NCBI RefSeq assembly: GCF_006716085.1
Contig: NZ_VFON01000001.1
Coordinates: forward strand, 806,001-870,000
DNA: 64,000 bases
Direction: 5' to 3'
DNA from: Leucobacter komagatae
GTDB taxonomy: Bacteria > Actinomycetota > Actinomycetes > Actinomycetales > Microbacteriaceae
A program made the translations under genes and the position numbers. Of this stretch, positions 1 to 64,000 are shown piece after piece. The notes under the pieces are model-generated. The model was given only the letters and a program-made list of their open reading frames with translations. It had not been told where the DNA came from and did no database searches. Positions within the stretch are counted from its first letter, which is position 1; each line of letters begins with the position of its first letter.

Positions 1-25
1 AGCGAAGCAGCACATCCAGAAACAA

Positions 26-127
26 TGCCAACTTCGTTGGCAAAACACCGACTAAACCAAACGTGATTACGGAGAAATTCCGCATAATCACTGGGATGCC
101 AACTAGCGAAAAAGTGCCATCTTCGCT
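26..127. repeat. Cluster of three short inverted repeats
   Basis: Three separate inverted repeats lie close together. TGCCAAC (26-32) pairs with GTTGGCA (36-42). GTGATTA (63-69) pairs with TAATCAC (85-91), with inner CGGA/TCCG arms. AGCGAA (105-110) pairs with TTCGCT (122-127). The word ATGCCAACT also occurs twice as a direct repeat (25-33, 95-103). The stretch is AT-richer than its surroundings. It lies just upstream of the res-like site and could hold further recombinase or regulator sites; this is inference. Confidence 0.45.
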
Positions 128-137
128 GTCATCTCAC

Positions 138-167
138 AAAGCCCCATCGCTCGGGCGCTGGCTTTTT
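138..167 (+). terminator. Probable intrinsic terminator
   Basis: AAAGCC (138-143) pairs with GGCTTT (160-165) and a T-run follows to 167. It would end plus-strand transcription entering from left of the window and insulate the resolvase operon. Confidence 0.45.
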
Positions 168-169
168 CG

Positions 170-283
170 TGTCCATCAGAGCCTACCCGAGTGGACACTG
201 TGAATGTGGTTCGATTGCGTGTCTAATGTGGTCATTCTTGATATTATTAGACATAAGTGTTATCTGGTTTGGATATCGCTGGA
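170..283 (+). promoter_or_regulatory. Candidate Tn3-type res recombination site
   Basis: Putative site I is a 28-bp unit bounded by TGTCCA (170-175) and TGGACA (192-197). Putative site II is a 34-bp unit bounded by TGTCTAAT (220-227) and ATTAGACA (246-253), a perfect 8-bp inverted repeat. The gap is 22 bp and the centre-to-centre distance is 53 bp. From established knowledge of Tn3/gamma-delta, sites I and II are 28 and 34 bp with 53 bp between centres. A third 25-bp site expected near 259-283 (starting GTTATC) is weak. A resolvase gene lies 365 bp downstream. Confidence 0.55.
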
Positions 284-303
284 CGACTCAAGGAGAATCA
301 CCA

Positions 304-651
304 ATGACGAGTGCATTCCAGATGGCGGTTCGCGCGCAACACAGCACCCCCGACCAGATCGCCCGCAGCAGAGCACTCCAGGCGGTCGAGGCTCCCGACT
401 CGCTGCGGGCGCCGACGGATGCGCCCGCGCACCTGCAGAAGGCTTACGGCGCAGCGCAGCGGCTCTACGCGGAGATCGTGGTCTCCGGTACCGAGGGTGT
501 GGAACTCCGAGCTTTCTCCGCGATGGTCGGCAAGACGCAGCTCGGCGAGGCTGTGAAGATCCTGCGGGGCTCCGGCGCTGTTGCCGAGTCCGTCGAACCA
601 CGGCCCGACAGCGACAGGCCCCTCATCGTCTTCCGCGCGGTAGAAGAATGA
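304..651 (+). CDS. Hypothetical protein, first gene of resolvase operon
   Basis: This 115-residue soluble protein of unknown function starts at an ATG preceded by AAGGAG with good spacing; upstream in-frame codons lack a binding site and run through the res-like sequence. The C-terminal half (about residues 55-110) alternates helices and ends in a beta-like stretch, which could be a winged helix, but no family is recognised. Its stop overlaps the resolvase start (ATGA), so the two are probably translationally coupled. In classic Tn3-type units the resolvase itself follows res; here this gene intervenes, so it may be a recombination accessory factor or regulator (inference). Confidence 0.6.
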   Translation: MTSAFQMAVRAQHSTPDQIARSRALQAVEAPDSLRAPTDAPAHLQKAYGAAQRLYAEIVVSGTEGVELRAFSAMVGKTQLGEAVKILRGSGAVAESVEPRPDSDRPLIVFRAVEE

Positions 652-1244
652 CTTCCCACCGGGGCCAGGTCGTCGGCTACGTGCGGGTGAGCGCGGCCGA
701 CCAGAACGAGGCACGCCAGCTCGAAGCCCTCGGCGAGGTCGACCGACTGTTCTCGGAGAAAGTGTCGGGGAAGAACACTTCCGACCGCGAGCAGCTCAAG
801 GAGATGATGGCCTATGTCCGCGAGGGCGACACTGTGCGGGTGAAGTCGCCCGACCGTCTCGCGCGCTCGACGACGGACCTCCTCTCGCTGGTCGAGCAGC
901 TCAGGTCGAAGCGCGTCGCCGTCGAGTTCGTGGACAACCCGGCGCTGAACACTGACACCCCGCAGGGCGAGTTCATGCTGACGATCCTCGCCGCCGTCGC
1001 GCAGCTCGAACGGGCGACGATTCGCGAGCGCCAGGCCGAGGGCATCGCGATCGCGAAGCGCAACGGCGTGTACGACCGCGCACCGAAGCTCACGCCCGAG
1101 CAGATCGCAGAGGCGCGCCAGCGGGCCGACAGTGGCGTCCCGAAGGCTCGGGTGGCCCGAGACCTCGGGGTGAGTCGCCAGACGCTGTACGCGGCGCTCA
1201 GCGGCACTGGGAAGTACGCGGAGCTGGCGGGCGCGTCATCATGA
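648..1244 (+). CDS. Serine recombinase, resolvase/invertase family
   Basis: This 198-residue enzyme would cut and rejoin DNA at a short recombination site through a serine nucleophile. The N-terminal domain starts GYVRVSAADQN, placing the catalytic serine at residue 15, and continues with the DRLARS arginine motif near residue 75 and the long E-helix (ERATIRERQAEGI). A C-terminal helix-turn-helix is visible (ARDLGVSRQTLY, about residues 165-180). Length and architecture match Tn3-type resolvases rather than large serine integrases. The ATG start overlaps the previous stop and the stop overlaps the next start. No Tn3 transposase gene is visible, so it may serve multimer resolution of a plasmid-like or integrated element. 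Confidence 0.9.
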   Translation: MTSHRGQVVGYVRVSAADQNEARQLEALGEVDRLFSEKVSGKNTSDREQLKEMMAYVREGDTVRVKSPDRLARSTTDLLSLVEQLRSKRVAVEFVDNPALNTDTPQGEFMLTILAAVAQLERATIRERQAEGIAIAKRNGVYDRAPKLTPEQIAEARQRADSGVPKARVARDLGVSRQTLYAALSGTGKYAELAGASS

Positions 1245-1777
1245 TCGCGTACCCCGCAGGCCAGGAGCCGGACTTCTGGCAGCCTAATCCGGCGGATGCA
1301 CGGCACCGCTTCGCCCTGGGCAGGGTCGGCGACTGCACACCGGAGTCGCCGCCGCTCGTCGTGATCGGCATGAACCCCTCGCACGCTCGCGAGACCGAGT
1401 CGGACAAGACCGTGAACCACATCATCAACGTATCGAGGCGTGAGCACTCGGGATGGCTCATGCTAAATCTCTACCCGGAGCGGTCTCCCAAGCCGAAGGC
1501 GCTCAAGTTGTACGACGCGGGGCTCTCCGCGGCGAACTGCGAGGCCATCGAGCATGTGCTCGGACTGGTGGGCGCTACCGAGGTGCTCGGAGCCTGGGGC
1601 AACATGGGCGGCTCAGCGACGCTGAGGCGAGCACTGCCCGACGTGCAGACCCTGCTCGACCGGATGAGCGTGAGAGCGTACACGCTCGACGCACTGCTGA
1701 ACACAGGGAACCCGGCGCATCCGCACCCGCCGGGCCGGCCGTTGCCGATGCTCGGTCCGAAGAGGTACCTCACGTGA
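1241..1777 (+). CDS. DUF1643 family protein
   Basis: This 178-residue protein matches the DUF1643 pattern: an early RFALGR box, the core VVIGMNPSHARE followed by DKTVNHII, then LNLYPERSPKP. The family occurs in phages, plasmids and islands and its biochemical role is unknown to me. The gene overlaps both neighbours by 4 bp and so belongs to the resolvase operon. There is no signal peptide or membrane segment. Confidence 0.75.
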   Translation: MIAYPAGQEPDFWQPNPADARHRFALGRVGDCTPESPPLVVIGMNPSHARETESDKTVNHIINVSRREHSGWLMLNLYPERSPKPKALKLYDAGLSAANCEAIEHVLGLVGATEVLGAWGNMGGSATLRRALPDVQTLLDRMSVRAYTLDALLNTGNPAHPHPPGRPLPMLGPKRYLT

Positions 1778-2517
1778 TGACCAGAAACGAGGACCAGATG
1801 GACGCCTTGCAGCGAATCAGCACAGGCATCGAGCTGCTTGAGAGCGGATACACCGTCGAGTGGGAACCCTCGCGGGAGATCGAGCCAGGAGTGCACACGA
1901 TGTCGTACCCCCGATATGACAGCCGGCTGATGGAGGCGCTATGGGGCGCATCGGAGCTGGTAGGAACAGACTACGGCTACATAGACCGTGTCGACGAGGT
2001 GCGAGAGCTGAGCATCCCAGAGATGAGCCAGTCGCAGCTGTCCACGTTCCTCACGTGGGTGCAGCGCGGCGAGAGGTTCTGCGACGGCTTTATCGACGGC
2101 TTCGTGAAGGACGGCAGGGTGCTGCAGGCGCTCCGCCGGGCCGCTGAGCTAGAGGGCTGCACGGAACAGGGCTTCGAGCGTGCACCGAGTCTTGGAGCGC
2201 GCCGAAGCGAGCCCGACGAACGAGGCGAGCCTGCAGGGAGCCGAGCAAAGCCGGTCTGGGGTCGCGCGGCGCTGCTCGTGTTCCTGGGCTCCCTGCTGCT
2301 CACCTATGTCGGCACGGCGTCAAACGTCCTCCCAGGAGCCGGGTGGGCGATCGGGCTGCTCGTCGCGATGGGCGGGGGCGTCGTGTTCTCGATCATCTCC
2401 CTCGTCAGGCGAGAGCGTAGGGGCGCCGCTATCGCCACGTTGGTGATGTCTCTGGGCCTGCCGCTCGCGGTATTCGTCGGGTTCGCGGTGTTCTTCACGT
2501 TCTTCTACGTCGCGTAA
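1777..2517 (+). CDS. DUF6508-like domain fused to a membrane tail
   Basis: This 246-residue protein starts at an ATG sharing one base with the DUF1643 stop. Residues about 1-115 resemble DUF6508: a DYGY segment, then QLSTFLTWVQRGERFCDG and a helix ending in LRRAAEL. After a charged linker (about 120-155) come two or three hydrophobic helices (LLVFLGSLLLTYV, AIGLLVAMGGGVVFSII, LGLPLAVFVGFAVFF), like a DUF4190-type tail. The arrangement suggests a cytosolic domain anchored in the membrane. The family assignment is from motif memory and no function is known. It is the last gene of the operon. Confidence 0.6.
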   Translation: MTRNEDQMDALQRISTGIELLESGYTVEWEPSREIEPGVHTMSYPRYDSRLMEALWGASELVGTDYGYIDRVDEVRELSIPEMSQSQLSTFLTWVQRGERFCDGFIDGFVKDGRVLQALRRAAELEGCTEQGFERAPSLGARRSEPDERGEPAGSRAKPVWGRAALLVFLGSLLLTYVGTASNVLPGAGWAIGLLVAMGGGVVFSIISLVRRERRGAAIATLVMSLGLPLAVFVGFAVFFTFFYVA

Positions 2518-2518
2518 A

Positions 2519-2535
2519 CCCCGTTCGCAGCGGGG
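2519..2535 (+). terminator. Weak stem-loop after the resolvase operon
   Basis: CCCCG (2519-2523) pairs with CGGGG (2531-2535) just after the stop at 2517. There is no T-run. It lies between convergent genes and may act as a weak terminator. Confidence 0.3.
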
Positions 2536-2585
2536 CGAGGCACGCGACGCCTCGGCTCCCCTGAGAGCAAGCGGACGCTCGCCCG

Positions 2586-3356
2586 CTAGACGGGTACGCC
2601 ACGATTCGTGACCGGCAGCTGTTGCATGAGGCGGCCGTCCTGCTCGCGCCTGCGGCACTGTTCAACAAGCGGGAGAGCCAGCTCGGGGTCCTTGCGGAAC
2701 TGCTCGAACTCGTCGCGGTTGAGGGCGTAGTACTCCTCGTAGTCGACGAGGCCCGTCGACACCGGAATCGACAGGTAGCCGATGCCGAAGATGAGCTCCG
2801 CGCCCAGCGAGAAGCGGTGCTCCTGCGAGACGTAGATGTCCTCGAACTTCGTCTCCGGCTCGTCGTCCTCGATCCTCGCCGAGTAGTCGGGGTCGAGGAA
2901 GTGGGCGAGCTGCTGTCGTTCCCTGTCGCCGAGCTCTTCGCTCACCCCGACCACTATGCGCGCCGCCCAAGCCGGCTCGTCGCGGTCGAACCTCGGCGCA
3001 GGAGCTACGTCGTCGTCGGGCTCGCCGCTCACCGCGACTGTTATAGGCTCCCGAGCTGCATCGTCGTCGTTGGGCTCGCCGCTCCAGAGGTTTCTTGTTG
3101 CGTTGGGCACACCCCAGGACCGCCACTCGAACCCGAGTCGCCTTGCGAATGGGTCCACTACTAGCGCCACTGTGTTGTCATCGAGCTGCGTGCGCGATGC
3201 GAGAGCGAACACTGCCAAACCCAGGAGCGAAGTGAAGCTCCCCATGGTCATTCGCTCGGCAGTCGTGGTGGACTGTGGCAGCTTCGCCCGAACATCCTTT
3301 TCGAGACCGCGAACTGCAGACTCTATGGCCGCGTAGTGCGATGCAGACCGAACCAT
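2586..3356 (-). CDS. Hypothetical protein
   Basis: This 256-residue protein of unrecognised family starts at the ATG at 3356; a TTG seven codons upstream (3377) is an alternative and neither has a clear ribosome binding site. One hydrophobic helix follows residue 35 (FTSLLGLAVFALAS). The middle is rich in acidic residues and contains two similar short stretches (SGEPNDDDAAREPITVAVSG, then SGEPDDDVAP). The C-terminal half looks globular with many Tyr and Phe residues. It faces the resolvase operon and is divergent from the integrase. A GTTGCA/TGCAAC inverted repeat overlaps its upstream edge. Confidence 0.55.
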   Translation of the reverse strand: MVRSASHYAAIESAVRGLEKDVRAKLPQSTTTAERMTMGSFTSLLGLAVFALASRTQLDDNTVALVVDPFARRLGFEWRSWGVPNATRNLWSGEPNDDDAAREPITVAVSGEPDDDVAPAPRFDRDEPAWAARIVVGVSEELGDRERQQLAHFLDPDYSARIEDDEPETKFEDIYVSQEHRFSLGAELIFGIGYLSIPVSTGLVDYEEYYALNRDEFEQFRKDPELALPLVEQCRRREQDGRLMQQLPVTNRGVPV

Positions 3357-3361
3357 CGAAT

Positions 3362-3506
3362 GTTGCAGTGAATGCAACTGTCTATGGTTGCAAACGACGT
3401 CTATTTGTCCAACTCAATGGCGAAGCCCTCCGATCATAACAGCGTGATCTCGCGGAAGTTTGGATTTGGGTTGACATAGTGATGCACCCCTCCGTACATT
3501 GTTGCA
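3362..3506. repeat. GTTGCA motif cluster at the recombinase module edge
   Basis: GTTGCA occurs at 3362-3367, inverted at 3373-3378, again at 3387-3392 and again at 3501-3506, where it overlaps the integrase start. The surrounding 130 bp are AT-rich and noncoding. Possible binding sites for the integrase or the HTH protein; the function is inferred. Confidence 0.4.
3471..3500 (+). promoter_or_regulatory. Promoter of the recombinase trio
   Basis: TTGACA (3471-3476) is followed after 18 bp by TACATT (3495-3500). The start point would fall near 3507, so the ATG at 3511 would have almost no leader. Confidence 0.55.
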
Positions 3507-3510
3507 TCTA

Positions 3511-4629
3511 ATGAAAGATTATGGCGCTTCTCCATCCACGCTTCGACTGATTACTTCGGCGTCGAACGTCACTTTGGTGAACCCCGAGCAACAGATCTTC
3601 AGCGCGATGGTCGACGGGTGGCGAAATCAGCAGCTATCGCGGGGACTTCGCGAGCAGACCATCCGCAATCGTGTCTCCACGGTGACGCGCTTCGCGGTTT
3701 TCGTGGACAAGCCGCCGTGGAAGTGGACGGTCGCAGATGTCGACGAGTTCACGGTCGAGGCGGCGACCCCGATCAGGTCGCTGTCGACGCTGCGCCATCA
3801 CCATGGGGCTATCAGGGGATTCTGCGACTACCTCACGAACCCGTTGTATGACTGGATGGAGATCTGCCATCGGGAATTCGGTGATTTTCCGTCCCAAGTG
3901 TGTCTGCCGTGGAACACGGTGGCTCACCGGTTCGAATTCGAGGGAGATGGAAAACGCCGACCGTTCTCCTATGCCGAGGTGGAGCGCCTGTTCGACACAG
4001 CTGACGCTCGCGTTGAATTGCTAGTCAGTTCCAGGAGGAAGGGGGCACTAGGTGCGCTGCGGGACGCGCAGCTACTGAAGACCGTGTACGCGTTCGGGTT
4101 GCGCCGCACGGAAGCTGTGATGCTCGACACCGTTGACCTGCACCACAACGCCAAGATGCGCCAGTGGGGACGATACGGCTCTATCCACGTGCGGTGGGCG
4201 AAGGCGGCGGGTGGCGGCTCGCCTCGGCGGCGCACCGTGCTGCTGGTGCCAGAGTTTGACTGGAGGGTGGCCGGTATGCAGCAGTGGCTCGAACAGGCCA
4301 GGGAGCGTTTCGCGCCCGGAGACGACCTCGACGCGCTCTGGGTGACCGAGAGGCGCACACGTCTGTCCGCAGGGTATCTCGACCGGAGGTTCGCGGAGCT
4401 GCGGGACGAGGCCGGCCTGTCGAAGGATCTGACGCTGCACAGCCTCCGGCACTCCTATGTCACGCACCTGCTGGAGTTCGGGTACGCCGATCGATTCGTC
4501 CAGGAACAAGTCGGACACATGCACGCGTCGACTACCTCGATCTACGCCTCTGTCAGCTCGGACTACAAGAACCGAGTGCTCGCGGAAGCGCTGAAAGCCC
4601 TCATCGAAGGAGAAGCTGATGACCGTTGA
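3511..4629 (+). CDS. Tyrosine recombinase/integrase (TnpA-like)
   Basis: This 372-residue site-specific recombinase has a core-binding N-terminal domain (about 20-125) and a complete catalytic domain. The expected residues are all present: R198 (GLRRTE), K231, H310 and R313 (HSLRHS), H336 (GHMHAS) and nucleophile Y345. The ATG at 3511 is chosen because the promoter would initiate at about 3507; TTG codons at 3499 and 3502 are alternatives. The stop overlaps the next gene by 11 bp, and a third recombinase-like gene follows. Size and company resemble Tn554 TnpA. It probably moves the adjacent metal-resistance cargo (inference). Confidence 0.93.
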   Translation: MKDYGASPSTLRLITSASNVTLVNPEQQIFSAMVDGWRNQQLSRGLREQTIRNRVSTVTRFAVFVDKPPWKWTVADVDEFTVEAATPIRSLSTLRHHHGAIRGFCDYLTNPLYDWMEICHREFGDFPSQVCLPWNTVAHRFEFEGDGKRRPFSYAEVERLFDTADARVELLVSSRRKGALGALRDAQLLKTVYAFGLRRTEAVMLDTVDLHHNAKMRQWGRYGSIHVRWAKAAGGGSPRRRTVLLVPEFDWRVAGMQQWLEQARERFAPGDDLDALWVTERRTRLSAGYLDRRFAELRDEAGLSKDLTLHSLRHSYVTHLLEFGYADRFVQEQVGHMHASTTSIYASVSSDYKNRVLAEALKALIEGEADDR

Positions 4630-4954
4630 GCTCGACACCGGATGGAACCTGCGCAGCCTGATGGCATCGCGCGGGATCTTCCAGACCTCCAAGCTAAAGC
4701 CCCTACTCGAGGAGCGCGGCATCGACCTGTCCCGGGAGCAGGTGTATCGGCTGGTGACGCAGCAGCCGCAGCGGGTGCGTCTCGACGTGCTGGCAGCGTT
4801 GTGCGATGCGCTGGAGTGCTCACTCGACGACCTGGTGACGATCACTCGTCGGGAGGCCTCGGCCCCGGTGGCCGTCGGTGAGGAGGCGACGCGCGGGTCG
4901 ATCGGTGATCTTCGTCCCGTTCGTGCAACGATCCGTCGTCCGCGTACGAAGTAG
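4619..4954 (+). CDS. Small Cro/XRE-type HTH protein of the recombinase trio
   Basis: This 111-residue protein starts with AAGGAG seven bases before its ATG. Residues about 10-75 form a Cro/C1-type helix-turn-helix (LKPLLEERGIDLSREQVYRL, then DVLAALCDALECSLDDLV). The C-terminal 35 residues are basic and probably unstructured. It lies between the two recombinase genes and overlaps the first. In Tn554 a 125-residue TnpC accompanies TnpA and TnpB; this protein has comparable size, but homology to TnpC is not claimed. It may set integration directionality or repress the operon (inference). Confidence 0.75.
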   Translation: MTVELDTGWNLRSLMASRGIFQTSKLKPLLEERGIDLSREQVYRLVTQQPQRVRLDVLAALCDALECSLDDLVTITRREASAPVAVGEEATRGSIGDLRPVRATIRRPRTK

Positions 4955-4959
4955 CCACG

Positions 4960-6897
4960 GTGGCGAAGCCTCCGCAACAGCCGCGAGTCGCGGAAGTCGT
5001 CGACCTCGTGATGCCTCTCGTCCCCGAGATCTCGCCCGATCGTCTCGCTGAGATCGTGCATTCGGTCGCGCCGGTGCCGCTGACGCAGCGGCTTCTTGAG
5101 CTCGCGCTGATCAAACAGACCGGCGTCCTCGAGGGGCGGCATGCGAATGTTCCGGTAACTGTCCAAGATTTGGCCCGCGCGCTGGTCGTCGAAGGAACAA
5201 GCAGGGTTGTGCTGCCGACGTGCGAGTCATGCGGCCGAGCTGTCCGTCTGCCACACAAGACGCCAAGCTGCGGCAGGCATTGCTCGCGCTGCGAGCGGAA
5301 CGCCAGGTCGGTAGCCTGCGCGACCTGCGGACGGGTCAGGCCAGTGCAGCGCACCATCGAAGGGGAACGGTACTGCCGCGAATGCTGGCGCACCGATCCC
5401 CGATCATTCGATCGCTGCTCCCGGTGCGGTCAGCACGCGACCATCGCCGTCCGTCGGCCCGAACTGGTCTGTCTGCGCTGCTACACAGCGCCGATCAAAA
5501 CCTGCGGGCTCTGCGGAGAGCCCGGTCGTGTGGCCTCCCACCTCGACGGGCGACGGATATGCGCGCGCTGCTACTACGCGATGCGTAGACCGCAGCCCTG
5601 CCCTGAGTGCGGGCGCAGGGTCTTTCTCACCGGGTTCATGAACGGTCAGAGGGCCTGTGCCAAATGCACGGGTGCTCCGGTGACGATGGCTTGTCCGGGT
5701 TGCGGTTCGATCGAGGAGATCCGCAAACATCACCTCTGCGTCGAGTGCCGTCGGCCTGTCGCGATCCAGCAGCTACTCGCCGACGATGCGGGCGAGATCC
5801 GCGCAGACCTTCACCCTCTTGCGGACTACCTGCTGACGCATCACAGCAACGCGGTGTCGCTCGAACGCTGGTTGCATAAGAGCAAGTGTGCACTGGTGCT
5901 CCGCGAGCTCGCGGACGGAACTTTGCCGCTTGCCGCCGAGGCGATTATCGCCCGAGCTCAATCGGGGCAGTCCGTGGCATTTCTCCTCTCGCTTCTGGTC
6001 CGCTCAGGAGTGCTGCCGGAGCTCGACGTCGAAGGCACGCGATTCAACCACTGGCTCAATGGCTGGCTCAACGATATCGACCATCCCGAGGACCGGCTGA
6101 TCCTGCGCCGCTACTGCGCCTGGGAGCTCCTACGATCGGCTCGGGTGTCCAGCCTTACCTCAGGCTTCCAAAGGCAACGGGCCTTTCTGAAATACTGTGC
6201 TGCGCTCCTTGAGGAGATCCGGTCACAGCAGGAGACGCTGGCGACTTTCCCACAACGCCGTCTGGACGCATATCTGACCGATTCGCCGAGCCAGCGTGAC
6301 GCGCTGGCACCATTCACCCGTTGGCTGCGCCGGCACCGATTGAGCAACCTCCGAGTCGAGTTCCGAGTCAATCGCCTCGAAGGGCGAGGCTATGCCGCTG
6401 ACCACCGATGGCAGATGGCCCGCAAGTTCCTGTCCGATGCCGACATGGACCCGAAGACCCGGGCGGCGGGTCTCCTCGTGCTGCTCTACGGCATCCAGCT
6501 GACCCGCATCGTCACGATCACCCGGGCACAGGTCGATACGAGCTCGCGGCCCGTGACACTCACCGTCGGGGCCGAGCCGATCGAACTCCCCGAGATCCTC
6601 GGCGACGCCATCGTCGAGCTCGTCGATGCCGCAAAGCGCCATCCTGAAGGGTGGTTGTTCCCCGGCAGGAACCCGGGCCGTCACCTCACCCCGGGGCCGC
6701 TCAGCCGTCGCCTTCGCACCGAAGGTCTGCTTGCTGGGAGCGCCCGCACGACAGCGCTCATCGAGCTCACCCGGCAACTGCATCCCCGGATCGTCTCGGA
6801 TCTCCTCGGCATCACAACGGCGTCCGCCGCTTCATGGTCACGTCTCGCCGGCGGAGAATGGTCCGATTACCCGACGCTCCGCTCCACCCACGCCTGA
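4960..6897 (+). CDS. Zinc-ribbon, degenerate tyrosine recombinase-like protein (TnpB-like)
   Basis: This 645-residue protein starts at GTG, 5 bp after the HTH gene. Residues 88-263 contain twelve CxxC motifs (first CESC, last CVEC), enough for six zinc ribbons. Residues about 300-645 follow a tyrosine-recombinase layout with an N-terminal helical domain and a core. The catalytic features look lost: the usual GLR box reads YGIQLTRI, the HxxR box is replaced by RTTALIELTRQLHPRI, and only a late tyrosine (GEWSDY) remains. Similar proteins in Actinobacteria travel with an integrase and an HTH gene. A structural or target-choosing partner of the active integrase is likely (inference). Confidence 0.75.
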   Translation: MAKPPQQPRVAEVVDLVMPLVPEISPDRLAEIVHSVAPVPLTQRLLELALIKQTGVLEGRHANVPVTVQDLARALVVEGTSRVVLPTCESCGRAVRLPHKTPSCGRHCSRCERNARSVACATCGRVRPVQRTIEGERYCRECWRTDPRSFDRCSRCGQHATIAVRRPELVCLRCYTAPIKTCGLCGEPGRVASHLDGRRICARCYYAMRRPQPCPECGRRVFLTGFMNGQRACAKCTGAPVTMACPGCGSIEEIRKHHLCVECRRPVAIQQLLADDAGEIRADLHPLADYLLTHHSNAVSLERWLHKSKCALVLRELADGTLPLAAEAIIARAQSGQSVAFLLSLLVRSGVLPELDVEGTRFNHWLNGWLNDIDHPEDRLILRRYCAWELLRSARVSSLTSGFQRQRAFLKYCAALLEEIRSQQETLATFPQRRLDAYLTDSPSQRDALAPFTRWLRRHRLSNLRVEFRVNRLEGRGYAADHRWQMARKFLSDADMDPKTRAAGLLVLLYGIQLTRIVTITRAQVDTSSRPVTLTVGAEPIELPEILGDAIVELVDAAKRHPEGWLFPGRNPGRHLTPGPLSRRLRTEGLLAGSARTTALIELTRQLHPRIVSDLLGITTASAASWSRLAGGEWSDYPTLRSTHA

Positions 6898-6904
6898 TCG
6901 AGCA

Positions 6905-7216
6905 TCAGCCGTCCGAGCCCGGGACGGAAATCGCTTCGTGCAGCTGCTCGACAGTCGGAGACCCCGCTAACCCGGCAGGGGTACGGAACACCCGGCAGGC
7001 AAGCCCGACGGGGGCGTGCTCATCGGCGAAGGGATCGACGCCGTCGACGAGGACGGTCGGTGACCCGTGGAACCCGAGGCGCTCGGCTTCCTCGGCGGTC
7101 TCGACCAGCTGCCGCGTGACGCGGATATCTGATCGGCCATCGAGCAGCTCAACAAGCCTGCCGTCGAGTATCTCCCAATTCGGGCAGCCGTCGAAGTACT
7201 GCAGGGTGATCTCCAT
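6905..7216 (-). CDS. Thioredoxin-fold protein of metal-resistance operon
   Basis: This 103-residue cytosolic protein has a thioredoxin-like layout: beta strand MEITLQYFDGC followed by PNW, a long helix, then a loop with a proline before the strand TVLVDGVDP. The active site has a single cysteine (CPNW), not CxxC, so classical disulfide exchange is unlikely. Such proteins are often annotated near alkylmercury lyase or thioredoxin in metal operons. It is the last gene of the cmtR operon, 11 bp after lspA. Its 3' end lies 7 bp from that of the zinc-ribbon gene. A metal-thiol handling role is inferred. Confidence 0.6.
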   Translation of the reverse strand: MEITLQYFDGCPNWEILDGRLVELLDGRSDIRVTRQLVETAEEAERLGFHGSPTVLVDGVDPFADEHAPVGLACRVFRTPAGLAGSPTVEQLHEAISVPGSDG

Positions 7217-7227
7217 AGTTGGTCCTC

Positions 7228-7752
7228 TCAGTTCTCGGTGCCGCGGATCATCAGAAGCGCTCCGGCGATCGCGGCGGTGACGATCACGATGTCGGCGACG
7301 TTCCCGATGAACCAGTCACCGTAGGCGAGGAAATCGACGACGTGCCCCCGAGCGAATCCTGGTTGGCGGAGAAGCCGGTCACTGGCGTGCGTGGCTGCGG
7401 CCCCACCGAGCGCACCGATCACGACCGCCCACCCAGGGCGTCGGACCCGGAACGCGAACACGATCGCGGTCACCGTGGCCGCGACGGCGATGAGAGCGAA
7501 CACCCAGGTGGAGCCCTCACCGAAGGAGAACGCCGCCCCAGGATTGTACGCGAGCTGCAGGCCCAGCAGGTCGCCGATCAGCGGGATGCGCTCGTGCTCC
7601 GACAGAGTGGCCTCGGCCCATGCCTTCGTCCCCTGATCGATGAAGACGACGACCACGGTGATCAGGAGTGCCCAGGCAGTGAACCGCCAGCGCCCCCTCT
7701 GCGGCCGCTCTTCCGACGCCGACTCAACGTCGGCGTTTGTGTCCGGGGTCAT
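7228..7752 (-). CDS. lspA: Lipoprotein signal peptidase (signal peptidase II)
   Basis: This 174-residue membrane aspartic peptidase cleaves signal peptides of prolipoproteins. After a 20-residue polar head there are four membrane helices. Family boxes are visible: DQGTKAW, YNPGAAF, and the catalytic aspartates in SDRLLR and GNVADIVI. The GGAxGN box is altered to GGAAATHASDR. The ATG overlaps the cadD stop (ATGA). An lspA copy inside metal operons is known from lead resistance (PbrC in Cupriavidus), so this is probably an operon-specific copy rather than the housekeeping gene. Confidence 0.88.
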   Translation of the reverse strand: MTPDTNADVESASEERPQRGRWRFTAWALLITVVVVFIDQGTKAWAEATLSEHERIPLIGDLLGLQLAYNPGAAFSFGEGSTWVFALIAVAATVTAIVFAFRVRRPGWAVVIGALGGAAATHASDRLLRQPGFARGHVVDFLAYGDWFIGNVADIVIVTAAIAGALLMIRGTEN

Positions 7753-8354
7753 GCGAGGACCTCGAAGAGACGGACGATCACGCCGGACTCGATCAGGATG
7801 AACAGGCCCAGGCCGATGAACACGACCGGGACGAGCCAGTGCTCGACGCGCTCGAGCGTCTCTGTGACCGCCTTGTGCGTGCCGATCAGTCGCCCGGCAG
7901 CACACCAGACGGCGACGAGAATCAGGAACACAACGATCATGATCACGACGTCGCCGGGAGTGCTGGTGCGGAAGATCGGCGTGTACAGGGAGATGTTGTC
8001 CGCACCGTTGGCGATCGTGATCCCCGCGACGCCCCACATGCCTACTGCGGTGATCTTGTCGTCGTCATCATCGTCGCCGTTGCGGCGCAGGCCGCGCACG
8101 AGGGTCCAGATGCCGATGCCGAGCGGGATGAGACCGAGGAAGCCCACCCATTCGTCCGGGACGATCGTGAGACCGAGCGCGGCGATCACGCTGATCACGA
8201 CGAGGGTGATGAACCCGAGATACTGGCCAGCAACGATCTGCCACGGACGCGGCTTCCCCCGGCTGGAGGCAAGGAACAGCACCGTGAGCACGACGATGTC
8301 GTCGATGTTGGTCGCAGCGAACAGGCCGATCGCTGAGCCGATGGTCGCGAGCAT
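7749..8354 (-). CDS. cadD: CadD family cadmium resistance transporter
   Basis: This 201-residue polytopic membrane protein begins with the signature TNIDDIVVLTVLFL and has a second one, ANGADNISLYTPIF, typical of CadD/LysE-like exporters. About five or six membrane helices are visible, with an acidic linker (DDDDDD) near residue 95. The family confers cadmium tolerance in staphylococci. Its start abuts the ATPase stop and its stop overlaps lspA, so it belongs to the cmtR operon. Confidence 0.88.
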   Translation of the reverse strand: MLATIGSAIGLFAATNIDDIVVLTVLFLASSRGKPRPWQIVAGQYLGFITLVVISVIAALGLTIVPDEWVGFLGLIPLGIGIWTLVRGLRRNGDDDDDDKITAVGMWGVAGITIANGADNISLYTPIFRTSTPGDVVIMIVVFLILVAVWCAAGRLIGTHKAVTETLERVEHWLVPVVFIGLGLFILIESGVIVRLFEVLA

Positions 8355-10264
8355 CAGCTCGCCAACCGTGGCGTGCGGGCGGCGCGCAGGCCGTTGAGGA
8401 TCACGATGACCTCCGCGACCTCGTGGACCAGGACGACAGCCGCGAGCCCCAGCACACCGAACAGCGCCAGCGGGAGCAGTGCGGTGATGATCAGCAGCGA
8501 CAGGATGATGTTCTGGTTGATGATCCGTCTACCTCGCCGGGCGTGGTCGAATGCCCGTGGGATGAGGCGCAGATCATGTCCGGTGAAGGCCACGTCGGCG
8601 GATTCGATCGCTGCGTCGGAGCCGGTCGCGCCCATCGCGATGCCGATGTCTGCGCCAGCGAGGGCCGGGGCATCGTTGATGCCGTCGCCGATCATCGCGA
8701 CAGGTCCCGTCTTCGACAGTTCTGCGATCGCGGTCGCCTTGTCCTCCGGGCGCAGCTCCGCCCGCACGTCTCTGATCCCGGCCTGCGCCGCCAGTGCACG
8801 AGCGGTGCGGGCGTTGTCGCCGGTGAGCATCGTCACCCCGACGCCCTGGCCGGTGAGTGTTCGGACTACCTCGGGGACTTCAGGTCGAAGTTCGTCGCGG
8901 ACGCCGATCGCGGCGACCGGTGACCCGTCGCGGTGCACGATGACGACGGTCATGCCCTGTTCTTCCAACTTCGCGACCCGGTCCACGAGGTCGCCGGCGT
9001 CCAGCCAGCGGGGGCTGCCGACGGTGATTCTCGATCCGTCGACGCTGCCGTCGATGCCGTGCCCGGCCTGTTCGGTCACATCTGCGGCTGCCGGAGTCCC
9101 CGGGGCCGCGGCAGTGATAGCTGAGGCGAGGGGATGTGTGCTGTGCTGCTCCAACGCGGCCGCCCAGGCCAGAGCCTGCGTCTCGGTCACGCCGTTCGCA
9201 GTGATCACGGCGGTGACCGCCGGTTCGTTGCGGGTGAGGGTGCCGGTCTTGTCGACGGCGACGTGGCGGACCGTGCCGAAGCGCTCGAAGACGGCACCGG
9301 ACTTGATGATCACGCCAAACTTGCTCGCTGCACCGATCGCCGCGACGACAGTCAGCGGCACCGAGATCGCCAGCGCACACGGAGAAGCGGCGACCAGCAC
9401 GACGAGCGCGCGGGTGATCCACACCTCCGGGTCGCCCAGCAGCGACCCGACGATCGCGACGAGCGCAGCGAGGATCAGAACGCCGGGCACGAGCGGGCGG
9501 GCGATCCTGTCCGCCAGACGAGCACGTTCGCCCTTCTCCGTCTGCGCCTTCTCCACCAGCTCCACGATCGTCGTGAGCGAGTTATCGGTGCCCGCTGCCG
9601 TCGCCTCGACCTCCAGGACACCGGCACTGTTGATCGCACCGGCCGACACCGCATCCCCGGGCTCGACCTCGACGGGGATCGACTCCCCGGTGATCGCCGA
9701 GGTATCCAGGCTGGAGCGGCCAGAACGCACGACCCCATCAGTCGCGATCCGCTCACCCGGGCGGACCACCATGACCTGGCCGACCGTCAACTCTCGCGCC
9801 TGCACCTGCGAGGAGACGCCGCCCTGCAGCACGGTCGCTGTCTCCGGCACGAGCTTCAGCAGTGCCCGCAGCCCGCCGCGGGCGCGGTCCATCGCCTTGT
9901 CCTCAAGCGCCTCAGCGATCGAGTACAAGAACGCCAGAGCTGCAGCCTCCTCCACGTAGCCGAGGACGACTGCACCGATCGCGCTGATCGTCATCAGCAG
10001 CCCGATGCCGAGCTTGCCCTTGAACAGCTTCCGAATCGCGCCCGGCGTGAACGTCGACGCACCCAGCAACAGGCCGGCCCAGAACAACACCAGCGCCGGG
10101 ATCTCGAGGCCGGACCATTCGAGAATCTGACCGGCGAGGAAGGCAACGCCGGAGAAGACCGGCACCATGATCCCGCGATCCCTCCACCAGGGCCGCTCAG
10201 CCTCTTCATGTTCTTCGCCCGACGTGGTTTCAGGCTCGGGTTCGCAGCCGCACGCCGCGCTCAC
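8354..10264 (-). CDS. Heavy-metal P1B-type ATPase (CtpG/CadA-like)
   Basis: This 636-residue ATP-driven metal exporter starts at the GTG at 10264, which overlaps the cmtR stop (GTGA); longer starts run into cmtR. Motifs in order: actuator TGES, membrane-metal motif SPC, phosphorylation site DKTGTLT, nucleotide-binding HP (STHPLAS), hinge GDGINDAP, and a final helix with HEVAEV. There is no N-terminal HMA domain, only a short cysteine-bearing tail (ACGCEPE). SPC plus an HE motif in the last helix fits P1B-4 pumps. Mycobacterium tuberculosis ctpG is also controlled by CmtR, so cadmium or lead is the likely substrate (inference from context). Confidence 0.9.
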   Translation of the reverse strand: MSAACGCEPEPETTSGEEHEEAERPWWRDRGIMVPVFSGVAFLAGQILEWSGLEIPALVLFWAGLLLGASTFTPGAIRKLFKGKLGIGLLMTISAIGAVVLGYVEEAAALAFLYSIAEALEDKAMDRARGGLRALLKLVPETATVLQGGVSSQVQARELTVGQVMVVRPGERIATDGVVRSGRSSLDTSAITGESIPVEVEPGDAVSAGAINSAGVLEVEATAAGTDNSLTTIVELVEKAQTEKGERARLADRIARPLVPGVLILAALVAIVGSLLGDPEVWITRALVVLVAASPCALAISVPLTVVAAIGAASKFGVIIKSGAVFERFGTVRHVAVDKTGTLTRNEPAVTAVITANGVTETQALAWAAALEQHSTHPLASAITAAAPGTPAAADVTEQAGHGIDGSVDGSRITVGSPRWLDAGDLVDRVAKLEEQGMTVVIVHRDGSPVAAIGVRDELRPEVPEVVRTLTGQGVGVTMLTGDNARTARALAAQAGIRDVRAELRPEDKATAIAELSKTGPVAMIGDGINDAPALAGADIGIAMGATGSDAAIESADVAFTGHDLRLIPRAFDHARRGRRIINQNIILSLLIITALLPLALFGVLGLAAVVLVHEVAEVIVILNGLRAARTPRLAS

Positions 10265-10620
10265 GCGTCCGCCCCTGTACCGCAGCAGCCCGGCACCGTG
10301 CAAGACGAGTCCACACACGGCGCGTGCTCATCGACAGCCAACGTCACATCCACCAGCGCGACGAGCGCCGCCGCGAGGTGCGGATCAGCGATCTCATAGC
10401 GGGTCTGGCGGCCCTCAGGCTCAGCGACCACGATCCCGCAGTCCCGCAGGCAAGTCAGGTGGTTCGACACGTTCGAGCGCGTCAACTCCAGCTCACGCGA
10501 AAGGACGGCCGGGTAGCTCGGCCCACCGAGCAACGTCATCAGGATCCGGGAGCGCGTCGGATCCGCCATGGCCCGGCCGAGCCGGTTCATGACGTCGAGG
10601 CGCGAAGCAATAGTCAGCAT
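10261..10620 (-). CDS. cmtR: CmtR-type ArsR family Cd/Pb-sensing repressor
   Basis: This 119-residue winged-helix repressor has the DNA-reading helix LTRSNVSNHL. C57 and C61 (LTCLRDC) and C102 (APCVD) sit at the numbers established for Cd/Pb ligands of M. tuberculosis CmtR. The extra C-terminal tail adds CTVPGCC. The N-terminal Cys4 of the mycobacterial protein is isoleucine here. It is the first gene of the metal operon, with a -10-like TATAGT six bases before the ATG, so the mRNA is probably leaderless. Metal binding should release it and induce the ATPase, cadD, lspA and the thioredoxin-fold gene. Confidence 0.9.
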   Translation of the reverse strand: MLTIASRLDVMNRLGRAMADPTRSRILMTLLGGPSYPAVLSRELELTRSNVSNHLTCLRDCGIVVAEPEGRQTRYEIADPHLAAALVALVDVTLAVDEHAPCVDSSCTVPGCCGTGADA

Positions 10621-10622
10621 GC

Positions 10623-10658
10623 AATAACTATACAGCCCACACTGACCTATTGGTTATT
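10623..10658 (-). promoter_or_regulatory. cmtR promoter and candidate operator
   Basis: Reading leftwards, TATAGT (10632-10627) precedes the cmtR ATG by six bases. AATAAC (10623-10628) and GTTATT (10653-10658) form an inverted repeat spanning the promoter and the last codons of the merR gene. An ArsR-type operator is plausible; no good -35 is visible. Confidence 0.4.
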
Positions 10659-11111
10659 CGATCGATGTTCTCGTGTGGGGTTTCCCAGTGCGAAGGCTCT
10701 GAAGGCGCACTCCGAGCGGCATCGTTGGTCGCTGTCAGGGCAGCCGTCCACGTGGACTTGCGCCGCGCGCAGTTGGTCCTGCAAGTTGCCCAGGATGCGA
10801 AGCTGCCGTTCAACGGCGGCGAGCTGATCAGCCAACAGCGGCTGCATCGCAGCCTTCACCCCGGTGCAGGTACCGTCGTCGGCGAGTTCAAGGAGTCGGC
10901 GGATCTCGGGTAGCTCGAGGCCGAGGCGCTTCGCAGAGGCAATGAAGTCGAGCCGCTCGAGGTGGTTCTCGTCAAAGTCGCGGTACCCGTTCGGGCTCCG
11001 GCGCGCGGACAGGATCCCGAGGCGCTCGTAGTAGCGCAGCGTGCTCGCCGGCACCCCGCTGCGCTCGGCAACCTCGGAGATCTTCACGCTTCGACCATAT
11101 ACCTCGCTCAC
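10647..11111 (-). CDS. MerR family metal-responsive regulator
   Basis: This 154-residue regulator has the MerR winged helix (VKISEVAERSGVPASTLRYY), a dimerisation coiled coil (about 90-125) and cysteines where metal sensors carry them: DDGTC, then CPDSDQRC and SEC. The start is given as the GTG at 11111; a GTG at 11087 would give the standard MerR N-terminus and is equally plausible. It is divergent from the transporter at 11190, whose promoter overlaps a near-perfect palindrome. It likely activates that promoter by DNA distortion. The effector is unknown. Confidence 0.85.
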   Translation of the reverse strand: MSEVYGRSVKISEVAERSGVPASTLRYYERLGILSARRSPNGYRDFDENHLERLDFIASAKRLGLELPEIRRLLELADDGTCTGVKAAMQPLLADQLAAVERQLRILGNLQDQLRAAQVHVDGCPDSDQRCRSECAFRAFALGNPTREHRSNNQ

Positions 11112-11143
11112 TTGACCTTCAACCCGGGTTCAAGGTCTAACAT
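11112..11143 (+). promoter_or_regulatory. MerR-type promoter with over-long spacer
   Basis: TTGACC (11112-11117) and TAACAT (11138-11143) are 20 bp apart, longer than the usual 17 bp. The spacer holds a palindrome at 11115-11136, ACCTT-AACCCGGGTT-AAGGT, with one mismatched pair. This is the classic layout of promoters activated by MerR regulators. Confidence 0.8.
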
Positions 11144-11189
11144 CTTTCGAGGCGACGTCGGTCGCCCTTGAGTACGAGGCTGGAGAGCG

Positions 11190-12158
11190 ATGCGGAAGAC
11201 CATGGAATGGATGGAGCGGCAACAGGTCGCGCTCTTCGTCGCGGGGCTGGCAATCGGGGCCATCATCGGACTGGCCTGGCCCGCGGTCGCCCACCCCGCC
11301 GAGCTCGCGATCCAGCCCATGCTGGCGCTATTGCTCTACGCCACGTTCCTCGGCATCCCCTTCGGCAGGATCGGGCAAGCATTTCGGGACTGGCGGTTCC
11401 TCGCCACCCTCCTCGTCGTCAACTTCGCCCTGGTGCCCGCCATCGCGTGGCTGCTGTCGAGGATCGTCGCCCACGACCAGGTGCTCCTCGTCGGCGTGCT
11501 GTTCGTGCTGCTGACCCCGTGCATCGACTATGTCATCGTCTTCGCCGGACTCGCTGGCGGCGATGAGGAGAAGCTCCTGGCGGCTACCCCGTTGCTGATG
11601 CTCACCCAGATGGTCCTGCTGCCGCTGTACCTCTGGCTATTCGTCGGGGCGGAGTTCGTCGAATCTGTGGAGTTCGCCCCCTTCGTCGAGGCCTTCGTCC
11701 TCATCATCGCCGTGCCGCTGGTCGCTGCCGCGCTCACGCAGCTCGCCGCCGCCCGCTGGCGCATCGGGAAAATGGTCGAGCGCATCGCTTTGGGAGCGAT
11801 GGTGCCTCTGATGGTCGCCACGCTCGCGGTCGTCGTCTCCTCGCAGATCGCTGGCGTGAGTGCGGAGTTTGGTTCGCTCCTGCTCGCGGTGCCGGTGTAC
11901 GTCCTGTTCGCGGCCGTGATGGTGCCAGTGGGAATACTCGCGGGCAGAGTCGCCGGCCTTGACGCACCGGGCAGACGGGCGATCGTGTTCAGCGGCGCGA
12001 CACGGAACTCACTCGTCGTACTGCCATTGGTACTCGCCCTGCCCGCAGCATTCGACCTCGCGCCGCTCGTCGTCGTCACACAGACCCTGGTCGAGCTTGT
12101 CGCCATGGTGGTCTTCGTTCGGTTAGTGCCGAAGGTCGTTCGCACGACCCTAAACTGA
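11190..12158 (+). CDS. ACR3/bile-acid symporter superfamily transporter
   Basis: This 322-residue membrane protein has about ten hydrophobic helices and the ATG has GGAGA seven bases upstream. ACR3-like landmarks are FVLLTPCIDYVI in the fourth helix region (with the conserved cysteine) and SGATRNSLVVLPL near residue 270. ACR3 proteins export arsenite, but this sequence diverges from standard ACR3 motifs, so the substrate could be another oxyanion. It is the only gene behind the MerR promoter. No arsR or arsC gene lies alongside. Confidence 0.72.
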   Translation: MRKTMEWMERQQVALFVAGLAIGAIIGLAWPAVAHPAELAIQPMLALLLYATFLGIPFGRIGQAFRDWRFLATLLVVNFALVPAIAWLLSRIVAHDQVLLVGVLFVLLTPCIDYVIVFAGLAGGDEEKLLAATPLLMLTQMVLLPLYLWLFVGAEFVESVEFAPFVEAFVLIIAVPLVAAALTQLAAARWRIGKMVERIALGAMVPLMVATLAVVVSSQIAGVSAEFGSLLLAVPVYVLFAAVMVPVGILAGRVAGLDAPGRRAIVFSGATRNSLVVLPLVLALPAAFDLAPLVVVTQTLVELVAMVVFVRLVPKVVRTTLN

Positions 12159-12186
12159 CGAATACGCGACTCTGCAACAATCGGCA

Positions 12187-12345
12187 CTACCAGTAAGGAA
12201 CGTCCAAGATCCGAGACCCCGCATCGCGAACTTCCTGTCTGCGCGTCGCTGTGACGACCGGCTCGATGTCAGAGCTACTCAGACTCTGCGCCGCGTCGAT
12301 GAAGCGGCGCACCTGTTCTTCATTGCCTCCGAGCTTGTTGGTCAT
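12187..12345 (-). CDS. Small hypothetical protein (52 aa)
   Basis: An ATG at 12345 opens a 52-codon frame, MTNKLGGNEEQVRRFIDAAQ and onwards, ending DVPYW. Its composition is protein-like and amphipathic with many charged residues. There is no strong ribosome binding site. It fills the otherwise empty space after the transporter. It could be an antitoxin-like or remnant peptide; no family is recognised. Confidence 0.35.
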   Translation of the reverse strand: MTNKLGGNEEQVRRFIDAAQSLSSSDIEPVVTATRRQEVRDAGSRILDVPYW

Positions 12346-12431
12346 GGAACGATTCTATGTTCGTGAGGCGGGATCGCTCACGACAACACCGAGTTCCGCG
12401 AGAAGGGTGGCGTCCCGCGTATCATCAACGC

Positions 12432-12611
12432 ATGCATATCAGGATCGGAGACGGCTCGGGCAACGAGGACTACCGAACCTGCTCCGAGTGCGGCTGCGAC
12501 TGCGAGCCCGAGATATTCGACGGCGGCGAGGAAGCCGCGATCAGGGTAGCGTTCTCGTGCCCTGAGCACGGCCTGCACAGCGTCACGGACCCGTTCGAGG
12601 GGATGAGGTAG
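12432..12611 (+). CDS. Tiny cysteine-rich protein, paralogue A
   Basis: This 59-residue protein has four or five cysteines in a zinc-finger-like pattern: TCSECGCDC, then CPEHGLHSV near the end. It aligns with the protein at 16876: GDGxGNExYRTCxECGxDC and FxCPEHGLHSVxDPFExxR are shared. TATCAT ends seven bases before the ATG, so the message may be leaderless. No family is recognised. Possible zinc-binding regulator or structural peptide (inference). Confidence 0.6.
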   Translation: MHIRIGDGSGNEDYRTCSECGCDCEPEIFDGGEEAAIRVAFSCPEHGLHSVTDPFEGMR

Positions 12612-12683
12612 GGCCGTGCTCGCCGTAGAAGCCTGACCCGTAGGCTTGAGATCGCCGGAACAGGCGCTGAAAAGAGGAGAGAA

Positions 12684-13004
12684 ATGAGCGAACAGAACAC
12701 CGACGACGATCTGAGAGTGAAGCTCGTCGAGGTTGGTGAGTTGTCCAAGCAGGGGAATGAGCGACTGCGGAGCTTCTTCGACTTCATCAAGAAGAGCCTC
12801 GATCAGTATGAGAGCACTGACACCGCGAAGCAGATCCGCAGTACTGGCAAACTCGCCCCTGATTTTGCGAGTCTCTGGGTTCAGGAGGAGATCCAGAAGT
12901 GGGGCGGGAAGCTCACCGATGATGTGGCAAAGGGGACTGATCTGAAGAAGCTGCTCATCATTCAGGGTACTCGACAGATGAACGCGCACTACGGTGTCGA
13001 ATGA
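12684..13004 (+). CDS. Hypothetical helical protein
   Basis: This 106-residue charged, mostly helical protein has a strong ribosome binding site (GAGGAGAGAA before the ATG). It lacks cysteines, a signal peptide and membrane segments. Leu and Lys heptad-like spacing at residues 10-50 suggests a coiled coil. It ends just before a strong terminator hairpin. The function is unrecognised; it belongs to the accessory region. Confidence 0.6.
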   Translation: MSEQNTDDDLRVKLVEVGELSKQGNERLRSFFDFIKKSLDQYESTDTAKQIRSTGKLAPDFASLWVQEEIQKWGGKLTDDVAKGTDLKKLLIIQGTRQMNAHYGVE

Positions 13005-13032
13005 TCTTCTAATAGATCACTCTGAACTACAC

Positions 13033-13067
13033 AGAGACCCCGAGGCCGTCGGGCCCCGGGGTCTCTT
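13033..13067. terminator. Bidirectional terminator
   Basis: AGAGACCCCG (13033-13042) pairs perfectly with CGGGGTCTCT (13057-13066) around a 14-base loop. It lies between the convergent genes ending at 13004 and 13074. Confidence 0.75.
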
Positions 13068-13073
13068 CGCGTC

Positions 13074-13391
13074 TCAACCAGCAGCGATCACACGCATCCG
13101 GCTCACGCTGGAGCTGAAGGGACCGACGCTGAGCTTTTCCACCTCCCCGCAGACACCTGCTGCGACAAGGGCCGCCGGCAGGCCGCTGTGCTCGCTGTAG
13201 TCGCGGACGAACACCTCGCCCGGGTACGCGACGTAGCCGGACGCGAGCAGATCTACCGTGAGCATCTCGCTGTCGCTGTCGGGGAACAGCATCTCCAGTG
13301 CGTGCTGGGCTGGGTCGTAATGAAGCGAGCCTTGCAGCTCGGTCTCGCCGAATCGCAGCCTCAGAGCCTCGCGCATGAGCTTCCATGTCAT
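13074..13391 (-). CDS. Hypothetical protein, last gene of SSB/DprA-like operon
   Basis: This 105-residue soluble protein starts with ATGACATGGAAG overlapping the previous stop by 4 bp. It is rich in beta-strand-like stretches (GETELQGSLHYD, LTVDLLASGYVAY, GEVFVRDYSE). No family is recognised. It ends immediately before a bidirectional terminator, so it closes the eight-gene minus-strand operon. Confidence 0.55.
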   Translation of the reverse strand: MTWKLMREALRLRFGETELQGSLHYDPAQHALEMLFPDSDSEMLTVDLLASGYVAYPGEVFVRDYSEHSGLPAALVAAGVCGEVEKLSVGPFSSSVSRMRVIAAG

Positions 13392-13633
13392 CGCGCTGTC
13401 TCCTCGCGTCGGTAGACAGGCTGGCCGAACTGGTTGAACCCGCTGAATACCACTGCTCCGCCGAGCGCAAGCCTCGCCGCGGCCCCGGTCAGTGCCGGAG
13501 CAAGGTCGGCGGGCAGCACCACGGCAGCACCGCCGTCGATGACGAGCGCCCTCGCGCGCAGGGCATGGACGTCTTCCAGGTCGACGCCGCAGGCTGCCTC
13601 TCCTTGAGTGAGCTCGAACGTGGTGGTGCTCAT
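13388..13633 (-). CDS. Hypothetical small protein
   Basis: This 81-residue protein starts at the ATG at 13633, which overlaps the DprA-like stop. It is alanine-rich, with ALVIDGGAAVVLPADLAPAL in the middle, and ends in a basic/acidic tail. No family is recognised. ATGA overlaps at both ends tie its expression to its neighbours. Confidence 0.5.
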   Translation of the reverse strand: MSTTTFELTQGEAACGVDLEDVHALRARALVIDGGAAVVLPADLAPALTGAAARLALGGAVVFSGFNQFGQPVYRREETAR

Positions 13634-14607
13634 GCTGGTACTCCTTCTTCGTTGCAACCGTTGCTCCGCATGATGAAGGCGAGCGCTTCCTCGCCGTCTG
13701 CAACCAGCTGCGCTGTGCCCTGCTGCAGGAGCATGTGGCAGCCCGCACTCGCTGCGCTGGTGACGGGACCCGGCACAGCGCCGACGGGCCTGCCGATGCC
13801 ATGCGCCTGCTGTGCCACCCGCAGCGCGCCAGAGCGCAGGCCCGCCTCGGGAATGACCACTGCGCCCGCCAGCGCTGCGATGATCCGACCGCGCATCTGG
13901 AACCTGTGCCGCGTTGGCGCGGTGCCAGGAGGTATCTCGCTGACGACCAAGCCCTGCTCAGCGATGCGGTCGATCAGATCCCGGTGGCCTGCGGGATAGG
14001 CTCTGTCCACTCCGCTCGCGAGCACCGCGACGGTCTTGCCGCCGGCCGCCAGTGCAGCACGGTGAGCCGCGCCGTCGATGCCGTAGGAGGCGCCAGCCAG
14101 CACGGTGACGCTGTGCTGCGCTGCGTGATCTGCGATCTCGCGGGTCACGTGCTCGCCGTAGCCGGTGCAGGCGCGGGCCCCGGTGATCGCAAGGCTCGGC
14201 TTCTGGAGCAACGCAACGTCGCCGCGAGCCCAGAGCATGAGGGGCTGAGCCGGTGCGAGCGGGTCTGCGCTTTCTTGGTCGCCGAGGCGCGCAGGCCAGA
14301 GCTCGTCGTCGGGCAGCAGAGCCGTGAGACCTGCGGCCAGTGCCTGCTCCAGCTCGCGCTGGGCCTGCGACATGTCGTGACGGGCGAGCCACTTCTCAGC
14401 GAGAGGCGCGTAGGACGCGTTCACGACGCGCTTCTTGATCTGCTCGTCGATGGCGGCGAGTCGCTGCAGTGCCTCTGCAGCCCCGAACGCGTTGATCAGC
14501 ACCGCTGCCGCGCGGTCGCCGGGCTCGACGATGCGGCTCCAGGCGAAGCGCGCGAGGAGGTCTCTGTCTCTTTCCATGCTGCTGCGGCTGCTCGTTGTCG
14601 TGGTCAT
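13630..14607 (-). CDS. DprA/Smf-like Rossmann-fold protein
   Basis: This 325-residue protein has a helical N-terminus (about 1-110) and a SLOG/DprA Rossmann domain (about 125-300) with ITGARACTGYGEH, ASYGIDGAAHRAAL and MRGRIIAALAGAVVIPEA. The last resembles the DprA box that loads RecA on single-stranded DNA during transformation. The usual C-terminal winged helix (DML1-like) is missing. Its operon contains an SSB-like gene and DUF4192, so it is probably a mobile-element copy acting on incoming single-stranded DNA, or a SLOG signalling protein, rather than chromosomal dprA (inference). Confidence 0.8.
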   Translation of the reverse strand: MTTTTSSRSSMERDRDLLARFAWSRIVEPGDRAAAVLINAFGAAEALQRLAAIDEQIKKRVVNASYAPLAEKWLARHDMSQAQRELEQALAAGLTALLPDDELWPARLGDQESADPLAPAQPLMLWARGDVALLQKPSLAITGARACTGYGEHVTREIADHAAQHSVTVLAGASYGIDGAAHRAALAAGGKTVAVLASGVDRAYPAGHRDLIDRIAEQGLVVSEIPPGTAPTRHRFQMRGRIIAALAGAVVIPEAGLRSGALRVAQQAHGIGRPVGAVPGPVTSAASAGCHMLLQQGTAQLVADGEEALAFIMRSNGCNEEGVPA

Positions 14608-15200
14608 GACTGGTCCTTCGCTTCATTGCCAGAGGCGAGCATCTGCTCGGCCATGGTGCTGATCTCTGCGCTGCTTTCGGCGGTCCGGCCGGGGTGCTGC
14701 TCGCGCCACTCGTCGATCGAGAGCGGCTCGTGGTCCGGGTCGTGGAGCGGGCTCTGCTGGATCTCGTCGAGCCAGTTCAGATCAGGCCGTTCGGCACCGT
14801 CTGCGAAGCTCGCCCAGCCGTCCGAGCCCTGGAGCAGCGCGTCCCGAAGTGTTATACCGGTAGCGGCGAGTATGTCTGTCAGCACTGCCTTCAGTACGCC
14901 TTGGGGACTTGTCTCCGGCCGCTTCGTGATCCTGTGCCTGGTCTGGACGACCACGACTACCGGATTACCGTTGTTCACGATGGAGACGACTTGGCGCAGC
15001 CACGCCTCCAGCTCGGGGCCTGGATCGTTCAGCTGCTCTTCGAGGCGCTCGGGCAGATCGACGCGGGCTGAGCCGATGGTGCGCTTGCCGTCGAACAGCA
15101 CGACGAACAGGCTCTCAGGGGCGGTCATGCCGGTGAGGCGCGGCAGCGCGGCGAGGAAGTCGGCGCTGCTCGTGGCCTTGAGTATCGTCGGTTCAGTCAT
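14604..15200 (-). CDS. DUF4192 family protein
   Basis: This 198-residue protein has the N-terminal DUF4192 signature: ADFLAALPRLTGMTAPESLF followed by a strand-rich segment ending RVDLPE, then VVVVVQTRH. DUF4192 occurs widely in actinobacterial chromosomes and mobile elements and has no assigned activity that I know of. It is coupled by ATGA overlaps to the XRE gene upstream and the DprA-like gene downstream. Confidence 0.7.
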   Translation of the reverse strand: MTEPTILKATSSADFLAALPRLTGMTAPESLFVVLFDGKRTIGSARVDLPERLEEQLNDPGPELEAWLRQVVSIVNNGNPVVVVVQTRHRITKRPETSPQGVLKAVLTDILAATGITLRDALLQGSDGWASFADGAERPDLNWLDEIQQSPLHDPDHEPLSIDEWREQHPGRTAESSAEISTMAEQMLASGNEAKDQS

Positions 15201-15541
15201 GATGATGTCTCCTTGGTCTGTTCTGCTGCACGGGATGCAGCGTCTGTCGCGTGCACGAGTTCCGTGCGCAGCTCGAACTCGTCGAAGTGGGTGAGCACGC
15301 AGGTCTCGACCTCCAGCGCCTCCGCGAGCACAAAGAGGTCGTCGACGGAGATCGTCCGGGCACCGTTCTCCAGGCGGCTCAGCTGCGTGGTCGTGATGGT
15401 ACGGCCGTGCTCTCCTGTTCTCTTCGCGAGGTCGCCCAGCGTGAGTCCGTTGGACTGGCGGAGCGCCCGCACGCCGGCGGCGACGTTTCGGCTATGCCGA
15501 CCCATGACAGCGGGTCCCCTGCCTGGTGGTTTCCTGGTCAT
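15197..15541 (-). CDS. XRE family transcriptional regulator
   Basis: This 114-residue DNA-binding protein has a basic N-terminus and a Cro/C1 helix-turn-helix (about residues 28-85): LRQSNGLTLGDLAKRTGE, then TQLSRLENGARTISVDDLFVL. The ATG at 15541 overlaps the preceding stop. Its position in the middle of the operon suggests autoregulation of the SSB/DprA-like module. Confidence 0.8.
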   Translation of the reverse strand: MTRKPPGRGPAVMGRHSRNVAAGVRALRQSNGLTLGDLAKRTGEHGRTITTTQLSRLENGARTISVDDLFVLAEALEVETCVLTHFDEFELRTELVHATDAASRAAEQTKETSS

Positions 15542-16017
15542 GGTCGTTCTCCTCGGATCGTCTTGATCGCCTGCTGCGCGCGGCGCCACTGGTCGTCCGC
15601 AACGGCGATCCCTTCGTCGCTGTAGTCGTGAGGGCCTCGTGTCCGGTCAACGAAGTCCTCGCGGCCGCGGCGGGGCAGGTCGGCCAGTACGCTGCGGCGG
15701 GCGAGCTCGACGAGGGCGTCGAGGCCCGCGAGCGTCTCTTCGTCGAGAACGAGGACTCTGTCTCCGTCGATCTCGACGGCTGAATCGTCGCCGTAGGTGC
15801 TGACGCTCAACAGATATCCCTGTGAGCCGTCGGCTGTGTTGTGGTCATGGCGCTTGCCGACGATCGTGAACACAGTGGCGCTCTCATCGTTGTCGAGATC
15901 GACGTAGCCGTAGTGGTCGCGGTCGATGGCGCTGCCGCCGGGCTCGGTGTGGACGATTGGCCAAGGGTGCGGCTCCAGGCGGTCGCCGGTGTCGTAGGGA
16001 GTGAGCCGGGTAGTCAT
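15538..16017 (-). CDS. Hypothetical acidic protein
   Basis: This 159-residue protein starts at the ATG at 16017, overlapping the previous stop by 4 bp. The N-terminal half is beta-rich and acidic (YGYVDLDNDESATVFTIVGK); the C-terminal half is helical with ALVELARRSVLADLPRRG. Asp and His are abundant near residues 30-60. No family is recognised. Confidence 0.55.
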   Translation of the reverse strand: MTTRLTPYDTGDRLEPHPWPIVHTEPGGSAIDRDHYGYVDLDNDESATVFTIVGKRHDHNTADGSQGYLLSVSTYGDDSAVEIDGDRVLVLDEETLAGLDALVELARRSVLADLPRRGREDFVDRTRGPHDYSDEGIAVADDQWRRAQQAIKTIRGERP

Positions 16018-16235
16018 GGTGTTGTCTCCACTCTTTGTTCTCTTCTTCGTGCATCGCGAACACAGCCGACCACCAGGAGCGCTGTCCCGACTGCGGCGAA
16101 CAAACCAGCGCGCCCCACGAGGCTCGTGCCGTCGGCGATCACGAGGTCGTTGAAGGCGAGGCCGATGATGCTGCACACGACGACGGTGATGCCGAGCATC
16201 GTGAGCGTGGACGTGGTGGGCTTTGAAGCGGTCAT
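16014..16235 (-). CDS. Small membrane protein
   Basis: This 73-residue protein has two predicted membrane helices (MLGITVVVCSIIGLAF and LFAAVGTALLVVGCV) and a basic C-terminal tail (RDARRREQR). GGGAGA lies upstream of the ATG. It follows the SSB-like gene by 59 bp and couples to the next gene. The function is unknown. Confidence 0.55.
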   Translation of the reverse strand: MTASKPTTSTLTMLGITVVVCSIIGLAFNDLVIADGTSLVGRAGLFAAVGTALLVVGCVRDARRREQRVETTP

Positions 16236-16294
16236 TTCGTGTCTCCCTATGCGTCTTCGGGGTCTTCTTCTGCGTGCGTGAACGTTCTGGCGTC

Positions 16295-16645
16295 CTAGGA
16301 CAGGTCGCGCCCAATGCGCTCGGCAGTGATGGTGCGCTGCGTGACGAGACGATCCGGTCGCTGCCAGAGCATTTCCTTGACGGTGCCGGTCACGAGCAGA
16401 CGGTCACCGGGCTTGAGGCTCTGAGACGCGTTCTCGGCGAGCCGGCGGAACGCGTTCACGGTGTAGGGCACAGCGTGCTTCTCGCCGCCGCGAGGGCCCT
16501 CCTGGACGGTGATCTGGAACGAGACGTAGGGCTGGCCCTTCTTCGTGGTGCCGCGCTTGATGACGTTTCCGACGACGCCCGAGACGGTGATCCGGTTCTG
16601 TGTTTGCTTTTGCGCTTGCTTTTGCTTAGGCATGGCTGTGCTCAT
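16295..16645 (-). CDS. SSB-like OB-fold single-stranded DNA-binding protein
   Basis: This 116-residue protein has a basic Gln/Lys-rich N-terminus (MPKQKQAQKQTQ) followed by an OB fold: ITVSGVVGNVIKRGT, PYVSFQITVQEG, VNAFRRLAENASQSLKPGDR and LLVTGTVKE, all typical of SSB. The acidic C-terminal tail of housekeeping SSB is absent; the protein ends TAERIGRDLS. It is the first gene of the minus-strand operon. It probably covers transferred single-stranded DNA of a mobile element (inference). Confidence 0.8.
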   Translation of the reverse strand: MSTAMPKQKQAQKQTQNRITVSGVVGNVIKRGTTKKGQPYVSFQITVQEGPRGGEKHAVPYTVNAFRRLAENASQSLKPGDRLLVTGTVKEMLWQRPDRLVTQRTITAERIGRDLS

Positions 16646-16710
16646 TTCTGTTGTTCCGTGATGCCAACAGAGCCACAGCCCGCAGGGCTGCACCTCTCAC
16701 GGTCTTTCCC

Positions 16711-16807
16711 GGGCCGGGGTTCCCGGCCCCAACATTCGCTTCCTTGCTCGCGCATGCGAGCAGCAAAGATAGAGCCCCGAGGCATCGCGCCTCGGGGCTC
16801 TTGTTTT
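16711..16807 (+). terminator. Two strong hairpins, second followed by T-run
   Basis: GGGCCGGG (16711-16718) pairs with CCCGGCCC (16722-16729) around a 3-base loop. GAGCCCCGAGGC (16772-16783) pairs perfectly with GCCTCGGGGCTC (16789-16800), followed by TTGTTTT. The second is a textbook plus-strand terminator, but no plus-strand gene precedes it. It may end a small RNA starting after 16646, or insulate the gene at 16876. Confidence 0.7.
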
Positions 16808-16838
16808 CACGGCTCGGCTGACTCGTCGATGCTTACTC

Positions 16839-16869
16839 TTGACAGCAGAGAGCACGGTGCGCATAGGCT
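16839..16869 (+). promoter_or_regulatory. Leaderless-type promoter
   Basis: TTGACA (16839-16844) and TAGGCT (16864-16869) are 19 bp apart. The start point would coincide with the ATG at 16876. Confidence 0.5.
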
Positions 16870-16875
16870 CGACTC

Positions 16876-17088
16876 ATGAGCGACGAACACCCGATCGAAC
16901 TGCCGGAGGGCCTGGTGATCCAGGTCGGCGACGGCACGGGCAACGAGCGGTACCGCACGTGCCAGGAGTGCGGGAGCGACTGCGTACCGGAGCACGCCGG
17001 CAGCGACGACATGGGCGCGCGGATTGCGTTCGTCTGCCCGGAGCACGGGCTGCACAGCGTCGTCGACCCGTTCGAGCATCTGCGGTAG
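16876..17088 (+). CDS. Tiny cysteine-rich protein, paralogue B
   Basis: This 70-residue protein is homologous to the one at 12432. Shared features are GDGTGNERYRTCQECGSDC and FVCPEHGLHSVVDPFE; it carries ten extra N-terminal residues. Cysteines in CxxC...C and CPEH contexts suggest one zinc site. No Shine-Dalgarno is visible, which fits the promoter placing the start point at the ATG. The family is unrecognised. Confidence 0.65.
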   Translation: MSDEHPIELPEGLVIQVGDGTGNERYRTCQECGSDCVPEHAGSDDMGARIAFVCPEHGLHSVVDPFEHLR

Positions 17089-17200
17089 CAACTAGACGTC
17101 ACGCCCCGGTCAAGTTGCTCGACGGTAGAATTGAAGTCTGAGAATGGGTGGTGTGCAGCCATGTGTAGCGCATCGTTAATGCCAGGAGAAGAGGGTAGCC

Positions 17201-17752
17201 ATGACCGCGGCGCCGCGTTCCCGACGCAAGCCGAAAGCGTCACGTAGCACAGCAGCTCTCGTTCCCGGGGCGCTGTGGGGCTCAAGCTGTCTGTTGATCT
17301 GCGCTGCGCCGCTTCTCGCCCCGATCGGACTCTTCACAGGCGAAGCGTGGCTGCTCACTGCTGCGTTCTCGCTACTCCCGGTCTCAGCACTGTCCTTGCT
17401 CACCATGGTGCTCTACACCCTGCCTCGGGAGCAGGCTTATGACTGGAACGCGGATCTCTCTGTCTTCCCTGCCGTAATCCGCTGGCCGCTCCAGGCAGGC
17501 ACCTGGGCAGGGCAAGCAGTGGTGCTGCTGGTGATGCTTTGGATTGCTCTGACGAGCGGCGGAAGCACACCAGAGGGAGGAGCGAGGTTCGCCATGTCGG
17601 TGCTCGCAGTGCTAGGCGCGATCACCACGTTGTTTACTGCAATGTTCGTGCCTGCGAGCCTGATGATCGCGCTCCTCGTCGTCTGGGGTGCGGTGGTGGT
17701 CGTAGCGCTGCTGCGCGGTATCTACGGAGTCGTGGCCGCAATGGTGCGATAA
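17201..17752 (+). CDS. Multi-pass membrane protein, unknown
   Basis: This 183-residue protein has a basic N-terminus (SRRKPKASR) and four to five hydrophobic helices (about residues 25-45, 50-72, 98-118, 130-150, 155-180). GGAGAAGAGG precedes the ATG. There are no recognisable catalytic or transporter motifs. It is a single gene between paralogue B and a noncoding repeat region. Confidence 0.55.
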   Translation: MTAAPRSRRKPKASRSTAALVPGALWGSSCLLICAAPLLAPIGLFTGEAWLLTAAFSLLPVSALSLLTMVLYTLPREQAYDWNADLSVFPAVIRWPLQAGTWAGQAVVLLVMLWIALTSGGSTPEGGARFAMSVLAVLGAITTLFTAMFVPASLMIALLVVWGAVVVVALLRGIYGVVAAMVR

Positions 17753-17827
17753 GGCGCTTTCTCACGTGGCAGCCGCTCCGCTGCCCAGGTACTCATAAGC
17801 CCTGCCGGAGGCGGACGAAAAGACCGA

Positions 17828-17862
17828 GGGCCGCTCCGCAGATTCCGAGTCTGGAGCGCCCC
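17828..17862 (+). terminator. Stem-loop after the membrane protein gene
   Basis: GGGCCGCTCC (17828-17837) and GGAGCGCCC (17853-17861) form an imperfect stem with an inner CAGA/TCTG pair. There is no T-run, so it is at best a weak terminator. The rest of 17753-17915 shows nothing recognisable. Confidence 0.3.
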
Positions 17863-17915
17863 CCCTGAAAGGCAGTCGCTGTCATGACCTGGAGCGACAC
17901 GTCAAGAGTAGTTAA

Positions 17916-18133
17916 AGTGATCTACATCGCGAAGCGATGGCCGGCGCTGGCGTGTCACGCGCTGTGGTGCGGATGAGCGGCCCTCGGCGCTCGACCGCCT
18001 CGCTCTCGCTCCGAGACCGCTGCTGCACCTGATCGTGCAGCGGCTGCGCTCCCGCCGCTGCACGGGGAGGGGCTCGCAGCGCATCGCGGATGAGGGCATC
18101 GCATCACTCACCCGCAATATCAACTGTATCTCC
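17916..18133 (+). repeat. Long copy of a noncoding repeat (218 bp)
   Basis: The first 61 bp match 21441-21501 at 60 of 61 positions and the last 40 bp match 21502-21541 at 33 of 40. The 117 bp in between are missing from the other copy and are flanked here by GCGGATGA direct repeats. CATCGC-gaa-GCGATG (17925-17939) and CTGCAC/GTGCAG form hairpins. No coding frame is visible. It may be a miniature mobile or structured-RNA element. Confidence 0.7.
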
Positions 18134-18164
18134 ATCAAACAGTGAAGATAGAAGTAGTGGCGTT

Positions 18165-18330
18165 GGCGGCGGCTGACTGACTATCAAACTGACGCACCCT
18201 GGGTGTTGTCCGTTATGGGACGCGTCGCCGCCCCAATTCCACTGCTCCCGCAAGGGAGAGGCCAGACCGGGCGGGGATGTGACTTCATAGGACCCTGCTC
18301 AAGTGCCCCGTCACTGTTGTGTCCGCCCGG
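18165..18330 (+). ncRNA. Candidate IS110 bridge RNA
   Basis: The noncoding stretch upstream of the transposase folds into local stems: GGCGGCG (18165-18171) with CGCCGCC (18226-18232), CTCCC-GCAA-GGGAG (18245-18258, a GNRA tetraloop), and CCGGGCGG (18267-18274) with CCGCCCGG (18323-18330). The last stem encloses a 48-base loop containing ATAGGACC (18287-18294), which recurs just after the transposase gene (19442-19449). IS110-group elements are known to encode a roughly 170-nt bridge RNA at this place. The assignment is inferred. Confidence 0.45.
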
Positions 18331-18377
18331 CCCGGTTCGGTCATCCAGCACATCGAAGTGAAGGAGACCCCACCATC

Positions 18378-19436
18378 ATGACCACCGGAACGCTGAAGCG
18401 TCAACCAGAAGTCATCGTCGGAGTTGACGCGCATAAACACATTCACCACGCGGTAATTATTACCAGCACCGGGCAACGCCTTACCGATAGCGAGTTCCCG
18501 GCGACTTCCCTCGGATACGCAGACATGCTGTCCTGGGCCACCGAGCACGGCCACGTTCAAGCGTTCGGAGTGGAATCTACCGGCTCCTACGCCGCCGGAC
18601 TCGCCAGGTTCTTGATCGATCACCACGTCGAGGTACGAGAAGTGAACACCCCGCACGCACACACCAAAGCGAGAGTCGGTAAGGACGACACCATCGATGC
18701 TGAAGCTGCTGCACGGAAAGTGCTCGCAGGGGTTGCCACGGCTATCCCCAAACGAACCGATAGCGTCATCGAATCGATACGGTTCCTCTTGCTCGCGCGT
18801 GATTCTGCGGTGAAAGCTCGCACCGCTGCCATCGTGCAACTGCAAGATATCTTGGTCACCGCACCCGCCGACGTGAGGGAGAGCACACCCAGGGGTGGGC
18901 TGGCAGCGGCACGCCACTGCCGGAAATTCCGTATCGATCGGGCGCGCCTGCATGATCCCGTTCAGGCAGTGAAGCTCGCCCTCCGAGTCCTCGCCGTCCG
19001 GGCTGCTGACCTCGACTCGGAAATCAAAGAGCTTGAAAATGCGCTGACCACACTCGTGAACGCAACAGCACCAACGCTGGTATCCAGGGTAGGAATCGGA
19101 ACGATCCATGCCGCCCAACTGTTGGTCACTGCCGGCGAAAACATCGCACGGTTCCGCAGCGAGGCAGCGTTCGCGAGGCTCTGCGGTGTCGCACCCGTGC
19201 CGGTGTCATCAGGGAAGAGTCACCGTATGAGGCTCCACCGAGGCGGCGACCGGAAAGCGAATCGTGCACTCCACATGATCGCGGTCGTGAGACTCAGGTA
19301 CGACGCGCGAACGATCGACTACATGCAGCGCCGACTCACAGAAGGCCTCTCAAAGAAAGACGTACTGCGTTGCCTCAAACGATTCATCGCACGCGAAGTG
19401 TTCAACGACCTCAGAACTGATCTTGGTACGGCTTGA
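18378..19436 (+). CDS. IS110 family transposase (DEDD)
   Basis: This 352-residue protein starts at an ATG preceded by AAGGAG. The N-terminal RuvC-like domain shows D17 (VGVDAHKH), the glutamate of GVESTGSY and the aspartates of VGKDDTIDAEAA. The C-terminal Transposase_20 domain carries GIGTIHAAQLL, FARLCGVAPVPVSSGK and RGGDRKANRALH, with the serine typical of this family. The frame is intact and of normal length, so the element may be active. Confidence 0.93.
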   Translation: MTTGTLKRQPEVIVGVDAHKHIHHAVIITSTGQRLTDSEFPATSLGYADMLSWATEHGHVQAFGVESTGSYAAGLARFLIDHHVEVREVNTPHAHTKARVGKDDTIDAEAAARKVLAGVATAIPKRTDSVIESIRFLLLARDSAVKARTAAIVQLQDILVTAPADVRESTPRGGLAAARHCRKFRIDRARLHDPVQAVKLALRVLAVRAADLDSEIKELENALTTLVNATAPTLVSRVGIGTIHAAQLLVTAGENIARFRSEAAFARLCGVAPVPVSSGKSHRMRLHRGGDRKANRALHMIAVVRLRYDARTIDYMQRRLTEGLSKKDVLRCLKRFIAREVFNDLRTDLGTA

Positions 19437-19498
19437 CATCTATAGGACCGTCCCAGGGCGCTTCAGTTTGGACGGCGACGTGGGAGGGAGAAGGACCA

Positions 19499-19669
19499 GT
19501 GTTCGGCTCCAACGACACGGAGGACGACCTGGAGATCTCCGACCGCACGCTGGCTCCGCGGTACTCAGGCACCGATGAGATGGCGGCCACGCACACCGAC
19601 ATCGAACTGCGACAGTTCACCGGCATGTGCAAGGACGCCGGCGAGATGGTCGCGAACTTCGTTTTCTAA
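19499..19669 (+). CDS. Small hypothetical protein (56 aa), possibly a fragment
   Basis: A GTG start preceded by GAGAAGGACCA opens a 56-codon frame beginning MFGSNDTEDDLEIS and ending MVANFVF. It is acidic and has one cysteine. The open frame extends upstream into the IS110 end, so it could also be the 3' remnant of a gene cut by the insertion. A hairpin terminator follows at 19688. The family is unrecognised. Confidence 0.45.
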   Translation: MFGSNDTEDDLEISDRTLAPRYSGTDEMAATHTDIELRQFTGMCKDAGEMVANFVF

Positions 19670-19687
19670 GCGATCAAGCAAGACAAG

Positions 19688-19719
19688 AAGAGGCCTCGGC
19701 GGAAACGTCGAGGCCTCTT
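19688..19719 (+). terminator. Perfect 11-bp stem-loop
   Basis: AAGAGGCCTCG (19688-19698) pairs with CGAGGCCTCTT (19709-19719), loop of 10 bases, 18 bp after the preceding stop. Confidence 0.65.
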
Positions 19720-19762
19720 CCGTAGTCCCAGGCAATTCAGATCACAGAGAGCAGACAGACAG

Positions 19763-19924
19763 ATGAGGAAGGCAGCGTTGGTCGCGATGGCAGTGTTGGT
19801 CAGTGCTGTGTTGACGGGATGCACCGAGGCAGAGCGCCAGGAAGCTGTCGAGCCGGTCGTGCGCGAGGTGATCGAATCCTTGTTGGCTCCGATCACCGCC
19901 GCCGAGAGCGGGACTCAGTCCTGA
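19763..19924 (+). CDS. Small putative lipoprotein (53 aa)
   Basis: An ATG at 19763 opens a 53-codon frame. It has a basic start (MRKAA), a hydrophobic segment and a lipobox LTGC with the acylated cysteine at residue 20. The mature part is a 33-residue acidic helix. Ribosome binding is weak (GAGAGCAG). Tiny lipoproteins of this type occur in islands and phages; the role is unknown. Confidence 0.5.
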   Translation: MRKAALVAMAVLVSAVLTGCTEAERQEAVEPVVREVIESLLAPITAAESGTQS

Positions 19925-19983
19925 CATGCGTGCAGAACGGTAGCCATTGTCCGCGGCCGCGCTAGCAGCACTACTGTCGACGC

Positions 19984-20388
19984 TTAGAGTACCGCGGTTG
20001 CTTCGATCTCGACGAGGACTCCGGGCTCGAACAGTTGCACAACGGCAATGAGTGAAGCCGGTGGCATCGGTAGCTGCAGTCCAATCTCGTCCGCCACAGA
20101 TTCAACCCCTTCCATGAAGGCCTCCATCTTCGATGCTTGCCAATCAGTGACGTAGACAGTCAACCGCACGACATCACTGAAGCTCGCACCGGCCGCTTCC
20201 AGGCCACGCTTGACGTTGCGCAATGCTTGACCGACCTGACCGGAGAGGTCTTCGGGGATTCGAGAGCCGTCAGGCATGTGCGCCACCTGACCAGCGATGA
20301 AGACCAGCCGCTCACCTGTCCCGACGGCGACGTGGCGGTAAGGAACATCGGGGATCATCTCATTCGGGCTGAGGTACTGAACTGGCAT
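19984..20388 (-). CDS. Rid/YjgF/YER057c family protein
   Basis: This 134-residue Rid-family protein has FIAGQVAHMPDG, QALRNVKRGLEAAGASFSDV and LTVYVTDW. At the place of the deaminase arginine (usually PARS or PAR) the sequence reads PPASLIAV, so the archetypal imine deaminase arginine appears missing and the activity may differ from RidA. GAAGGAG precedes the ATG. It is divergent from an HxlR regulator, a usual sign of local regulation. Confidence 0.8.
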   Translation of the reverse strand: MPVQYLSPNEMIPDVPYRHVAVGTGERLVFIAGQVAHMPDGSRIPEDLSGQVGQALRNVKRGLEAAGASFSDVVRLTVYVTDWQASKMEAFMEGVESVADEIGLQLPMPPASLIAVVQLFEPGVLVEIEATAVL

Positions 20389-20473
20389 GTTTTCTCCTTC
20401 TAATGGCCTACGTTTTTGCAGGTGTAATATTTATACTTGGTCACCGAAAGACACTTCAACGAAACTAGGTATC

Positions 20474-20845
20474 GTGCAGGAAACCCACTCGACTTCGCTC
20501 ACAATCTCCGCGCCCCACCGAGACCTCCTTGACCAAGTTCTCGACAAGTGGTCTCTCGCGGTGCTTGGAGAATTGTGCGACTCCCCGAAACGGTTCAATG
20601 AACTACGTCGTTCGATCAGCGACGTGAGCCAAAAGTCACTGACCAACACGCTGCGTCGACTGGAACGCAACGGGGTCATCACGCGCACGGTGGTCAGGAC
20701 ACGACCAATCGCGGTCGAATATCGGATTACCGCGCTCGGTAAGTCCATGCGCGGGCCGATCGACGCGCTACTGGACTGGGCCGCAAACAATATGGCAGTC
20801 ATCGAGGAAGCCCGCGAGGAGTTCGACGCCGAGAGCGACAACTGA
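20474..20845 (+). CDS. HxlR family transcriptional regulator
   Basis: This 123-residue winged-helix regulator has the HxlR core: LDKWSLAVLGELCDSPKRFN, then ISDVSQKSLTNTLRRLERNG and VEYRITALGKSM. The N-terminal cysteine common in redox-sensing HxlR proteins is absent and the only cysteine is in ELCDSP. The GTG start is chosen because the homology begins a few residues after it. It is divergent from the Rid-family gene and likely controls it. Confidence 0.82.
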   Translation: MQETHSTSLTISAPHRDLLDQVLDKWSLAVLGELCDSPKRFNELRRSISDVSQKSLTNTLRRLERNGVITRTVVRTRPIAVEYRITALGKSMRGPIDALLDWAANNMAVIEEAREEFDAESDN

Positions 20846-20890
20846 GCCGTAGAGCAGGCTGTCGCACGACACATTCACCGGGGACGAGGC

Positions 20891-21440
20891 TCAGCTCTGA
20901 ACTGCCCGATCTTCGCGCACAGCTCGTGACGCGAGGCGGGACAGCTTCGCCCCGAATCGGATGGACGGATGCTCAACCAGCCACCACGACAGGTATCCCA
21001 TCCCAGCCGCGAGCGGAAGGACGACGGTGATGCTAAGCGCAATGGACGTCGTGCCGGTGGCCTGTATGAGCAGCTGCTGAATAGGAAAGCCCCACAAATA
21101 CATGCCGTAGGAGGGGTCGCCCGCTTTGCGTACGGCACTGGCGACCCTACCCTTTCGTGAACCGATGGCGATCACCGCGTACGCGACCACCGGCAGCGCC
21201 AGCAGCTCACCCACTCACCCGTCGGTCGGTGCGATGAGGATCAACGCGACCAGTGCCGGCCATCCCGGCCACCGCGCGAGGTGCGCGCCCCGTGACAGCA
21301 CAGCACCCATCGCGAAGAACGCCACAGCGATCGCGGTCGTGCGCATCGGACCGGCATAGAAGTCAGTGATGAGCGCTGCACCGATCAGCACAATGAGTAG
21401 TGAGCCTGCAATGACCCTGACGGGACGGCCACATAACGAC
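20891..21440 (-). pseudogene. Acyltransferase-3 (OafA-like) 3' fragment
   Basis: The minus strand encodes the C-terminal part of a polytopic acyltransferase: VIAGSLLIVLIGAALITDF and FFAMGAVLSRGAHLARW, then a TGA at 21217-21215. The same frame continues with LPVVAYAVIAIGS, GDPSYGMYLWGFPIQQ and LSWWLVEHPS, the typical family ending. The 5' half, including the catalytic histidine region, is absent. The fragment begins exactly where the repeat at 21441 starts, so gene loss followed a rearrangement; the internal stop is a second lesion. Confidence 0.75.
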
Positions 21441-21541
21441 AGTGATCTACATCGCGAAGCGATGGCCGGCGCTGGCGTGTCACGTGCTGTGGTGCGGATG
21501 AAGGCATCGGATAACTCACCCTCAGTATCATCTGCATCTCC
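21441..21541 (+). repeat. Short copy of the noncoding repeat (101 bp)
   Basis: This is a direct-orientation copy of 17916-18133 lacking its central 117 bp. It lies precisely between the comEC fragment (ending at 21542) and the acyltransferase fragment (from 21440). The two copies bracket 3.3 kb including IS110. Confidence 0.75.
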
Positions 21542-22492
21542 GGAGACCGCCGTCAGGTGCGTGAGGTTTGCCTCCAGCATGAGGTCGTCGATCTCATCAC
21601 TGACGAGCTCGGTATCGCCAACAGCAAGGCCAGGCACCAGTTCCGCGTCACGCGTCTCGGCTGCGACGCCCCTGAGCCCCGAGCGCATTGACGCAATTCC
21701 GTGGCCAAGGTTGCGCGCAAGCGAACCCGCGTTCCAGAACCCGGTCTCGGCGCTCTGGCATGCTTCGATCGCAGTCACCGACACCTCGTAGGCCGCGGCG
21801 TCTTGGGGCGGCCCCCGTTTGAGACCCCCTGACACGCACACACCCATTCCCGGATACCAGGTCGGGTCTGGAGCTTCTGGCCCCCACAGTATGACTGGGA
21901 CCCCGCCAAGGCGCATGTGATCCGGGCCCGCGGGACGCATGTTCGGCTGCGTTGCTCCCCAGGCGACCGAGTCAATGGAACCGCGGACCCAGCTTCGTGG
22001 CTCGTCGTCGAAGCCCCGCGCCCCTGCAGGGAAGCCGGACAGCGTTACCTTCAGGTTGAGGCCGCCACCCTGACCGGCGGCGAGAACGCCAGCCGGGAGT
22101 TCGCGCCGTCGCTCACCAGCGTCAATACGCACCGTGATCAAGACCAGGCAGGCAAGCGCAACGAGCGACACCGCGGCGGCACCGCGAACGCGTGGCGCAG
22201 CCCCTTGAGCCACTGGGGCGGCCGCGGGGTGCAGAGTCTTACCCCGGCTCCGAACATGCGGCAGCCCCAAGACCGCGCAGCACGCTATGCCAGCCACCAC
22301 ACAGATCACCGCAAGTGCCCGTGCCGTGCCGGGCACGTGGATGAGCGCAGCGCTCGCGGCCCAGCAGAGGAGGGCTGCCGCGAGCAAGCGCCACTGCCCG
22401 TGCGGAGGGGGCGGAGTCGGCTGCGCTGCGCTGCGCGCCTGAACTCTGCCCGGCACCCGCCCATCCGCGGTTGCTCGTCCGACGGACCTCAT
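21542..22492 (-). pseudogene. comEC: Truncated comEC competence channel gene
   Basis: The frame starts at an ATG overlapping the comEA stop and encodes about 317 residues of ComEC: N-terminal membrane helices, an OB-like extracytoplasmic region, and the beginning of the competence domain (ELVPGLAVGDTELV, LTHLTAVSG). At HLTAVSG, where the channel region and metallo-beta-lactamase domain should follow, the frame runs into the 101-bp repeat and then an acyltransferase fragment. DNA uptake through ComEC is therefore probably lost unless another copy exists. Confidence 0.85.
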
Positions 22493-23448
22493 AGAATCAC
22501 CCGGTCCCTGAACCTCTCAAGGGTCTTCGCCCCAATGCCGCTCACCTCGGTCAGCTGTTCGACTGAAGTGAAGGGGCCGTTCGCCTCCCGCCAATCGACG
22601 ATGCGCTGTCCGAGCGCCGGCCCGATGCCCGGCAACTCCGTCAGCTGGTCAACCGAGGCGCTGTTAACGTTGATCCCGCCCCCTGCCGATCCGCCCGGCC
22701 CGCCGCCGGATGGGACCGAAGCGTTTCCCTGCGCAGATTCGGTCGGCAACTGCGCCGCCGCCTCGGCATCGAGCACGACTATCTGTTCGCCGTCGGTCAC
22801 CGCGCGGGCGAGGTTCACGGCCGAGAGTTCGGCCCGCGGCGTGGCCCCTCCGGCCGCGGTGATGGCGTCGAGCACGCGATCACCGGCCTGAAGCTCGACG
22901 ACGCCCGGGCGTTCGACTTCACCCACGACGTGCACGAAAATCTTCGTCTCCGCCGCACCCCGCGCGGGATCTTCCGGCCAGGCCCCCGCCGCGTCCCGCC
23001 CCGACTGTGCACCGGCGGAGGCCGTTTCGAGCTTTGGTGCACTCTGACTGGGCGAGCCGGCGCTGTCCTCAGACGTCACAGGGTCCCCCAGCGCACGCAG
23101 CATCACCACGGCCGTCACGATCAGTGCGATCGCAAACACGACAACCGCCGCCGCTTTGGGGACGCTGAGCTGAGCGCGAATCCGCTCCCACGCGGTGAGC
23201 TCGGGCTGCCAGCTCAGCGGGTCGTCGTCCGTGAGCCGGCCTCGGCCGGGCTTGCGCTCCCATCGGCCGGGACTCGCGCTGGCGGCGCGGTTTGTTTCAC
23301 CGTCTCTGAGCGGATCTAACGCGGGAAGCGGGTCTAACACGGGAAGCGGGTCTGGCCCGTGTACCGAGCCTGGCCCGGACTTGGGCGCGGTCTCGTACAC
23401 GGAGTAGTGGGAGGCGCGGCGTCCGCGCTCCAGGTGATGTTTGGTCAT
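22489..23448 (-). CDS. comEA: ComEA-like DNA-binding protein
   Basis: This 319-residue protein has a cytoplasmic N-terminus of about 95 residues with a repeated DPLP motif, one membrane helix (AAAVVVFAIALIVTAVVML), an SLBB domain (FVHVVGEVERPGVVELQAGD) and two helix-hairpin-helix motifs at the C-terminus (SVDQLTELPGIGPALGQRI, TEVSGIGAKTLERF). ComEA binds incoming double-stranded DNA outside the membrane. It overlaps the comEC start by 4 bp. The gene itself is intact although comEC is broken. Confidence 0.9.
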   Translation of the reverse strand: MTKHHLERGRRASHYSVYETAPKSGPGSVHGPDPLPVLDPLPALDPLRDGETNRAASASPGRWERKPGRGRLTDDDPLSWQPELTAWERIRAQLSVPKAAAVVVFAIALIVTAVVMLRALGDPVTSEDSAGSPSQSAPKLETASAGAQSGRDAAGAWPEDPARGAAETKIFVHVVGEVERPGVVELQAGDRVLDAITAAGGATPRAELSAVNLARAVTDGEQIVVLDAEAAAQLPTESAQGNASVPSGGGPGGSAGGGINVNSASVDQLTELPGIGPALGQRIVDWREANGPFTSVEQLTEVSGIGAKTLERFRDRVIL

Positions 23449-23585
23449 GCACCGACCAAACCGCAGCCGTGCTCAGCTTGCCGGGGCGCCGAACGAATTG
23501 GGGAGAAGACCGCTCAAACACGGGAGTCGCGCCCCATGTGGAGCGAGCAGCTAGGAAAGCCCAGGCAGCCAGAAAACTAGGGGGC

Positions 23586-24254
23586 CTACGATTCCCACCC
23601 GGGATTCGCTGCGCGGATGTTTTCGAACGCAAGCTCGACCACGGCCTGCTCCCAGGCTTGGACTGATGCGACCCAAACATTCCCGACGAACCCAAACCAG
23701 ATGTTCTGCTGCCACCCGTCGTCGTTCACGGTGTACGAGAACAGGGTGATACCGTTCGACTGCGACTCAACGTAGTTCGAGTCGCGGAGGTCTGCCACGA
23801 GCCCTGCCCGAGTTTCGGGAGGCAGCGTGGCGACGAACATATTCACCGTGTGGCCGGAGAGAGGCACGCCCCAGTAGCACTCAGTGACGCTCTTCGCGCC
23901 CTCGAACGCCGCAAGCGCCGATGGGCCAAAACCGTTCGTGATGGCGACCTGTTCAGGCCCTGACCAGGGCTCCATCTCTGGGCTAAAGCTCTCGCGGACC
24001 TGGGCGTCGGTGATGATTCCCCCGCAGGCCGGGATGACCGGATCAGACGATGCGCCAGCTCCGCCCCCATTCCCCGACCCCTCGCTTCCAGATGGGTCGG
24101 GCGACGGGGCTGGCGTTTGCGACGGCGGAGCTGTCGTCGGCGCCGACTCGCTTGCGGGTGCGCACGCGGTCAGCGCGACACCTCCGGCAAGCGCACCTGC
24201 GATGAGGGCCACCGCAGTGCAGCGCAGCGACGACTTCCGAACCGGAGGGACCAT
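23586..24254 (-). CDS. Putative lipoprotein, unknown function
   Basis: This 222-residue secreted lipoprotein has a signal peptide ending in the lipobox LTAC (Cys at about residue 31), a Pro/Ser/Gly-rich linker (about 35-70) and a globular C-terminal domain with cysteines in PACGGII and TECYWG that could pair. No family is recognised. It lies between comEA and leuS, both on the same strand, but a strong terminator separates it from leuS. Confidence 0.7.
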   Translation of the reverse strand: MVPPVRKSSLRCTAVALIAGALAGGVALTACAPASESAPTTAPPSQTPAPSPDPSGSEGSGNGGGAGASSDPVIPACGGIITDAQVRESFSPEMEPWSGPEQVAITNGFGPSALAAFEGAKSVTECYWGVPLSGHTVNMFVATLPPETRAGLVADLRDSNYVESQSNGITLFSYTVNDDGWQQNIWFGFVGNVWVASVQAWEQAVVELAFENIRAANPGWES

Positions 24255-24273
24255 ACGGCCACCCTAGCAAAGC

Positions 24274-24311
24274 AGAGGGGCGCCCCCGGGCTATTCCGGG
24301 GGCGCCCCTCT
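24274..24311 (-). terminator. Terminator of leuS, perfect 16-bp stem
   Basis: AGAGGGGCGCCCCCGG (24274-24289) pairs perfectly with 24296-24311 around a 6-base loop. It sits 22 bp beyond the leuS stop. The T-run on the minus strand is weak. Confidence 0.75.
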
Positions 24312-24332
24312 GGGACCGCAAACAAGCAGGCG

Positions 24333-26870
24333 CTACGCCGCGGGCTTCGTTGCGATCGAGACGATCTTCGGTGCACGCGCGATGACCTTCACGATCTCAC
24401 GGTCTCCGATCGCGCGCTGCGCGTTCGCCGACGCTCGGGCAGCCGCTTCAGCGTCGTCGTTGCTGATCGACGCGGACACGGTGATCTTGTCGCGCACCTT
24501 GCCGTCGACCTGCACGATCATGAGCACCTCGTCGACGACGGTGAGCGAGGCGTCACCCTTCGGCCATTCCGCAAGCGCGACGGTGGCCTCGTGACCGAGC
24601 ATTGCCCACATGTCCTCAGCGGCATACGGGGCGTACATCGAGAGAATCACTGCGATCGCCTCGGCCGACTCGCGGACGGCGGGGTCGGCGACGCCGACGC
24701 CCGAATCAATTGCCTTACGCGTGACGTTGACCTGCTCCATGAGGCGGGCGACGATGACGTTGAACTTGTACGATTCCGCGAGCTGCGGCCCGTCGATGAG
24801 CAGCTGGTGGGTGCTCCGGCGCAGCGCCTTGTCGCCCGCCGAGAAGTCTGCACCAACCGGCGCTCCCCCGACCTCGACGTCGTGCGCAATGCGCCAGGCG
24901 CGGGCGAGGAACTTCGCCGAGCCCTGCACCGAGACATCAGCCCAGTCGATGTCGTCCTCCGGCGGGCCCGCGAACGCAAGCGTCACTCGCAGCGCGTCAG
25001 CGCCGTGCTCCTCAAGCTCAGAGGCGAACTCGACAAGGTTGCCCTTCGACTTCGACATCTTGGCGCCGTCGAGCAGCACCATGCCCTGGTTGAGCATGTC
25101 GAGGAACGGCTCTTCGAAGTCGATGTACCCGAGGTCAAACATCACCTTCGTAATGAAGCGCGAGTACAGCAGGTGCAGAATCGCGTGCTCAACACCGCCG
25201 ACGTACTGGTCGACGGGAGCCCACTTCTTCGCCTCGGCGGGGTCAAACGCCTGCGTCGGGTCGTTCGCCGACAGGAAGCGGAAGTAATACCACGAGCTGT
25301 CAACGAAGGTGTCCATCGTGTCAGGGTCGCGCGTGAGGGTCTCACCGGTGTCAGGGTCGACGACCGTCGACCATTCGGTCGCGGCGCCGAGCGGCGATGA
25401 TCCCTTCGGCTTGAGGTCAAGGCCCGCGGCCGCGGGAAGCTCGACGGGCAGGGATGCCTCGGAGACCGGGCGCATCGAGCCGTCCTCCGCATAGAGGATC
25501 GGGATCGGCGTGCCCCAGTAACGCTGGCGGGAGATGAGCCAATCGCGCAGGCGGTACGTGGTGGTCGCGCGGCCGGTGCCGCGCTCCTCAAGGATCTCGA
25601 TCGCCTTCGCGATCGCCGAGACCTTGTCGAGGCCGTCGAGCTCGCCGGAGTTCACGACCTTACCCTCGCCGGAGGTCGCGACGCCGGACTCGCTCGGATC
25701 GGCAAGGATCTCGCCGTCCTCGTCACACACCTCAACGACGACGCGCACGGGGAGCTCGAACTTCAGCGCGAAGTCGAGGTCGCGCTGGTCGTGCGCTGGG
25801 ACCGCCATGATGGCGCCGTGGCCGTAGTCGGCAAGGACGTAGTCGGATGCCCAGACGGGAATGCGCTCGCCGTTCACGGGGTTCACAGCGAAGTGATCGA
25901 GGAAGACGCCGGTCTTCTCGCGGTCAGTGCTCTGGCGCTCGATCTCGGTCTGCTTCTGGGTCGCCTCGAGGTATGCCTGGAACTGCATCCGAACCTCGGC
26001 TGACGCTCCGGCGGCCAGCTCCGCCGCGAGATCTGAGTCGGGAGCGACGACCATGAAGGTAGCGCCGTGCAGGGTGTCGGGGCGCGTCGTGAAGACCGGA
26101 ACCTTCGCAGAGCGGCCCTCGATCTCGAACTCGACCTCGGCGCCCTTCGAACGCCCGATCCAGTTGCGCTGCATGTTCAGCACCTTTGACGGCCAGCGGC
26201 CCTCGAGCGCGTCGAGGTCATCGAGGAGGCGATCCGCGTAGTCGGTGATTCGGAAGTACCACTGCGTGAGCTTCTTCTTCACGACCATAGCGCCCGAGCG
26301 CTCGGAAGTGCCGTCGGCGAGCACCTGCTCGTTCGCCAGCACGGTCTGATCTACCGGGTCCCAGTTCACCCAGCTCGCCTTGCGGTACGCGAGGCCCTTC
26401 TCGTACATCTTCAGGAAGATCCACTGGTTCCACTTGTAGTACTCGGGGTCGCTCGTGTGGAGCACGCGGCTCCAGTCGAACGATGGCGCGTAAGTGCGGA
26501 ACGACGCCTTCTGCTGCGCGATGTTCGCGTAGGTCCATTCGCGCGGGTCGACGCCGCGCTTGATCGCGGCGTTCTCGGCGGGCAGGCCGAACGAGTCCCA
26601 TCCGATCGGGTGGAGCACGTCGTATCCCTGGCCGCGCCAGTAGCGCGCCATGATGTCACCGAAGCAGAACGCCTCGGCATGCCCCATGTGGAGGTCGCCC
26701 GACGGGTACGGGAACATGTCGAGGACGTACTTGCGCGGCCGATCAGACTCTAGCCCCTCGGGCACCTCGAACGGCTTCAGGTCTTCCCAGACCGGAAGCC
26801 AACGATCCTGAATCGCCTTGAAGTCATACCCCTGCTCAGCATCCTGCTGGCCGGTTCCCTGCTCGCTCAC
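24333..26870 (-). CDS. leuS: Leucyl-tRNA synthetase
   Basis: This 845-residue class I synthetase charges tRNA-Leu. The HIGH box appears as GDLHMGHA after [10 protein letters not shown], followed by [13 protein letters not shown]. The CP1 editing domain holds [15 protein letters not shown] and [13 protein letters not shown]. The catalytic KMSKS box is present (KMSKSKGN), as is the C-terminal anticodon region. The GTG at 26870 is chosen because GAGGT lies upstream and the homology begins soon after; a longer frame to 26921 has no such signal. The length is normal for bacterial LeuRS. Confidence 0.96.
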
Positions 26871-26945
26871 ACGCACCTCAACACTCGTCGGTCTTCGTCC
26901 GGCCGCGACGGCCGCACACATCCACCCAGTTTATCCCGCCCGGAG

Positions 26946-28319
26946 TCAAAGGATTGCCAGCATCGCGGCGCCCTTCAGATCTCGTTCTCGGACCTCGTCC
27001 GCGGGATCCGAATCGATCGTGATCCCACCCCCCGCGCCGACGAGCGCCTGACGCTCCTGATCCGACTGCTCGCGTCCCCGGAGCAGCCCCGCGCCCCGGA
27101 GCTCGATGCCGCGAATCATCATCGCGAGCTCTGCCGCGCCGGAGTCGCCGAGCCAGCCGAAGCAGCCCGAGTACAGCCCCCGCGGGCCCACCTCCAGACC
27201 GGCGAGAATCTCGACCGCGCTCCGCTTCGGGGCACCCGTCATCGACCCGCCCGGGAAACAGGCGGCGATCGCGTCGACGGCGTCCATGCCGTCGGCAAGG
27301 GCGCCCGACACCGTGCTCACGAGCTGGTGCACACGAGGGTGCGATTCGACCGCGAGAAAGCGCTCGACGCGCACGCTGCCCGGCTCGCACACGCGCGCAA
27401 GGTCGTTGCGCATGAGGTCGACGATCATGAGGTTCTCGGCGCGTTCCTTCGGGTCAGAGCCAAGCTCCTCAGCAAGGGCTCGGTCAAGCGCGGCATCTGC
27501 CCCGCGCGGTCTGGTCCCTTTGATCGGGTGTGTCGACACCCTTCCCGCTCTCACGCTCAAAAACCGCTCGGGGCTCGCGCTCACGAGCGCCCGGTCGCCG
27601 GTCACGATGACGCCGCCACGGAGGGCGCCGCCACGCAACTGCAGGTAGAGGTCGAGCGGGGCGGCGGTCGTCGCCCCCTCCGCGGTGTCGGTGAGACACA
27701 GCACATAGGCGTCGCCGTTTCGGATAGCGCTCCGGCATTGTTCGACCTGTGCGTCATAGTCCTGCCGGCGCCAGCGGGGGGCATTGTGGTTGGCGCTCCG
27801 GGGTTCCTCGGGCCCGCGGTCTGTGCTCGCGGCGCCCCGCAACACCAGATCCCGGAGGCGCGCGGCCACCGACGGGTCGCCGCTGAATCGCGCCTCGCCA
27901 GTGCCATGGTGGATCGCCAGAACGGCCTCAGCCCGCAGCGCAAAAGCGGGAGCAGCACTGTCAGGCTGCGGCTCAACGCCCAGCAGCGCGACGCCGAACT
28001 CGTAGCCGAGGGCGACGACCCAGCCGCTTCCGAACCCGACGGGTTCCGCATCGCTGTGCGATCCTGCGCCAGTACCGGAGCGCGGCCCGCCGTGTGCCCG
28101 GAGCCCTTCGAGGAAGGCGCGCTCGTCCCCGCGCGCGGCCTCACGCACCTCGCTCGCAATGCCAAGGTAGCTGACTCGGGGCTCCCCCGCCGCAGCAGCC
28201 TCGCCGTCGAGCCAGAACCACGCTGATCCCGCTGTCGACAGCGCCGCTGCCGCGCCGGCAGCCGTCAGCTGGCCAGCAAGCGCCGCCGCCTCAGAGACTC
28301 CCCCGTGTTCCACCCTCAC
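26946..28319 (-). CDS. pabB: Aminodeoxychorismate synthase component I (PabB)
   Basis: This 457-residue chorismate-binding enzyme takes part in p-aminobenzoate and hence folate synthesis. Landmarks are HPIKGTRPRG (lysine-containing PIKGT, typical of PabB rather than TrpE PIAGT), ENLMIVDLMRNDLARV, FPGGSMTGAPKRSAVEIL and YSGCFGWL. The N-terminal about 170 residues are divergent. It probably needs a glutamine amidotransferase (PabA), not seen here. It is divergent from pabC across only 22 bp, so both transcripts may start at or near the initiation codon. Confidence 0.9.
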   Translation of the reverse strand: MRVEHGGVSEAAALAGQLTAAGAAAALSTAGSAWFWLDGEAAAAGEPRVSYLGIASEVREAARGDERAFLEGLRAHGGPRSGTGAGSHSDAEPVGFGSGWVVALGYEFGVALLGVEPQPDSAAPAFALRAEAVLAIHHGTGEARFSGDPSVAARLRDLVLRGAASTDRGPEEPRSANHNAPRWRRQDYDAQVEQCRSAIRNGDAYVLCLTDTAEGATTAAPLDLYLQLRGGALRGGVIVTGDRALVSASPERFLSVRAGRVSTHPIKGTRPRGADAALDRALAEELGSDPKERAENLMIVDLMRNDLARVCEPGSVRVERFLAVESHPRVHQLVSTVSGALADGMDAVDAIAACFPGGSMTGAPKRSAVEILAGLEVGPRGLYSGCFGWLGDSGAAELAMMIRGIELRGAGLLRGREQSDQERQALVGAGGGITIDSDPADEVRERDLKGAAMLAIL

Positions 28320-28341
28320 AGCGTAGTGCTACGCTCGCGCC

Positions 28342-29181
28342 ATGGACACATCCGCCGACGCCCCGAGGCTTGTCGCCGCCGACTCGTTCCGGGTGCGCGT
28401 CAGCGGCGGCCGTGCGGAGGTTCGCGGGCTCGCCCTCCACCTTGAGAGGTTTCGCTGGGCTGTCGCGGACGCGGCACGGCGCGACGGGCTTCGGCATGAC
28501 GGTGGTCCATTCGACAGTACTTGGCCCTGCACCGCTGGCCCATCGCTCGACGTTTTCCTCGATGAGGCGCGCGCGGAGATCGCTGCGTACGGCGAAGGGT
28601 TCCCCCGACTCGAGTGCTGGCTCGCCGCCGACGGCACCCTCTCCTTTGGCCTGTCGCTGCGACCACTCCCGAAGCTGTTGGACACGCTCGCGCTCGGAAC
28701 CGAGGTCTCTGACCCCGCGACCGCTGCTCGCCGCAAGGGCCCCAACATCTCGCGGTACGCGGCGCTAAACGCTCAGCACGGGTGCGAGGCGCTCCTCGTC
28801 GACCCGGGGGGCCGCGTGCGGGAGGGCGCGACGACAAGCTTGATTCTCTGGCCGACGGATGACGCGCACCCCGGCACAGGGTTTGTCGTCGCGCACACCG
28901 AGAGGGTCGCGTCGGTGACCGAGCGCCTGCTTCGCCGGGAGGTTCTTCGTGAGCCGACAGCCCCTCTCGACACCACTTACGATGTACCCCGCTGGTCTCT
29001 GGGCGAGTCGCACATCACCGTCGACGCGCTCCGGAATCACGAGGTGTGGGCAGTGAATGCCCTGCACGGCATCAGGCCGGTGTCGCACCTCGACGACATC
29101 CCGCTTCCAGGTGCCAACCCGGAGCGGCTGGAACACTTCCGTGCCGCGCTCGACTCCTCCCGGGAGCCGCTACTCGGGTGA
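28342..29181 (+). CDS. pabC: Aminotransferase class IV, probable 4-amino-4-deoxychorismate lyase
   Basis: This 279-residue PLP enzyme of fold type IV shows FRVRVSGGRAEVRGLALHLE at the start, the PLP lysine probably in RRKGPNISRYAAL, and VREGATTSLILW, which usually binds the cofactor phosphate. It would turn aminodeoxychorismate into p-aminobenzoate and pyruvate. Divergence from pabB strongly supports the assignment. The sequence alone does not rule out a branched-chain or D-amino acid aminotransferase. Confidence 0.78.
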   Translation: MDTSADAPRLVAADSFRVRVSGGRAEVRGLALHLERFRWAVADAARRDGLRHDGGPFDSTWPCTAGPSLDVFLDEARAEIAAYGEGFPRLECWLAADGTLSFGLSLRPLPKLLDTLALGTEVSDPATAARRKGPNISRYAALNAQHGCEALLVDPGGRVREGATTSLILWPTDDAHPGTGFVVAHTERVASVTERLLRREVLREPTAPLDTTYDVPRWSLGESHITVDALRNHEVWAVNALHGIRPVSHLDDIPLPGANPERLEHFRAALDSSREPLLG

Positions 29182-29265
29182 ACCGGCTTGTGGGCGCCGC
29201 GCGCTGCTTACCCGCACGAGCCCCGTTGTTATCCCGCCCCGGACTCGGTCCCAGTTCCAGTCCCC

Positions 29266-29328
29266 CCTCAAATTCGCCACACCCCCTCGTTTTTCGAGGA
29301 AGTTTGGGGTGCACAAGAATATTTGAGG
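29266..29328. terminator. Nested hairpin between pabC and cydC
   Basis: CCTCAAAT (29266-29273) pairs with ATTTGAGG (29321-29328), CACCCC (29280-29285) with GGGGTG (29306-29311), and CCTCG (29285-29289) with CGAGG (29295-29299) around TTTTT. It lies between convergent genes and can serve both strands. It shares the word TTTGGGGTGCA with the hairpin at 38619. Confidence 0.6.
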
Positions 29329-29418
29329 AACAGGGCGTGGACACCAGGCCAGGGCGTCGGGCCAAGCCACGCACGCGCCACCCCGCTACAGCGCCACAGA
29401 GCCACCGCGCCACCCCGC

Positions 29419-31101
29419 TTACAGCGCGACCCTCGCCGAGATAGGCACGCCCTCGGGAACGGCCGTGTGCGTGATGAGGATCACCGCCCGATCGTCCGGG
29501 ATCGCCCCGAGCAGGTCGCGCAGCAGCCTGTCAGCGACGAGCTGGTCGACGCCCGCGGTTGGCTCGTCGAGGATGACGACGGGGAAGTCCGCAAGGATCA
29601 CTCGGGCCAGCGAGATGCGCTGCATCTGACCGCCCGAGACGAGCGCCCCGCGCTCGCCCACCCGCGCATCGAGGCCTCCGCGCTCGCGGACCCAGTCCCC
29701 GAGCCCCACCCGCTCCAGGGCGTCGAGCAGCTCCTCGTCGGTGGCGCTCTCGCGTGCGAACTTCAGGTTCTGCCTAATGTCAGTGTTGAAAAGGTGAGGC
29801 TGCTGCTCGCACAGCCCGACAAAGCTGCGCACTGCCTCTCCCGTGAACTCGCGGGCTTCGACACCGCCGAGCGTGTAACTCCCGCGGTAGTCGAGGAAGC
29901 GGGCGAGTCCCAGCGCGAGCGTTGACTTGCCCGTTCCACTATCGCCCGTGAGCACGAGCAGGTCGCCGGCGTTCAGCTCAAACGACAGCCCGGAAATCAC
30001 CGCTGCCCCGCCCGGGTGGGCAATCTCGAGGTCGCGCACCGCGACGAGCGGCTCACCCGGCACCGCCACAGGAACCGCGACCGGCGCAGCATCAAGCACC
30101 GCCCCCGAGCCGGCGCGGACGCCATCCGCGGGGTCGACAGGGATCTCGGGCGGAATCGTGCCCTCCGTCAGCTGCGAAACACGCACCGCGCTCGCCTCGA
30201 CGGTGCGGCGCGCGGTGAGCACGGCGAACACCTGGGCGAACACGTCGAACACCGCCGCCGGGACGACGACGATTGCCGCGAACACGGGAACGGAGAACGT
30301 CGCGCCCGCGCCAGGCGCGACGGTGAGGAGGATCGCGGTCGAAGCGATGCCCGCGCCCAGCGCGACAATCGCCCCGGTGAGCCCAGCCGCCCGTGTGCGG
30401 GTGAGTTGAACGCGGCTCAGGTGTTCCTCTGCCGCGGTGATCCGGGCTCGCTGCGCGCCGAGCGCGCCGAACGCAGCGAGCACGCTCGCGGAAGCGAAGC
30501 GGTCAAGCAGCGCGTCGGTGAGAGCGGAGCGGGCGTCCGCGAGCTCGCGATCGCTCTGGCCCGCAATGCGCTTGGAGAGCGACGCACCGAGCAGCATCGC
30601 AACGAGCAGCACGCCGGCAAGGATCATGGCCGCGACGGGCGACGCGATCGCGATGATAAGCACCGTGAGCACCGTTACGGTGAGGCTCACTATGAGGGGC
30701 TGCCGCACGCGGAGCGGGTGATCCTGCAGCTGGTCGACGTCGTCAACGAACGTGGCGAGGATCTCACCGCGGCGCGACGACTCGATCGCCCCGGGCACCC
30801 GCGGCACGAGCGCCGTGAACGTGTCGGCGCGAAGCTTCGCAAGCTGGAGCAGCGCGGCGTCGTGGCTCGAGAGCCGCTCGGTGTAGCGGAACGCGGCGCG
30901 CCCGATCGCGAGAGCGCGAACGCCGACGATCGCGAACGTGAGGTGTAGGATCGGGGGCTGCTCGCCCGACCGGGTGATCAGCCACATGCTCAGGGCGAGC
31001 AGGCCCACCGCGGCACCGTCGGAGAGGATCCCGAGGAGTTGACCCGGGAGCGAGCGACGCCAGGAGGGTGTCGCTCGTTTGAGCACGGTCTCAACGCTCA
31101 C
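29419..31101 (-). CDS. cydC: ABC exporter subunit CydC
   Basis: This 560-residue half-transporter has six membrane helices in the first 300 residues and an ATPase domain: Walker A GDSGTGKST, signature VSGGQMQR, Walker B VVILDEPTAG, switch His in LITHTAV. With CydD it forms the heterodimer that exports thiols or haem-related compounds needed to assemble cytochrome bd. The GTG start overlaps the cydD stop. It is the last gene of the cydABDC operon. Confidence 0.9.
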   Translation of the reverse strand: MSVETVLKRATPSWRRSLPGQLLGILSDGAAVGLLALSMWLITRSGEQPPILHLTFAIVGVRALAIGRAAFRYTERLSSHDAALLQLAKLRADTFTALVPRVPGAIESSRRGEILATFVDDVDQLQDHPLRVRQPLIVSLTVTVLTVLIIAIASPVAAMILAGVLLVAMLLGASLSKRIAGQSDRELADARSALTDALLDRFASASVLAAFGALGAQRARITAAEEHLSRVQLTRTRAAGLTGAIVALGAGIASTAILLTVAPGAGATFSVPVFAAIVVVPAAVFDVFAQVFAVLTARRTVEASAVRVSQLTEGTIPPEIPVDPADGVRAGSGAVLDAAPVAVPVAVPGEPLVAVRDLEIAHPGGAAVISGLSFELNAGDLLVLTGDSGTGKSTLALGLARFLDYRGSYTLGGVEAREFTGEAVRSFVGLCEQQPHLFNTDIRQNLKFARESATDEELLDALERVGLGDWVRERGGLDARVGERGALVSGGQMQRISLARVILADFPVVILDEPTAGVDQLVADRLLRDLLGAIPDDRAVILITHTAVPEGVPISARVAL

Positions 31102-32813
31102 AGGCGCATGCCCCTCTCGGAATCTAGTGCGGGTTCCGCCGTGGGCGGCAAGATCTCTACGAGCCTGTCGGCGGCTGCGAGAAGCGCGGGCCGGTGGCTC
31201 ACGACGAGCACGGCGCGCCCTGCACGGGCCTCCGCTCGCGCCGCCTCGATGACGAGGTTTTCGCTGCCCGTGTCGAGGGCAGAGCTCGGCTCGTCAAGGA
31301 GTACGACGTCGGCGTCGACTTCCGTGGCGCGGTACAGCGCACGCGCGATCGATACCCGCTGCGCCTGCCCGCCTGAGAGGCCCGAGCCGAGCGCACCAAG
31401 CTCTTTGTCGAGCGGCAGGTCACCGAGCCCGAGCCGGGCGAGCACGTCGCGGGCGAGCGCCGCGTCGGGCGCCTCACTCCCGAGCGCAACGTTGTCGAGC
31501 AGTGAACCCTGCACGAGACCGGGCTGCTGCCCGGCCCAGGCGATCGGCCCGCTCGCGGTAGCACTGCCAGCGGCCGCGGGAAGGAAGCCAAGGATGACCG
31601 CAAGGATCGAGGATTTGCCGGCTCCAGAGGGCCCGGCAAGTGCGACGAACTCGCCTGGGGCGACGTCGAAGTCTACGGGGCCTGCTACGAGCCTCTCACC
31701 GCGCCGGATCTCGAGATTCCCAATCGAGAGCCCGGGTGTGGTCTCCGCGGAGGGCGCGCGACCGGTTACCGTGTGGGCGACCGGGGCTTCGGCGCCGGCC
31801 GCCGGATCCTCCCCCTCGATGAGCGCGAAGACGTCCTCTGACGCCGCGAGCCCCTCGGTCGAGTCGTGGAAGGCCGCACCGACCTGCCTGATCGGCACGA
31901 AGACCTCGGGCAACACGAGCAGCACGAAAAGCCCGAGCGAGAGCGGGAACTCCCCCGCGACGAGCCGCGTTCCAACGGTCACCGCGACGAGTGCGATCGA
32001 GAAGGTGCCCGCGAGGTCGAGCACAAACCCTGAGAGGAATGTCACCCGGAGCACCTTCATGGTGCGCGAGCGGTACTCCTCGGTCTCGGCGGTGATGCGC
32101 GCGGCTTGGCGCTTCTCCCGCCGGAAAATCTTGAGCGTGGGCAACCCCTCGACCACGTCGAGGAAGGATGCCGACAGCCGCTGCAACTGGTCCCACTGCT
32201 TGCCCTGCACCGACTGGGTCGCGAGCCCGATGAGCACCATGAAGAGGGGGATGACCGGGAACACGATGAGCACGGTCACGCCGCTGAGCAGGTCAGAGAA
32301 GAGGACAGTCGCGACGAGGATCGGGGTGGCGACGACCGCGAGAATGAGCTGGGGCACGTAGCCCGAGAAGTACCCATCGAGCGCGTCGAGGCCGCGGCCA
32401 AGTACCGTCGCGAGCTTCGCGTCGGGCATCGCTGAGGTCGCCTCGGGGCTGCGCCCGTCGAGGGCGTCAAGTGCGGCAGCGCGAAGCTGGGCCTTCACCT
32501 TGACGGCACCGCGGGCGGCAACGACATCCATCCCCCAGGTCGAGAGCGCGCGCACAACGGCCGAAGCCAGCGCGCCGGCCGCGAGCCAGGGCAGGCTGCT
32601 CGGGGCGAATACGCCCTCCGCAACCCGCCCCGCTCCGGCGGTATCCCACAGCCCCTCGAACACGGGGATAGCCACCGCGGCTATCGCCTGCGCCAGGAAC
32701 CAACTCCAAGCGATGATCGCGACGGTGCGCACTACTCCGAGTAGCGCACCGAGCGCGAACACCGAGCGGGCGGCGCCCGCAACACGCAACAGACGTGGAT
32801 CGAAGGGCTTCAT
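31098..32813 (-). CDS. cydD: ABC exporter subunit CydD
   Basis: This 571-residue half-transporter has a membrane domain (about 15-300) containing the CydD-like DALDGYFSGYVPQLILA and an ATPase domain with Walker A GPSGAGKSS, signature LSGGQAQR, Walker B VVLLDEPSSALD and switch SHRP. It begins 15 bp after cydB and overlaps cydC. In some Actinobacteria CydD and CydC are fused; here they are separate genes. Confidence 0.9.
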   Translation of the reverse strand: MKPFDPRLLRVAGAARSVFALGALLGVVRTVAIIAWSWFLAQAIAAVAIPVFEGLWDTAGAGRVAEGVFAPSSLPWLAAGALASAVVRALSTWGMDVVAARGAVKVKAQLRAAALDALDGRSPEATSAMPDAKLATVLGRGLDALDGYFSGYVPQLILAVVATPILVATVLFSDLLSGVTVLIVFPVIPLFMVLIGLATQSVQGKQWDQLQRLSASFLDVVEGLPTLKIFRREKRQAARITAETEEYRSRTMKVLRVTFLSGFVLDLAGTFSIALVAVTVGTRLVAGEFPLSLGLFVLLVLPEVFVPIRQVGAAFHDSTEGLAASEDVFALIEGEDPAAGAEAPVAHTVTGRAPSAETTPGLSIGNLEIRRGERLVAGPVDFDVAPGEFVALAGPSGAGKSSILAVILGFLPAAAGSATASGPIAWAGQQPGLVQGSLLDNVALGSEAPDAALARDVLARLGLGDLPLDKELGALGSGLSGGQAQRVSIARALYRATEVDADVVLLDEPSSALDTGSENLVIEAARAEARAGRAVLVVSHRPALLAAADRLVEILPPTAEPALDSERGMRL

Positions 32814-32828
32814 GTGGGTCGGGGCCGC

Positions 32829-33872
32829 CTAGACGGTGGCCTCGGCGGGCGTTTCGGCGGGGATCATGTCGTGGGTCAACCGCTTCCGGAAGACCCAGTA
32901 CGTCCACGCCTGGTATGCGAGCACGAGCGGGAGCGTGAACACCGCAACCCACGTCATGAGTTCGAGCGTCTTCTGCGAGCTTGCTGCGCCGACGACACTC
33001 ATTGTGTTCTCGCCGCCGAACGTCGAGATCATGAGGTTCGGGAACAGCGCCGAGAAGATCGTGAGGAGCGCAAACGCGATTGTCACAGTGTTTCCGGCGA
33101 ATGCCCAACCCTCGCGACCGGCGAGGTTCGCAACCCAGCCACCGATGAGGGCGACTGCCGCGATGGCGGCGCAGGTGATGATGAGCCCGATGTTCGGGTT
33201 CGACAGGTTCATCACGATCGTCCAGACGAGGAAGGCGGCGGCGAGCACGATTGTCACGAGGCCAACGTTCTTGGCCATCTTGCGCGCGTTGTCACGCATC
33301 TCGCCGACGGTCTTCAGCGCGACGAACACGAGGCCGTGCGTGAAGCAGAGCAGCATCACGACGATGCCGCCGAGCAGCCCGTACGGGTTCAGCAGGGTGA
33401 GCAGCGTGCCCTCGTAGAGCCAGCCACCTCCCTCAACTGCGCGAATCGGCAGCCCCTGAACGAGGTTCGCAAACGCGACGCCCCACAGCAGCGGGGGTAG
33501 TACCGAACCCCAGAAGATGAACTGGTCAAACCAGCGGGTCCACTTGACGCCCTTGCGCTGGTGCCTGAACTCGAACGACACACCGCGGAGGATGAGCGCG
33601 ATCAAGATCAAGAGCAGCGCGAGGTAGAAGCCCGAGAACATCGTCGCGTACCACTCAGGGAACGCGGCAAACAGCGATGCGCCGGCCACGATGAGCCAGG
33701 TCTCGTTCAAGTCCCAGACCGGGCCAATGGTGTTGATCAGCACACGGCGATCAGTGTTCGTCTTTCCGAGGAAAGGCAGGGACATGCCTACACCGAAGTC
33801 GAACCCGTCGAGCACGAAGTACCCGATGAGCATGACGCCGACGATGAGGAACCATACGGTAGTCAATTCCAT
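32829..33872 (-). CDS. cydB: Cytochrome bd ubiquinol/menaquinol oxidase subunit II
   Basis: This 347-residue membrane subunit has nine or so helices. Typical CydB boxes are GYFVLDGFDFGVGM near the start, IGPVWDLNETWLI, and FEFRHQ. It pairs with CydA in the high-affinity, proton-pump-free terminal oxidase. The ATG lies 15 bp after the cydA stop. Confidence 0.95.
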   Translation of the reverse strand: MELTTVWFLIVGVMLIGYFVLDGFDFGVGMSLPFLGKTNTDRRVLINTIGPVWDLNETWLIVAGASLFAAFPEWYATMFSGFYLALLLILIALILRGVSFEFRHQRKGVKWTRWFDQFIFWGSVLPPLLWGVAFANLVQGLPIRAVEGGGWLYEGTLLTLLNPYGLLGGIVVMLLCFTHGLVFVALKTVGEMRDNARKMAKNVGLVTIVLAAAFLVWTIVMNLSNPNIGLIITCAAIAAVALIGGWVANLAGREGWAFAGNTVTIAFALLTIFSALFPNLMISTFGGENTMSVVGAASSQKTLELMTWVAVFTLPLVLAYQAWTYWVFRKRLTHDMIPAETPAEATV

Positions 33873-33887
33873 GATCTCTCTCCTTTC

Positions 33888-35354
33888 CTAGTAGACCGTC
33901 GCGAGCTGGTTCTGGTCGACTTCGCCGGAACCGTCGGTTCCGTCTCCGCCGCCCACACGAGCGATCTCAGGGGTTCCGGCCTTGACGGCCTTCACGATGA
34001 GACCGAACTCAACAACCGCGAGCGCACCGTAGACGATGGTGAAGGCCGCGAGTGAGACAAGCACGGCCCACCCGGGCACTCCCGGGGAGATGCCTTGTTC
34101 TGTCGTCATCACCCCAAACACGATCCAGGGCTGGCGGCCCATCTCGGTGAAGACCCAGCCAACGAGCGATGCGAGCATCGGCAGCGGCGCGGTCCAGATC
34201 GCAACGGTCCAGGTCCACTTCGGCAGCTCAATGTTGCCCTTGCGGGTGAGCCACAGGCCGACGACGGAGACGAGCGCGGCGATGGCACCGAGGCCGATCA
34301 TCCAGCGGAAGGCCCAGTAGGTGACCCACACGATCGGCACGAAGGAGCCGTCGGTCGGGCAGGTGAGCAGCGAGTCCGCACCGCCGCAGTACATCTGGGT
34401 GTACTCGGCCTGCAGATCGTTGATGCCTTCAACGGTGCCATCGAGGGAGTTCGTAGCGAGGAACGAGGCCAGGTACGGGATGCGCACCGAGAAGATCTCG
34501 TGCGCGCCATCCGGGGTACCGAGGCTGAACAGCGAGAACGACGCGTCGCGGCCCGAGGCCGTGTTGTACATCGCTTCCGCGGCTGCCATCTTCATCGGCT
34601 GCGTCTCGGTCATCACGAGGCCGAGCGAGTGGCCACTCAGGCCGACGCCGATGAACGAGATGATGTTCGTCCAGGCGCCGAAGCGGAGCGTGGTGCGCAT
34701 CTCGTCAACGAACTGATTGCGCTTCAGGTGCCACGCAGCGACCGACACGAGCACAACGCCCGCGAACATGAGCGACGCGAAGATGGTGTGCGGGAACTGG
34801 GTGAGCGCGACGGGGTTCAGGAGGACATCGCTGATGCTCTCGAGCTCGGCACGCCCACGCTCCTCGTTCAGCACGAACCCCTCAGGGTTCTGCATGAACG
34901 CGTTTGCGGCGAGGATGAAGTAGGCCGACAGCACCGTGCCAATCCAGGTGAACCAGATCGTCATGAGGTGGATCTTCTTCGGCAGCTTGTCCCAGCCGAA
35001 GATCCAGAGGCCGATAAACGTCGCCTCGAAGAAGAAGGCGATGAGGCCCTCCATAGCGAGCGGGGCGCCAAAGATGTCGCCGACGAAGCGGGAGTAGTTC
35101 GACCAGTTCATGCCGAACTGGAACTCCTGCACGATGCCGGTCACAACGCCCATCGCGAAGTTGATGAGGAATACCTTGCCAAACAGCTTGGTGAGGCGGA
35201 GGTACTTCTCCTTGCCTGTCCGTACCCACGCCGTCTGCAGGATGGCGACGAGCAGCGCCATTCCGATGGTGAGGGGCACGAAAATGAAGTGATACAGGGT
35301 GGTCAACCCGAATTGCCAGCGCGCGAGCGCTACGGGGTCGAGAAACTCATTCAT
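33888..35354 (-). CDS. cydA: Cytochrome bd oxidase subunit I
   Basis: This 488-residue haem-bearing subunit has FGLTTLYHFIFVPLTIG (His ligand of haem b595), TQFPHTIFASLMFAG (His ligand of b558) and GRQPWIVFGVMTTE (Met ligand region), with GWVFTEMGRQ nearby. The periplasmic Q-loop is short, as usual outside proteobacteria. The ATG at 35354 has AGGAGAACAA upstream; an in-frame extension to 35402 lacks that. It is the first gene of the operon, giving oxygen scavenging under microaerobic or stressed growth. Confidence 0.95.
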   Translation of the reverse strand: MNEFLDPVALARWQFGLTTLYHFIFVPLTIGMALLVAILQTAWVRTGKEKYLRLTKLFGKVFLINFAMGVVTGIVQEFQFGMNWSNYSRFVGDIFGAPLAMEGLIAFFFEATFIGLWIFGWDKLPKKIHLMTIWFTWIGTVLSAYFILAANAFMQNPEGFVLNEERGRAELESISDVLLNPVALTQFPHTIFASLMFAGVVLVSVAAWHLKRNQFVDEMRTTLRFGAWTNIISFIGVGLSGHSLGLVMTETQPMKMAAAEAMYNTASGRDASFSLFSLGTPDGAHEIFSVRIPYLASFLATNSLDGTVEGINDLQAEYTQMYCGGADSLLTCPTDGSFVPIVWVTYWAFRWMIGLGAIAALVSVVGLWLTRKGNIELPKWTWTVAIWTAPLPMLASLVGWVFTEMGRQPWIVFGVMTTEQGISPGVPGWAVLVSLAAFTIVYGALAVVEFGLIVKAVKAGTPEIARVGGGDGTDGSGEVDQNQLATVY

Positions 35355-35468
35355 TTGTTCTCCTATAACCAGGAGAGGAGCGCTCACTACGCAGGAACGC
35401 ATTACTCCCGTAGGAATTCCCTACGGGCGGGTGTGCCCGCGGGGCGCTGGTAAACACCAACTGTTGTC

Positions 35469-35524
35469 AGTATATGCAAGCTGAGAGTTCCCTGCGAATC
35501 CGTTTTGACGTCAAGATTCTTTGC
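35469..35524 (-). promoter_or_regulatory. Upstream region of cydA with palindrome and -10-like box
   Basis: On the minus strand TGCATATACT gives an extended -10 (35474-35469). Upstream of it lies the palindrome TTGACGTCAA (35515-35524), a possible regulator site. No good -35 is visible. The -10 is about 115 bp from the cydA start. Confidence 0.3.
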
Positions 35525-35572
35525 CTCGCGGGCCAGCGCGAGCACGCAGGCGATTCGTCATACACTGGCTAG

Positions 35573-36625
35573 GTGACTTCGCCAGACGACATGCCTGACA
35601 GCCGCCCCCGTTTCGCGGCGCGGTTCGAGGATCGTATGCACCGTCGTCGTGCCAAGCAGGCGGTGAAGCGGGGCAAGACCCCGTCGGTCATCCCCTACAT
35701 CGGGTACGGAACAACGGAGTGGGTACGCGTACTCGGCCGCGTACTCTACCTGCGCCCCGACACGAGCGAGCACTCGCGGTTCAGGCCTGACGTGCAGGAG
35801 GTGTCACGCGTACGCGGGTGGCGCACCTTCACGAGCGTCTACGTGCCGTACCAGCGGGTCACTGTGCTCGTTGACAACGTCCCCGCCGCAGAGGTCGTCG
35901 CTGACCGCGGCGGCGTCATCGACTCGATCGTGCGCGTCTCCCTCACCGCAGGGTGGCACACCGTCACACTGCAGGTGAGCGAGGACGAGGCCGCGCACGC
36001 GCCCGTGAAGATCGTCGACCCCACGGCGCGCCTCGGCGTGCTGTCGGACGTCGACGACACCGTGCTCATCACGGCGCTCCCGAAGCCGTTCGTTGCGGCA
36101 TGGAACAGTTTCGTGCTTGACGAGACCGCGCGGCGCGCGACCCCCGGAATGCCCGTGCTCTACGACCGGCTGACGAAGAAACACACGGGCTCGCCCTTCA
36201 TCTATCTCTCCACCGGCGCGTGGAATGCCGCGCCAGCCCTCTCGCGGTTCCTCGCGCGCAACCTCTACCCGATGGGCCCCCTTCTCCTCACTGACTGGGG
36301 CCCCACCCACGACCGCTGGTTCCGCAGCGGCCGCGAGCACAAGCAGCGCGAACTCAAGCGGCTCGCCCGCGAGTTCCCCGGGGTGCGCTGGATCCTCTTC
36401 GGTGACGACGGCCAGCACGATGAGGCGCTCTACGCCGAGTTCGCCCGCGACCACCCCGAAAACGTTGCCGCGGTCGCAATCAGACAGCTCTCCGTCGGGC
36501 AGGCAGTGCTCGCGGGCGGCCGTTCCAAGGCCAAGCAGCACAAAGACGCCAGCGGAGTTCCCTGGGTGTACGGGCCCGACGGCGCGACGCTGAGCGAGGA
36601 GCTCACGAAACTCGGCCTTCTATGA
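35573..36625 (+). CDS. App1-type phosphatidate phosphatase family protein (DUF2183)
   Basis: This 350-residue protein has an N-terminal beta domain (about 40-150) and a HAD-like catalytic domain with LSDVDDTVLIT (DxDxT), IYLSTGAWN, the invariant lysine segment REHKQRELKRLA and ILFGDDGQHDE. This matches App1/DUF2183 proteins; yeast App1 is a Mg-dependent phosphatidate phosphatase. The GTG start at 35573 follows an intergenic region shared with the divergent cydA. Its stop overlaps the next gene (ATGA). Confidence 0.82.
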   Translation: MTSPDDMPDSRPRFAARFEDRMHRRRAKQAVKRGKTPSVIPYIGYGTTEWVRVLGRVLYLRPDTSEHSRFRPDVQEVSRVRGWRTFTSVYVPYQRVTVLVDNVPAAEVVADRGGVIDSIVRVSLTAGWHTVTLQVSEDEAAHAPVKIVDPTARLGVLSDVDDTVLITALPKPFVAAWNSFVLDETARRATPGMPVLYDRLTKKHTGSPFIYLSTGAWNAAPALSRFLARNLYPMGPLLLTDWGPTHDRWFRSGREHKQRELKRLAREFPGVRWILFGDDGQHDEALYAEFARDHPENVAAVAIRQLSVGQAVLAGGRSKAKQHKDASGVPWVYGPDGATLSEELTKLGLL

Positions 36626-37707
36626 GCGAGTCATCAGCTGCCAGGTGGAAGCGCGCCGAGCAGCGGGTCACCGGCAGGTTCACGACGGCCGAGCGGCCTC
36701 CGGCGCTGCAGCTCGCCAAGGCCGGCGGCGCGGCGGTGCTCAGCTGGTTCGTCTGCTTGCTGTTCTTCCCCGGATCGCTGCCGATGTTTGGCGCGATTGC
36801 CGCTCTCATCGTCGTGCAGGAGAGCGTCGACCAGTCCCTCACAAAGGGCATTGAGCGCGTCGTCGGCGTGCTCTTCGGGGTGTCGGTCGCGCTCGGCGCG
36901 GGTGCGCTGTTCGGGACAAGCTCGTGGCTGTTCATCGCCGCGATCCTCGTCTCCATGGGCGTCGGCTGGCTCCTGCGCATGAGCGCCACCTCGACCAATC
37001 AGATCGCGATCTCCGCGATGCTCATGATCGCGCTCGGCGGCTCCGAGATCGGCTACGGCGTCGAGCGGCTCGTCGAGACGGCGATCGGCGCGGCGATCGG
37101 GGTCGCGGTGAACGCGATCATCGCGGCGCCGGTGCGCACCGGCGCAATGCACGACGAGATCATCTCGCTCACGGAAAACGCGGCTCGAGCTCTGGATCGG
37201 TTGGCGGACGCGCTCGAAACGCCGAGAGACGACGCATGGCTTGAGGACATGCTCGAGTCGGCGCGCGAACTCCACGAGGAGCGCGCGGCGGTGCACGCGG
37301 CGCTCCGGCGCGCTCGCGAAAGCCTGCGGCTGAACCCAAGGAGCCGCAGGCACATGCGGCAGCTGCTCGAAGACGACGCCCTGTTCCAGCGGGTGCAGCC
37401 GATCGTCACCCAGGTCATCGGCATGTCGCGTGCGCTCTACGATCTCTACGACGCGGAGCTCGTGGAGGATCCGTCGGTCATCGGGATGCGCCGCGAGATT
37501 CGGCGCGCCGCTCACGACCTCGCGCTGCTCGGCACGGCGGCCGCCGACGCGGCCAGCGCGACCGAAACGAGCACGGCCCCGGAACCGCCGGCGCTCACTG
37601 CGCCGTACACGATTCCGAGGCCGCCACCCAGGCACTGGGTGCTCATCGGGTCACTCATGGAGGATCTCCGCCGCGTGCGCGGCAGGATCACCGGAGAGCT
37701 CGACTAG
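36622..37707 (+). CDS. FUSC/aromatic acid exporter-like membrane protein
   Basis: This 361-residue protein has a hydrophobic N-terminal region with about six helices (residues 30-170: GAIAALIVVQESVDQSLTKG is the family hallmark) and a cytosolic helical C-terminal part (170-310) with a proline-rich tail. FUSC/ArAE proteins are linked to export of aromatic acids or envelope stress; the substrate is unknown here. It is translationally coupled to the App1-like gene. Its stop overlaps the convergent yceI stop in the same CTAG. Confidence 0.8.
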   Translation: MSESSAARWKRAEQRVTGRFTTAERPPALQLAKAGGAAVLSWFVCLLFFPGSLPMFGAIAALIVVQESVDQSLTKGIERVVGVLFGVSVALGAGALFGTSSWLFIAAILVSMGVGWLLRMSATSTNQIAISAMLMIALGGSEIGYGVERLVETAIGAAIGVAVNAIIAAPVRTGAMHDEIISLTENAARALDRLADALETPRDDAWLEDMLESARELHEERAAVHAALRRARESLRLNPRSRRHMRQLLEDDALFQRVQPIVTQVIGMSRALYDLYDAELVEDPSVIGMRREIRRAAHDLALLGTAAADAASATETSTAPEPPALTAPYTIPRPPPRHWVLIGSLMEDLRRVRGRITGELD

Positions 37708-38261
37708 CTAACGAGCGCCGCCTGCACGTCGATGGTAATCGTCACATCGTCGCCGAGCAGGAAGCCGCCCTTTTCGAGGGGCGCGTTCCAGGTGAGGCCG
37801 AAGTCCTCGCGCTTCACGACCGACTTCGCGGTGAAGCCCGCCTTGTAGTTGCCGTACGGGTCCTCGCCGAAGCCGCCGAACTCGAAGTCGAACGTGACGG
37901 GCTTCGTCACGCCGCGCATGGTGAGGTCACCGTCAACCTTGAAGTCGCCGTCAACAACGCGCACGCCGTTCGAGGTGAAGGTGAGCTGCGGGAACTGCTC
38001 AGCCTCGAAGAAGTCGCCGGTGCGGAGGTGGCCGTCGCGGTTCTTCTCGTTTGTGTTCACCGAGACGACCTCTGCGGTTGCGGTAACCGTCGAGTCGAGC
38101 GGGTTCTCGCCTGTCACGAAGGTCGCGTCGAAGTCCTCGAACTTGCCCTTCACCTTGCTGATCGCGAGGTGGCGGATCGAGAAGCCGACCTCGGAGTGCG
38201 TGGCGTCAATCTTCCAGGTGCCTGCGCGGTAGCCGGGGATCTGATCTGCGGTGAGCGTCAT
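37704..38261 (-). CDS. YceI family lipid-binding protein
   Basis: This 185-residue protein has the YceI lipocalin-like pattern: GTWKIDATHSEVGFSIRHL, VKGKFEDFDATF, HLRTGDFFEAEQFPQLTF, VDGDLTMRGVTKPV and RTDFGL-like KREDFGLTWN. Members bind isoprenoids or quinone-like lipids. There is no signal peptide, so it is cytosolic. AAAGGTAATC precedes the ATG. It is monocistronic. Confidence 0.92.
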   Translation of the reverse strand: MTLTADQIPGYRAGTWKIDATHSEVGFSIRHLAISKVKGKFEDFDATFVTGENPLDSTVTATAEVVSVNTNEKNRDGHLRTGDFFEAEQFPQLTFTSNGVRVVDGDFKVDGDLTMRGVTKPVTFDFEFGGFGEDPYGNYKAGFTAKSVVKREDFGLTWNAPLEKGGFLLGDDVTITIDVQAALVS

Positions 38262-38618
38262 GTGAGATTACCTTTCAAAAACGTGTCCAGCGCCAAGCGT
38301 TGTCACTGCTGACTGCCGCTGCTGGTTGCCACTAAGTTGGCGTCCGGGATCTTGCGGACACAGAGAACAACTTACATGCAGACGCATCTATTCCCGGATT
38401 CTTGAAAATCTTTTTAGGTGGTGCTGTGCGTGGGCTGGCGGGCGTGCACTGGGCGCCCTGGCGCCCCGGCGTCCTGGCGCCCTGGCACCTGGGCACCCCG
38501 CGCGCCGTTCTGACGCTCCGCGGAACAGACGCACCTCAACCTTGGCTCTTAACACCGCCCGCAACCTCCGGCTCTCAAAATCCGGCCCGCGACCTCCGCC
38601 CGCAACCTCCGTCCCGCA

Positions 38619-38671
38619 AATTCTCTATTGCACCCCAAATGTTCCGGGTATTTGGGGCGCAATAGAGAATT
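38619..38671. repeat. Long intergenic hairpin
   Basis: Positions 38619-38640 and 38650-38671 form a 22-bp stem with one mismatch and a 9-base loop; the arm starts AATTCTCTATTGC. It lies in a 600-bp gene-free stretch (38262-38862) between yceI and gatD. The other parts of that gap hold GC-rich runs of GGCGCCCTGG-like repeats (about 38447-38500) and the tandem repeat below. Confidence 0.7.
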
Positions 38672-38689
38672 CGGGGCGAATGGAGGCGA

Positions 38690-38818
38690 ACGGGGGCGGG
38701 ACGAGAAACTACCGACACCAGCTCCGGGCGCGAACGAGGCGGGGCGGGAAGGCGCCCACACCAGCTCCGGGTAAACGAGGGCGGGACGGGAAACCGCCGA
38801 CACCAATTCGGGCGTGCC
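38690..38818. repeat. Three tandem imperfect repeats of about 43 bp
   Basis: Units begin at 38690, 38734 and 38775 with ACG(A/G)GG and contain CGGG(A/G)CG(A/G)GAA and ACACCA-CTCCGGG blocks. They are noncoding and lie downstream of gatD. The function is unknown. Confidence 0.6.
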
Positions 38819-38862
38819 ACCGCCCATGCGTGCGGGCCCAGTGCGCCTAGCCGGGGCGTTGC

Positions 38863-39588
38863 CTAGCGGGGGCGGCGCTTTGCGCTCGCGCGAGCCCGCT
38901 CAACCGTTGGGTCGACGCTGGCTACCGGCTCAAACGAACCGTAGCGGCGCAGCGCGGCCGTCTCGATAAGAAAGTCACTGATGGCCGGGTTCTTCGGCAG
39001 CAGCGACCCGTGAAGGTAGCTCCCGATGACGTTTCCGGTGCGCGCGCCCTCAGTCCCGTCGTCGGGGTTGTTGCCCGCGCCCTGCGTCACCCGGCCGAGC
39101 GGCTCGGAGGCTTCGCCAAGCACGGTGAAGCCGCTGTGGTTCTCGTAGCCGATGATCTCCCCGAAGTCTGCGGATTCGACGACGACGTTGCCGATCATCC
39201 GTTCCGCACCTCCGCGGGTCTCGACGTCGAGCACGCCAATGCCCTCAAGCGTCGCGCCCGAGGCCGTGACGAAGCGGTGGCCAAAGAGCTGGTAGAGGCC
39301 GCAGATGACGAGCATGGGAGTTCCCGCATCAGCGAGCTCACGGAACTGCCCGGCCCGGCCCGCGAGGTCCGCCGCGACCCGCGCCTGGCCGGAATCCTGC
39401 CCGCCACCGCCGATCACGATGTCGATGTGCTCGGGGAGCTCATCGCCGACATTCAGGTCGATCACGCGCGGCTCGTAGCCGTGAGCGCTGGCCCTGCGGG
39501 TGAGCGACAGGATGTTTCCCCGGTCACCGTAGATGTTCATGTCGCGCGGGTAGAGCGAGACGATCACGAGTTCAGGCTTGTCTGACAT
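38863..39588 (-). CDS. gatD: Lipid II isoglutaminyl synthase, glutamine amidotransferase subunit GatD
   Basis: This 241-residue class I-type amidotransferase delivers ammonia to MurT, which amidates D-glutamate of the peptidoglycan stem. The nucleophile is in LVICGLYQLFG, with DIVIGGGGQDSGQ upstream and the catalytic histidine in IGSYLHGSLLPKNP. The ATG overlaps the murT stop (TAATG). The C-terminal basic tail (ERARASAKRRPR) is extra. Confidence 0.93.
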   Translation of the reverse strand: MSDKPELVIVSLYPRDMNIYGDRGNILSLTRRASAHGYEPRVIDLNVGDELPEHIDIVIGGGGQDSGQARVAADLAGRAGQFRELADAGTPMLVICGLYQLFGHRFVTASGATLEGIGVLDVETRGGAERMIGNVVVESADFGEIIGYENHSGFTVLGEASEPLGRVTQGAGNNPDDGTEGARTGNVIGSYLHGSLLPKNPAISDFLIETAALRRYGSFEPVASVDPTVERARASAKRRPR

Positions 39589-40931
39589 TAGATCTCCTCC
39601 ACGTCGGTGATCTCAGAGAGCCGCTTCCGCAGGCCGAGCATCGCAGTGTAGGTGCAGTAGATGCGGCGCGGCCGCCCCTGGGTCTGCGCCCGGAACGAGC
39701 TGAGCGCTGCACCGAGGTCTTCTTCCACCGAGCCGACGGGAACGTCGTCGTGTTCGAGCCGCAGCGCCATGTCCCAGGCCCGCGTGCCGGTGACGGTGTC
39801 GACTCCCCCGGCGCGGAGGGTTTCAAAGTCGACGTCCCACAGCCACGACATGTCGCGGCCATCAGCGTATTGGTCGTTCACGGCGATCATCACGGCGACG
39901 CCCTCAGCGTCAAACGACGCGAGTCCGAGGCGGAACCCGGCGGGGTTTTTCACCAGCACGAGCTCGAGCGGCTGGCCGTCGAGTTCGAGTTTCTCGCCGC
40001 GGCCGAACGCCGGGCGCACCGTCGACAGCGCTTCAAGCACCTCGGTCGTGCGAGCGCTCGTGTCGGCCCCCTCCGCGACCGCTCGCTCAAGCACCGCGCG
40101 CACGGTGACGAGCGCCGCGGCTGCGTTGTACGTGTTGTAGAGGCCCTCGAGCTGCAACGGCGTCGAGTGCGCCTCGCCGTCAATCAGGAAGGTCGCCGCG
40201 TTCTTGCCGAGTTCGAGCAGGGTGACGTCAGCTGCCCCACGGGTGTCGGTGGCTGGGTCGGTGGCAGCGTCCCCAGCAGCCTGGCCCGGCACGACGTGGA
40301 AGTCGTCGTCGCCGGGGAATGTGCTGAGGAGCGCGGGCGCGAGGCCGAACTCGCGCACCTCGGGGCCGGATCCTGCCGCGGCGCGCTCGCGGGTGCGGTC
40401 GCCGATCTCTGCGATGAGTCGGTCCTCACGGTTCACGACGAGCACGTCGGTCGTCGCGTCGGCGATGCGCTGCAGGTAGCGCGCCGTCGTGTCGATCTCG
40501 CCGAAGCGGTCGAGCTGGTCGCGTAGCACGTTGAGGAGCAGCGTGAAGCGCGGCTTCACGCGCTCGATGAAGAACATGGCGTGTGCTTCATCGAGTTCGA
40601 GCACCGCGACGTCGGCCTGGAGCTTCCCGGCCGCCGTGCTCTCGCCGATCATCGCCGCGACGACGCCCCGGGAGAAGTTCGACCCTGTCTTGTTCGTGAA
40701 GACGGTCAGCCCCTGCGCCTCGAGCATCTCGACGATCATTTTCGTCGTCGTGGTCTTGCCGTTCGTGCCGCTCACGGCGATGACGCCGAGCGGCAGGCGG
40801 GCGAGCCCCCGAGCCATGAAGCCGGGGTCGAGCCGCTCGACAACGAGGCCGGGCAGTGCAGAGCCGCCGCCTCGGAGTCGCGCGGCTGCTCGCACCGCTT
40901 TACCGACCGCAGCCGAGAAAAAATCACGCAT
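39588..40931 (-). CDS. murT: Lipid II isoglutaminyl synthase subunit MurT
   Basis: This 447-residue Mur-ligase-like ATPase activates the D-glutamate carboxylate of lipid II. It has VIAVSGTNGKTTTTKMI, VLELDEAHAMFFI, LLNVLRDQLDRFGE and a C-terminal DUF1727 domain (LVLVKNPAGF, SWLWDVDFE, RIYCTYTAML). The middle region that carries a four-cysteine zinc ribbon in staphylococcal and pneumococcal MurT here reads without any cysteine; the whole protein has only one. It starts 9 bp after trmD and overlaps gatD. Confidence 0.93.
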   Translation of the reverse strand: MRDFFSAAVGKAVRAAARLRGGGSALPGLVVERLDPGFMARGLARLPLGVIAVSGTNGKTTTTKMIVEMLEAQGLTVFTNKTGSNFSRGVVAAMIGESTAAGKLQADVAVLELDEAHAMFFIERVKPRFTLLLNVLRDQLDRFGEIDTTARYLQRIADATTDVLVVNREDRLIAEIGDRTRERAAAGSGPEVREFGLAPALLSTFPGDDDFHVVPGQAAGDAATDPATDTRGAADVTLLELGKNAATFLIDGEAHSTPLQLEGLYNTYNAAAALVTVRAVLERAVAEGADTSARTTEVLEALSTVRPAFGRGEKLELDGQPLELVLVKNPAGFRLGLASFDAEGVAVMIAVNDQYADGRDMSWLWDVDFETLRAGGVDTVTGTRAWDMALRLEHDDVPVGSVEEDLGAALSSFRAQTQGRPRRIYCTYTAMLGLRKRLSEITDVEEI

Positions 40932-40940
40932 GGATCAAGA

Positions 40941-41684
40941 TTAGTCGCCCAGCAGGTCAGGCCGAACACGGCGCGTGCGTTCGACGCTCTGTTCGTGGCG
41001 CCACGCATCGATCGCGGCGTGATTTCCGGAGAGCAGTACGTCGGGCACGCGGCGGCCTCGCCACTCGGCGGGCTTCGTGTAGCTCGGGTACTCGAGGAGC
41101 CCCGCCTCGTGCGATTCTTCGACGAGGCTGTCGGGGTTTCCCACGACGCCCGGCAGCAGCCTGCCAATGGCCTCGACCATCGCAATCGAGGCGACCTCTC
41201 CCCCATTGAGCACGTAGTCACCGATACTCACGAGCCGAACACGGCCGCGCTCAGCGTACTCTTCGAAGACGCGCTGGTCGATGCCCTCGTAACGGCCGCA
41301 GCCGAACACCAGGTGTTGCTCGTGCGCGAGTTCGCGCGCCATCGCCTGGGTAAACACCTCACCTGCGGGTGAGGGGAAGATGATGAGCGGCTCGGCCGCG
41401 GGCTCAGCCAGAGGCTGCTCGCCAGCCTCGGAAGCCGCGTCACTACCGGCGCCAGCACCCACGAGGATCCCGTCGAGTGCCGCACCCCACGGCTCCGGCT
41501 TCATCACCATGCCGGCACCCCCGCCGGTCGGCGTGTCGTCGACCGTGCGGTGCTTGTCGTGCGCCGAGTCGCGCAGGTCGTGCACGTGCAGGTCGATGAG
41601 GCCCCGGTCGCGAGCCTTCCCCATGAGCGAGAGCTCGAGGGCATCGAAGTACCCCGGGAAGATCGTGACGACGTCGATCCTCAC
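40941..41684 (-). CDS. trmD: tRNA (guanine-N1-)-methyltransferase
   Basis: This 247-residue SPOUT enzyme makes m1G37 in tRNAs. Motifs are [44 protein letters not shown] and [11 protein letters not shown]. The GTG start is used because it overlaps the rimM stop (GTGA) and the family begins there. An alanine/glutamate-rich insertion of about 25 residues (after [10 protein letters not shown]) interrupts the fold before IIFPSPAG. Confidence 0.94.
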
Positions 41685-42307
41685 GCGCCGGCCCCCGGGT
41701 TCTGCGTGCCGTCTTCGATCGCGCCTTCGCCGAACAGGCCGGCCGGAGGGGTCATTGTCACGATCCCGGCCTCGAGGTCGACCGACGGAACGATCGCCTC
41801 GACGAACGGAACCAGCACGGTGCCTGTGGGTGTCGCGACGGCGAGCAGATCCTGCGCGGGAAAGTGCTGGATCTCTGCGACGGTGCCAAGTTTCTCGGTA
41901 CCGCCGTCGTCCGTGGCCTGCACGACGTCGAGCCCGACGAGCTCGTGGGCGTACCACGCGTTCTCCTCGGAGCCGGCGGCAACCTGCTGCTCATCGATCC
42001 ACAGAATCGCGCGCACGATGCTTTCGGCGGCGGTGCGGTCGGGCACCTCGGCGAAGAAGCCGACGGGCATGCTGTTGAACCACCGCAGCTCGCGAAGCTC
42101 GATGGTCTTGCCGAACCACTCCGAGTCCTCAGGGACCTGCAGGTGGAAGGTCGCGCCGGGAACGAAGCGGAGGTCGGGATTGTCCGTGAACATCTCGAGC
42201 TTCACGCCGCCCTTGAGCCCGTGGGGCTTCGTCAGTCGTCCGACACGCAAACTCCCCGCCCCGCTAGCGGGACGGGGAGCCTGCGCACGCTTAGGAGCGT
42301 CTGCCAT
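41681..42307 (-). CDS. rimM: 16S rRNA processing protein RimM
   Basis: This 208-residue ribosome maturation factor assists 30S head assembly. It has [19 protein letters not shown] at the start of the RimM domain and a PRC-barrel with [18 protein letters not shown] and [12 protein letters not shown]. The N- and C-terminal Ala/Gly tails are poorly conserved. It begins 1 bp after khpA ends. Confidence 0.94.
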
Positions 42308-42308
42308 A

Positions 42309-42569
42309 TCAGCCGGCCTCAGGTGCGTCGGTATCGACGATATCGACCCTCACGCGCTCACCCGAGGCGAGTGCGGAGATCACGGTTCGGAGCGCCTGAG
42401 CGGTTCGGCCGCTGCGGCCAATGACCCGTCCCAGGTCTTCCGGGTGAACGCGGATCTCGAGGGTCTCGCCGCGGCTTCCCGCGCGCTGCTGAATACGCAC
42501 CTCGTCCGGGTGGTCAACGACCCCACGGACGAGGTGCTCAAGCGCGTCAGCGAGCACCATCTCAGCCAA
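42309..42569 (-). CDS. khpA: KH-domain RNA-binding protein KhpA
   Basis: This 86-residue single-KH protein has the GxxG loop in GRVIGRSGRTAQALR, preceded by IRVHPEDL. It is conserved between rpsP and rimM in Gram-positives. It binds RNA, often with KhpB/Jag, and influences cell division. Confidence 0.93.
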   Translation of the reverse strand: MAEMVLADALEHLVRGVVDHPDEVRIQQRAGSRGETLEIRVHPEDLGRVIGRSGRTAQALRTVISALASGERVRVDIVDTDAPEAG

Positions 42570-42574
42570 GAGGC

Positions 42575-43021
42575 CTAGGCCTCGGTCGACTCAGCAGCGG
42601 CTTCCTCAGCCGGTGCCTCGGTCTCGGCGGGAGCCTCAGCGGCCTCCTCGGCAGGAGCCTCTGCCGGCTTCTCAGCCTTGGGGCGAACAACCGACTTCTT
42701 CTTGGCGTCAGCCTCGAAAACTTCCTTCGCCTCGGGTGCGAGCACCTTCGACTCGGTCGAGCCCTCACCCGTGAACTTGCCCCAGTCGCCGGTCAGCTTG
42801 AGGAGCGCTGCGACCTGCTCAGTCGGCTGTGCGCCAACGCTGAGCCAGTACTGCGCGCGGTCCGAGTTCACCTCGATGAACGAGGGGTTCTCGGTCGGGT
42901 GGTACTTGCCGATCTCCTCGATGACGCGGCCGTCGCGCTTGGTGCGCGAGTCTGCAACGACGATGCGGTAGTACGGTGCGCGGATCTTGCCGAGGCGCTT
43001 GAGGCGAATCTTGACTGCCAT
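42575..43021 (-). CDS. rpsP: 30S ribosomal protein bS16
   Basis: This 148-residue protein has the S16 core in residues 1-85 ([33 protein letters not shown]). The last 45 residues are an Ala/Glu/Pro-rich acidic extension, giving a protein about 60 residues longer than E. coli S16. GAAGGAG precedes the ATG. It is first in the operon rpsP-khpA-rimM-trmD-murT-gatD. Confidence 0.95.
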
Positions 43022-43122
43022 GTGCTGGCTCCTTCAGGTTGGGTTACGTGTGACGCCGCGCAATGTCGCCGGCCACAGGGGCACGGGGCGCGGAAGCCTG
43101 GTACGCAAAAGCGAACTAGGCA

Positions 43123-43151
43123 AGTTTGCCACACTGTCGTCCGAAATGCAA
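43123..43151 (-). promoter_or_regulatory. Probable rpsP operon promoter
   Basis: On the minus strand TTGCAT (43151-43146) is followed after 17 bp by CAAACT (43128-43123). This leaves a leader of about 95 nt before rpsP. Confidence 0.4.
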
Positions 43152-43213
43152 TTTTTGTTGGGATCAGGGGTTTTATGGCGTGCTCGCGGGCACCCCCTCA
43201 CCCCGCAGGCGGC

Positions 43214-44737
43214 TTAGGCCCCGGAAACGGAGCGCATCCAGGCCTCGATACCGGCCGCGTCAATGGGGAGTGCGTCGGAGATGACCTCGTGCCCGGTCTC
43301 GGTCACGACGAGGTCGTCCTCGAGCCGAACACCGATGCCGCGAAGCTCGGGCGGCACCGTTTCATCCCACGAGTGGAAGTAAAGCCCGGGTTCGACGGTG
43401 AGCGCCATTCCGGTCTGCACGGTCCCGCCGAGGTAGGTTTCGTAGCGCGACGAGTCGCAGTCGTGCACGTCGAGGCCGAGGTGGTGGCCGACGCCGCACA
43501 CGATGTAGCGCCGGTGGTGCTGGCCGTCGGCCGAGAGCGCCTCGTCGACGGAGACCGGGAGCATCCCCCAGTCGTGGAGCCCCTCGGCGAGCACCTCCAT
43601 GCAGGCGGCGTGGAAGTCTGCCCACAGGCGCCCGGGCTGCACGGCCGCGAGGCCTGCCCGGTGCGACTTCTCGACGAGGTCGTGCACCTGGCGCTGAGCG
43701 TCAGAGAACGTCCCGCTCGCGGGGAGCGTACGGGTCACGTCGGCGGTGTAGCCGGAGCGCATCTCAACGCCCATGTCGAGCAGCAGCAGTTCCGCGGGAT
43801 CCACCGCGCCATCGGCGCGAACCCAGTGCAGGATCGGCGCGTGCGATCCTGACCCGACGATCGTCGCGTAGCCGGGGGCCTGGCCAACCGTGCGCGCGTG
43901 CCGGTCGAATGTGCCCTGCAGCCAGCGCTCCCCGCCCGCCGCGATGGCGTTCGGGATCTCGCGCGTCACCGCGGCGAAGCCGTCGATCGTGGCGAGGTTC
44001 GCGGCGCGCAGCTGCACGATCTCCCAGGCGTCCTTGATCTGGCGCAGCTCCGAGAGCACGGTCGCGAGGCGGGCCGAGCGCGCGCGCCCGCCGAGCGCCG
44101 CTCCCGCGCCGCGGGCGACGACCGCGGCGCCCGCGATCAGCGCGTCGTCAGCGACACCAGACTCCGCGAGCTCGCCGATCGGCCGCACAGCGATGTCGAG
44201 GGCCGAGGCGACCTCCTCGACGCCCGCGATCGGCCCGACCCAGAGTTCGCCGTGGTTCGCGTCAGCGTGGAAGGCTTTGCTGCCGGGCCGCGCCGGCGGG
44301 GTGATGTAGAGCGTCGCGTCGTGACCGCCGGAGACGGGGCGCATGACGAGCACTGCGTCCTCAATCCCGTAGCCCACGGCCCACAGGAAGTCGCTGTCGG
44401 CGCGGAACTCGAAGTAGGTGTCGTTCGCGCGCAGCTGCGAGCGGCCCGCCGCAACGACGATCGTGCTCCCGGGCAGCGCAGCAGACAGCCTCGCGCGGTG
44501 GTCGGCAGCGGCGCCCGCTGCCCCCTCCTCCACCGGCAGCTCACGCTCGGCGTCGCCCCACCCCTCAGACATCCACGCGCTAAACCCGGTCGCCTCCGTG
44601 AGCAGCGGCATGCGCGGGTCGCGGCGGGTCGCGCGGGAGTTCGGCATGCCCGACTCCCAGTCGACGACGTTGACGGTGAGACCGAGGCCGCTGAGCGTAG
44701 GGCCAGTCGAGGTCTGGACATCGTGGTGGTGGGTCAT
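43214..44737 (-). CDS. pepP: Xaa-Pro aminopeptidase (M24B)
   Basis: This 507-residue peptidase removes N-terminal residues ahead of proline. An AMP_N domain (about 60-190) is followed by a pita-bread domain with the metal ligands in LLLDMGVEMRSGYTADVTRT (two Asp), GVGHHLGLDVHD (His), LTVEPGLYFH (Glu) and GVRLEDDLVV (Glu). The ATG at 44737 has AAAGGAACAC upstream. It follows the proline iminopeptidase gene after a hairpin. Confidence 0.92.
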   Translation of the reverse strand: MTHHHDVQTSTGPTLSGLGLTVNVVDWESGMPNSRATRRDPRMPLLTEATGFSAWMSEGWGDAERELPVEEGAAGAAADHRARLSAALPGSTIVVAAGRSQLRANDTYFEFRADSDFLWAVGYGIEDAVLVMRPVSGGHDATLYITPPARPGSKAFHADANHGELWVGPIAGVEEVASALDIAVRPIGELAESGVADDALIAGAAVVARGAGAALGGRARSARLATVLSELRQIKDAWEIVQLRAANLATIDGFAAVTREIPNAIAAGGERWLQGTFDRHARTVGQAPGYATIVGSGSHAPILHWVRADGAVDPAELLLLDMGVEMRSGYTADVTRTLPASGTFSDAQRQVHDLVEKSHRAGLAAVQPGRLWADFHAACMEVLAEGLHDWGMLPVSVDEALSADGQHHRRYIVCGVGHHLGLDVHDCDSSRYETYLGGTVQTGMALTVEPGLYFHSWDETVPPELRGIGVRLEDDLVVTETGHEVISDALPIDAAGIEAWMRSVSGA

Positions 44738-44789
44738 GGGTGTTCCTTTCAGGGAGCGTGAGAGGTTGAAAGCGCGGGAGAAAGAAGGC

Positions 44790-44828
44790 GCGGGGCCGGC
44801 AAGCCGCGACGCGACACCCCGGCCCCGC
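44790..44828 (-). terminator. Stem-loop between the two peptidase genes
   Basis: CCGGCCCCGC (44819-44828) and GCGGGGCCGG (44790-44799) form a perfect 10-bp stem. On the minus strand it is followed by GCCTTCTTTCT. It may attenuate transcription into pepP. Confidence 0.5.
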
Positions 44829-44837
44829 TTCAGCGCG

Positions 44838-46133
44838 CTAGTCGCGGCTGCGGGCGGTGCCGCCGAGCCGCTGTTCGAGGGCGGCGAAGAGGCGCTCGGC
44901 GACGTCTCCGAGCCGCAGCCCATCGTGCTCGAACTCGTTCGTCACCCAGGCGTGCACGCCGCGCACGCGCGACGCGGTGTCGAGCGAGAGCTGGGCGTCA
45001 ACATACATGTCGTCGTAGTAGACGGCGGCTTCGACGGGCACCTCGTTGCGGGCGAGCCGATCGTGGTCGTACATTGCGATCGGCTGCTCGTTGGCGGCGA
45101 GGTGCTCGACCGCCGCCCGGAAGCCCGTGAGCCCCGAGATTTCCTCGAACATCCACGGGAACACGGTCTCGCCGGTGAAGTTGAGCGGCCTGGCCGATTC
45201 GGCGAACTCGGGCCGGGACTCACGTTCGCGCTGCGCGGCCCAGGCGCTCGGGCCGGGGCCGTAGATCGCTTCCTGCAGCGCGATGAAGAGCGGGTTTGTG
45301 AGGAACGCCGTCTCCGCCTCGACCGTGGCGAGGAACACCTCGGACAGCCGGGTTTCGGCCTCGTCTACGAACGCCTCGTCGAAGATCCAGTGCACGCGGT
45401 CAAAGCCGGGCTTCATCCCGAAATCGAGCCCGAGGGTCTGGAGCCGCCGCACGGTGAGTCTGTCGCCGCCGGGCAGCCGCACGTCTTCGCGCTCGAGGAG
45501 GTCGGCGACGCGCGCGATCCGCTCAACGAGGTGCGGGTGCCGCTCGCGGAACTGCCGGTTCTTCTCGGCGATGCGCGGGAAGGTGCGCGAGTACACGACC
45601 TCGGGGTCGGGGTCGATGCTTGGCAGCCCGCCCGTGATCGCCGACGCGACGATCGACTCGGGGAAGTGCGAGAGGTACTGCAGCGTGAGGAATCCGCCGT
45701 AGCTCTGCCCGAGCGTCCACCACTGGCGCCCCGGGAAGTGCGCTTCGCGGAGCGCCTCGAAGTCGCGCACGATCGAGTCCTGGCGGTGGAGCGCGAGGAG
45801 GCGCGCCCCCGCTGCCGCGTCGAGCCCGTCGAAGTCGCCCGCGCCGAGCGGGGTCGAGCGGCCCGTGCCGCGCTGATCGGGCAGGATGACGCGGAACTTG
45901 GTCACGGCGTCGCCGATCCAGCCGTCGGCGTCGAGCGGTCGGGGTGACTTGCCCCCGGGCCCGCCCTGCAGGAAGACGAGCAGCGGCAGGTCTGCGTCGC
46001 GGTTCGCGGCGCTCACGACCTCTCGGGCGAACACGCGGATCGTCTCGCCCTCGGGCTCGTTCCAGTCAAGCGGCACCGTCACCCACAGGTCGCGGGCAAC
46101 GAGGCGCATTCCAATCGGGTACCAGTCGGTCAT
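44838..46133 (-). CDS. Proline iminopeptidase-like alpha/beta hydrolase (S33)
   Basis: This 431-residue enzyme probably releases N-terminal proline from peptides. It has the oxyanion box FLQGGPGGKSPRP, RVILPDQRGTGRST, the nucleophile elbow WTLGQSYGGFLTLQY, and a late histidine in HAWVTNEFEHDGLRLGD. It overlaps dppB by 4 bp, so a peptide permease and a peptidase are made together. Confidence 0.87.
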   Translation of the reverse strand: MTDWYPIGMRLVARDLWVTVPLDWNEPEGETIRVFAREVVSAANRDADLPLLVFLQGGPGGKSPRPLDADGWIGDAVTKFRVILPDQRGTGRSTPLGAGDFDGLDAAAGARLLALHRQDSIVRDFEALREAHFPGRQWWTLGQSYGGFLTLQYLSHFPESIVASAITGGLPSIDPDPEVVYSRTFPRIAEKNRQFRERHPHLVERIARVADLLEREDVRLPGGDRLTVRRLQTLGLDFGMKPGFDRVHWIFDEAFVDEAETRLSEVFLATVEAETAFLTNPLFIALQEAIYGPGPSAWAAQRERESRPEFAESARPLNFTGETVFPWMFEEISGLTGFRAAVEHLAANEQPIAMYDHDRLARNEVPVEAAVYYDDMYVDAQLSLDTASRVRGVHAWVTNEFEHDGLRLGDVAERLFAALEQRLGGTARSRD

Positions 46134-47095
46134 TTGCGGGCAGTCCTTACTCTCGAGTCCAACAGCGCGTACAGGGTGTCAACGATCAGGTTCGACAGCA
46201 CAACGAACAGGCCGCCGAGCAGCACGATGGCGATCACGACGGGGCGATCCTGCATCGCGACGCTCGTCACCGCGAGCGAGCCGACCCCGGGGAGGCCGAA
46301 CACCTGCTCGATGACGATCACGCCTGCGAGGAGCATACCGATATCAATGCCGAGCTGGGTGACAAGCGGCGGCATCGCCGACCGGAACGCGTGCACGTAG
46401 GTGACGCGCCGCTCGGTGAGCCCCTTCGCGCGGGCGGTGCGAATGTAGTCTTGCCCAAGCACGTCGAGCATCTGGCCGCGGGTGAGCCTGGCGTAGACGG
46501 CGGCGGTCACGAGCGCGAGCGTCACCCACGGCAGCGCGAGGTGCCAGGCCCACTGGCCGGGGTTTTCGGCGAACGGCACGTACCCTGACGGCGGGAAGAG
46601 CGTGACGCCCATCTTCGTCGGCAGGAAGTACAGCGTGTAGAGCGCAATCATGCCGAGCACGAAGGTCGGGAAGCTGATTCCGATGATCGCGAACCCCTGG
46701 CCGAGGCGGTCGCGAAGGGTGCCGGGGTTCTTCGCCGAGCCGATGCCGATCGGAATGCCGATCGCGAGCCAGACGATAACGGCCCCAAACACGAGCGACA
46801 TTGTGACGGGGATGCGCCGTGACAGGAGCTCCCAGACGGGCAGGTTCGAGCGGTACGAGAAGCCGAGGTCGCCCTGCAGGAGGTTTCCGAGGAACATGAA
46901 GTACTGCTGGATCATCGGCTTGTCGAGGCCGAGGTTCACGCGGATCTGCTCCATGAGCGCCTCGGTGGCCTTGTCGCCCGCGATGATGCGGGCGGGGTCT
47001 GACGGCGAGACGTAGAACAGCACGAACACGAACACGCTCAGCAGGAACAGCACGAGCGCGCCGAAGCCCACCCGTGAAAGGAAATAGCGGATCAT
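46130..47095 (-). CDS. dppB: Peptide ABC transporter permease, DppB/OppB type
   Basis: This 321-residue inner-membrane permease has six helices. It has the typical first helix (FGALVLFLLSVFVFVLFYVS), PGTLRDRLGQGFAI, and the EAA loop YIRTARAKGLTERRVTYVHA. The ATG at 47095 overlaps the dppC stop. It works with DppC, the fused ATPase and the binding protein upstream. Confidence 0.9.
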   Translation of the reverse strand: MIRYFLSRVGFGALVLFLLSVFVFVLFYVSPSDPARIIAGDKATEALMEQIRVNLGLDKPMIQQYFMFLGNLLQGDLGFSYRSNLPVWELLSRRIPVTMSLVFGAVIVWLAIGIPIGIGSAKNPGTLRDRLGQGFAIIGISFPTFVLGMIALYTLYFLPTKMGVTLFPPSGYVPFAENPGQWAWHLALPWVTLALVTAAVYARLTRGQMLDVLGQDYIRTARAKGLTERRVTYVHAFRSAMPPLVTQLGIDIGMLLAGVIVIEQVFGLPGVGSLAVTSVAMQDRPVVIAIVLLGGLFVVLSNLIVDTLYALLDSRVRTARK

Positions 47096-48053
47096 GCTTT
47101 CTTCCCCTTCGTGGAAGTCGGGTCGAGGGCGTCGCGGAGCCCGTCGCCAAGGAGGTTGAACGCGAGCGTGAGCGCGAGGAGCGCGAGGCCCGGCACGAGC
47201 ACCATCCACGGCGCGACCATGTACATGGAGCCGTTCGCGGCGTCGGCGAGCATGTTGCCCCAGCTCGGGGTGGGCGGCACGATGCCGAGCCCGAGGAACG
47301 AGAGCGTCGCCTCGAACACGACCGCCGCCGGGATACCGAGGGTGGTGTAGACGATGATCGGCACGACGAGGTTCGGGAGTACGTCACGGAACATCATCGA
47401 GAAGCGCGACTCGCCGAGCGAGCGGGCCGCCTCAATGTACTCACGCTCGCGGATCGCGAGCACCTGGCCGCGGATCACGCGGGCGAGGCCGGCCCAGCTA
47501 AAGAACACGATCACGACGATCGACAGGCCGAGGCTCGGGCCGAGCACGGCGACGAGCGCGATCGCAACGAGCAGGAACGGGACGCTCATGACGAGGTCGA
47601 TGACGCGGCTGAGCAGCGTGTCGACCCAGCCGCCGAAGAAGCCCGCGGTCGCGCCGATGATGACGCCGATCGCTGACGCGACGAGCGACGCGACGACGCC
47701 GACGAGCAGGGAGACGCGCGCTCCGTAAGCGAGGCGCACGAGCACGTCGCGGCCGAGCTGGTCGGTGCCGAGCAGGAACTCGTTGGAGGGCCCGACGGGG
47801 ATACCCGCGGCCGACAGCCCGGTCTCACGGAACTGCTCGGTCGGCCCGTGCCCCGTCCACTGCGCGATAAGCGGCGCGCAGATCGCGAACAGCACGATGC
47901 CGAGGATCACGATGGCCGAGGCGACGCTCGCCGGGTCGCGCACGAGGCGTGCCATCGTGAGCTGCGCCGAGCTCTTCGCCTGGATATCGGCGGCCTTCTG
48001 GGCCGCGTAACCGGGCGTCGTGATGAGCTTCGTGTCTTTCGAAAATACGCCGG

Positions 48054-48057
<4 letters not shown>
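47092..48057 (-). CDS. dppC: Peptide ABC transporter permease, DppC/OppC type
   Basis: This 321-residue permease has an N-terminal OppC_N-like region and six helices. LLGTDQLGRDVLVRLAYGAR is the family hallmark, and the EAA loop is YIEAARSLGESRFSMMFRDV. It overlaps the ATPase gene upstream and dppB downstream by 4 bp each. Confidence 0.92.
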
Positions 48058-49880
<1,823 letters not shown>

Positions 49881-49900
49881 TCGTACTCCCAGGTTGTGGT

Positions 49901-49960
49901 GTGCAGTGTTGTAACGCGCAGTGTTGTTGTGCGCAGTGTTGTTGTGCGCAGTGTTGTTGT
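49901..49960. repeat. 15-bp tandem repeat, three perfect plus one degenerate copy
   Basis: GCGCAGTGTTGTTGT occurs at 49916-49930, 49931-49945 and 49946-49960, with a degenerate copy at 49901-49915. It is noncoding and lies between the binding-protein gene and the ATPase gene, just before the ATPase start. Confidence 0.85.
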
Positions 49961-49980
49961 GCCCAGAGAACTACGAACTG

Positions 49981-50019
49981 TGGGGTGGGCGACGGAGCGT
50001 GTGCCCGCCGCCCACCCCA
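49981..50019 (-). terminator. Stem-loop after the binding-protein gene
   Basis: TGGGGTGGGCG (49981-49991) and CGCCCACCCCA (50009-50019) pair perfectly over 11 bp. It lies 12 bp after the binding-protein stop. It probably gives partial termination or mRNA protection, so the binding protein outnumbers the permease. Confidence 0.6.
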
Positions 50020-50031
50020 CGGCTGAGCGAG

Positions 50032-51798
50032 TTACTGCTTGAGCCAGACGTTCGTCCAGTCACCGTTCTGGGCGAGCGCGTAGATCTGGAAGTTCTGCAC
50101 GCGGTCCGAGTGGTAGTTCGCTTTCTTGCGCGACACGATCGAGACGATCGGCGACTCTTCCATGACGGTCTTGTCGACCTCGTGCCAGAGCTTGCCTGCC
50201 TCTTCCGGCGTCGCGGCAGCGAGTGCCTGGTCGGCGAGCTCGTTTGCCTTGTCGCTGTTGAAGTCGACGTAGTTGTACGCCTGCGGGGTGCCGTCGAACG
50301 AGAACTGCGGCTGGAAGACCGAGCGCGCGGCCCCGCCTACCCAGTCGGGCGACCAGCCAACGAGCGCGACGTCCCACTCGCCACCCGAGGCGTTCTCGCG
50401 GTTCGTCATGAAGTTGGCGTAGTAGTCCGTAGGCGGCACGGGGAAGAGCTCAACGGTGATACCAGCGGCCTCGAGGCTCGCCTGCACGGTCTGCGCGATG
50501 TCGGGCTGCGTACCGACGTTGCGGTACGGGAACTTCAGGGTGAGGTTCTCAACCCCGGCTTCCTTGAGCAGGGCCTTCGCCTTCTCGGGGTCGGCCTTGC
50601 CGCTCTTGTCGCCGTAGAGGCTGAAGTCTTCGTAGCCGTTGATGCCGGGGCCGAAGATACCGTTCGTCACTGAGGCGATGTCTTCGCCGCCCATGACCTG
50701 CACGACGGCGGGCTTGTCGATTGCGTACTGGATCGCCTGGCGAACCTCGAGCTTCTTCAGCGCGCCACCGTTGTTGTCCGAGGTGGTGTTGAACCACATG
50801 AACTGGTCGATGCCACCGTTCTCCATCGTCGTGAACTTCGTATCGTTCGCGGCGGTGAGCTGCTGGATGTTCGCGGGGCTCGGGCTGAGGTCGAAGAGCA
50901 GGTCGGCCGAGCCGGCTTGGAGCTGCTGCATCGCGGCGTCACCCTCGACGCCCATTGTCATCTCGATCTTGTCGACGTACGCCTTGCGCAGCGGGTCGCT
51001 GTCGGCGTTCCATGCCTCGTTACGCACGAACTCCCACTTCACGTCAGGGGTGTACGACGCGACGGTGTACGGGCCAGACGAGACGAAGTTCTCCCGGTAC
51101 TCGGGCGAGTCGGGCAGGTAGTCGAGTACCTCGATGGGCGCGGGGTTCGCGGTCGGCAGGCTGAGCATCGACGTGAAGTCGGAGGCCGGCTCGACGAGCT
51201 TGAAGATGACCGTCTGGTCGTCCGGGGTCTCGATGCCCTTGATGTCGTTCGACTCGATGTAGTCCTTCATCGCTGCGGGCTCGGCCGCCACGCCCGCGAA
51301 GCCGTCGCAGTACTCGGCCATGCCGTCGATGAGGTTGATGAAGTAGCCACCGAGCGCCGCGCCGATGTGCGGGTTGCAGATGCGTTCGATGCCGCGAGCG
51401 ACGTCGCCGGCAACAATCGGGCGGGCACCGTCGGGCGCGTTCCAGGTCACGCCATCGCGCAGCTTGATCTCGTAGGTCAGCCCGTCCTCCGACGCGGTGG
51501 GTACCTCCTCCGCGAGGTCGCCCGTGAGCGCGATGCGCTCGTCGACGTCGTTCGATGAGACGTAGCTGAGCAGCGAGCGCGAGAGCGACCGCACCACACT
51601 GTTCACGGGCACGTAGGCCGTGAGCTGCGGGTCGAGGCGGTCGACGTCGCCGTTCGCGAGCACCTTGAGGGTGCCGCCCGCCTGGGCCTCGCCCCCGCCC
51701 GCGCCACCGTCGGCTGAGCCGCCGCTCGCGCACCCGCTGAGCACGAGCATCGCCGCCGCGCCGAGCGCGACGCCTGAGAGTATCTGTTTCCGAGCCAT
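50032..51798 (-). CDS. Peptide-binding lipoprotein of ABC transporter (SBP family 5)
   Basis: This 588-residue extracytoplasmic receptor has a lipobox LSGC with the acylated Cys at residue 23 and a Gly/Ala linker. It has the family-5 body: DRLDPQLTAYVPVNSVVRSL, LRDGVTWNAPDGARPIVAGD, GPYTVASYTPDVKWEFVRNE and VRQAIQYAIDKPAVVQVMGG. The ATG at 51798 has AAGG upstream; a GTG at 51807 is possible. It is first in the peptide uptake operon. The 292 bp upstream (51799-52090) show no gene. Confidence 0.93.
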   Translation of the reverse strand: MARKQILSGVALGAAAMLVLSGCASGGSADGGAGGGEAQAGGTLKVLANGDVDRLDPQLTAYVPVNSVVRSLSRSLLSYVSSNDVDERIALTGDLAEEVPTASEDGLTYEIKLRDGVTWNAPDGARPIVAGDVARGIERICNPHIGAALGGYFINLIDGMAEYCDGFAGVAAEPAAMKDYIESNDIKGIETPDDQTVIFKLVEPASDFTSMLSLPTANPAPIEVLDYLPDSPEYRENFVSSGPYTVASYTPDVKWEFVRNEAWNADSDPLRKAYVDKIEMTMGVEGDAAMQQLQAGSADLLFDLSPSPANIQQLTAANDTKFTTMENGGIDQFMWFNTTSDNNGGALKKLEVRQAIQYAIDKPAVVQVMGGEDIASVTNGIFGPGINGYEDFSLYGDKSGKADPEKAKALLKEAGVENLTLKFPYRNVGTQPDIAQTVQASLEAAGITVELFPVPPTDYYANFMTNRENASGGEWDVALVGWSPDWVGGAARSVFQPQFSFDGTPQAYNYVDFNSDKANELADQALAAATPEEAGKLWHEVDKTVMEESPIVSIVSRKKANYHSDRVQNFQIYALAQNGDWTNVWLKQ

Positions 51799-52090
51799 AA
51801 GAGTCACCTTTGAATCGCTGAGAGGCTTACGTTGCGCCCGGCGGACGCAATGGATGCGAATCGCAACCTAAGTGCAATTGTACATGTCATGGTGCGCATG
51901 TCACACCGACGGGTGATCCTAACCCGGGAATGGCGTAATCACGACAGGGCGCCCCAGCTCCCGCGGCAACCTGGCGGGAACACGCCAACTGGGCTTCCTG
52001 GGCGCGCGGCGAGTTGACGCCGCGCTCTGGTTGCACAGCAGTGATCGCCCGATCAGGCGCGGAGCCCAACCAAACAGGGAGCGTGACCGG

Positions 52091-53215
52091 CTAGCGGTCG
52101 AGCCACCACCCGAGCACGAACGGGTACGTGAACATAAAGACGATTCCCGCGCCGATGAGCACACCAGTCCACACGCCAGAGCGGCGACGGAGGCGCCTCC
52201 CCTGCGGCGCGACCTGCATCCGCGGGCGGGCCGCGCGCGGGTCGGAGTAGGTCTTCGCCTGGTGCCCGAGCTCCTCACCAATGAGTTCGGCGAAGTAGAG
52301 CAGTGCTGCGCTCTCGCGCCTGTCTGAGTGAGCGTGCAGCCGCGTCGACGCGAGCTGTAGGGTGTCGTCGATGACCTCGATGTCCCAGCCGCGACCGTGG
52401 TCGATCAGGCAGGCCATGACGTCGGGCGTCAGCAGCTCGAGTGCGTCACGCTCGTACCCCTCGGGCACATATACAGTGAAGAACCTGTCGAAGTCGCCCT
52501 CGAGCGAGACACGCTGCGACCCGGGCAGCAGTGACCGCAGGCTCCCGTTGCCCCTGGCGTCGATGACGAGGTGAGGCAGGGCGCGCGGCAGCCGCATCGA
52601 GAGGTAGCGGAACCCGTGCCTGGGACCCTTCGGGTCGCTCTTATCTCCCTGAAACGACGCCTTGCCGAACTGCAGCTTCGGTTCGAGGCCGTTCCGCCCA
52701 GACCAGAGCACGAACTCGGTGCGAAACAGCGGCTTCGGCGGGGTCGCGTTCACGGGCGGCCTGACCCTTGCGGGGTCGCGCTTACTCGGGAGTCGCTCGG
52801 CGAAGAAGATGCCGAGCGTCGGCGACGCGAAACCGAAACGGGAGTAGGTGAGACCCACGCGCCCCGCGAAATCCGAGAACGCGATCGCGCGCTTCGTATC
52901 GAGCGGCATCGAGATCAGGATCCACCCGAACAGCCAGAGCAGGATCGCGATGAAGAAGCACACCACCGTTGACAGCGGGCGCACCCATTCGATCCAGCCG
53001 GGCAGCTCGATCGCGAACGGCCACTCAAGATTGAGCGCCGACCACAGGATCGTGACGGGCACCGCGAGCACGACGAGGAGCGCGCCGAGCGCTGCCTGCC
53101 GGAAGACCTTCGGATCCTCCTCGCGCACCCGCGCCCACGTCACGCGGCCCGGCCACAGCGCTTGGAGCTGCGCGAGCCGCCCGGTGGGGTCGACCGCGCC
53201 GAGGCGCTCCGTCAC
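52091..53215 (-). CDS. Membrane-anchored hypothetical protein
   Basis: This 374-residue protein has two N-terminal membrane helices (about 40-60 and 80-105: ALGALLVVLAVPVTILW, STVVCFFIAILLWLFGWIL), a cytosolic domain of about 220 residues with VLWSGRNGLEPKLQFGK and FFTVYVPEGYERDALELLTP, then an Arg-rich stretch and a final helix (GVLIGAGIVFMFTYPFVLG). The GTG start follows the ffh stop with no gap. DUF3137-like proteins share this general look, but the match is not certain. Confidence 0.6.
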   Translation of the reverse strand: MTERLGAVDPTGRLAQLQALWPGRVTWARVREEDPKVFRQAALGALLVVLAVPVTILWSALNLEWPFAIELPGWIEWVRPLSTVVCFFIAILLWLFGWILISMPLDTKRAIAFSDFAGRVGLTYSRFGFASPTLGIFFAERLPSKRDPARVRPPVNATPPKPLFRTEFVLWSGRNGLEPKLQFGKASFQGDKSDPKGPRHGFRYLSMRLPRALPHLVIDARGNGSLRSLLPGSQRVSLEGDFDRFFTVYVPEGYERDALELLTPDVMACLIDHGRGWDIEVIDDTLQLASTRLHAHSDRRESAALLYFAELIGEELGHQAKTYSDPRAARPRMQVAPQGRRLRRRSGVWTGVLIGAGIVFMFTYPFVLGWWLDR

Positions 53216-54772
53216 CTAGCGGAGACCGCCGCCGAGCATCTGCTGCAGCTTCTCCATCTCCTCGGGGCTCGGCGCGCTCGCGGCGCCGCCCTTCCCGAGG
53301 CCGAAGCCCGACCCGCCCTGCGGCGCCGGCGCCTCGGTCGGTGCGAGCGCGCGCTTCGCCGGGTTGCCCGAGCGCTTCGCGCCCTTACCCTTCTGCTGCT
53401 GCTTCTTCTTGCCGCCGTGCCCACCCATGCCCGGGATCGGCCCCATGCCGGGGATCTGCGGCATACCGCCGCGCGCGACGGTCTTCATCATTTTCGCGGC
53501 CTGCTCGAAGCGCTGCACGAGCGAGTTCACGTCGGTGACCGTCATGCCGGAGCCCTTGGCGATGCGCAGCCTGCGCGAGCCGTTCAAGATCTTCGGGTTC
53601 TCACGCTCCTCCATCGTCATCGACTGGATGATCGCCTCGGTGCGCACGATCTCGCGCTCGTCGAAGTTGTCGAGCTGGTCCTTCATCTTGCCCATGCCCG
53701 GGAGCATGCCCATCATTTTCTTGATGGAGCCCGCGCCGCGAAGCTGCTGCATCTGGCCGAGGAAGTCGTTGAGTGTGAACGCGTCTTTCGCGATCTTCTC
53801 GGCGACCTTCTTCGCTTCCTCCTCATCGAACGCGGTCTGCGCCTGCTCGATGAGGGTGAGGATGTCGCCGAGGTCAAGGATGCGGCTCGCCATGCGGTCG
53901 GGGTGGAACGGCTCGAAGTCGTCGAGGCCCTCACCGGTTGATGCGAACAGGATCGGGCGGCCCGTCACGCCACGGATCGACAGCGCGGCGCCGCCGCGCT
54001 GGTCGCCATCGAGCTTCGTGAGCACAACGCCGGTGAAGTCGACGCCCTCCTGGAAGGCCTGCGCGGTCGCGACGGCGTCCTGGCCGATGAGCGAGTCGAT
54101 GACGAAGAGCACCTCGTCGGGGTCGATGGCCTTGCGGATATCTGCTGCCTGCTTCATGAGCTCGGCATCGACGCCGAGTCGGCCCGCGGTGTCAACGATC
54201 ACGAAGTCGTGCTGCTGACGCTTTGCCTCGGCCACGCCGTTCTTCGCAACCTTCACGGGGTCACCGACGCCATTGCCGGGCTCGGGCGCGAAGATCGCAA
54301 CGCCAGCCTGCTCGGCGACGACACCGAGCTGCGTGACGGCGTTCGGGCGCTGGAGGTCACACGCGACGAGCAGCGGCGTGTGGCCCTGGTTCTTCAGCCA
54401 CTTCGCGAGCTTGCCCGCGAGCGTCGTCTTACCCGCACCCTGGAGGCCAGCGAGCATGATGACCGTGGGCGGGTTCTTCGCGAACTGCAGCCGACGCTGG
54501 TCGCCTCCGAGCACCTCGACGAGCTCCTCGTTGACGATCTGCACGACCTGCTGCGCCGGGTTGAGCGCGCGGTTGACCTCGTCGCCGAGGGCACGCTCGC
54601 GCACCTTGCCGGTAAAGTCCTTGACGACGTCGAGCGAGACGTCAGCCTCGAGCAGGGCGCGACGAATCTCGCGGACGGTGCCGTCAACGTCTGCCGCTGA
54701 GAGCTTGCCCTTCGAGCGGAGATTCTTGAAGGTGTCGGTAAGCCGCGAGGAGAGGGTGCCGAAAGTAGCCAT
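53216..54772 (-). CDS. ffh: Signal recognition particle protein Ffh
   Basis: This 518-residue GTPase binds signal sequences of nascent membrane proteins. It has the N domain, G1 box GLQGAGKTTLAGKLA, DTAGRLGVDAELM, TKLDGDQRGGAA and the methionine-rich M domain ending in PGMGPIPGMGGHGGKKK. The C-terminal 60 residues are a basic/Gly/Pro extension. In the same orientation it precedes the DUF gene and the peptide operon. Confidence 0.96.
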   Translation of the reverse strand: MATFGTLSSRLTDTFKNLRSKGKLSAADVDGTVREIRRALLEADVSLDVVKDFTGKVRERALGDEVNRALNPAQQVVQIVNEELVEVLGGDQRRLQFAKNPPTVIMLAGLQGAGKTTLAGKLAKWLKNQGHTPLLVACDLQRPNAVTQLGVVAEQAGVAIFAPEPGNGVGDPVKVAKNGVAEAKRQQHDFVIVDTAGRLGVDAELMKQAADIRKAIDPDEVLFVIDSLIGQDAVATAQAFQEGVDFTGVVLTKLDGDQRGGAALSIRGVTGRPILFASTGEGLDDFEPFHPDRMASRILDLGDILTLIEQAQTAFDEEEAKKVAEKIAKDAFTLNDFLGQMQQLRGAGSIKKMMGMLPGMGKMKDQLDNFDEREIVRTEAIIQSMTMEERENPKILNGSRRLRIAKGSGMTVTDVNSLVQRFEQAAKMMKTVARGGMPQIPGMGPIPGMGGHGGKKKQQQKGKGAKRSGNPAKRALAPTEAPAPQGGSGFGLGKGGAASAPSPEEMEKLQQMLGGGLR

Positions 54773-54826
54773 AGTGCGAACAGTCTACCGCGCTCGGACA
54801 GGCCGGGCGCCCTCTCCCCCGCGGGT

Positions 54827-55675
54827 TTACTCGTATTCGTAGAAGCCGCGCCCCGCACCCTTCCCGAGATACCCCTTGTCGATGTAGTCGCGCTTGATGA
54901 TCTCGGCGAACTCGCGCTTGATCGGGTCGTCACTGTTGACGTTGAGATAGTAGGGCGTCATCATGCCAACGACGTCAAAGATCTGGAACGGGCCAGAGGG
55001 CGCGCCCGTAGCGATGCGCCAGGTACTGTCGATGTCTACCGGGGTCGCGACGCCCTTCACGAACAGCTCACTCGCGGCCGAGAGGAACGGCACGAGCAGC
55101 GAGTTCAGTACGTAGCCGGGCTGCTCCTTGTGGATGCGGACGGGGACCATGCCGATCTCCTCCGCGAACTCCGCAACGGCCTCAAACGCGGCCGGGTCGG
55201 TCCCCTCGTGGCCCATGACCTCGCCGACGTTGAACTTCCAGACCTCGTTGGCGAAGTGCAGGGCGAGGAACTTCTCGGGGCGGCCGGTAAACGGCGCGAT
55301 GTCGCTCGGGAGCAGGGTCGACGAGTTCGTCGCGAAGATGGTGTGGGCCGGGGCGACCGCGGCGACAGCTTCCCAGGTCTGCTGCTTGACGTCCAGGCGC
55401 TCGGGCACGGCCTCGATCACGATGTCGGCGTCCTTCATCGCGTCGGCGAGGTCGGCAGTCGCGCGGATGCGGGCCGCCGCTGCGTCGAGCTTCTCATCGG
55501 TCGCGTCCGCGATGTCGCGGCGGTAGGCGGCCTTCAGGTATTCCCAGCGCTCGGGCAGCTTGGCGAGAATCTCGTCGTTGATGTCGTACGCGACGACGTC
55601 CTTGCCCATATACGCGGACTGGAAAATGATCTGCGAACCAAGGACACCAGTGCCGAGGACGGTGACATGTTGCAT
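54827..55675 (-). CDS. 3-hydroxyacyl-CoA dehydrogenase family protein
   Basis: This 282-residue NAD-dependent enzyme has the Rossmann box VTVLGTGVLGSQI, the acidic NAD-selecting AYDIND, IVIEAVPERLDVK, and ATNSSTLLPSDIA, with the catalytic His in LHFANEVWK and Glu nearby. It resembles the short 3HCDH family (3-hydroxybutyryl-CoA dehydrogenase). The ATG at 55675 follows AGGAATAG... in frame. It lies between ffh and ftsY, an unusual spot for lipid metabolism. Confidence 0.85.
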   Translation of the reverse strand: MQHVTVLGTGVLGSQIIFQSAYMGKDVVAYDINDEILAKLPERWEYLKAAYRRDIADATDEKLDAAAARIRATADLADAMKDADIVIEAVPERLDVKQQTWEAVAAVAPAHTIFATNSSTLLPSDIAPFTGRPEKFLALHFANEVWKFNVGEVMGHEGTDPAAFEAVAEFAEEIGMVPVRIHKEQPGYVLNSLLVPFLSAASELFVKGVATPVDIDSTWRIATGAPSGPFQIFDVVGMMTPYYLNVNSDDPIKREFAEIIKRDYIDKGYLGKGAGRGFYEYE

Positions 55676-55885
55676 AGGAATAGCCTTTCTCGAGAGGCAC
55701 CCCGTACGTTCGGGGCGCATTCCGGTCCGGCGGCCGCATGCATTGGCCGGCCGTCAGGCCTTATTCATAAGCGTAACAAAGCGGCCGCCGAAGTGTACGG
55801 GGTTTCGCTCCGAGCACAGCGCGCGATGACCCCGCGGAGCGAGCCAGCCCCGCAGGGCACGCCAGCCCCACGGAACACACCAGCC

Positions 55886-56764
55886 CTACGGCACGAGCTG
55901 TGCAGCGAACACGTGCGGGGTGAAGCCGGTGAGGTCGCCGATGCCCTCGCCCTGGCCGACGAGCTTAATCGGCAGCTTCGTATGCTCTTGCACGGCGAGC
56001 ACGAACCCGCCCTTCGCCGAACCGTCTAGCTTCGTGAGCACGAGCCCGGTCACGCCGGCATGCTCGATGAAGGCCTGCGCCTGCGCGAGCCCGTTCTGGC
56101 CGGTCGTCGCGTCGAGCACGAGCAGCACCTCCGACACGGGCGCGAGCTTCTCGATCACGCGCCGAATCTTGCCGAGCTCGTCCATGAGCCCGCCCTTCGT
56201 CTGCAGCCTGCCCGCGGTGTCGATGATCGCGATGTCGAGCTCTTCGTCGATCGCGCGCTGCACGGTCTGGAACGCGACGGACGCCGGATCCTGCCCCTGC
56301 TGCTGCGGCTTCACGATCGCGACGCCCGCGCGCTCGGCCCAGGTCGCGAGCTGCTCGACGGCGGCGGCGCGGAAGGTATCCGCCGCGCCAACGATGATCT
56401 TCTTGTCGAAGCGCGTCAGGTAGTTCGAGAGCTTGCCGATCGTCGTGGTTTTGCCGACGCCGTTCACGCCGACAACGAGGATCACGGCCGGCCGGTCGAT
56501 GAGCTTCAGCGTCGGGTCGAAGGCGGCGAGGCGCTCCTCGAGCACCTCACGCAGGATCCGCTTGAGCTCCTTCACCTCGCTCACCCGGTGCCGCTCGACG
56601 GAGCCACGTACCTCTTCCAGAATCGAGTCCGCAATCTCGGGGCCGAAGTCCGCGGTGATGAGCGCGGTCTCAATATCGTCCCAGGTCTCATCGGTGATGG
56701 TCTCAGACCCCCCACCGAACACATTGCGAAACGCGCGCGCAAACGACCATGCCTTTTCTGCCAT
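55886..56764 (-). CDS. ftsY: Signal recognition particle receptor FtsY
   Basis: This 292-residue SRP receptor GTPase lacks the long acidic A domain of E. coli FtsY. It has VVGVNGVGKTTTIGKL, GAADTFRAAAVEQL, IIDTAGRLQTKGGLMDEL and TKLDGSAKGG. It docks ribosome-SRP complexes at the membrane. The 184 bp upstream to livH hold divergent promoters. Confidence 0.96.
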   Translation of the reverse strand: MAEKAWSFARAFRNVFGGGSETITDETWDDIETALITADFGPEIADSILEEVRGSVERHRVSEVKELKRILREVLEERLAAFDPTLKLIDRPAVILVVGVNGVGKTTTIGKLSNYLTRFDKKIIVGAADTFRAAAVEQLATWAERAGVAIVKPQQQGQDPASVAFQTVQRAIDEELDIAIIDTAGRLQTKGGLMDELGKIRRVIEKLAPVSEVLLVLDATTGQNGLAQAQAFIEHAGVTGLVLTKLDGSAKGGFVLAVQEHTKLPIKLVGQGEGIGDLTGFTPHVFAAQLVP

Positions 56765-56948
56765 AGCTCAAGACTACCGACAAGAACCGCCGCGGCTGAC
56801 GGTCGCGCGATGTTGCGTATCGGCAACGATGGAACCGCAACGCCGACAAACTCGCGCCGGCCGCGCACGTGCCTTGTATATTCATCGGTGACAGCAATGA
56901 TGCTTCGACCAACGCGCAGGTGGCAACGCGCGGACCAATGGAGGTCAA

Positions 56949-58424
56949 GTGAACCACGGAAGAATTATCAGGGGGGCGCCGCTGCGCGCCCCGGCGATTG
57001 CGCTGCTCGCGATCGTGCTCAGCTTCTTTGCGCTCTCGTTCCAGGTCGCGCCAGCCCACGCGGCGACGTGCGTGCCTGACGAAACGACGGGCTGCATCCA
57101 GGGCATCGTCAAGCTCAGCACTGGGGAACCCGCGGAGGGCGTCTCGCTGACAATGTCAGGCAAGGGAGCCTCGGGGACGAACGCGGCAGCCGAGAGCACC
57201 GCGACCGACGCGAACGGCCGCTGGTCGTTCCCGGTCACGAAGGCAGGCGAGTACACCGTCACCATCGACGGCGCGACGCTTCCCGACGGCCAGTTCCCGA
57301 AGGCGACGGACACCCGTAAGGTCAGGGTGGCGCTGTTTGAGTCGGCGAGCGCGCTCTTCCCGCTCACCGACGACCCAGCAGCGGCGGCCCAGCCGGCGGC
57401 ACCGGGCGGAGGCGAGTCCGACGGCGGTACGAGCGCCGAGACAGACGGTGGCAGCGGCACCGGCGCAGACGCAGGCTCCGACACTGGTAGCGGCACAAGC
57501 ACCGACACCGCTACCGAAGCCACGCCCGGCGCTTCGAACAGCTTCTCCTGGCCGAGGTTCTGGCAGCAGGCAGCCTCGGGGCTCCGCATGGGCCTCCTCC
57601 TCGCGCTCGGCGCAGTGGGCCTGTCGCTCGTGTTCGGCACGACCGGGCTCTCAAACTTCGCGCACGCCGAGATGCTGTCGATGGGCGGCATTCTCGCGTT
57701 CCTCGCGATGCAGCTCACCGGCAACATCTGGTTGTCTGGCGCGATCGTCGTGATCGTCATGGCCGCGTTCGGTTGGTTCCAGGACGCGGTGCTGTGGAAA
57801 CCGCTGCGCAAGAAGCGGCTGAGCCTCACGCAGATGATGATCGTCTCGATCGGATTCTCGATCGTGCTGCAGAACATCTTCCAGTTCTTCTTCGGCGCGA
57901 ACATCCTGCGTATCGACCCGTCGACGCCGAAGACCGTGACGCTCCTCGGCGTAACGCTCACCGTGCAGTCCTACATCGCGATGGGCATCGCCCTCGTTGC
58001 CATCATCGCGGTCGCACTCGTGATGAAGTACACGCGCTTCGGCAGGGCGACGCGCGCGGTCGCAGACAACCGGCCGCTCGCGGAGGCCTCCGGGATCGAC
58101 GTGGATCGCGTGATCCGCTCAGTCTGGACGGTCGGCGTCGCGCTCGCTGGCCTCTCCGGCGTGCTGCTCGGCCTCGTGCTCAACGGCATCGCGTGGAACA
58201 CGGGCTGGCACTACCTGCTCCTGCTGTTCGCCGCGGTGATCCTCGGCGGGATCGGTACGACCTTCGGCGCCATCGTCGGCGCGCTCATCATCGGCCTCGT
58301 CATCGAGATGGCGAACATCTGGCTGCCCGGCGACCTCAAGCACGCTGCGGCGCTGCTCATCCTTATCGTGGTGCTGCTGGTGAGGCCGCAGGGCCTCTTC
58401 GGGCGCAAGGAACGGATCGGATAA
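56949..58424 (+). CDS. livH: LivH-type permease with extra secreted N-terminal domain
   Basis: This 491-residue protein starts at GTG with GGAGG four bases upstream. Residues 1-38 are a signal peptide (cleavage after APAHA). Residues 40-135 form a carboxypeptidase-regulatory-like Ig fold (IQGIVKLSTGEPAEGVSLTM, TDANGRWSFPV). Residues 140-195 are a Gly/Ser/Thr/Asp linker. The LivH permease fills 205-491 (LSLVFGTTGLSNFAHAEMLS, RFGRATRAVADNRPLAEASG). LivH is normally about 290 residues, so the outside domain is an addition. It is first in the livHMGF operon; no binding-protein gene lies alongside. Confidence 0.88.
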   Translation: MNHGRIIRGAPLRAPAIALLAIVLSFFALSFQVAPAHAATCVPDETTGCIQGIVKLSTGEPAEGVSLTMSGKGASGTNAAAESTATDANGRWSFPVTKAGEYTVTIDGATLPDGQFPKATDTRKVRVALFESASALFPLTDDPAAAAQPAAPGGGESDGGTSAETDGGSGTGADAGSDTGSGTSTDTATEATPGASNSFSWPRFWQQAASGLRMGLLLALGAVGLSLVFGTTGLSNFAHAEMLSMGGILAFLAMQLTGNIWLSGAIVVIVMAAFGWFQDAVLWKPLRKKRLSLTQMMIVSIGFSIVLQNIFQFFFGANILRIDPSTPKTVTLLGVTLTVQSYIAMGIALVAIIAVALVMKYTRFGRATRAVADNRPLAEASGIDVDRVIRSVWTVGVALAGLSGVLLGLVLNGIAWNTGWHYLLLLFAAVILGGIGTTFGAIVGALIIGLVIEMANIWLPGDLKHAAALLILIVVLLVRPQGLFGRKERIG

Positions 58425-58427
58425 CCC

Positions 58428-59414
58428 ATGGACTTTTGGACCGGACTCCTGCAGGCAATGCTGCAGACTGCGCTCTCCCCCGTCACCGCGGCCTTCGTCA
58501 TCGCGGCCATCGGGCTGAACATCCACTTCGGCTTCACCGGACTCATGAATATCGGCCAGGCGGGCTTCATGCTCGTCGGCGGGTACGGCTTCGTCATTTC
58601 GGTGATGAACGGGGTCGGGCTGTTCCCCGCGATCCTTATCTCGATGGCGGCATCGGCGCTCTTCGCGCTGCTGCTCGGGATCCCGACCGTGAAATTGCGC
58701 GGCGACTATCTCGCGATCGTGACGATCGGCGCGGCCGAGATCCTGCGCATGACGGCGCGGCTCGCGAATATCAGTCACATCACGGGCGGACCGAGCGGGA
58801 TCCAGAGCACCCGCTTCCGCGAGCAGCTCAACGCGCTGTCGCCGCTGCCGGAGGGGCGCACGACGTTCCTCGGGCTGAACTACTTCAATACCGGCGTCGA
58901 CGACTGGTGGTCGCGCATCGTTGCCTGGGCGCTTGTCGCGCTCTTCCTGCTCATCACCTGGTTGCTCATCCGAAGCCCGTGGGGGCGCGTCTTGAAGGGC
59001 ATTCGCGAGGACGAAGACGCGGTTCGCAGCCTCGGCAAGAGCCCGTTCTCGTACAAGCTGCAGGCGCTCATCATCGGCGGCGTCATGGGTGGGTTCGGCG
59101 GCATCATCATGTCGCTTCCCGCAACGATTAACCCCGACGGCATGTCGCGCGCGACGACCTTCAATATCTGGATGATCCTGCTGCTCGGCGGCGCTGCGAC
59201 GATCCTTGGCCCGCTCCTCGGCGCGATCCTCTTCTTCGTCGTGCGGCTCGTCATCACGAGCGTCGCTTCGGAGTTCGTGCCGGCGAGCATGCTCAACGCA
59301 CAGCAGGCTGAGATCCTCGCGTGGATACTCATCGGCCTCATGCTCATGCTGCTCGTCATATTCAGACCGCAGGGCATCCTCGGCAATAGGAAGGAGTTGG
59401 CCTTCAATGACTAG
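58428..59414 (+). CDS. livM: Branched-chain amino acid-type ABC permease LivM
   Basis: This 328-residue permease has about nine helices. It has NIHFGFTGLMNIGQAGFMLV, the EAA-like GRVLKGIREDEDAVRSLGK and the C-terminal MLLVIFRPQGILG. The ATG comes 4 bp after livH and the stop overlaps livG by 8 bp. Confidence 0.92.
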   Translation: MDFWTGLLQAMLQTALSPVTAAFVIAAIGLNIHFGFTGLMNIGQAGFMLVGGYGFVISVMNGVGLFPAILISMAASALFALLLGIPTVKLRGDYLAIVTIGAAEILRMTARLANISHITGGPSGIQSTRFREQLNALSPLPEGRTTFLGLNYFNTGVDDWWSRIVAWALVALFLLITWLLIRSPWGRVLKGIREDEDAVRSLGKSPFSYKLQALIIGGVMGGFGGIIMSLPATINPDGMSRATTFNIWMILLLGGAATILGPLLGAILFFVVRLVITSVASEFVPASMLNAQQAEILAWILIGLMLMLLVIFRPQGILGNRKELAFND

Positions 59415-60339
59415 TTACCCCTACGACCGGAATGAGCTGCGCGCGAGCCTTGCAGGGCTCGAACAGCGACCCGGCACCCCGAAGCCAGACCCGATCTTGG
59501 TCGCCGACAATGTCGTACGCCGATTCGGTGGCATGACGGCTGTCGACGTCGATCACGTCGAGGTGCAGCGCGGCGCGATCACGGCCCTCATCGGGCCGAA
59601 CGGCGCGGGCAAGACGACATTCTTCAACCTGCTCACGGGCTTCGACAAGCCGACGCCCGCGACCGGGCGTGAGAAGGCGAGCTGGGCGTTTGACGGCAAG
59701 TCGTTCAGCCGCACGAGCGCGACGCGCGTTGCCCGTTCGGGCATGATCCGCACGTTCCAGCTGACGAAGGCACTCACTCGCATGACCGTCCTCGAGAACA
59801 TGCTCATCGGCGCTGCGAACCAACCGGGAGAGAACCTGTTCGTCGGGCTCGTGAAGCCGCTCTGGGCGAAGCGCGAGCGGGAGAACATCGAGCGCGCGGA
59901 GGATCTGCTGCGCCGCTTCAAGCTTGACGCGAAGCGCAACGACATGGCGGGCGGCCTCTCGGGCGGCCAGAAGAAGCTGCTCGAGATGGCGCGGGCGCTC
60001 ATGTCGAACCCGTCGATGATTATGCTCGACGAGCCGATGGCCGGAGTGAACCCCGCGCTCACGCAGAGCTTGCTCGAGCACATCGAGCAGTTGCGCGACG
60101 ACGGCACCACGGTGCTGTTCGTCGAGCACGACATGCACATGGTGCGGCACATCTCGGACTGGGTGATCGTGATGGCTCAGGGCCGGATCATCGCGGAGGG
60201 GCTCCCCGAAGACGTCATGACGAGCCCCTCGGTGATCGACGCGTACCTCGGAGCGCACCACGACCAGGATCTGGGCGAGGTCATCAACACGCAGATGATG
60301 CAGGCGATCGAGGAAGAGATCAAGGAGGAGGCGCGATGA
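59407..60339 (+). CDS. livG: ABC transporter ATPase LivG
   Basis: This 310-residue ATPase has Walker A GPNGAGKTTFFNLLTG, the LivG-type IRTFQLTKALTRMTVLENM, signature LSGGQKKLLEMARALM, Walker B MIMLDEPMAGVNP and switch FVEHDMHMV. N- and C-terminal tails are longer than usual. The stop overlaps livF by 4 bp. Confidence 0.92.
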   Translation: MTSYPYDRNELRASLAGLEQRPGTPKPDPILVADNVVRRFGGMTAVDVDHVEVQRGAITALIGPNGAGKTTFFNLLTGFDKPTPATGREKASWAFDGKSFSRTSATRVARSGMIRTFQLTKALTRMTVLENMLIGAANQPGENLFVGLVKPLWAKRERENIERAEDLLRRFKLDAKRNDMAGGLSGGQKKLLEMARALMSNPSMIMLDEPMAGVNPALTQSLLEHIEQLRDDGTTVLFVEHDMHMVRHISDWVIVMAQGRIIAEGLPEDVMTSPSVIDAYLGAHHDQDLGEVINTQMMQAIEEEIKEEAR

Positions 60340-61169
60340 CCGAGACACTCGCCACGCCAACGGGCGGAGTCACTGTGCCCGCCGGAGAGCTCGTGCTCAA
60401 CGCGACGGACCTCGTCGCGGGGTACCTTCCCGGCATCAACATTCTCAACGGCTGCAACATCGCGGCGCACCGGGGCGAGCTCGTCGGCATCATTGGGCCG
60501 AACGGCTCCGGGAAGTCGACGCTACTCAAGTCCCTCTTCGGCCTCGTCGACATTCGCGACGGTGCGGTCGTGCTCAACGGGGAGGACGTCACGAAAGCCA
60601 AGACGACCGAGCTCGTGCGTAAGGGAGTCGGCTTCGTTCCGCAGACCAACAACGTGTTTCAGACCCTCTCGATCGAAGAGAACCTGCAGATGGGCCTGTT
60701 CCTCAACCCCAAACGGTTCGCGAGCCGCGTCGCCGAGATCTGGGACCTGTTCCCGATGCTCGCGGACCGCCGCAAGCAGCTCGCCGGGTCGCTGTCGGGC
60801 GGCGAGCGACAGTCCGTCGCGATGGCGCGCGCGCTCATGACGGAGCCGAGCGTGCTGCTGCTCGACGAACCGAGCGCGGGGCTCTCCCCGGTGCGACAGG
60901 ACGAGACTTTCATTCGCACCCGGCAGATCAACCAGACGGGCGTGACGATCGTGATGGTCGAGCAGAACGCTCGCCGCTGCCTGCAGATTTGCGATCGCGC
61001 ATACGTGCTGGATCAGGGCACGAACGCGCATCAGGGCACGGGCAGGGAACTCGCGAACGATCCCAAGGTGATTGAGCTGTATCTGGGGACCCTCGCGACC
61101 GAGGTCGACGCGAAGCGAGCCGAGACCGGCGGGGTCCAGGTGCAGCCCTCGGAGGAGGATCGGGCGTAG
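60336..61169 (+). CDS. livF: ABC transporter ATPase LivF
   Basis: This 277-residue ATPase has Walker A GPNGSGKSTLLKSLFG, VPQTNNVFQTLSIEENLQMG, signature LSGGERQSVAMARAL, Walker B VLLLDEPSAGLSP and switch MVEQNA. AAGGAGGAGG precedes the ATG. It is last in the operon. Confidence 0.92.
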   Translation: MTETLATPTGGVTVPAGELVLNATDLVAGYLPGINILNGCNIAAHRGELVGIIGPNGSGKSTLLKSLFGLVDIRDGAVVLNGEDVTKAKTTELVRKGVGFVPQTNNVFQTLSIEENLQMGLFLNPKRFASRVAEIWDLFPMLADRRKQLAGSLSGGERQSVAMARALMTEPSVLLLDEPSAGLSPVRQDETFIRTRQINQTGVTIVMVEQNARRCLQICDRAYVLDQGTNAHQGTGRELANDPKVIELYLGTLATEVDAKRAETGGVQVQPSEEDRA

Positions 61170-61280
61170 GGCGGCCAGGCGTAGGGTGGCCAGGCAAAGG
61201 CTGTTGGGTGGAGGGGGTTGGGAGTTGGGCTCCGTGGGCGGCGCCCAACTGGCGGGGCTGGGTCGAGGCCCTTGGCGCCC

Positions 61281-61363
61281 GCCCGCTCGGCCCCTCGCCC
61301 GCCCGCCCGCCCCTCGTCCGCCCGCTCGGCCCCTCGCCCGCCCGCCCGCCCGCCCGCCCGCCC
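61281..61363. repeat. CCCG-rich tandem repeat between livF and paaX
   Basis: A 40-bp unit starting CCCGCTCGGCCCCTCG occurs twice (about 61282 and 61321) and each is followed by runs of CCCG repeats. It is noncoding, lies between convergent genes and could fold on one strand. The rest of 61170-61280 shows nothing recognisable. Confidence 0.7.
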
Positions 61364-62146
61364 CTACGCGGGCTCCTCGAGCCATTCCTTCCACAACGGA
61401 AGAGCCGCCGCCTGATAGCCACTCATTGCAGCGATCAGCTCTGTCCGAGCGGCGCTTGGCATGAGCTGATCTGGAAGCACCGGGTCGCGAAGGATCAGAG
61501 TGATCGTGTCTCGCCCGAGAAGCAGGGTCTCTCGCACTGCTGCATCCCGACCCATTGAGTCGAGCCGCGCCAAGCTCTGAGCAATCTCGGCGCGGCGCCC
61601 CGCAAGTGCCCTCTGTATCCCATCAATATCCCAGAGGCTCGCGGCTCGCGCGTACAGCTCACTGTCAAACGGCCCGGCAAGAAAGACGGACGCGCCCGAG
61701 GAGAGGCCGATTCCGCGCAGCGCCGCCGCCGTCGCTTTCGCGCCACCCGGACGGTTGTTGGGCCGCACCTGGAGCCCGTTGCCGAGTGCACGGAACCCAG
61801 AGAGACTCAGCGCCCGCTGGTGGGTTCGCCACGCAACCTTGTCAGACCGCAGCACGTCGCCGTCGTGTACTGCGACCCAGTCGCCCTCCCAGTCCACGAG
61901 TTCCTCCCCGTGCCTGCGCCACGCGGCGACACGCTGCGAGAGCTCCGAAGGGTCCGAAGGCGGCGCGTACACGCCCCGCCGCACGCGGCGCAGCTTGCCC
62001 TCCGCGACGAGTCGAGTGAGTGTGACGCGCACAGTTGTGCCGCCGACGCCGAACACCGCTCCCGCTCGGCAGAGCCCCGCGACGTTGGCCTCTCCCCCGT
62101 GGGTGCCGAGGAGGTCAAGCAGCAGGGAAGGAGCCGAAAGTGCCAT
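61364..62146 (-). CDS. PaaX-like transcriptional regulator
   Basis: This 260-residue protein has an N-terminal winged helix (LLDLLGTHGGEANVAGLCRA, VRVTLTRLVAEGKLRRVRRG) and the PaaX C-terminal region (WRRHGEELVDWEGDWVAVHD, RALGNGLQVRPNN). PaaX represses phenylacetyl-CoA catabolic genes and responds to an acyl-CoA. It is divergent from the enoyl-CoA hydratase gene, a natural target. Confidence 0.82.
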   Translation of the reverse strand: MALSAPSLLLDLLGTHGGEANVAGLCRAGAVFGVGGTTVRVTLTRLVAEGKLRRVRRGVYAPPSDPSELSQRVAAWRRHGEELVDWEGDWVAVHDGDVLRSDKVAWRTHQRALSLSGFRALGNGLQVRPNNRPGGAKATAAALRGIGLSSGASVFLAGPFDSELYARAASLWDIDGIQRALAGRRAEIAQSLARLDSMGRDAAVRETLLLGRDTITLILRDPVLPDQLMPSAARTELIAAMSGYQAAALPLWKEWLEEPA

Positions 62147-62173
62147 GCCTCTTTGTTACATGACATGGATACC

Positions 62174-62183
62174 GTTGCGCAAC
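62174..62183. promoter_or_regulatory. Palindrome in the paaX/hydratase intergenic region
   Basis: GTTGCGCAAC is a perfect 10-bp palindrome midway between the divergent starts. Candidate operator for the PaaX-like protein. Confidence 0.35.
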
Positions 62184-62243
62184 ATTTGAATGATGCGTAG
62201 CGTGCTGAGCAGCCGAGCATCAGCGAGCTGCACAGGAGCACAC

Positions 62244-63083
62244 ATGGAATACATCACAGTCGACACCGATGGACCGATGTGTCTCGTTACTCTCAACCGC
62301 CCGGAGGTACGCAACGCGGTGCACCGCCCGATGGCCGATGAGCTCGCAGCGACCGTCGCGGCATTCGAAGCGGATGAGGCTCTCCGCGTCCTGGTTCTCA
62401 CCGGCGCGGGCGGCACGTTCTGCGCCGGGGCGGACCTGGGCTCAATGCAGGATCCCGATCTCCGCAACGACGTTTCTCCCGTCGGCGACGGGCCTGGCCC
62501 GATGGGTCCCACTCGGCTGCGCGTCGGGAAGCCACTCATCGCGGCAATCGAAGGGTACGCGGTCGCAGGCGGGCTCGAGCTCGCCATCATGGCAGACCTG
62601 CGCGTTGCGGCAGAGGACGCCGTGCTCGGCGTGTTCTGCCGCCGTTTCGGGGTTCCCCTCATCGACGGCGGAACAGCCAGGCTCCCCCGCATCGTCGGCC
62701 TTGGGCGCGCATTGGATCTGATTCTCACAGGCCGCGCCGTTCCCGCAACGGAGGCACTCGCCATGGGACTGGTCACCAGCCTCACCGCACCTGGGGCAGC
62801 ACTCGCAGGCGCCCTCGACCTCGCACGGACAATCGCCAGCTTCCCGCAGGAATGCATGATCACTGACCGCGCCTCGACATACGCTGCAATGGATCTCTCA
62901 CTCGAGGAAGCGATCCGCAGCGAAGGCGTTGCGGGCGGCCCGATCGTCGAGCGCGAGGGCATCGCAGGAGCCCGTCGATTTGCGGATGGAGCTGGCCGGC
63001 ACGGGGCATTCTCGACCGAGGCGTCCGCCGCCGGAACGACCGCCGCCGGCGAACCAATCACCGTGACGCCCCCTGCCGACTGA
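62244..63083 (+). CDS. Enoyl-CoA hydratase/isomerase family protein
   Basis: This 279-residue crotonase-fold enzyme has VTLNRPEVRNAVHRPM, the oxyanion-hole segment GGTFCAGADLGSM, and IAAIEGYAVAGGLELAIMAD. The catalytic glutamate of the first position appears as GLELA, while the second (after RRFGVPLIDGGTARL) is Asp-Gly-Gly, so substrate and chemistry are open. CAGGAG precedes the ATG. Context with PaaX and an acyl-CoA ligase suggests CoA-ester catabolism. Confidence 0.88.
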   Translation: MEYITVDTDGPMCLVTLNRPEVRNAVHRPMADELAATVAAFEADEALRVLVLTGAGGTFCAGADLGSMQDPDLRNDVSPVGDGPGPMGPTRLRVGKPLIAAIEGYAVAGGLELAIMADLRVAAEDAVLGVFCRRFGVPLIDGGTARLPRIVGLGRALDLILTGRAVPATEALAMGLVTSLTAPGAALAGALDLARTIASFPQECMITDRASTYAAMDLSLEEAIRSEGVAGGPIVEREGIAGARRFADGAGRHGAFSTEASAAGTTAAGEPITVTPPAD

Positions 63084-63294
63084 GCTGCACCTGCTTATGC
63101 ACCCGTTGGTATGCGCCGCACCGGTTTGAATCAGCTTGCATCGATCGCCTCTCCTGCGGCCCATGCACGGTCGGGCGCTCCTACCTTCGAGCTCGATCTT
63201 CGCGCCATACGCTTCCCCGCTCTCCGCTCTCCGTTCTCCGCTCCCCGCGCTCCGCTCTCCGCTCTCCGCTCCCCGCTCTCCGCTCTCCGCTCTC

Positions 63295-63372
63295 AGTCTC
63301 AGTCTCAGTCTCAGTCTCAGTCTCAGTCTCAGTCTCAGTCTCAGTCTCAGTCTCAGTCTCAGTCTCAGTCTG
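63295..63372. repeat. Hexanucleotide microsatellite (AGTCTC)12
   Basis: Twelve perfect AGTCTC units run from 63295 to 63366, and a thirteenth reads AGTCTG. Before it lies a CT-rich stretch of CGCTCTC units (about 63220-63294); after it come three CCCCAA units (63386-63403). All sit in the 338-bp gap before the acyl-CoA ligase gene. No gene is supported in the gap, although the tract is open in several frames. Confidence 0.95.
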
Positions 63373-63421
63373 AGTCCGTTTCCCGCCCCAACCCCAACCC
63401 CAACCCAGTTAGGAACGCATC

Positions 63422-64000
63422 ATGTCGACACTCGGAGGCGCAATGGCGCGCCAGCCGTTAACCATCGAACTCATTGCCCGCGGCGCTGCCCAGCATCGTG
63501 ATCGCATCGCGGTCACCTTTGGTGATGCGGCCCTCACTGTTTCGGAAGTCGATAGCTTGAGTTGGCGTCTTGCCCGCGCTCTGCTCGGGCCCTGCGGCGT
63601 GACGCCTGGCACACCCGTCGCCCTGCTCATTGACAACGGTTTATTGAGCGTGCCCGTCGACTTTGCGTGCGTACGAGCAGGCATCAATCGAGTGCCGCTG
63701 AACTCGCGTCTCTCTCCAGGGGAACACGCGCAAATGCTCGCTGAGGTGCAGGCGCGTCATCTCGTCGTCGGCCCCGGACTGGAGGAGCGGGCAGCTGAAC
63801 TTGCGGCTCGAGTTCCCGGACTCGAACTGCTCAGTCTTGGTGACGTCGAGCCTCAGACGGTGCCCCTCTTGGAACTCGCCAACCACGCGTCGGATGAAGC
63901 TATTCAGCGCACGGTTTCACCTGACGAAGTCATTCTGACCCTGTTCACGTCGGGCACCACTGGGACGCTAAAGGCCGCCCGACATACTCAGGCCAGCTAC
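63422..64000 (+). CDS. Acyl-CoA synthetase (AMP-binding), 5' part
   Basis: 193 codons are visible before the window ends. The protein has the N-terminal lid-proximal region (VTFGDAALTVSEVDSLSWRL), GVTPGTPVALLIDNG, the NSRLSPGEHAQMLAEVQARH block typical of the family, and the ATP-binding P-loop LFTSGTTGTLKAARHT. In that P-loop the usual PKG is LKA, so activity may be atypical. The ATG at 63422 has TTAGGAAC upstream; an ATG at 63443 with GGAGG 5 bases upstream is an alternative. It likely activates an organic acid that the Liv-type transporter imports (inference). Confidence 0.85.
   Translation, partial: MSTLGGAMARQPLTIELIARGAAQHRDRIAVTFGDAALTVSEVDSLSWRLARALLGPCGVTPGTPVALLIDNGLLSVPVDFACVRAGINRVPLNSRLSPGEHAQMLAEVQARHLVVGPGLEERAAELAARVPGLELLSLGDVEPQTVPLLELANHASDEAIQRTVSPDEVILTLFTSGTTGTLKAARHTQASY

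Follow-up and report, generated by a model that had tools for sequence, protein, structure and literature searches.

The window analysed here is a 64,000-nucleotide stretch of Leucobacter komagatae DNA. Within it, three open frames of 372, 111 and 645 amino acids lie head to tail on the plus strand, inside an element whose ends were placed to the single base. The original prediction had singled out positions 3511–6897; these hold the trio core, and the whole element runs from 3351 to 12195. The features (position, strand) are as follows:

2589–3356, minus: C-terminal part of a split 304-amino-acid target gene (no Pfam match for this half)
3311–3328, plus: candidate target-recognition motif GAACTGCAGACTCTATGG, 40–23 bp left of the junction
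3345–3350, plus: left-junction hexamer AGACCG, which comes from the target and also stands in the empty site
3351–12195, plus: whole element, 8,845 bp, with zero target duplication (empty site and computed ends)
3351–3368, plus: left end AACCATCGAATGTTGCAG, kept among relatives
3363–3377, plus: palindrome TTGCAGTGAATGCAA, in 21 of 21 left ends examined (offset 13)
3502–3516, plus: second palindrome TTGCATCTAATGAAA, overlapping the start codon of the tyrosine recombinase, in 21 of 21 left ends (≤2 mismatches)
3511–4629, plus: active-type tyrosine recombinase (YRec), 372 amino acids (Pfam Phage_integrase, E = 1.3e-19)
4619–4954, plus: HTH_26 (Cro/C1-type) protein, 111 amino acids (Pfam HTH_26, E = 9e-16)
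4960–6897, plus: TnsF-like protein, 645 amino acids, with a zinc-ribbon array of 12 CxxC pairs and a predicted dead tyrosine-recombinase fold (residues about 375–643)
6905–7216, minus: small cargo protein (no Pfam match)
7228–7785, minus: signal peptidase II (LspA; PF01252, E = 9.2e-24)
7749–8354, minus: cadmium resistance transporter (PF03596, E = 3.4e-39)
8354–10318, minus: P-type ATPase, cadmium type by context (PF00122/PF00702)
10261–10620, minus: ArsR-family regulator (PF01022)
10647–11111, minus: MerR-family regulator (PF13411)
11190–12158, plus: SBF-family transporter (PF01758)
12159–12195, plus: right end; its final six bases, CCAGTA (12190–12195), form the constant core
12193–12345, minus: N-terminal part of the split 304-amino-acid target gene

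Rfam at gathering scores returned nothing across the whole 64-kb window. Open frames and Pfam confirm the predicted trio, and its order is constant in related loci wherever the full trio is present, so it is no chance grouping. YRec (longest frame from 3499) has the complete motif set GLR...HSLRH...GH...Y, as expected of the fully active neighbour that had been described, and no second recombinase of the active type turned up when the trio and seven cargo frames were scanned. The HTH protein is the best conserved member of the trio in most loci. The two left-end palindromes are the only places in the window that match at ≤1 mismatch, and both are likely, as putative operators, to be bound by the HTH protein.

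All twelve CxxC pairs counted by the original prediction are present in the 645-amino-acid protein, and each pair is conserved in at least 66 of the 67 homologues aligned. Pfam gave weak zinc-ribbon matches only (best E = 5.7e-05), and a sequence search of solved structures gave weak matches, mostly to zinc proteins (best E = 0.021). Structure prediction, proposed beforehand as a check, and fold matches agree on a tyrosine-recombinase fold for the C-terminal half; pLDDT was 64 (poor) with 9 close sequences and 84.8 with 67. The fold matches include phi3T SroF, a phage repressor, and no TnsF chain, an absence that has no bearing on membership. Catalytic positions were set by eye from motifs, not by superposition: the box I arginine occurs in 2 of 67 homologues and the box II histidine in none, the box III histidine position is I, L or M in all 67, and a tryptophan stands near the tyrosine position in all 67. 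The HxxR arginine of box II persists throughout (67 of 67) as the sole survivor of the positions examined. The reported loss of the GLR and HxxR boxes is therefore correct for the box I arginine and the box II histidine, and wrong for this arginine. No homologue has the canonical catalytic set, and the proposed catalytically dead, zinc-rich recombinase-fold partner in a site-specific transposon is supported.

Judged by sequence comparison, this protein is a homologue of the target selector TnsF (BLASTP E = 6e-16 and hhalign 98.4 against two Tn7-type TnsF proteins, called Tn6022-type by their neighbouring genes). A profile comparison set the 645-amino-acid family against its own YRec family and returned a probability of 0.1, which is no support. 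The Pfam integrase domain was detected at E = 0.026 in 1 of 10 proteins scanned, which included the two Tn7-type TnsF proteins, and had no match in the window protein. An active TnsF was sought in two proteobacterial plasmid records, and both proved Tn7-like by their neighbours.

Protein size had suggested a Tn554-like organisation (372, 111 and 645 amino acids against 361, 125 and 630 in the original prediction), that is, a Tn554-family transposon with TnpA, TnpB and TnpC in shuffled gene order. The element shares with Tn554, in the account drawn on here, the absence of a target duplication, and a distant relative adjoins a Tn554-like tnpB and DUF6262 pair. However, the small protein is HTH_26 and not DUF6262, which we take to be the TnpC family; the HTH and 645-amino-acid proteins had no match at E ≤ 0.01 to TnpC and TnpB of a Tn554-like element (not Tn554's own); none of the 67 homologues of the long protein has the canonical catalytic set; and the hexamer on the right is constant and does not come from the donor. 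With no TnpC partner and no active long recombinase TnpB, membership was rejected, and we regard this reading as highly improbable. Actinobacterial Tn554-related elements (PMC3414803), on the parts of their description used here, likewise have a short and a long recombinase, often a small protein, and mostly actinobacterial hosts, but their long protein carries a C-terminal catalytic motif and their small protein is related to TnpC.

Empty sites were found in two same-genus genomes (L045 and L046), and comparison with the filled site shows no target duplication. The left-end hexamer originates from the target. The hexamer at the right end is CCAGTA in 26 of 28 right ends, counted in a right-arm search with the core left free (30 arm matches, of which L023 and L109 were dropped because their preceding bases were unlike an element end). 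The donor-hexamer rule of SE and Tn554 was rejected for this family on this constancy. It also weighs on an SE/GInt-like reading, in which the circle arises by strand-biased copy-out and the recombinase-fold partner (Tfp/GinC) is catalytically dead. SE and GInt elements also encode a small partner and a recombinase-fold protein devoid of catalytic residues, the imperfect inverted repeats of SEs are separated by a 6-bp spacer, and umuC is likewise the proposed insertion site of tmexCD elements, which have two integrases. Yet SE/GInt elements use two active recombinases against the one found here (Tfp and GinC being compared by description only), and SEs carry donor bases at attR, whereas attR of the window family is constant in the proportion just given. 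We consider the SE/GInt reading unlikely.

Near-identical copies (99.6–99.7% end to end) occur at unrelated sites in different species, and elements of this kind have evidently moved. Related trios have common ends and targets, the outcome sought in a second check set by the original prediction. Genes interrupted by relatives include umuC and a CpaF-like gene: the 16 joined sites examined comprise umuC, CpaF-like and LivH-like genes and an unknown gene, with three (L095, L096 and L105) lacking assignment, and comM was recognised at none of them (genes other than umuC being recognised by eye). Several relatives are inserted inside umuC at about codon 85; the window copy lies elsewhere. A left end was sought in 29 named loci and none was found in the searched stretch for 12; truncation or decay may thus have affected many copies. 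A terminal pattern found in the close group had no counterpart in seven distant loci; in one distant group the right end reads ...CACCATTA.

A motif about 24–44 bp left of the junction is common to unrelated targets. Scored by this motif, the window's own target ranks only 150 of 3,914, and a tandem insertion occurred without it (rank 2,029). A consensus nearer the junction (-20 to +12) was weaker at most sites and was rejected, and an invariant C at +6, seen at seven sites, failed at other right ends read by eye and is not claimed. The motif bears on another reading, in which YRec alone picks the target of an integrative element and the 645-amino-acid protein serves to set directionality or has an architectural role. 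A recombinase fold can be a plain DNA binder, as the fold match to phi3T SroF illustrates; against this, the protein is by sequence homologous to a tested target selector, TnsF, and the motif sits beyond the 15-bp core arm. We give the YRec-alone reading little weight.

Pfam bears out the metal-resistance cargo that had been described (Cad transporter, P-type ATPase, ArsR, MerR and SBF-type transporter). The SBF-family protein is presumably an ACR3-like arsenite exporter. The element is an 8.8-kb site-specific tyrosine-recombinase transposon carrying cadmium and arsenic resistance genes. Cargo varies among relatives, with element lengths of 6.4 to 22.3 kb: the P-type ATPase stretch is common, over about 2.3 kb, to 3 of 5 relatives compared, a fourth has 90 bp of it at a contig edge, and one element (G031) has the trio in common but not the cadmium genes.

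We conclude that the element is probably akin to Tsy and the XER modules: a site-specific transposon in which a dead TnsF-like target selector delivers the sole active YRec. The genes for YRec, the HTH protein and the selector lie at the left end, with swappable cargo on the right. To read the motif, the dead TnsF-like protein most likely uses the zinc-ribbon array together with its helical, CB-like DNA-binding domains, and it would then bring YRec to the site. YRec would join the element ends into a predicted circle, CAACAATCGGCACTA-CCAGTA-AACCATCGAATGTTG, with a 6-bp core between two imperfectly inverted 15-bp arms, and strand exchange of circle with target would keep the target hexamer on the left and CCAGTA on the right, hence no duplication and no donor bases carried along. 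The HTH protein, on its two palindromes, probably couples control of YRec expression to left-end assembly.

More tentatively, and at a little under even chances, we postulate that in an Actinobacteria-rich branch that also includes Variovorax, one tyrosine recombinase does every cut while its ex-catalytic partner now only reads DNA. The 12-CxxC array would pick unrelated genes (umuC, CpaF-like) by recognising a motif at a distance of two to four helical turns, and the fixed right-end hexamer would mean that no target base is gained or lost. Such elements could be the missing step between active Tsy TnsF and the truncated TnsF taken over by Tn7-like transposons.

With its ends exactly placed, its empty sites known and its mobility evident, this element carries metal resistance among actinobacteria. 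It permits a test of whether one active recombinase and a dead target reader are enough for a tyrosine-recombinase transposon, contrary to expectation from Tsy experiments, and the motif common to unrelated target genes makes the specificity of a TnsF-like reader directly testable.

The distinct class that had been proposed stands as a site-specific tyrosine-recombinase transposon but is not wholly new: Tsy and XER modules, already known, are its nearest kin. On the parts of the Tsy report used here (Faure et al. 2023, PMC10293859), the likenesses are the gene order YRec, small HTH and TnsF-like; a long protein with a zinc-finger N-terminus and a recombinase domain; and downstream cargo, an interrupted conserved gene and an attachment site upstream of the insertion. 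The junction predicted here and the one circle junction printed for a Tsy element both fit CCAGTN|AA. What is new is that the TnsF-like active site, intact in Tsy, is gone, yet the elements evidently moved; lacking the canonical set in all homologues, the window element is not Tsy in the strict sense. Catalysis by both YRec and TnsF is essential in ZooTsy (PMC10293859), so a dead TnsF would require different chemistry or a helper. The Tsy target is comM, against umuC, CpaF-like and other genes here; a Pfam scan of the cargo frames gave no GIY-YIG match, and GIY-YIG is absent from some Tsy relatives as well (PMC10293859).

XER modules of Antarctic Arthrobacter plasmids (Romaniuk et al. 2018, PMC6305408) share an XerD-XRE-XerC core and variable cargo, and all three pA8H1 proteins match the trio (42%, 47% and 26% identity). 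Their insertion in umuDC is paralleled by several relatives, inside umuC, and not by the window copy. The pA8H1 module lies between umuD and umuC, whereas relatives here enter umuC itself; the sections of that description used here are without ends, empty sites, a dead active site or a TnsF link. TnsF of Tn6022-type Tn7-like transposons has a homologous zinc array and CB region, an inactive recombinase domain and a target-selecting role, but its partners are TniQ and a DDE transposase, and its CAT domain is partial, without helix K, whereas the prediction for the 645-amino-acid protein is a complete recombinase fold. Pseudomonas ILEs in rulB (PMC4542609), as far as the text drawn on describes them, are also recombinase-led, with variable cargo and a split umuC-type gene, but have three recombinases, a tetR homologue and a 3-bp direct repeat. 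Together with XER modules, the family adds a further kind of element in umuC-type polymerase genes, besides Pseudomonas ILEs and tmexCD elements.

Joining the flanks on either side of the element restores a single minus-strand reading frame, the intact form of which (304 amino acids) is present in three of the 54 genomes of the genus, the host's own included, twice at 99–100% identity and once at 83%. The two genomes at 99–100% carry an empty site, GCAGACCG|AGGAACG, the counterpart of GCAGACCG|AACC...CCAGTA|AGGAACG in the window. The element therefore spans window positions 3351–12195 (8,845 bp of a 3.75-Mb genome), with zero duplicated bases and one ambiguous A. In DNA comparisons with the window, the block common to all five close relatives also begins near 3350. 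Typical left ends read AACC[ACG]TCG..TGTTGCAG and typical right ends ...CAACAATCGG...CTACCAGTA. The trio, identified from open frames and Pfam matches, is followed by metal genes:

3511–4629, tyrosine recombinase
4619–4954, helix–turn–helix (HTH) protein
4960–6897, TnsF-like protein of 645 amino acids

The cadmium stretch (about 8375–10645) is common to three of the five close relatives, and 90 bp of it occur in a fourth, at its contig edge. The cargo also holds a signal peptidase II gene (7228–7785) together with the cadmium genes; in pbr operons, lspA-type genes adjoin lead/cadmium ATPases. A serine resolvase gene (651–1244; PF00239, E = 2.4e-38) lies to the left of the element, outside it. 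Elsewhere in the window, a tRNA-Asp called by ARAGORN at 27978–28079 is probably false, because Rfam reports nothing there, its 102 bases are unusually long and it overlaps long open frames.

Among relatives (genomes, G; loci or plasmid records, L), umuC is a recurrent site. Copies of 12,630 bp and 6,412 bp in G016 and a 22,258-bp copy in G031 split it between ..SARVM (..SARIA in G031) and EIIGRYSAWQEVYSIDES.., where an intact umuC at 96% identity reads GTGATG|GAGATC. The same gene is the site in L089, L091, L092, L104 and L114, of a decayed copy in G011, and of right ends in G021 and G029. On the other strand, a CpaF-like ATPase gene is the site, with frames restored in G238 and L088 and similar flanks in G128, L093 and L106; a LivH-like gene is the site in G436 (both names were given by eye, without a Pfam scan), and further relatives lie elsewhere.

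Unrelated targets have a motif in common in their left flanks; in umuC it corresponds to the NYELYG codons. Across eight of nine unrelated targets, one being left out for too short a flank, the best 18-bp stretch of this motif (−44 to −27 from the left junction) scored 13.5 bits, whereas 2,000 permutations averaged 8.8 and peaked at 12.1; the motif was noticed by eye before scoring, and the permutations were free to place their 18-bp window anywhere within 70 bp. When a profile of the 44 bp to the left was trained on other target groups only, the true site ranked, out of 3,914, at 1–4 for seven umuC sites, 7–33 for three CpaF-like sites, 7 for G436, 8 for L095, 83 for L096, 150 for the window and 2,029 for a tandem site. 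With bases −20 to +12 alone, three umuC sites were still first and the remaining non-tandem sites ranked worse.

Using the right arm as a probe and leaving the six following bases free, we obtained 30 distinct hits, two of which were set aside because their context was unlike an element end. The hexamer was CCAGTA in 26 of the remaining 28, and TCAGTA and CAAGTA once each. Left ends varied (17 different hexamers among 22), with CCAGTA once, at the tandem site; the left hexamer is thus the target's and the right one the element's. In SE elements and the Tn554-related ones described alongside them, by contrast, a donor hexamer is taken to the right junction, which the family of the window does not do.

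Elements of this family have evidently moved. At unrelated sites, an uncultured Microbacterium and Pseudoclavibacter helvolus carry 7.4-kb elements with 99.69% end-to-end identity, and the elements of Microbacterium nanhaiense (in umuC) and M. ihumii (adjoining the right end of another element) share 99.64% identity across 9.1 kb. Matches occur in 12 of 100 genomes (E ≤ 0.001) and 12 of 398 genomes of the host's taxonomic family (E ≤ 1e-60), the host's own included in each, and in 206 of 72,556 plasmid records (E ≤ 1e-20). Among 29 named genome loci, the right end (≤4 mismatches) was present in 21 and the left end in 14; the left end was not found within 1.0–2.1 kb upstream of the 645-amino-acid gene at ≤3 mismatches in 12, and three loci begin too late for it to be visible. 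In eight of those 12 the recombinase matched little or not at all, so many copies may have decayed.

Several loci hold more than one element. The left end of L105 touches another element's right end, CTACCAGTA; two trios stand in succession in L099; and in G016 (L024, 11316–15311) a second, divergent trio (44%, 50% and 25% identity) adjoins the first in opposite orientation. Two Mycolicibacterium aubagnense plasmids (L002, L118) carry a distant trio with MFS-transporter/MerR cargo (L002, 4830–14974) and a right end reading ...CACCATTA; in L002 it lies between an upstream tnpA-like recombinase gene and a long recombinase–DUF6262 pair, an arrangement suggestive of insertion into a Tn554-like operon.

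In most loci the HTH protein is the most conserved trio member. The palindrome TTGCA-N5-TGCAA lies 13 bp inside all 21 left ends, and a second, about 150 bp in and over the recombinase start, was found in all 21 at ≤2 mismatches; within the 64-kb window, matches with ≤1 mismatch fall in these two places only. The HTH protein is a putative binder of both.

We infer that the element forms a circle, that its target motif would be read by the TnsF-like protein, and that one active recombinase could suffice. The strongest fact against this mechanism is that ZooTsy needs both active sites (PMC10293859). The sections consulted of the Tsy and XER papers describe neither a catalytically dead TnsF beside a tyrosine recombinase nor these ends nor the umuC codon site (PMC10293859, PMC6305408), and literature on TnsF, Tsy, umuC and XER modules yielded no further title on such an element among the matches listed. 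In the published XER plasmid pA8H1 (L122, 1365–18238) the trio follows umuD; a umuC fragment (residues 2–57) lies at 9383–9550 and, farther along, there is a second recombinase–HTH pair in opposite orientation. Tsy has the same three genes, with TnsF catalysis essential (PMC10293859), and the XER modules are the same kind of element in Arthrobacter (PMC6305408); all three pA8H1 proteins match the trio of the window.
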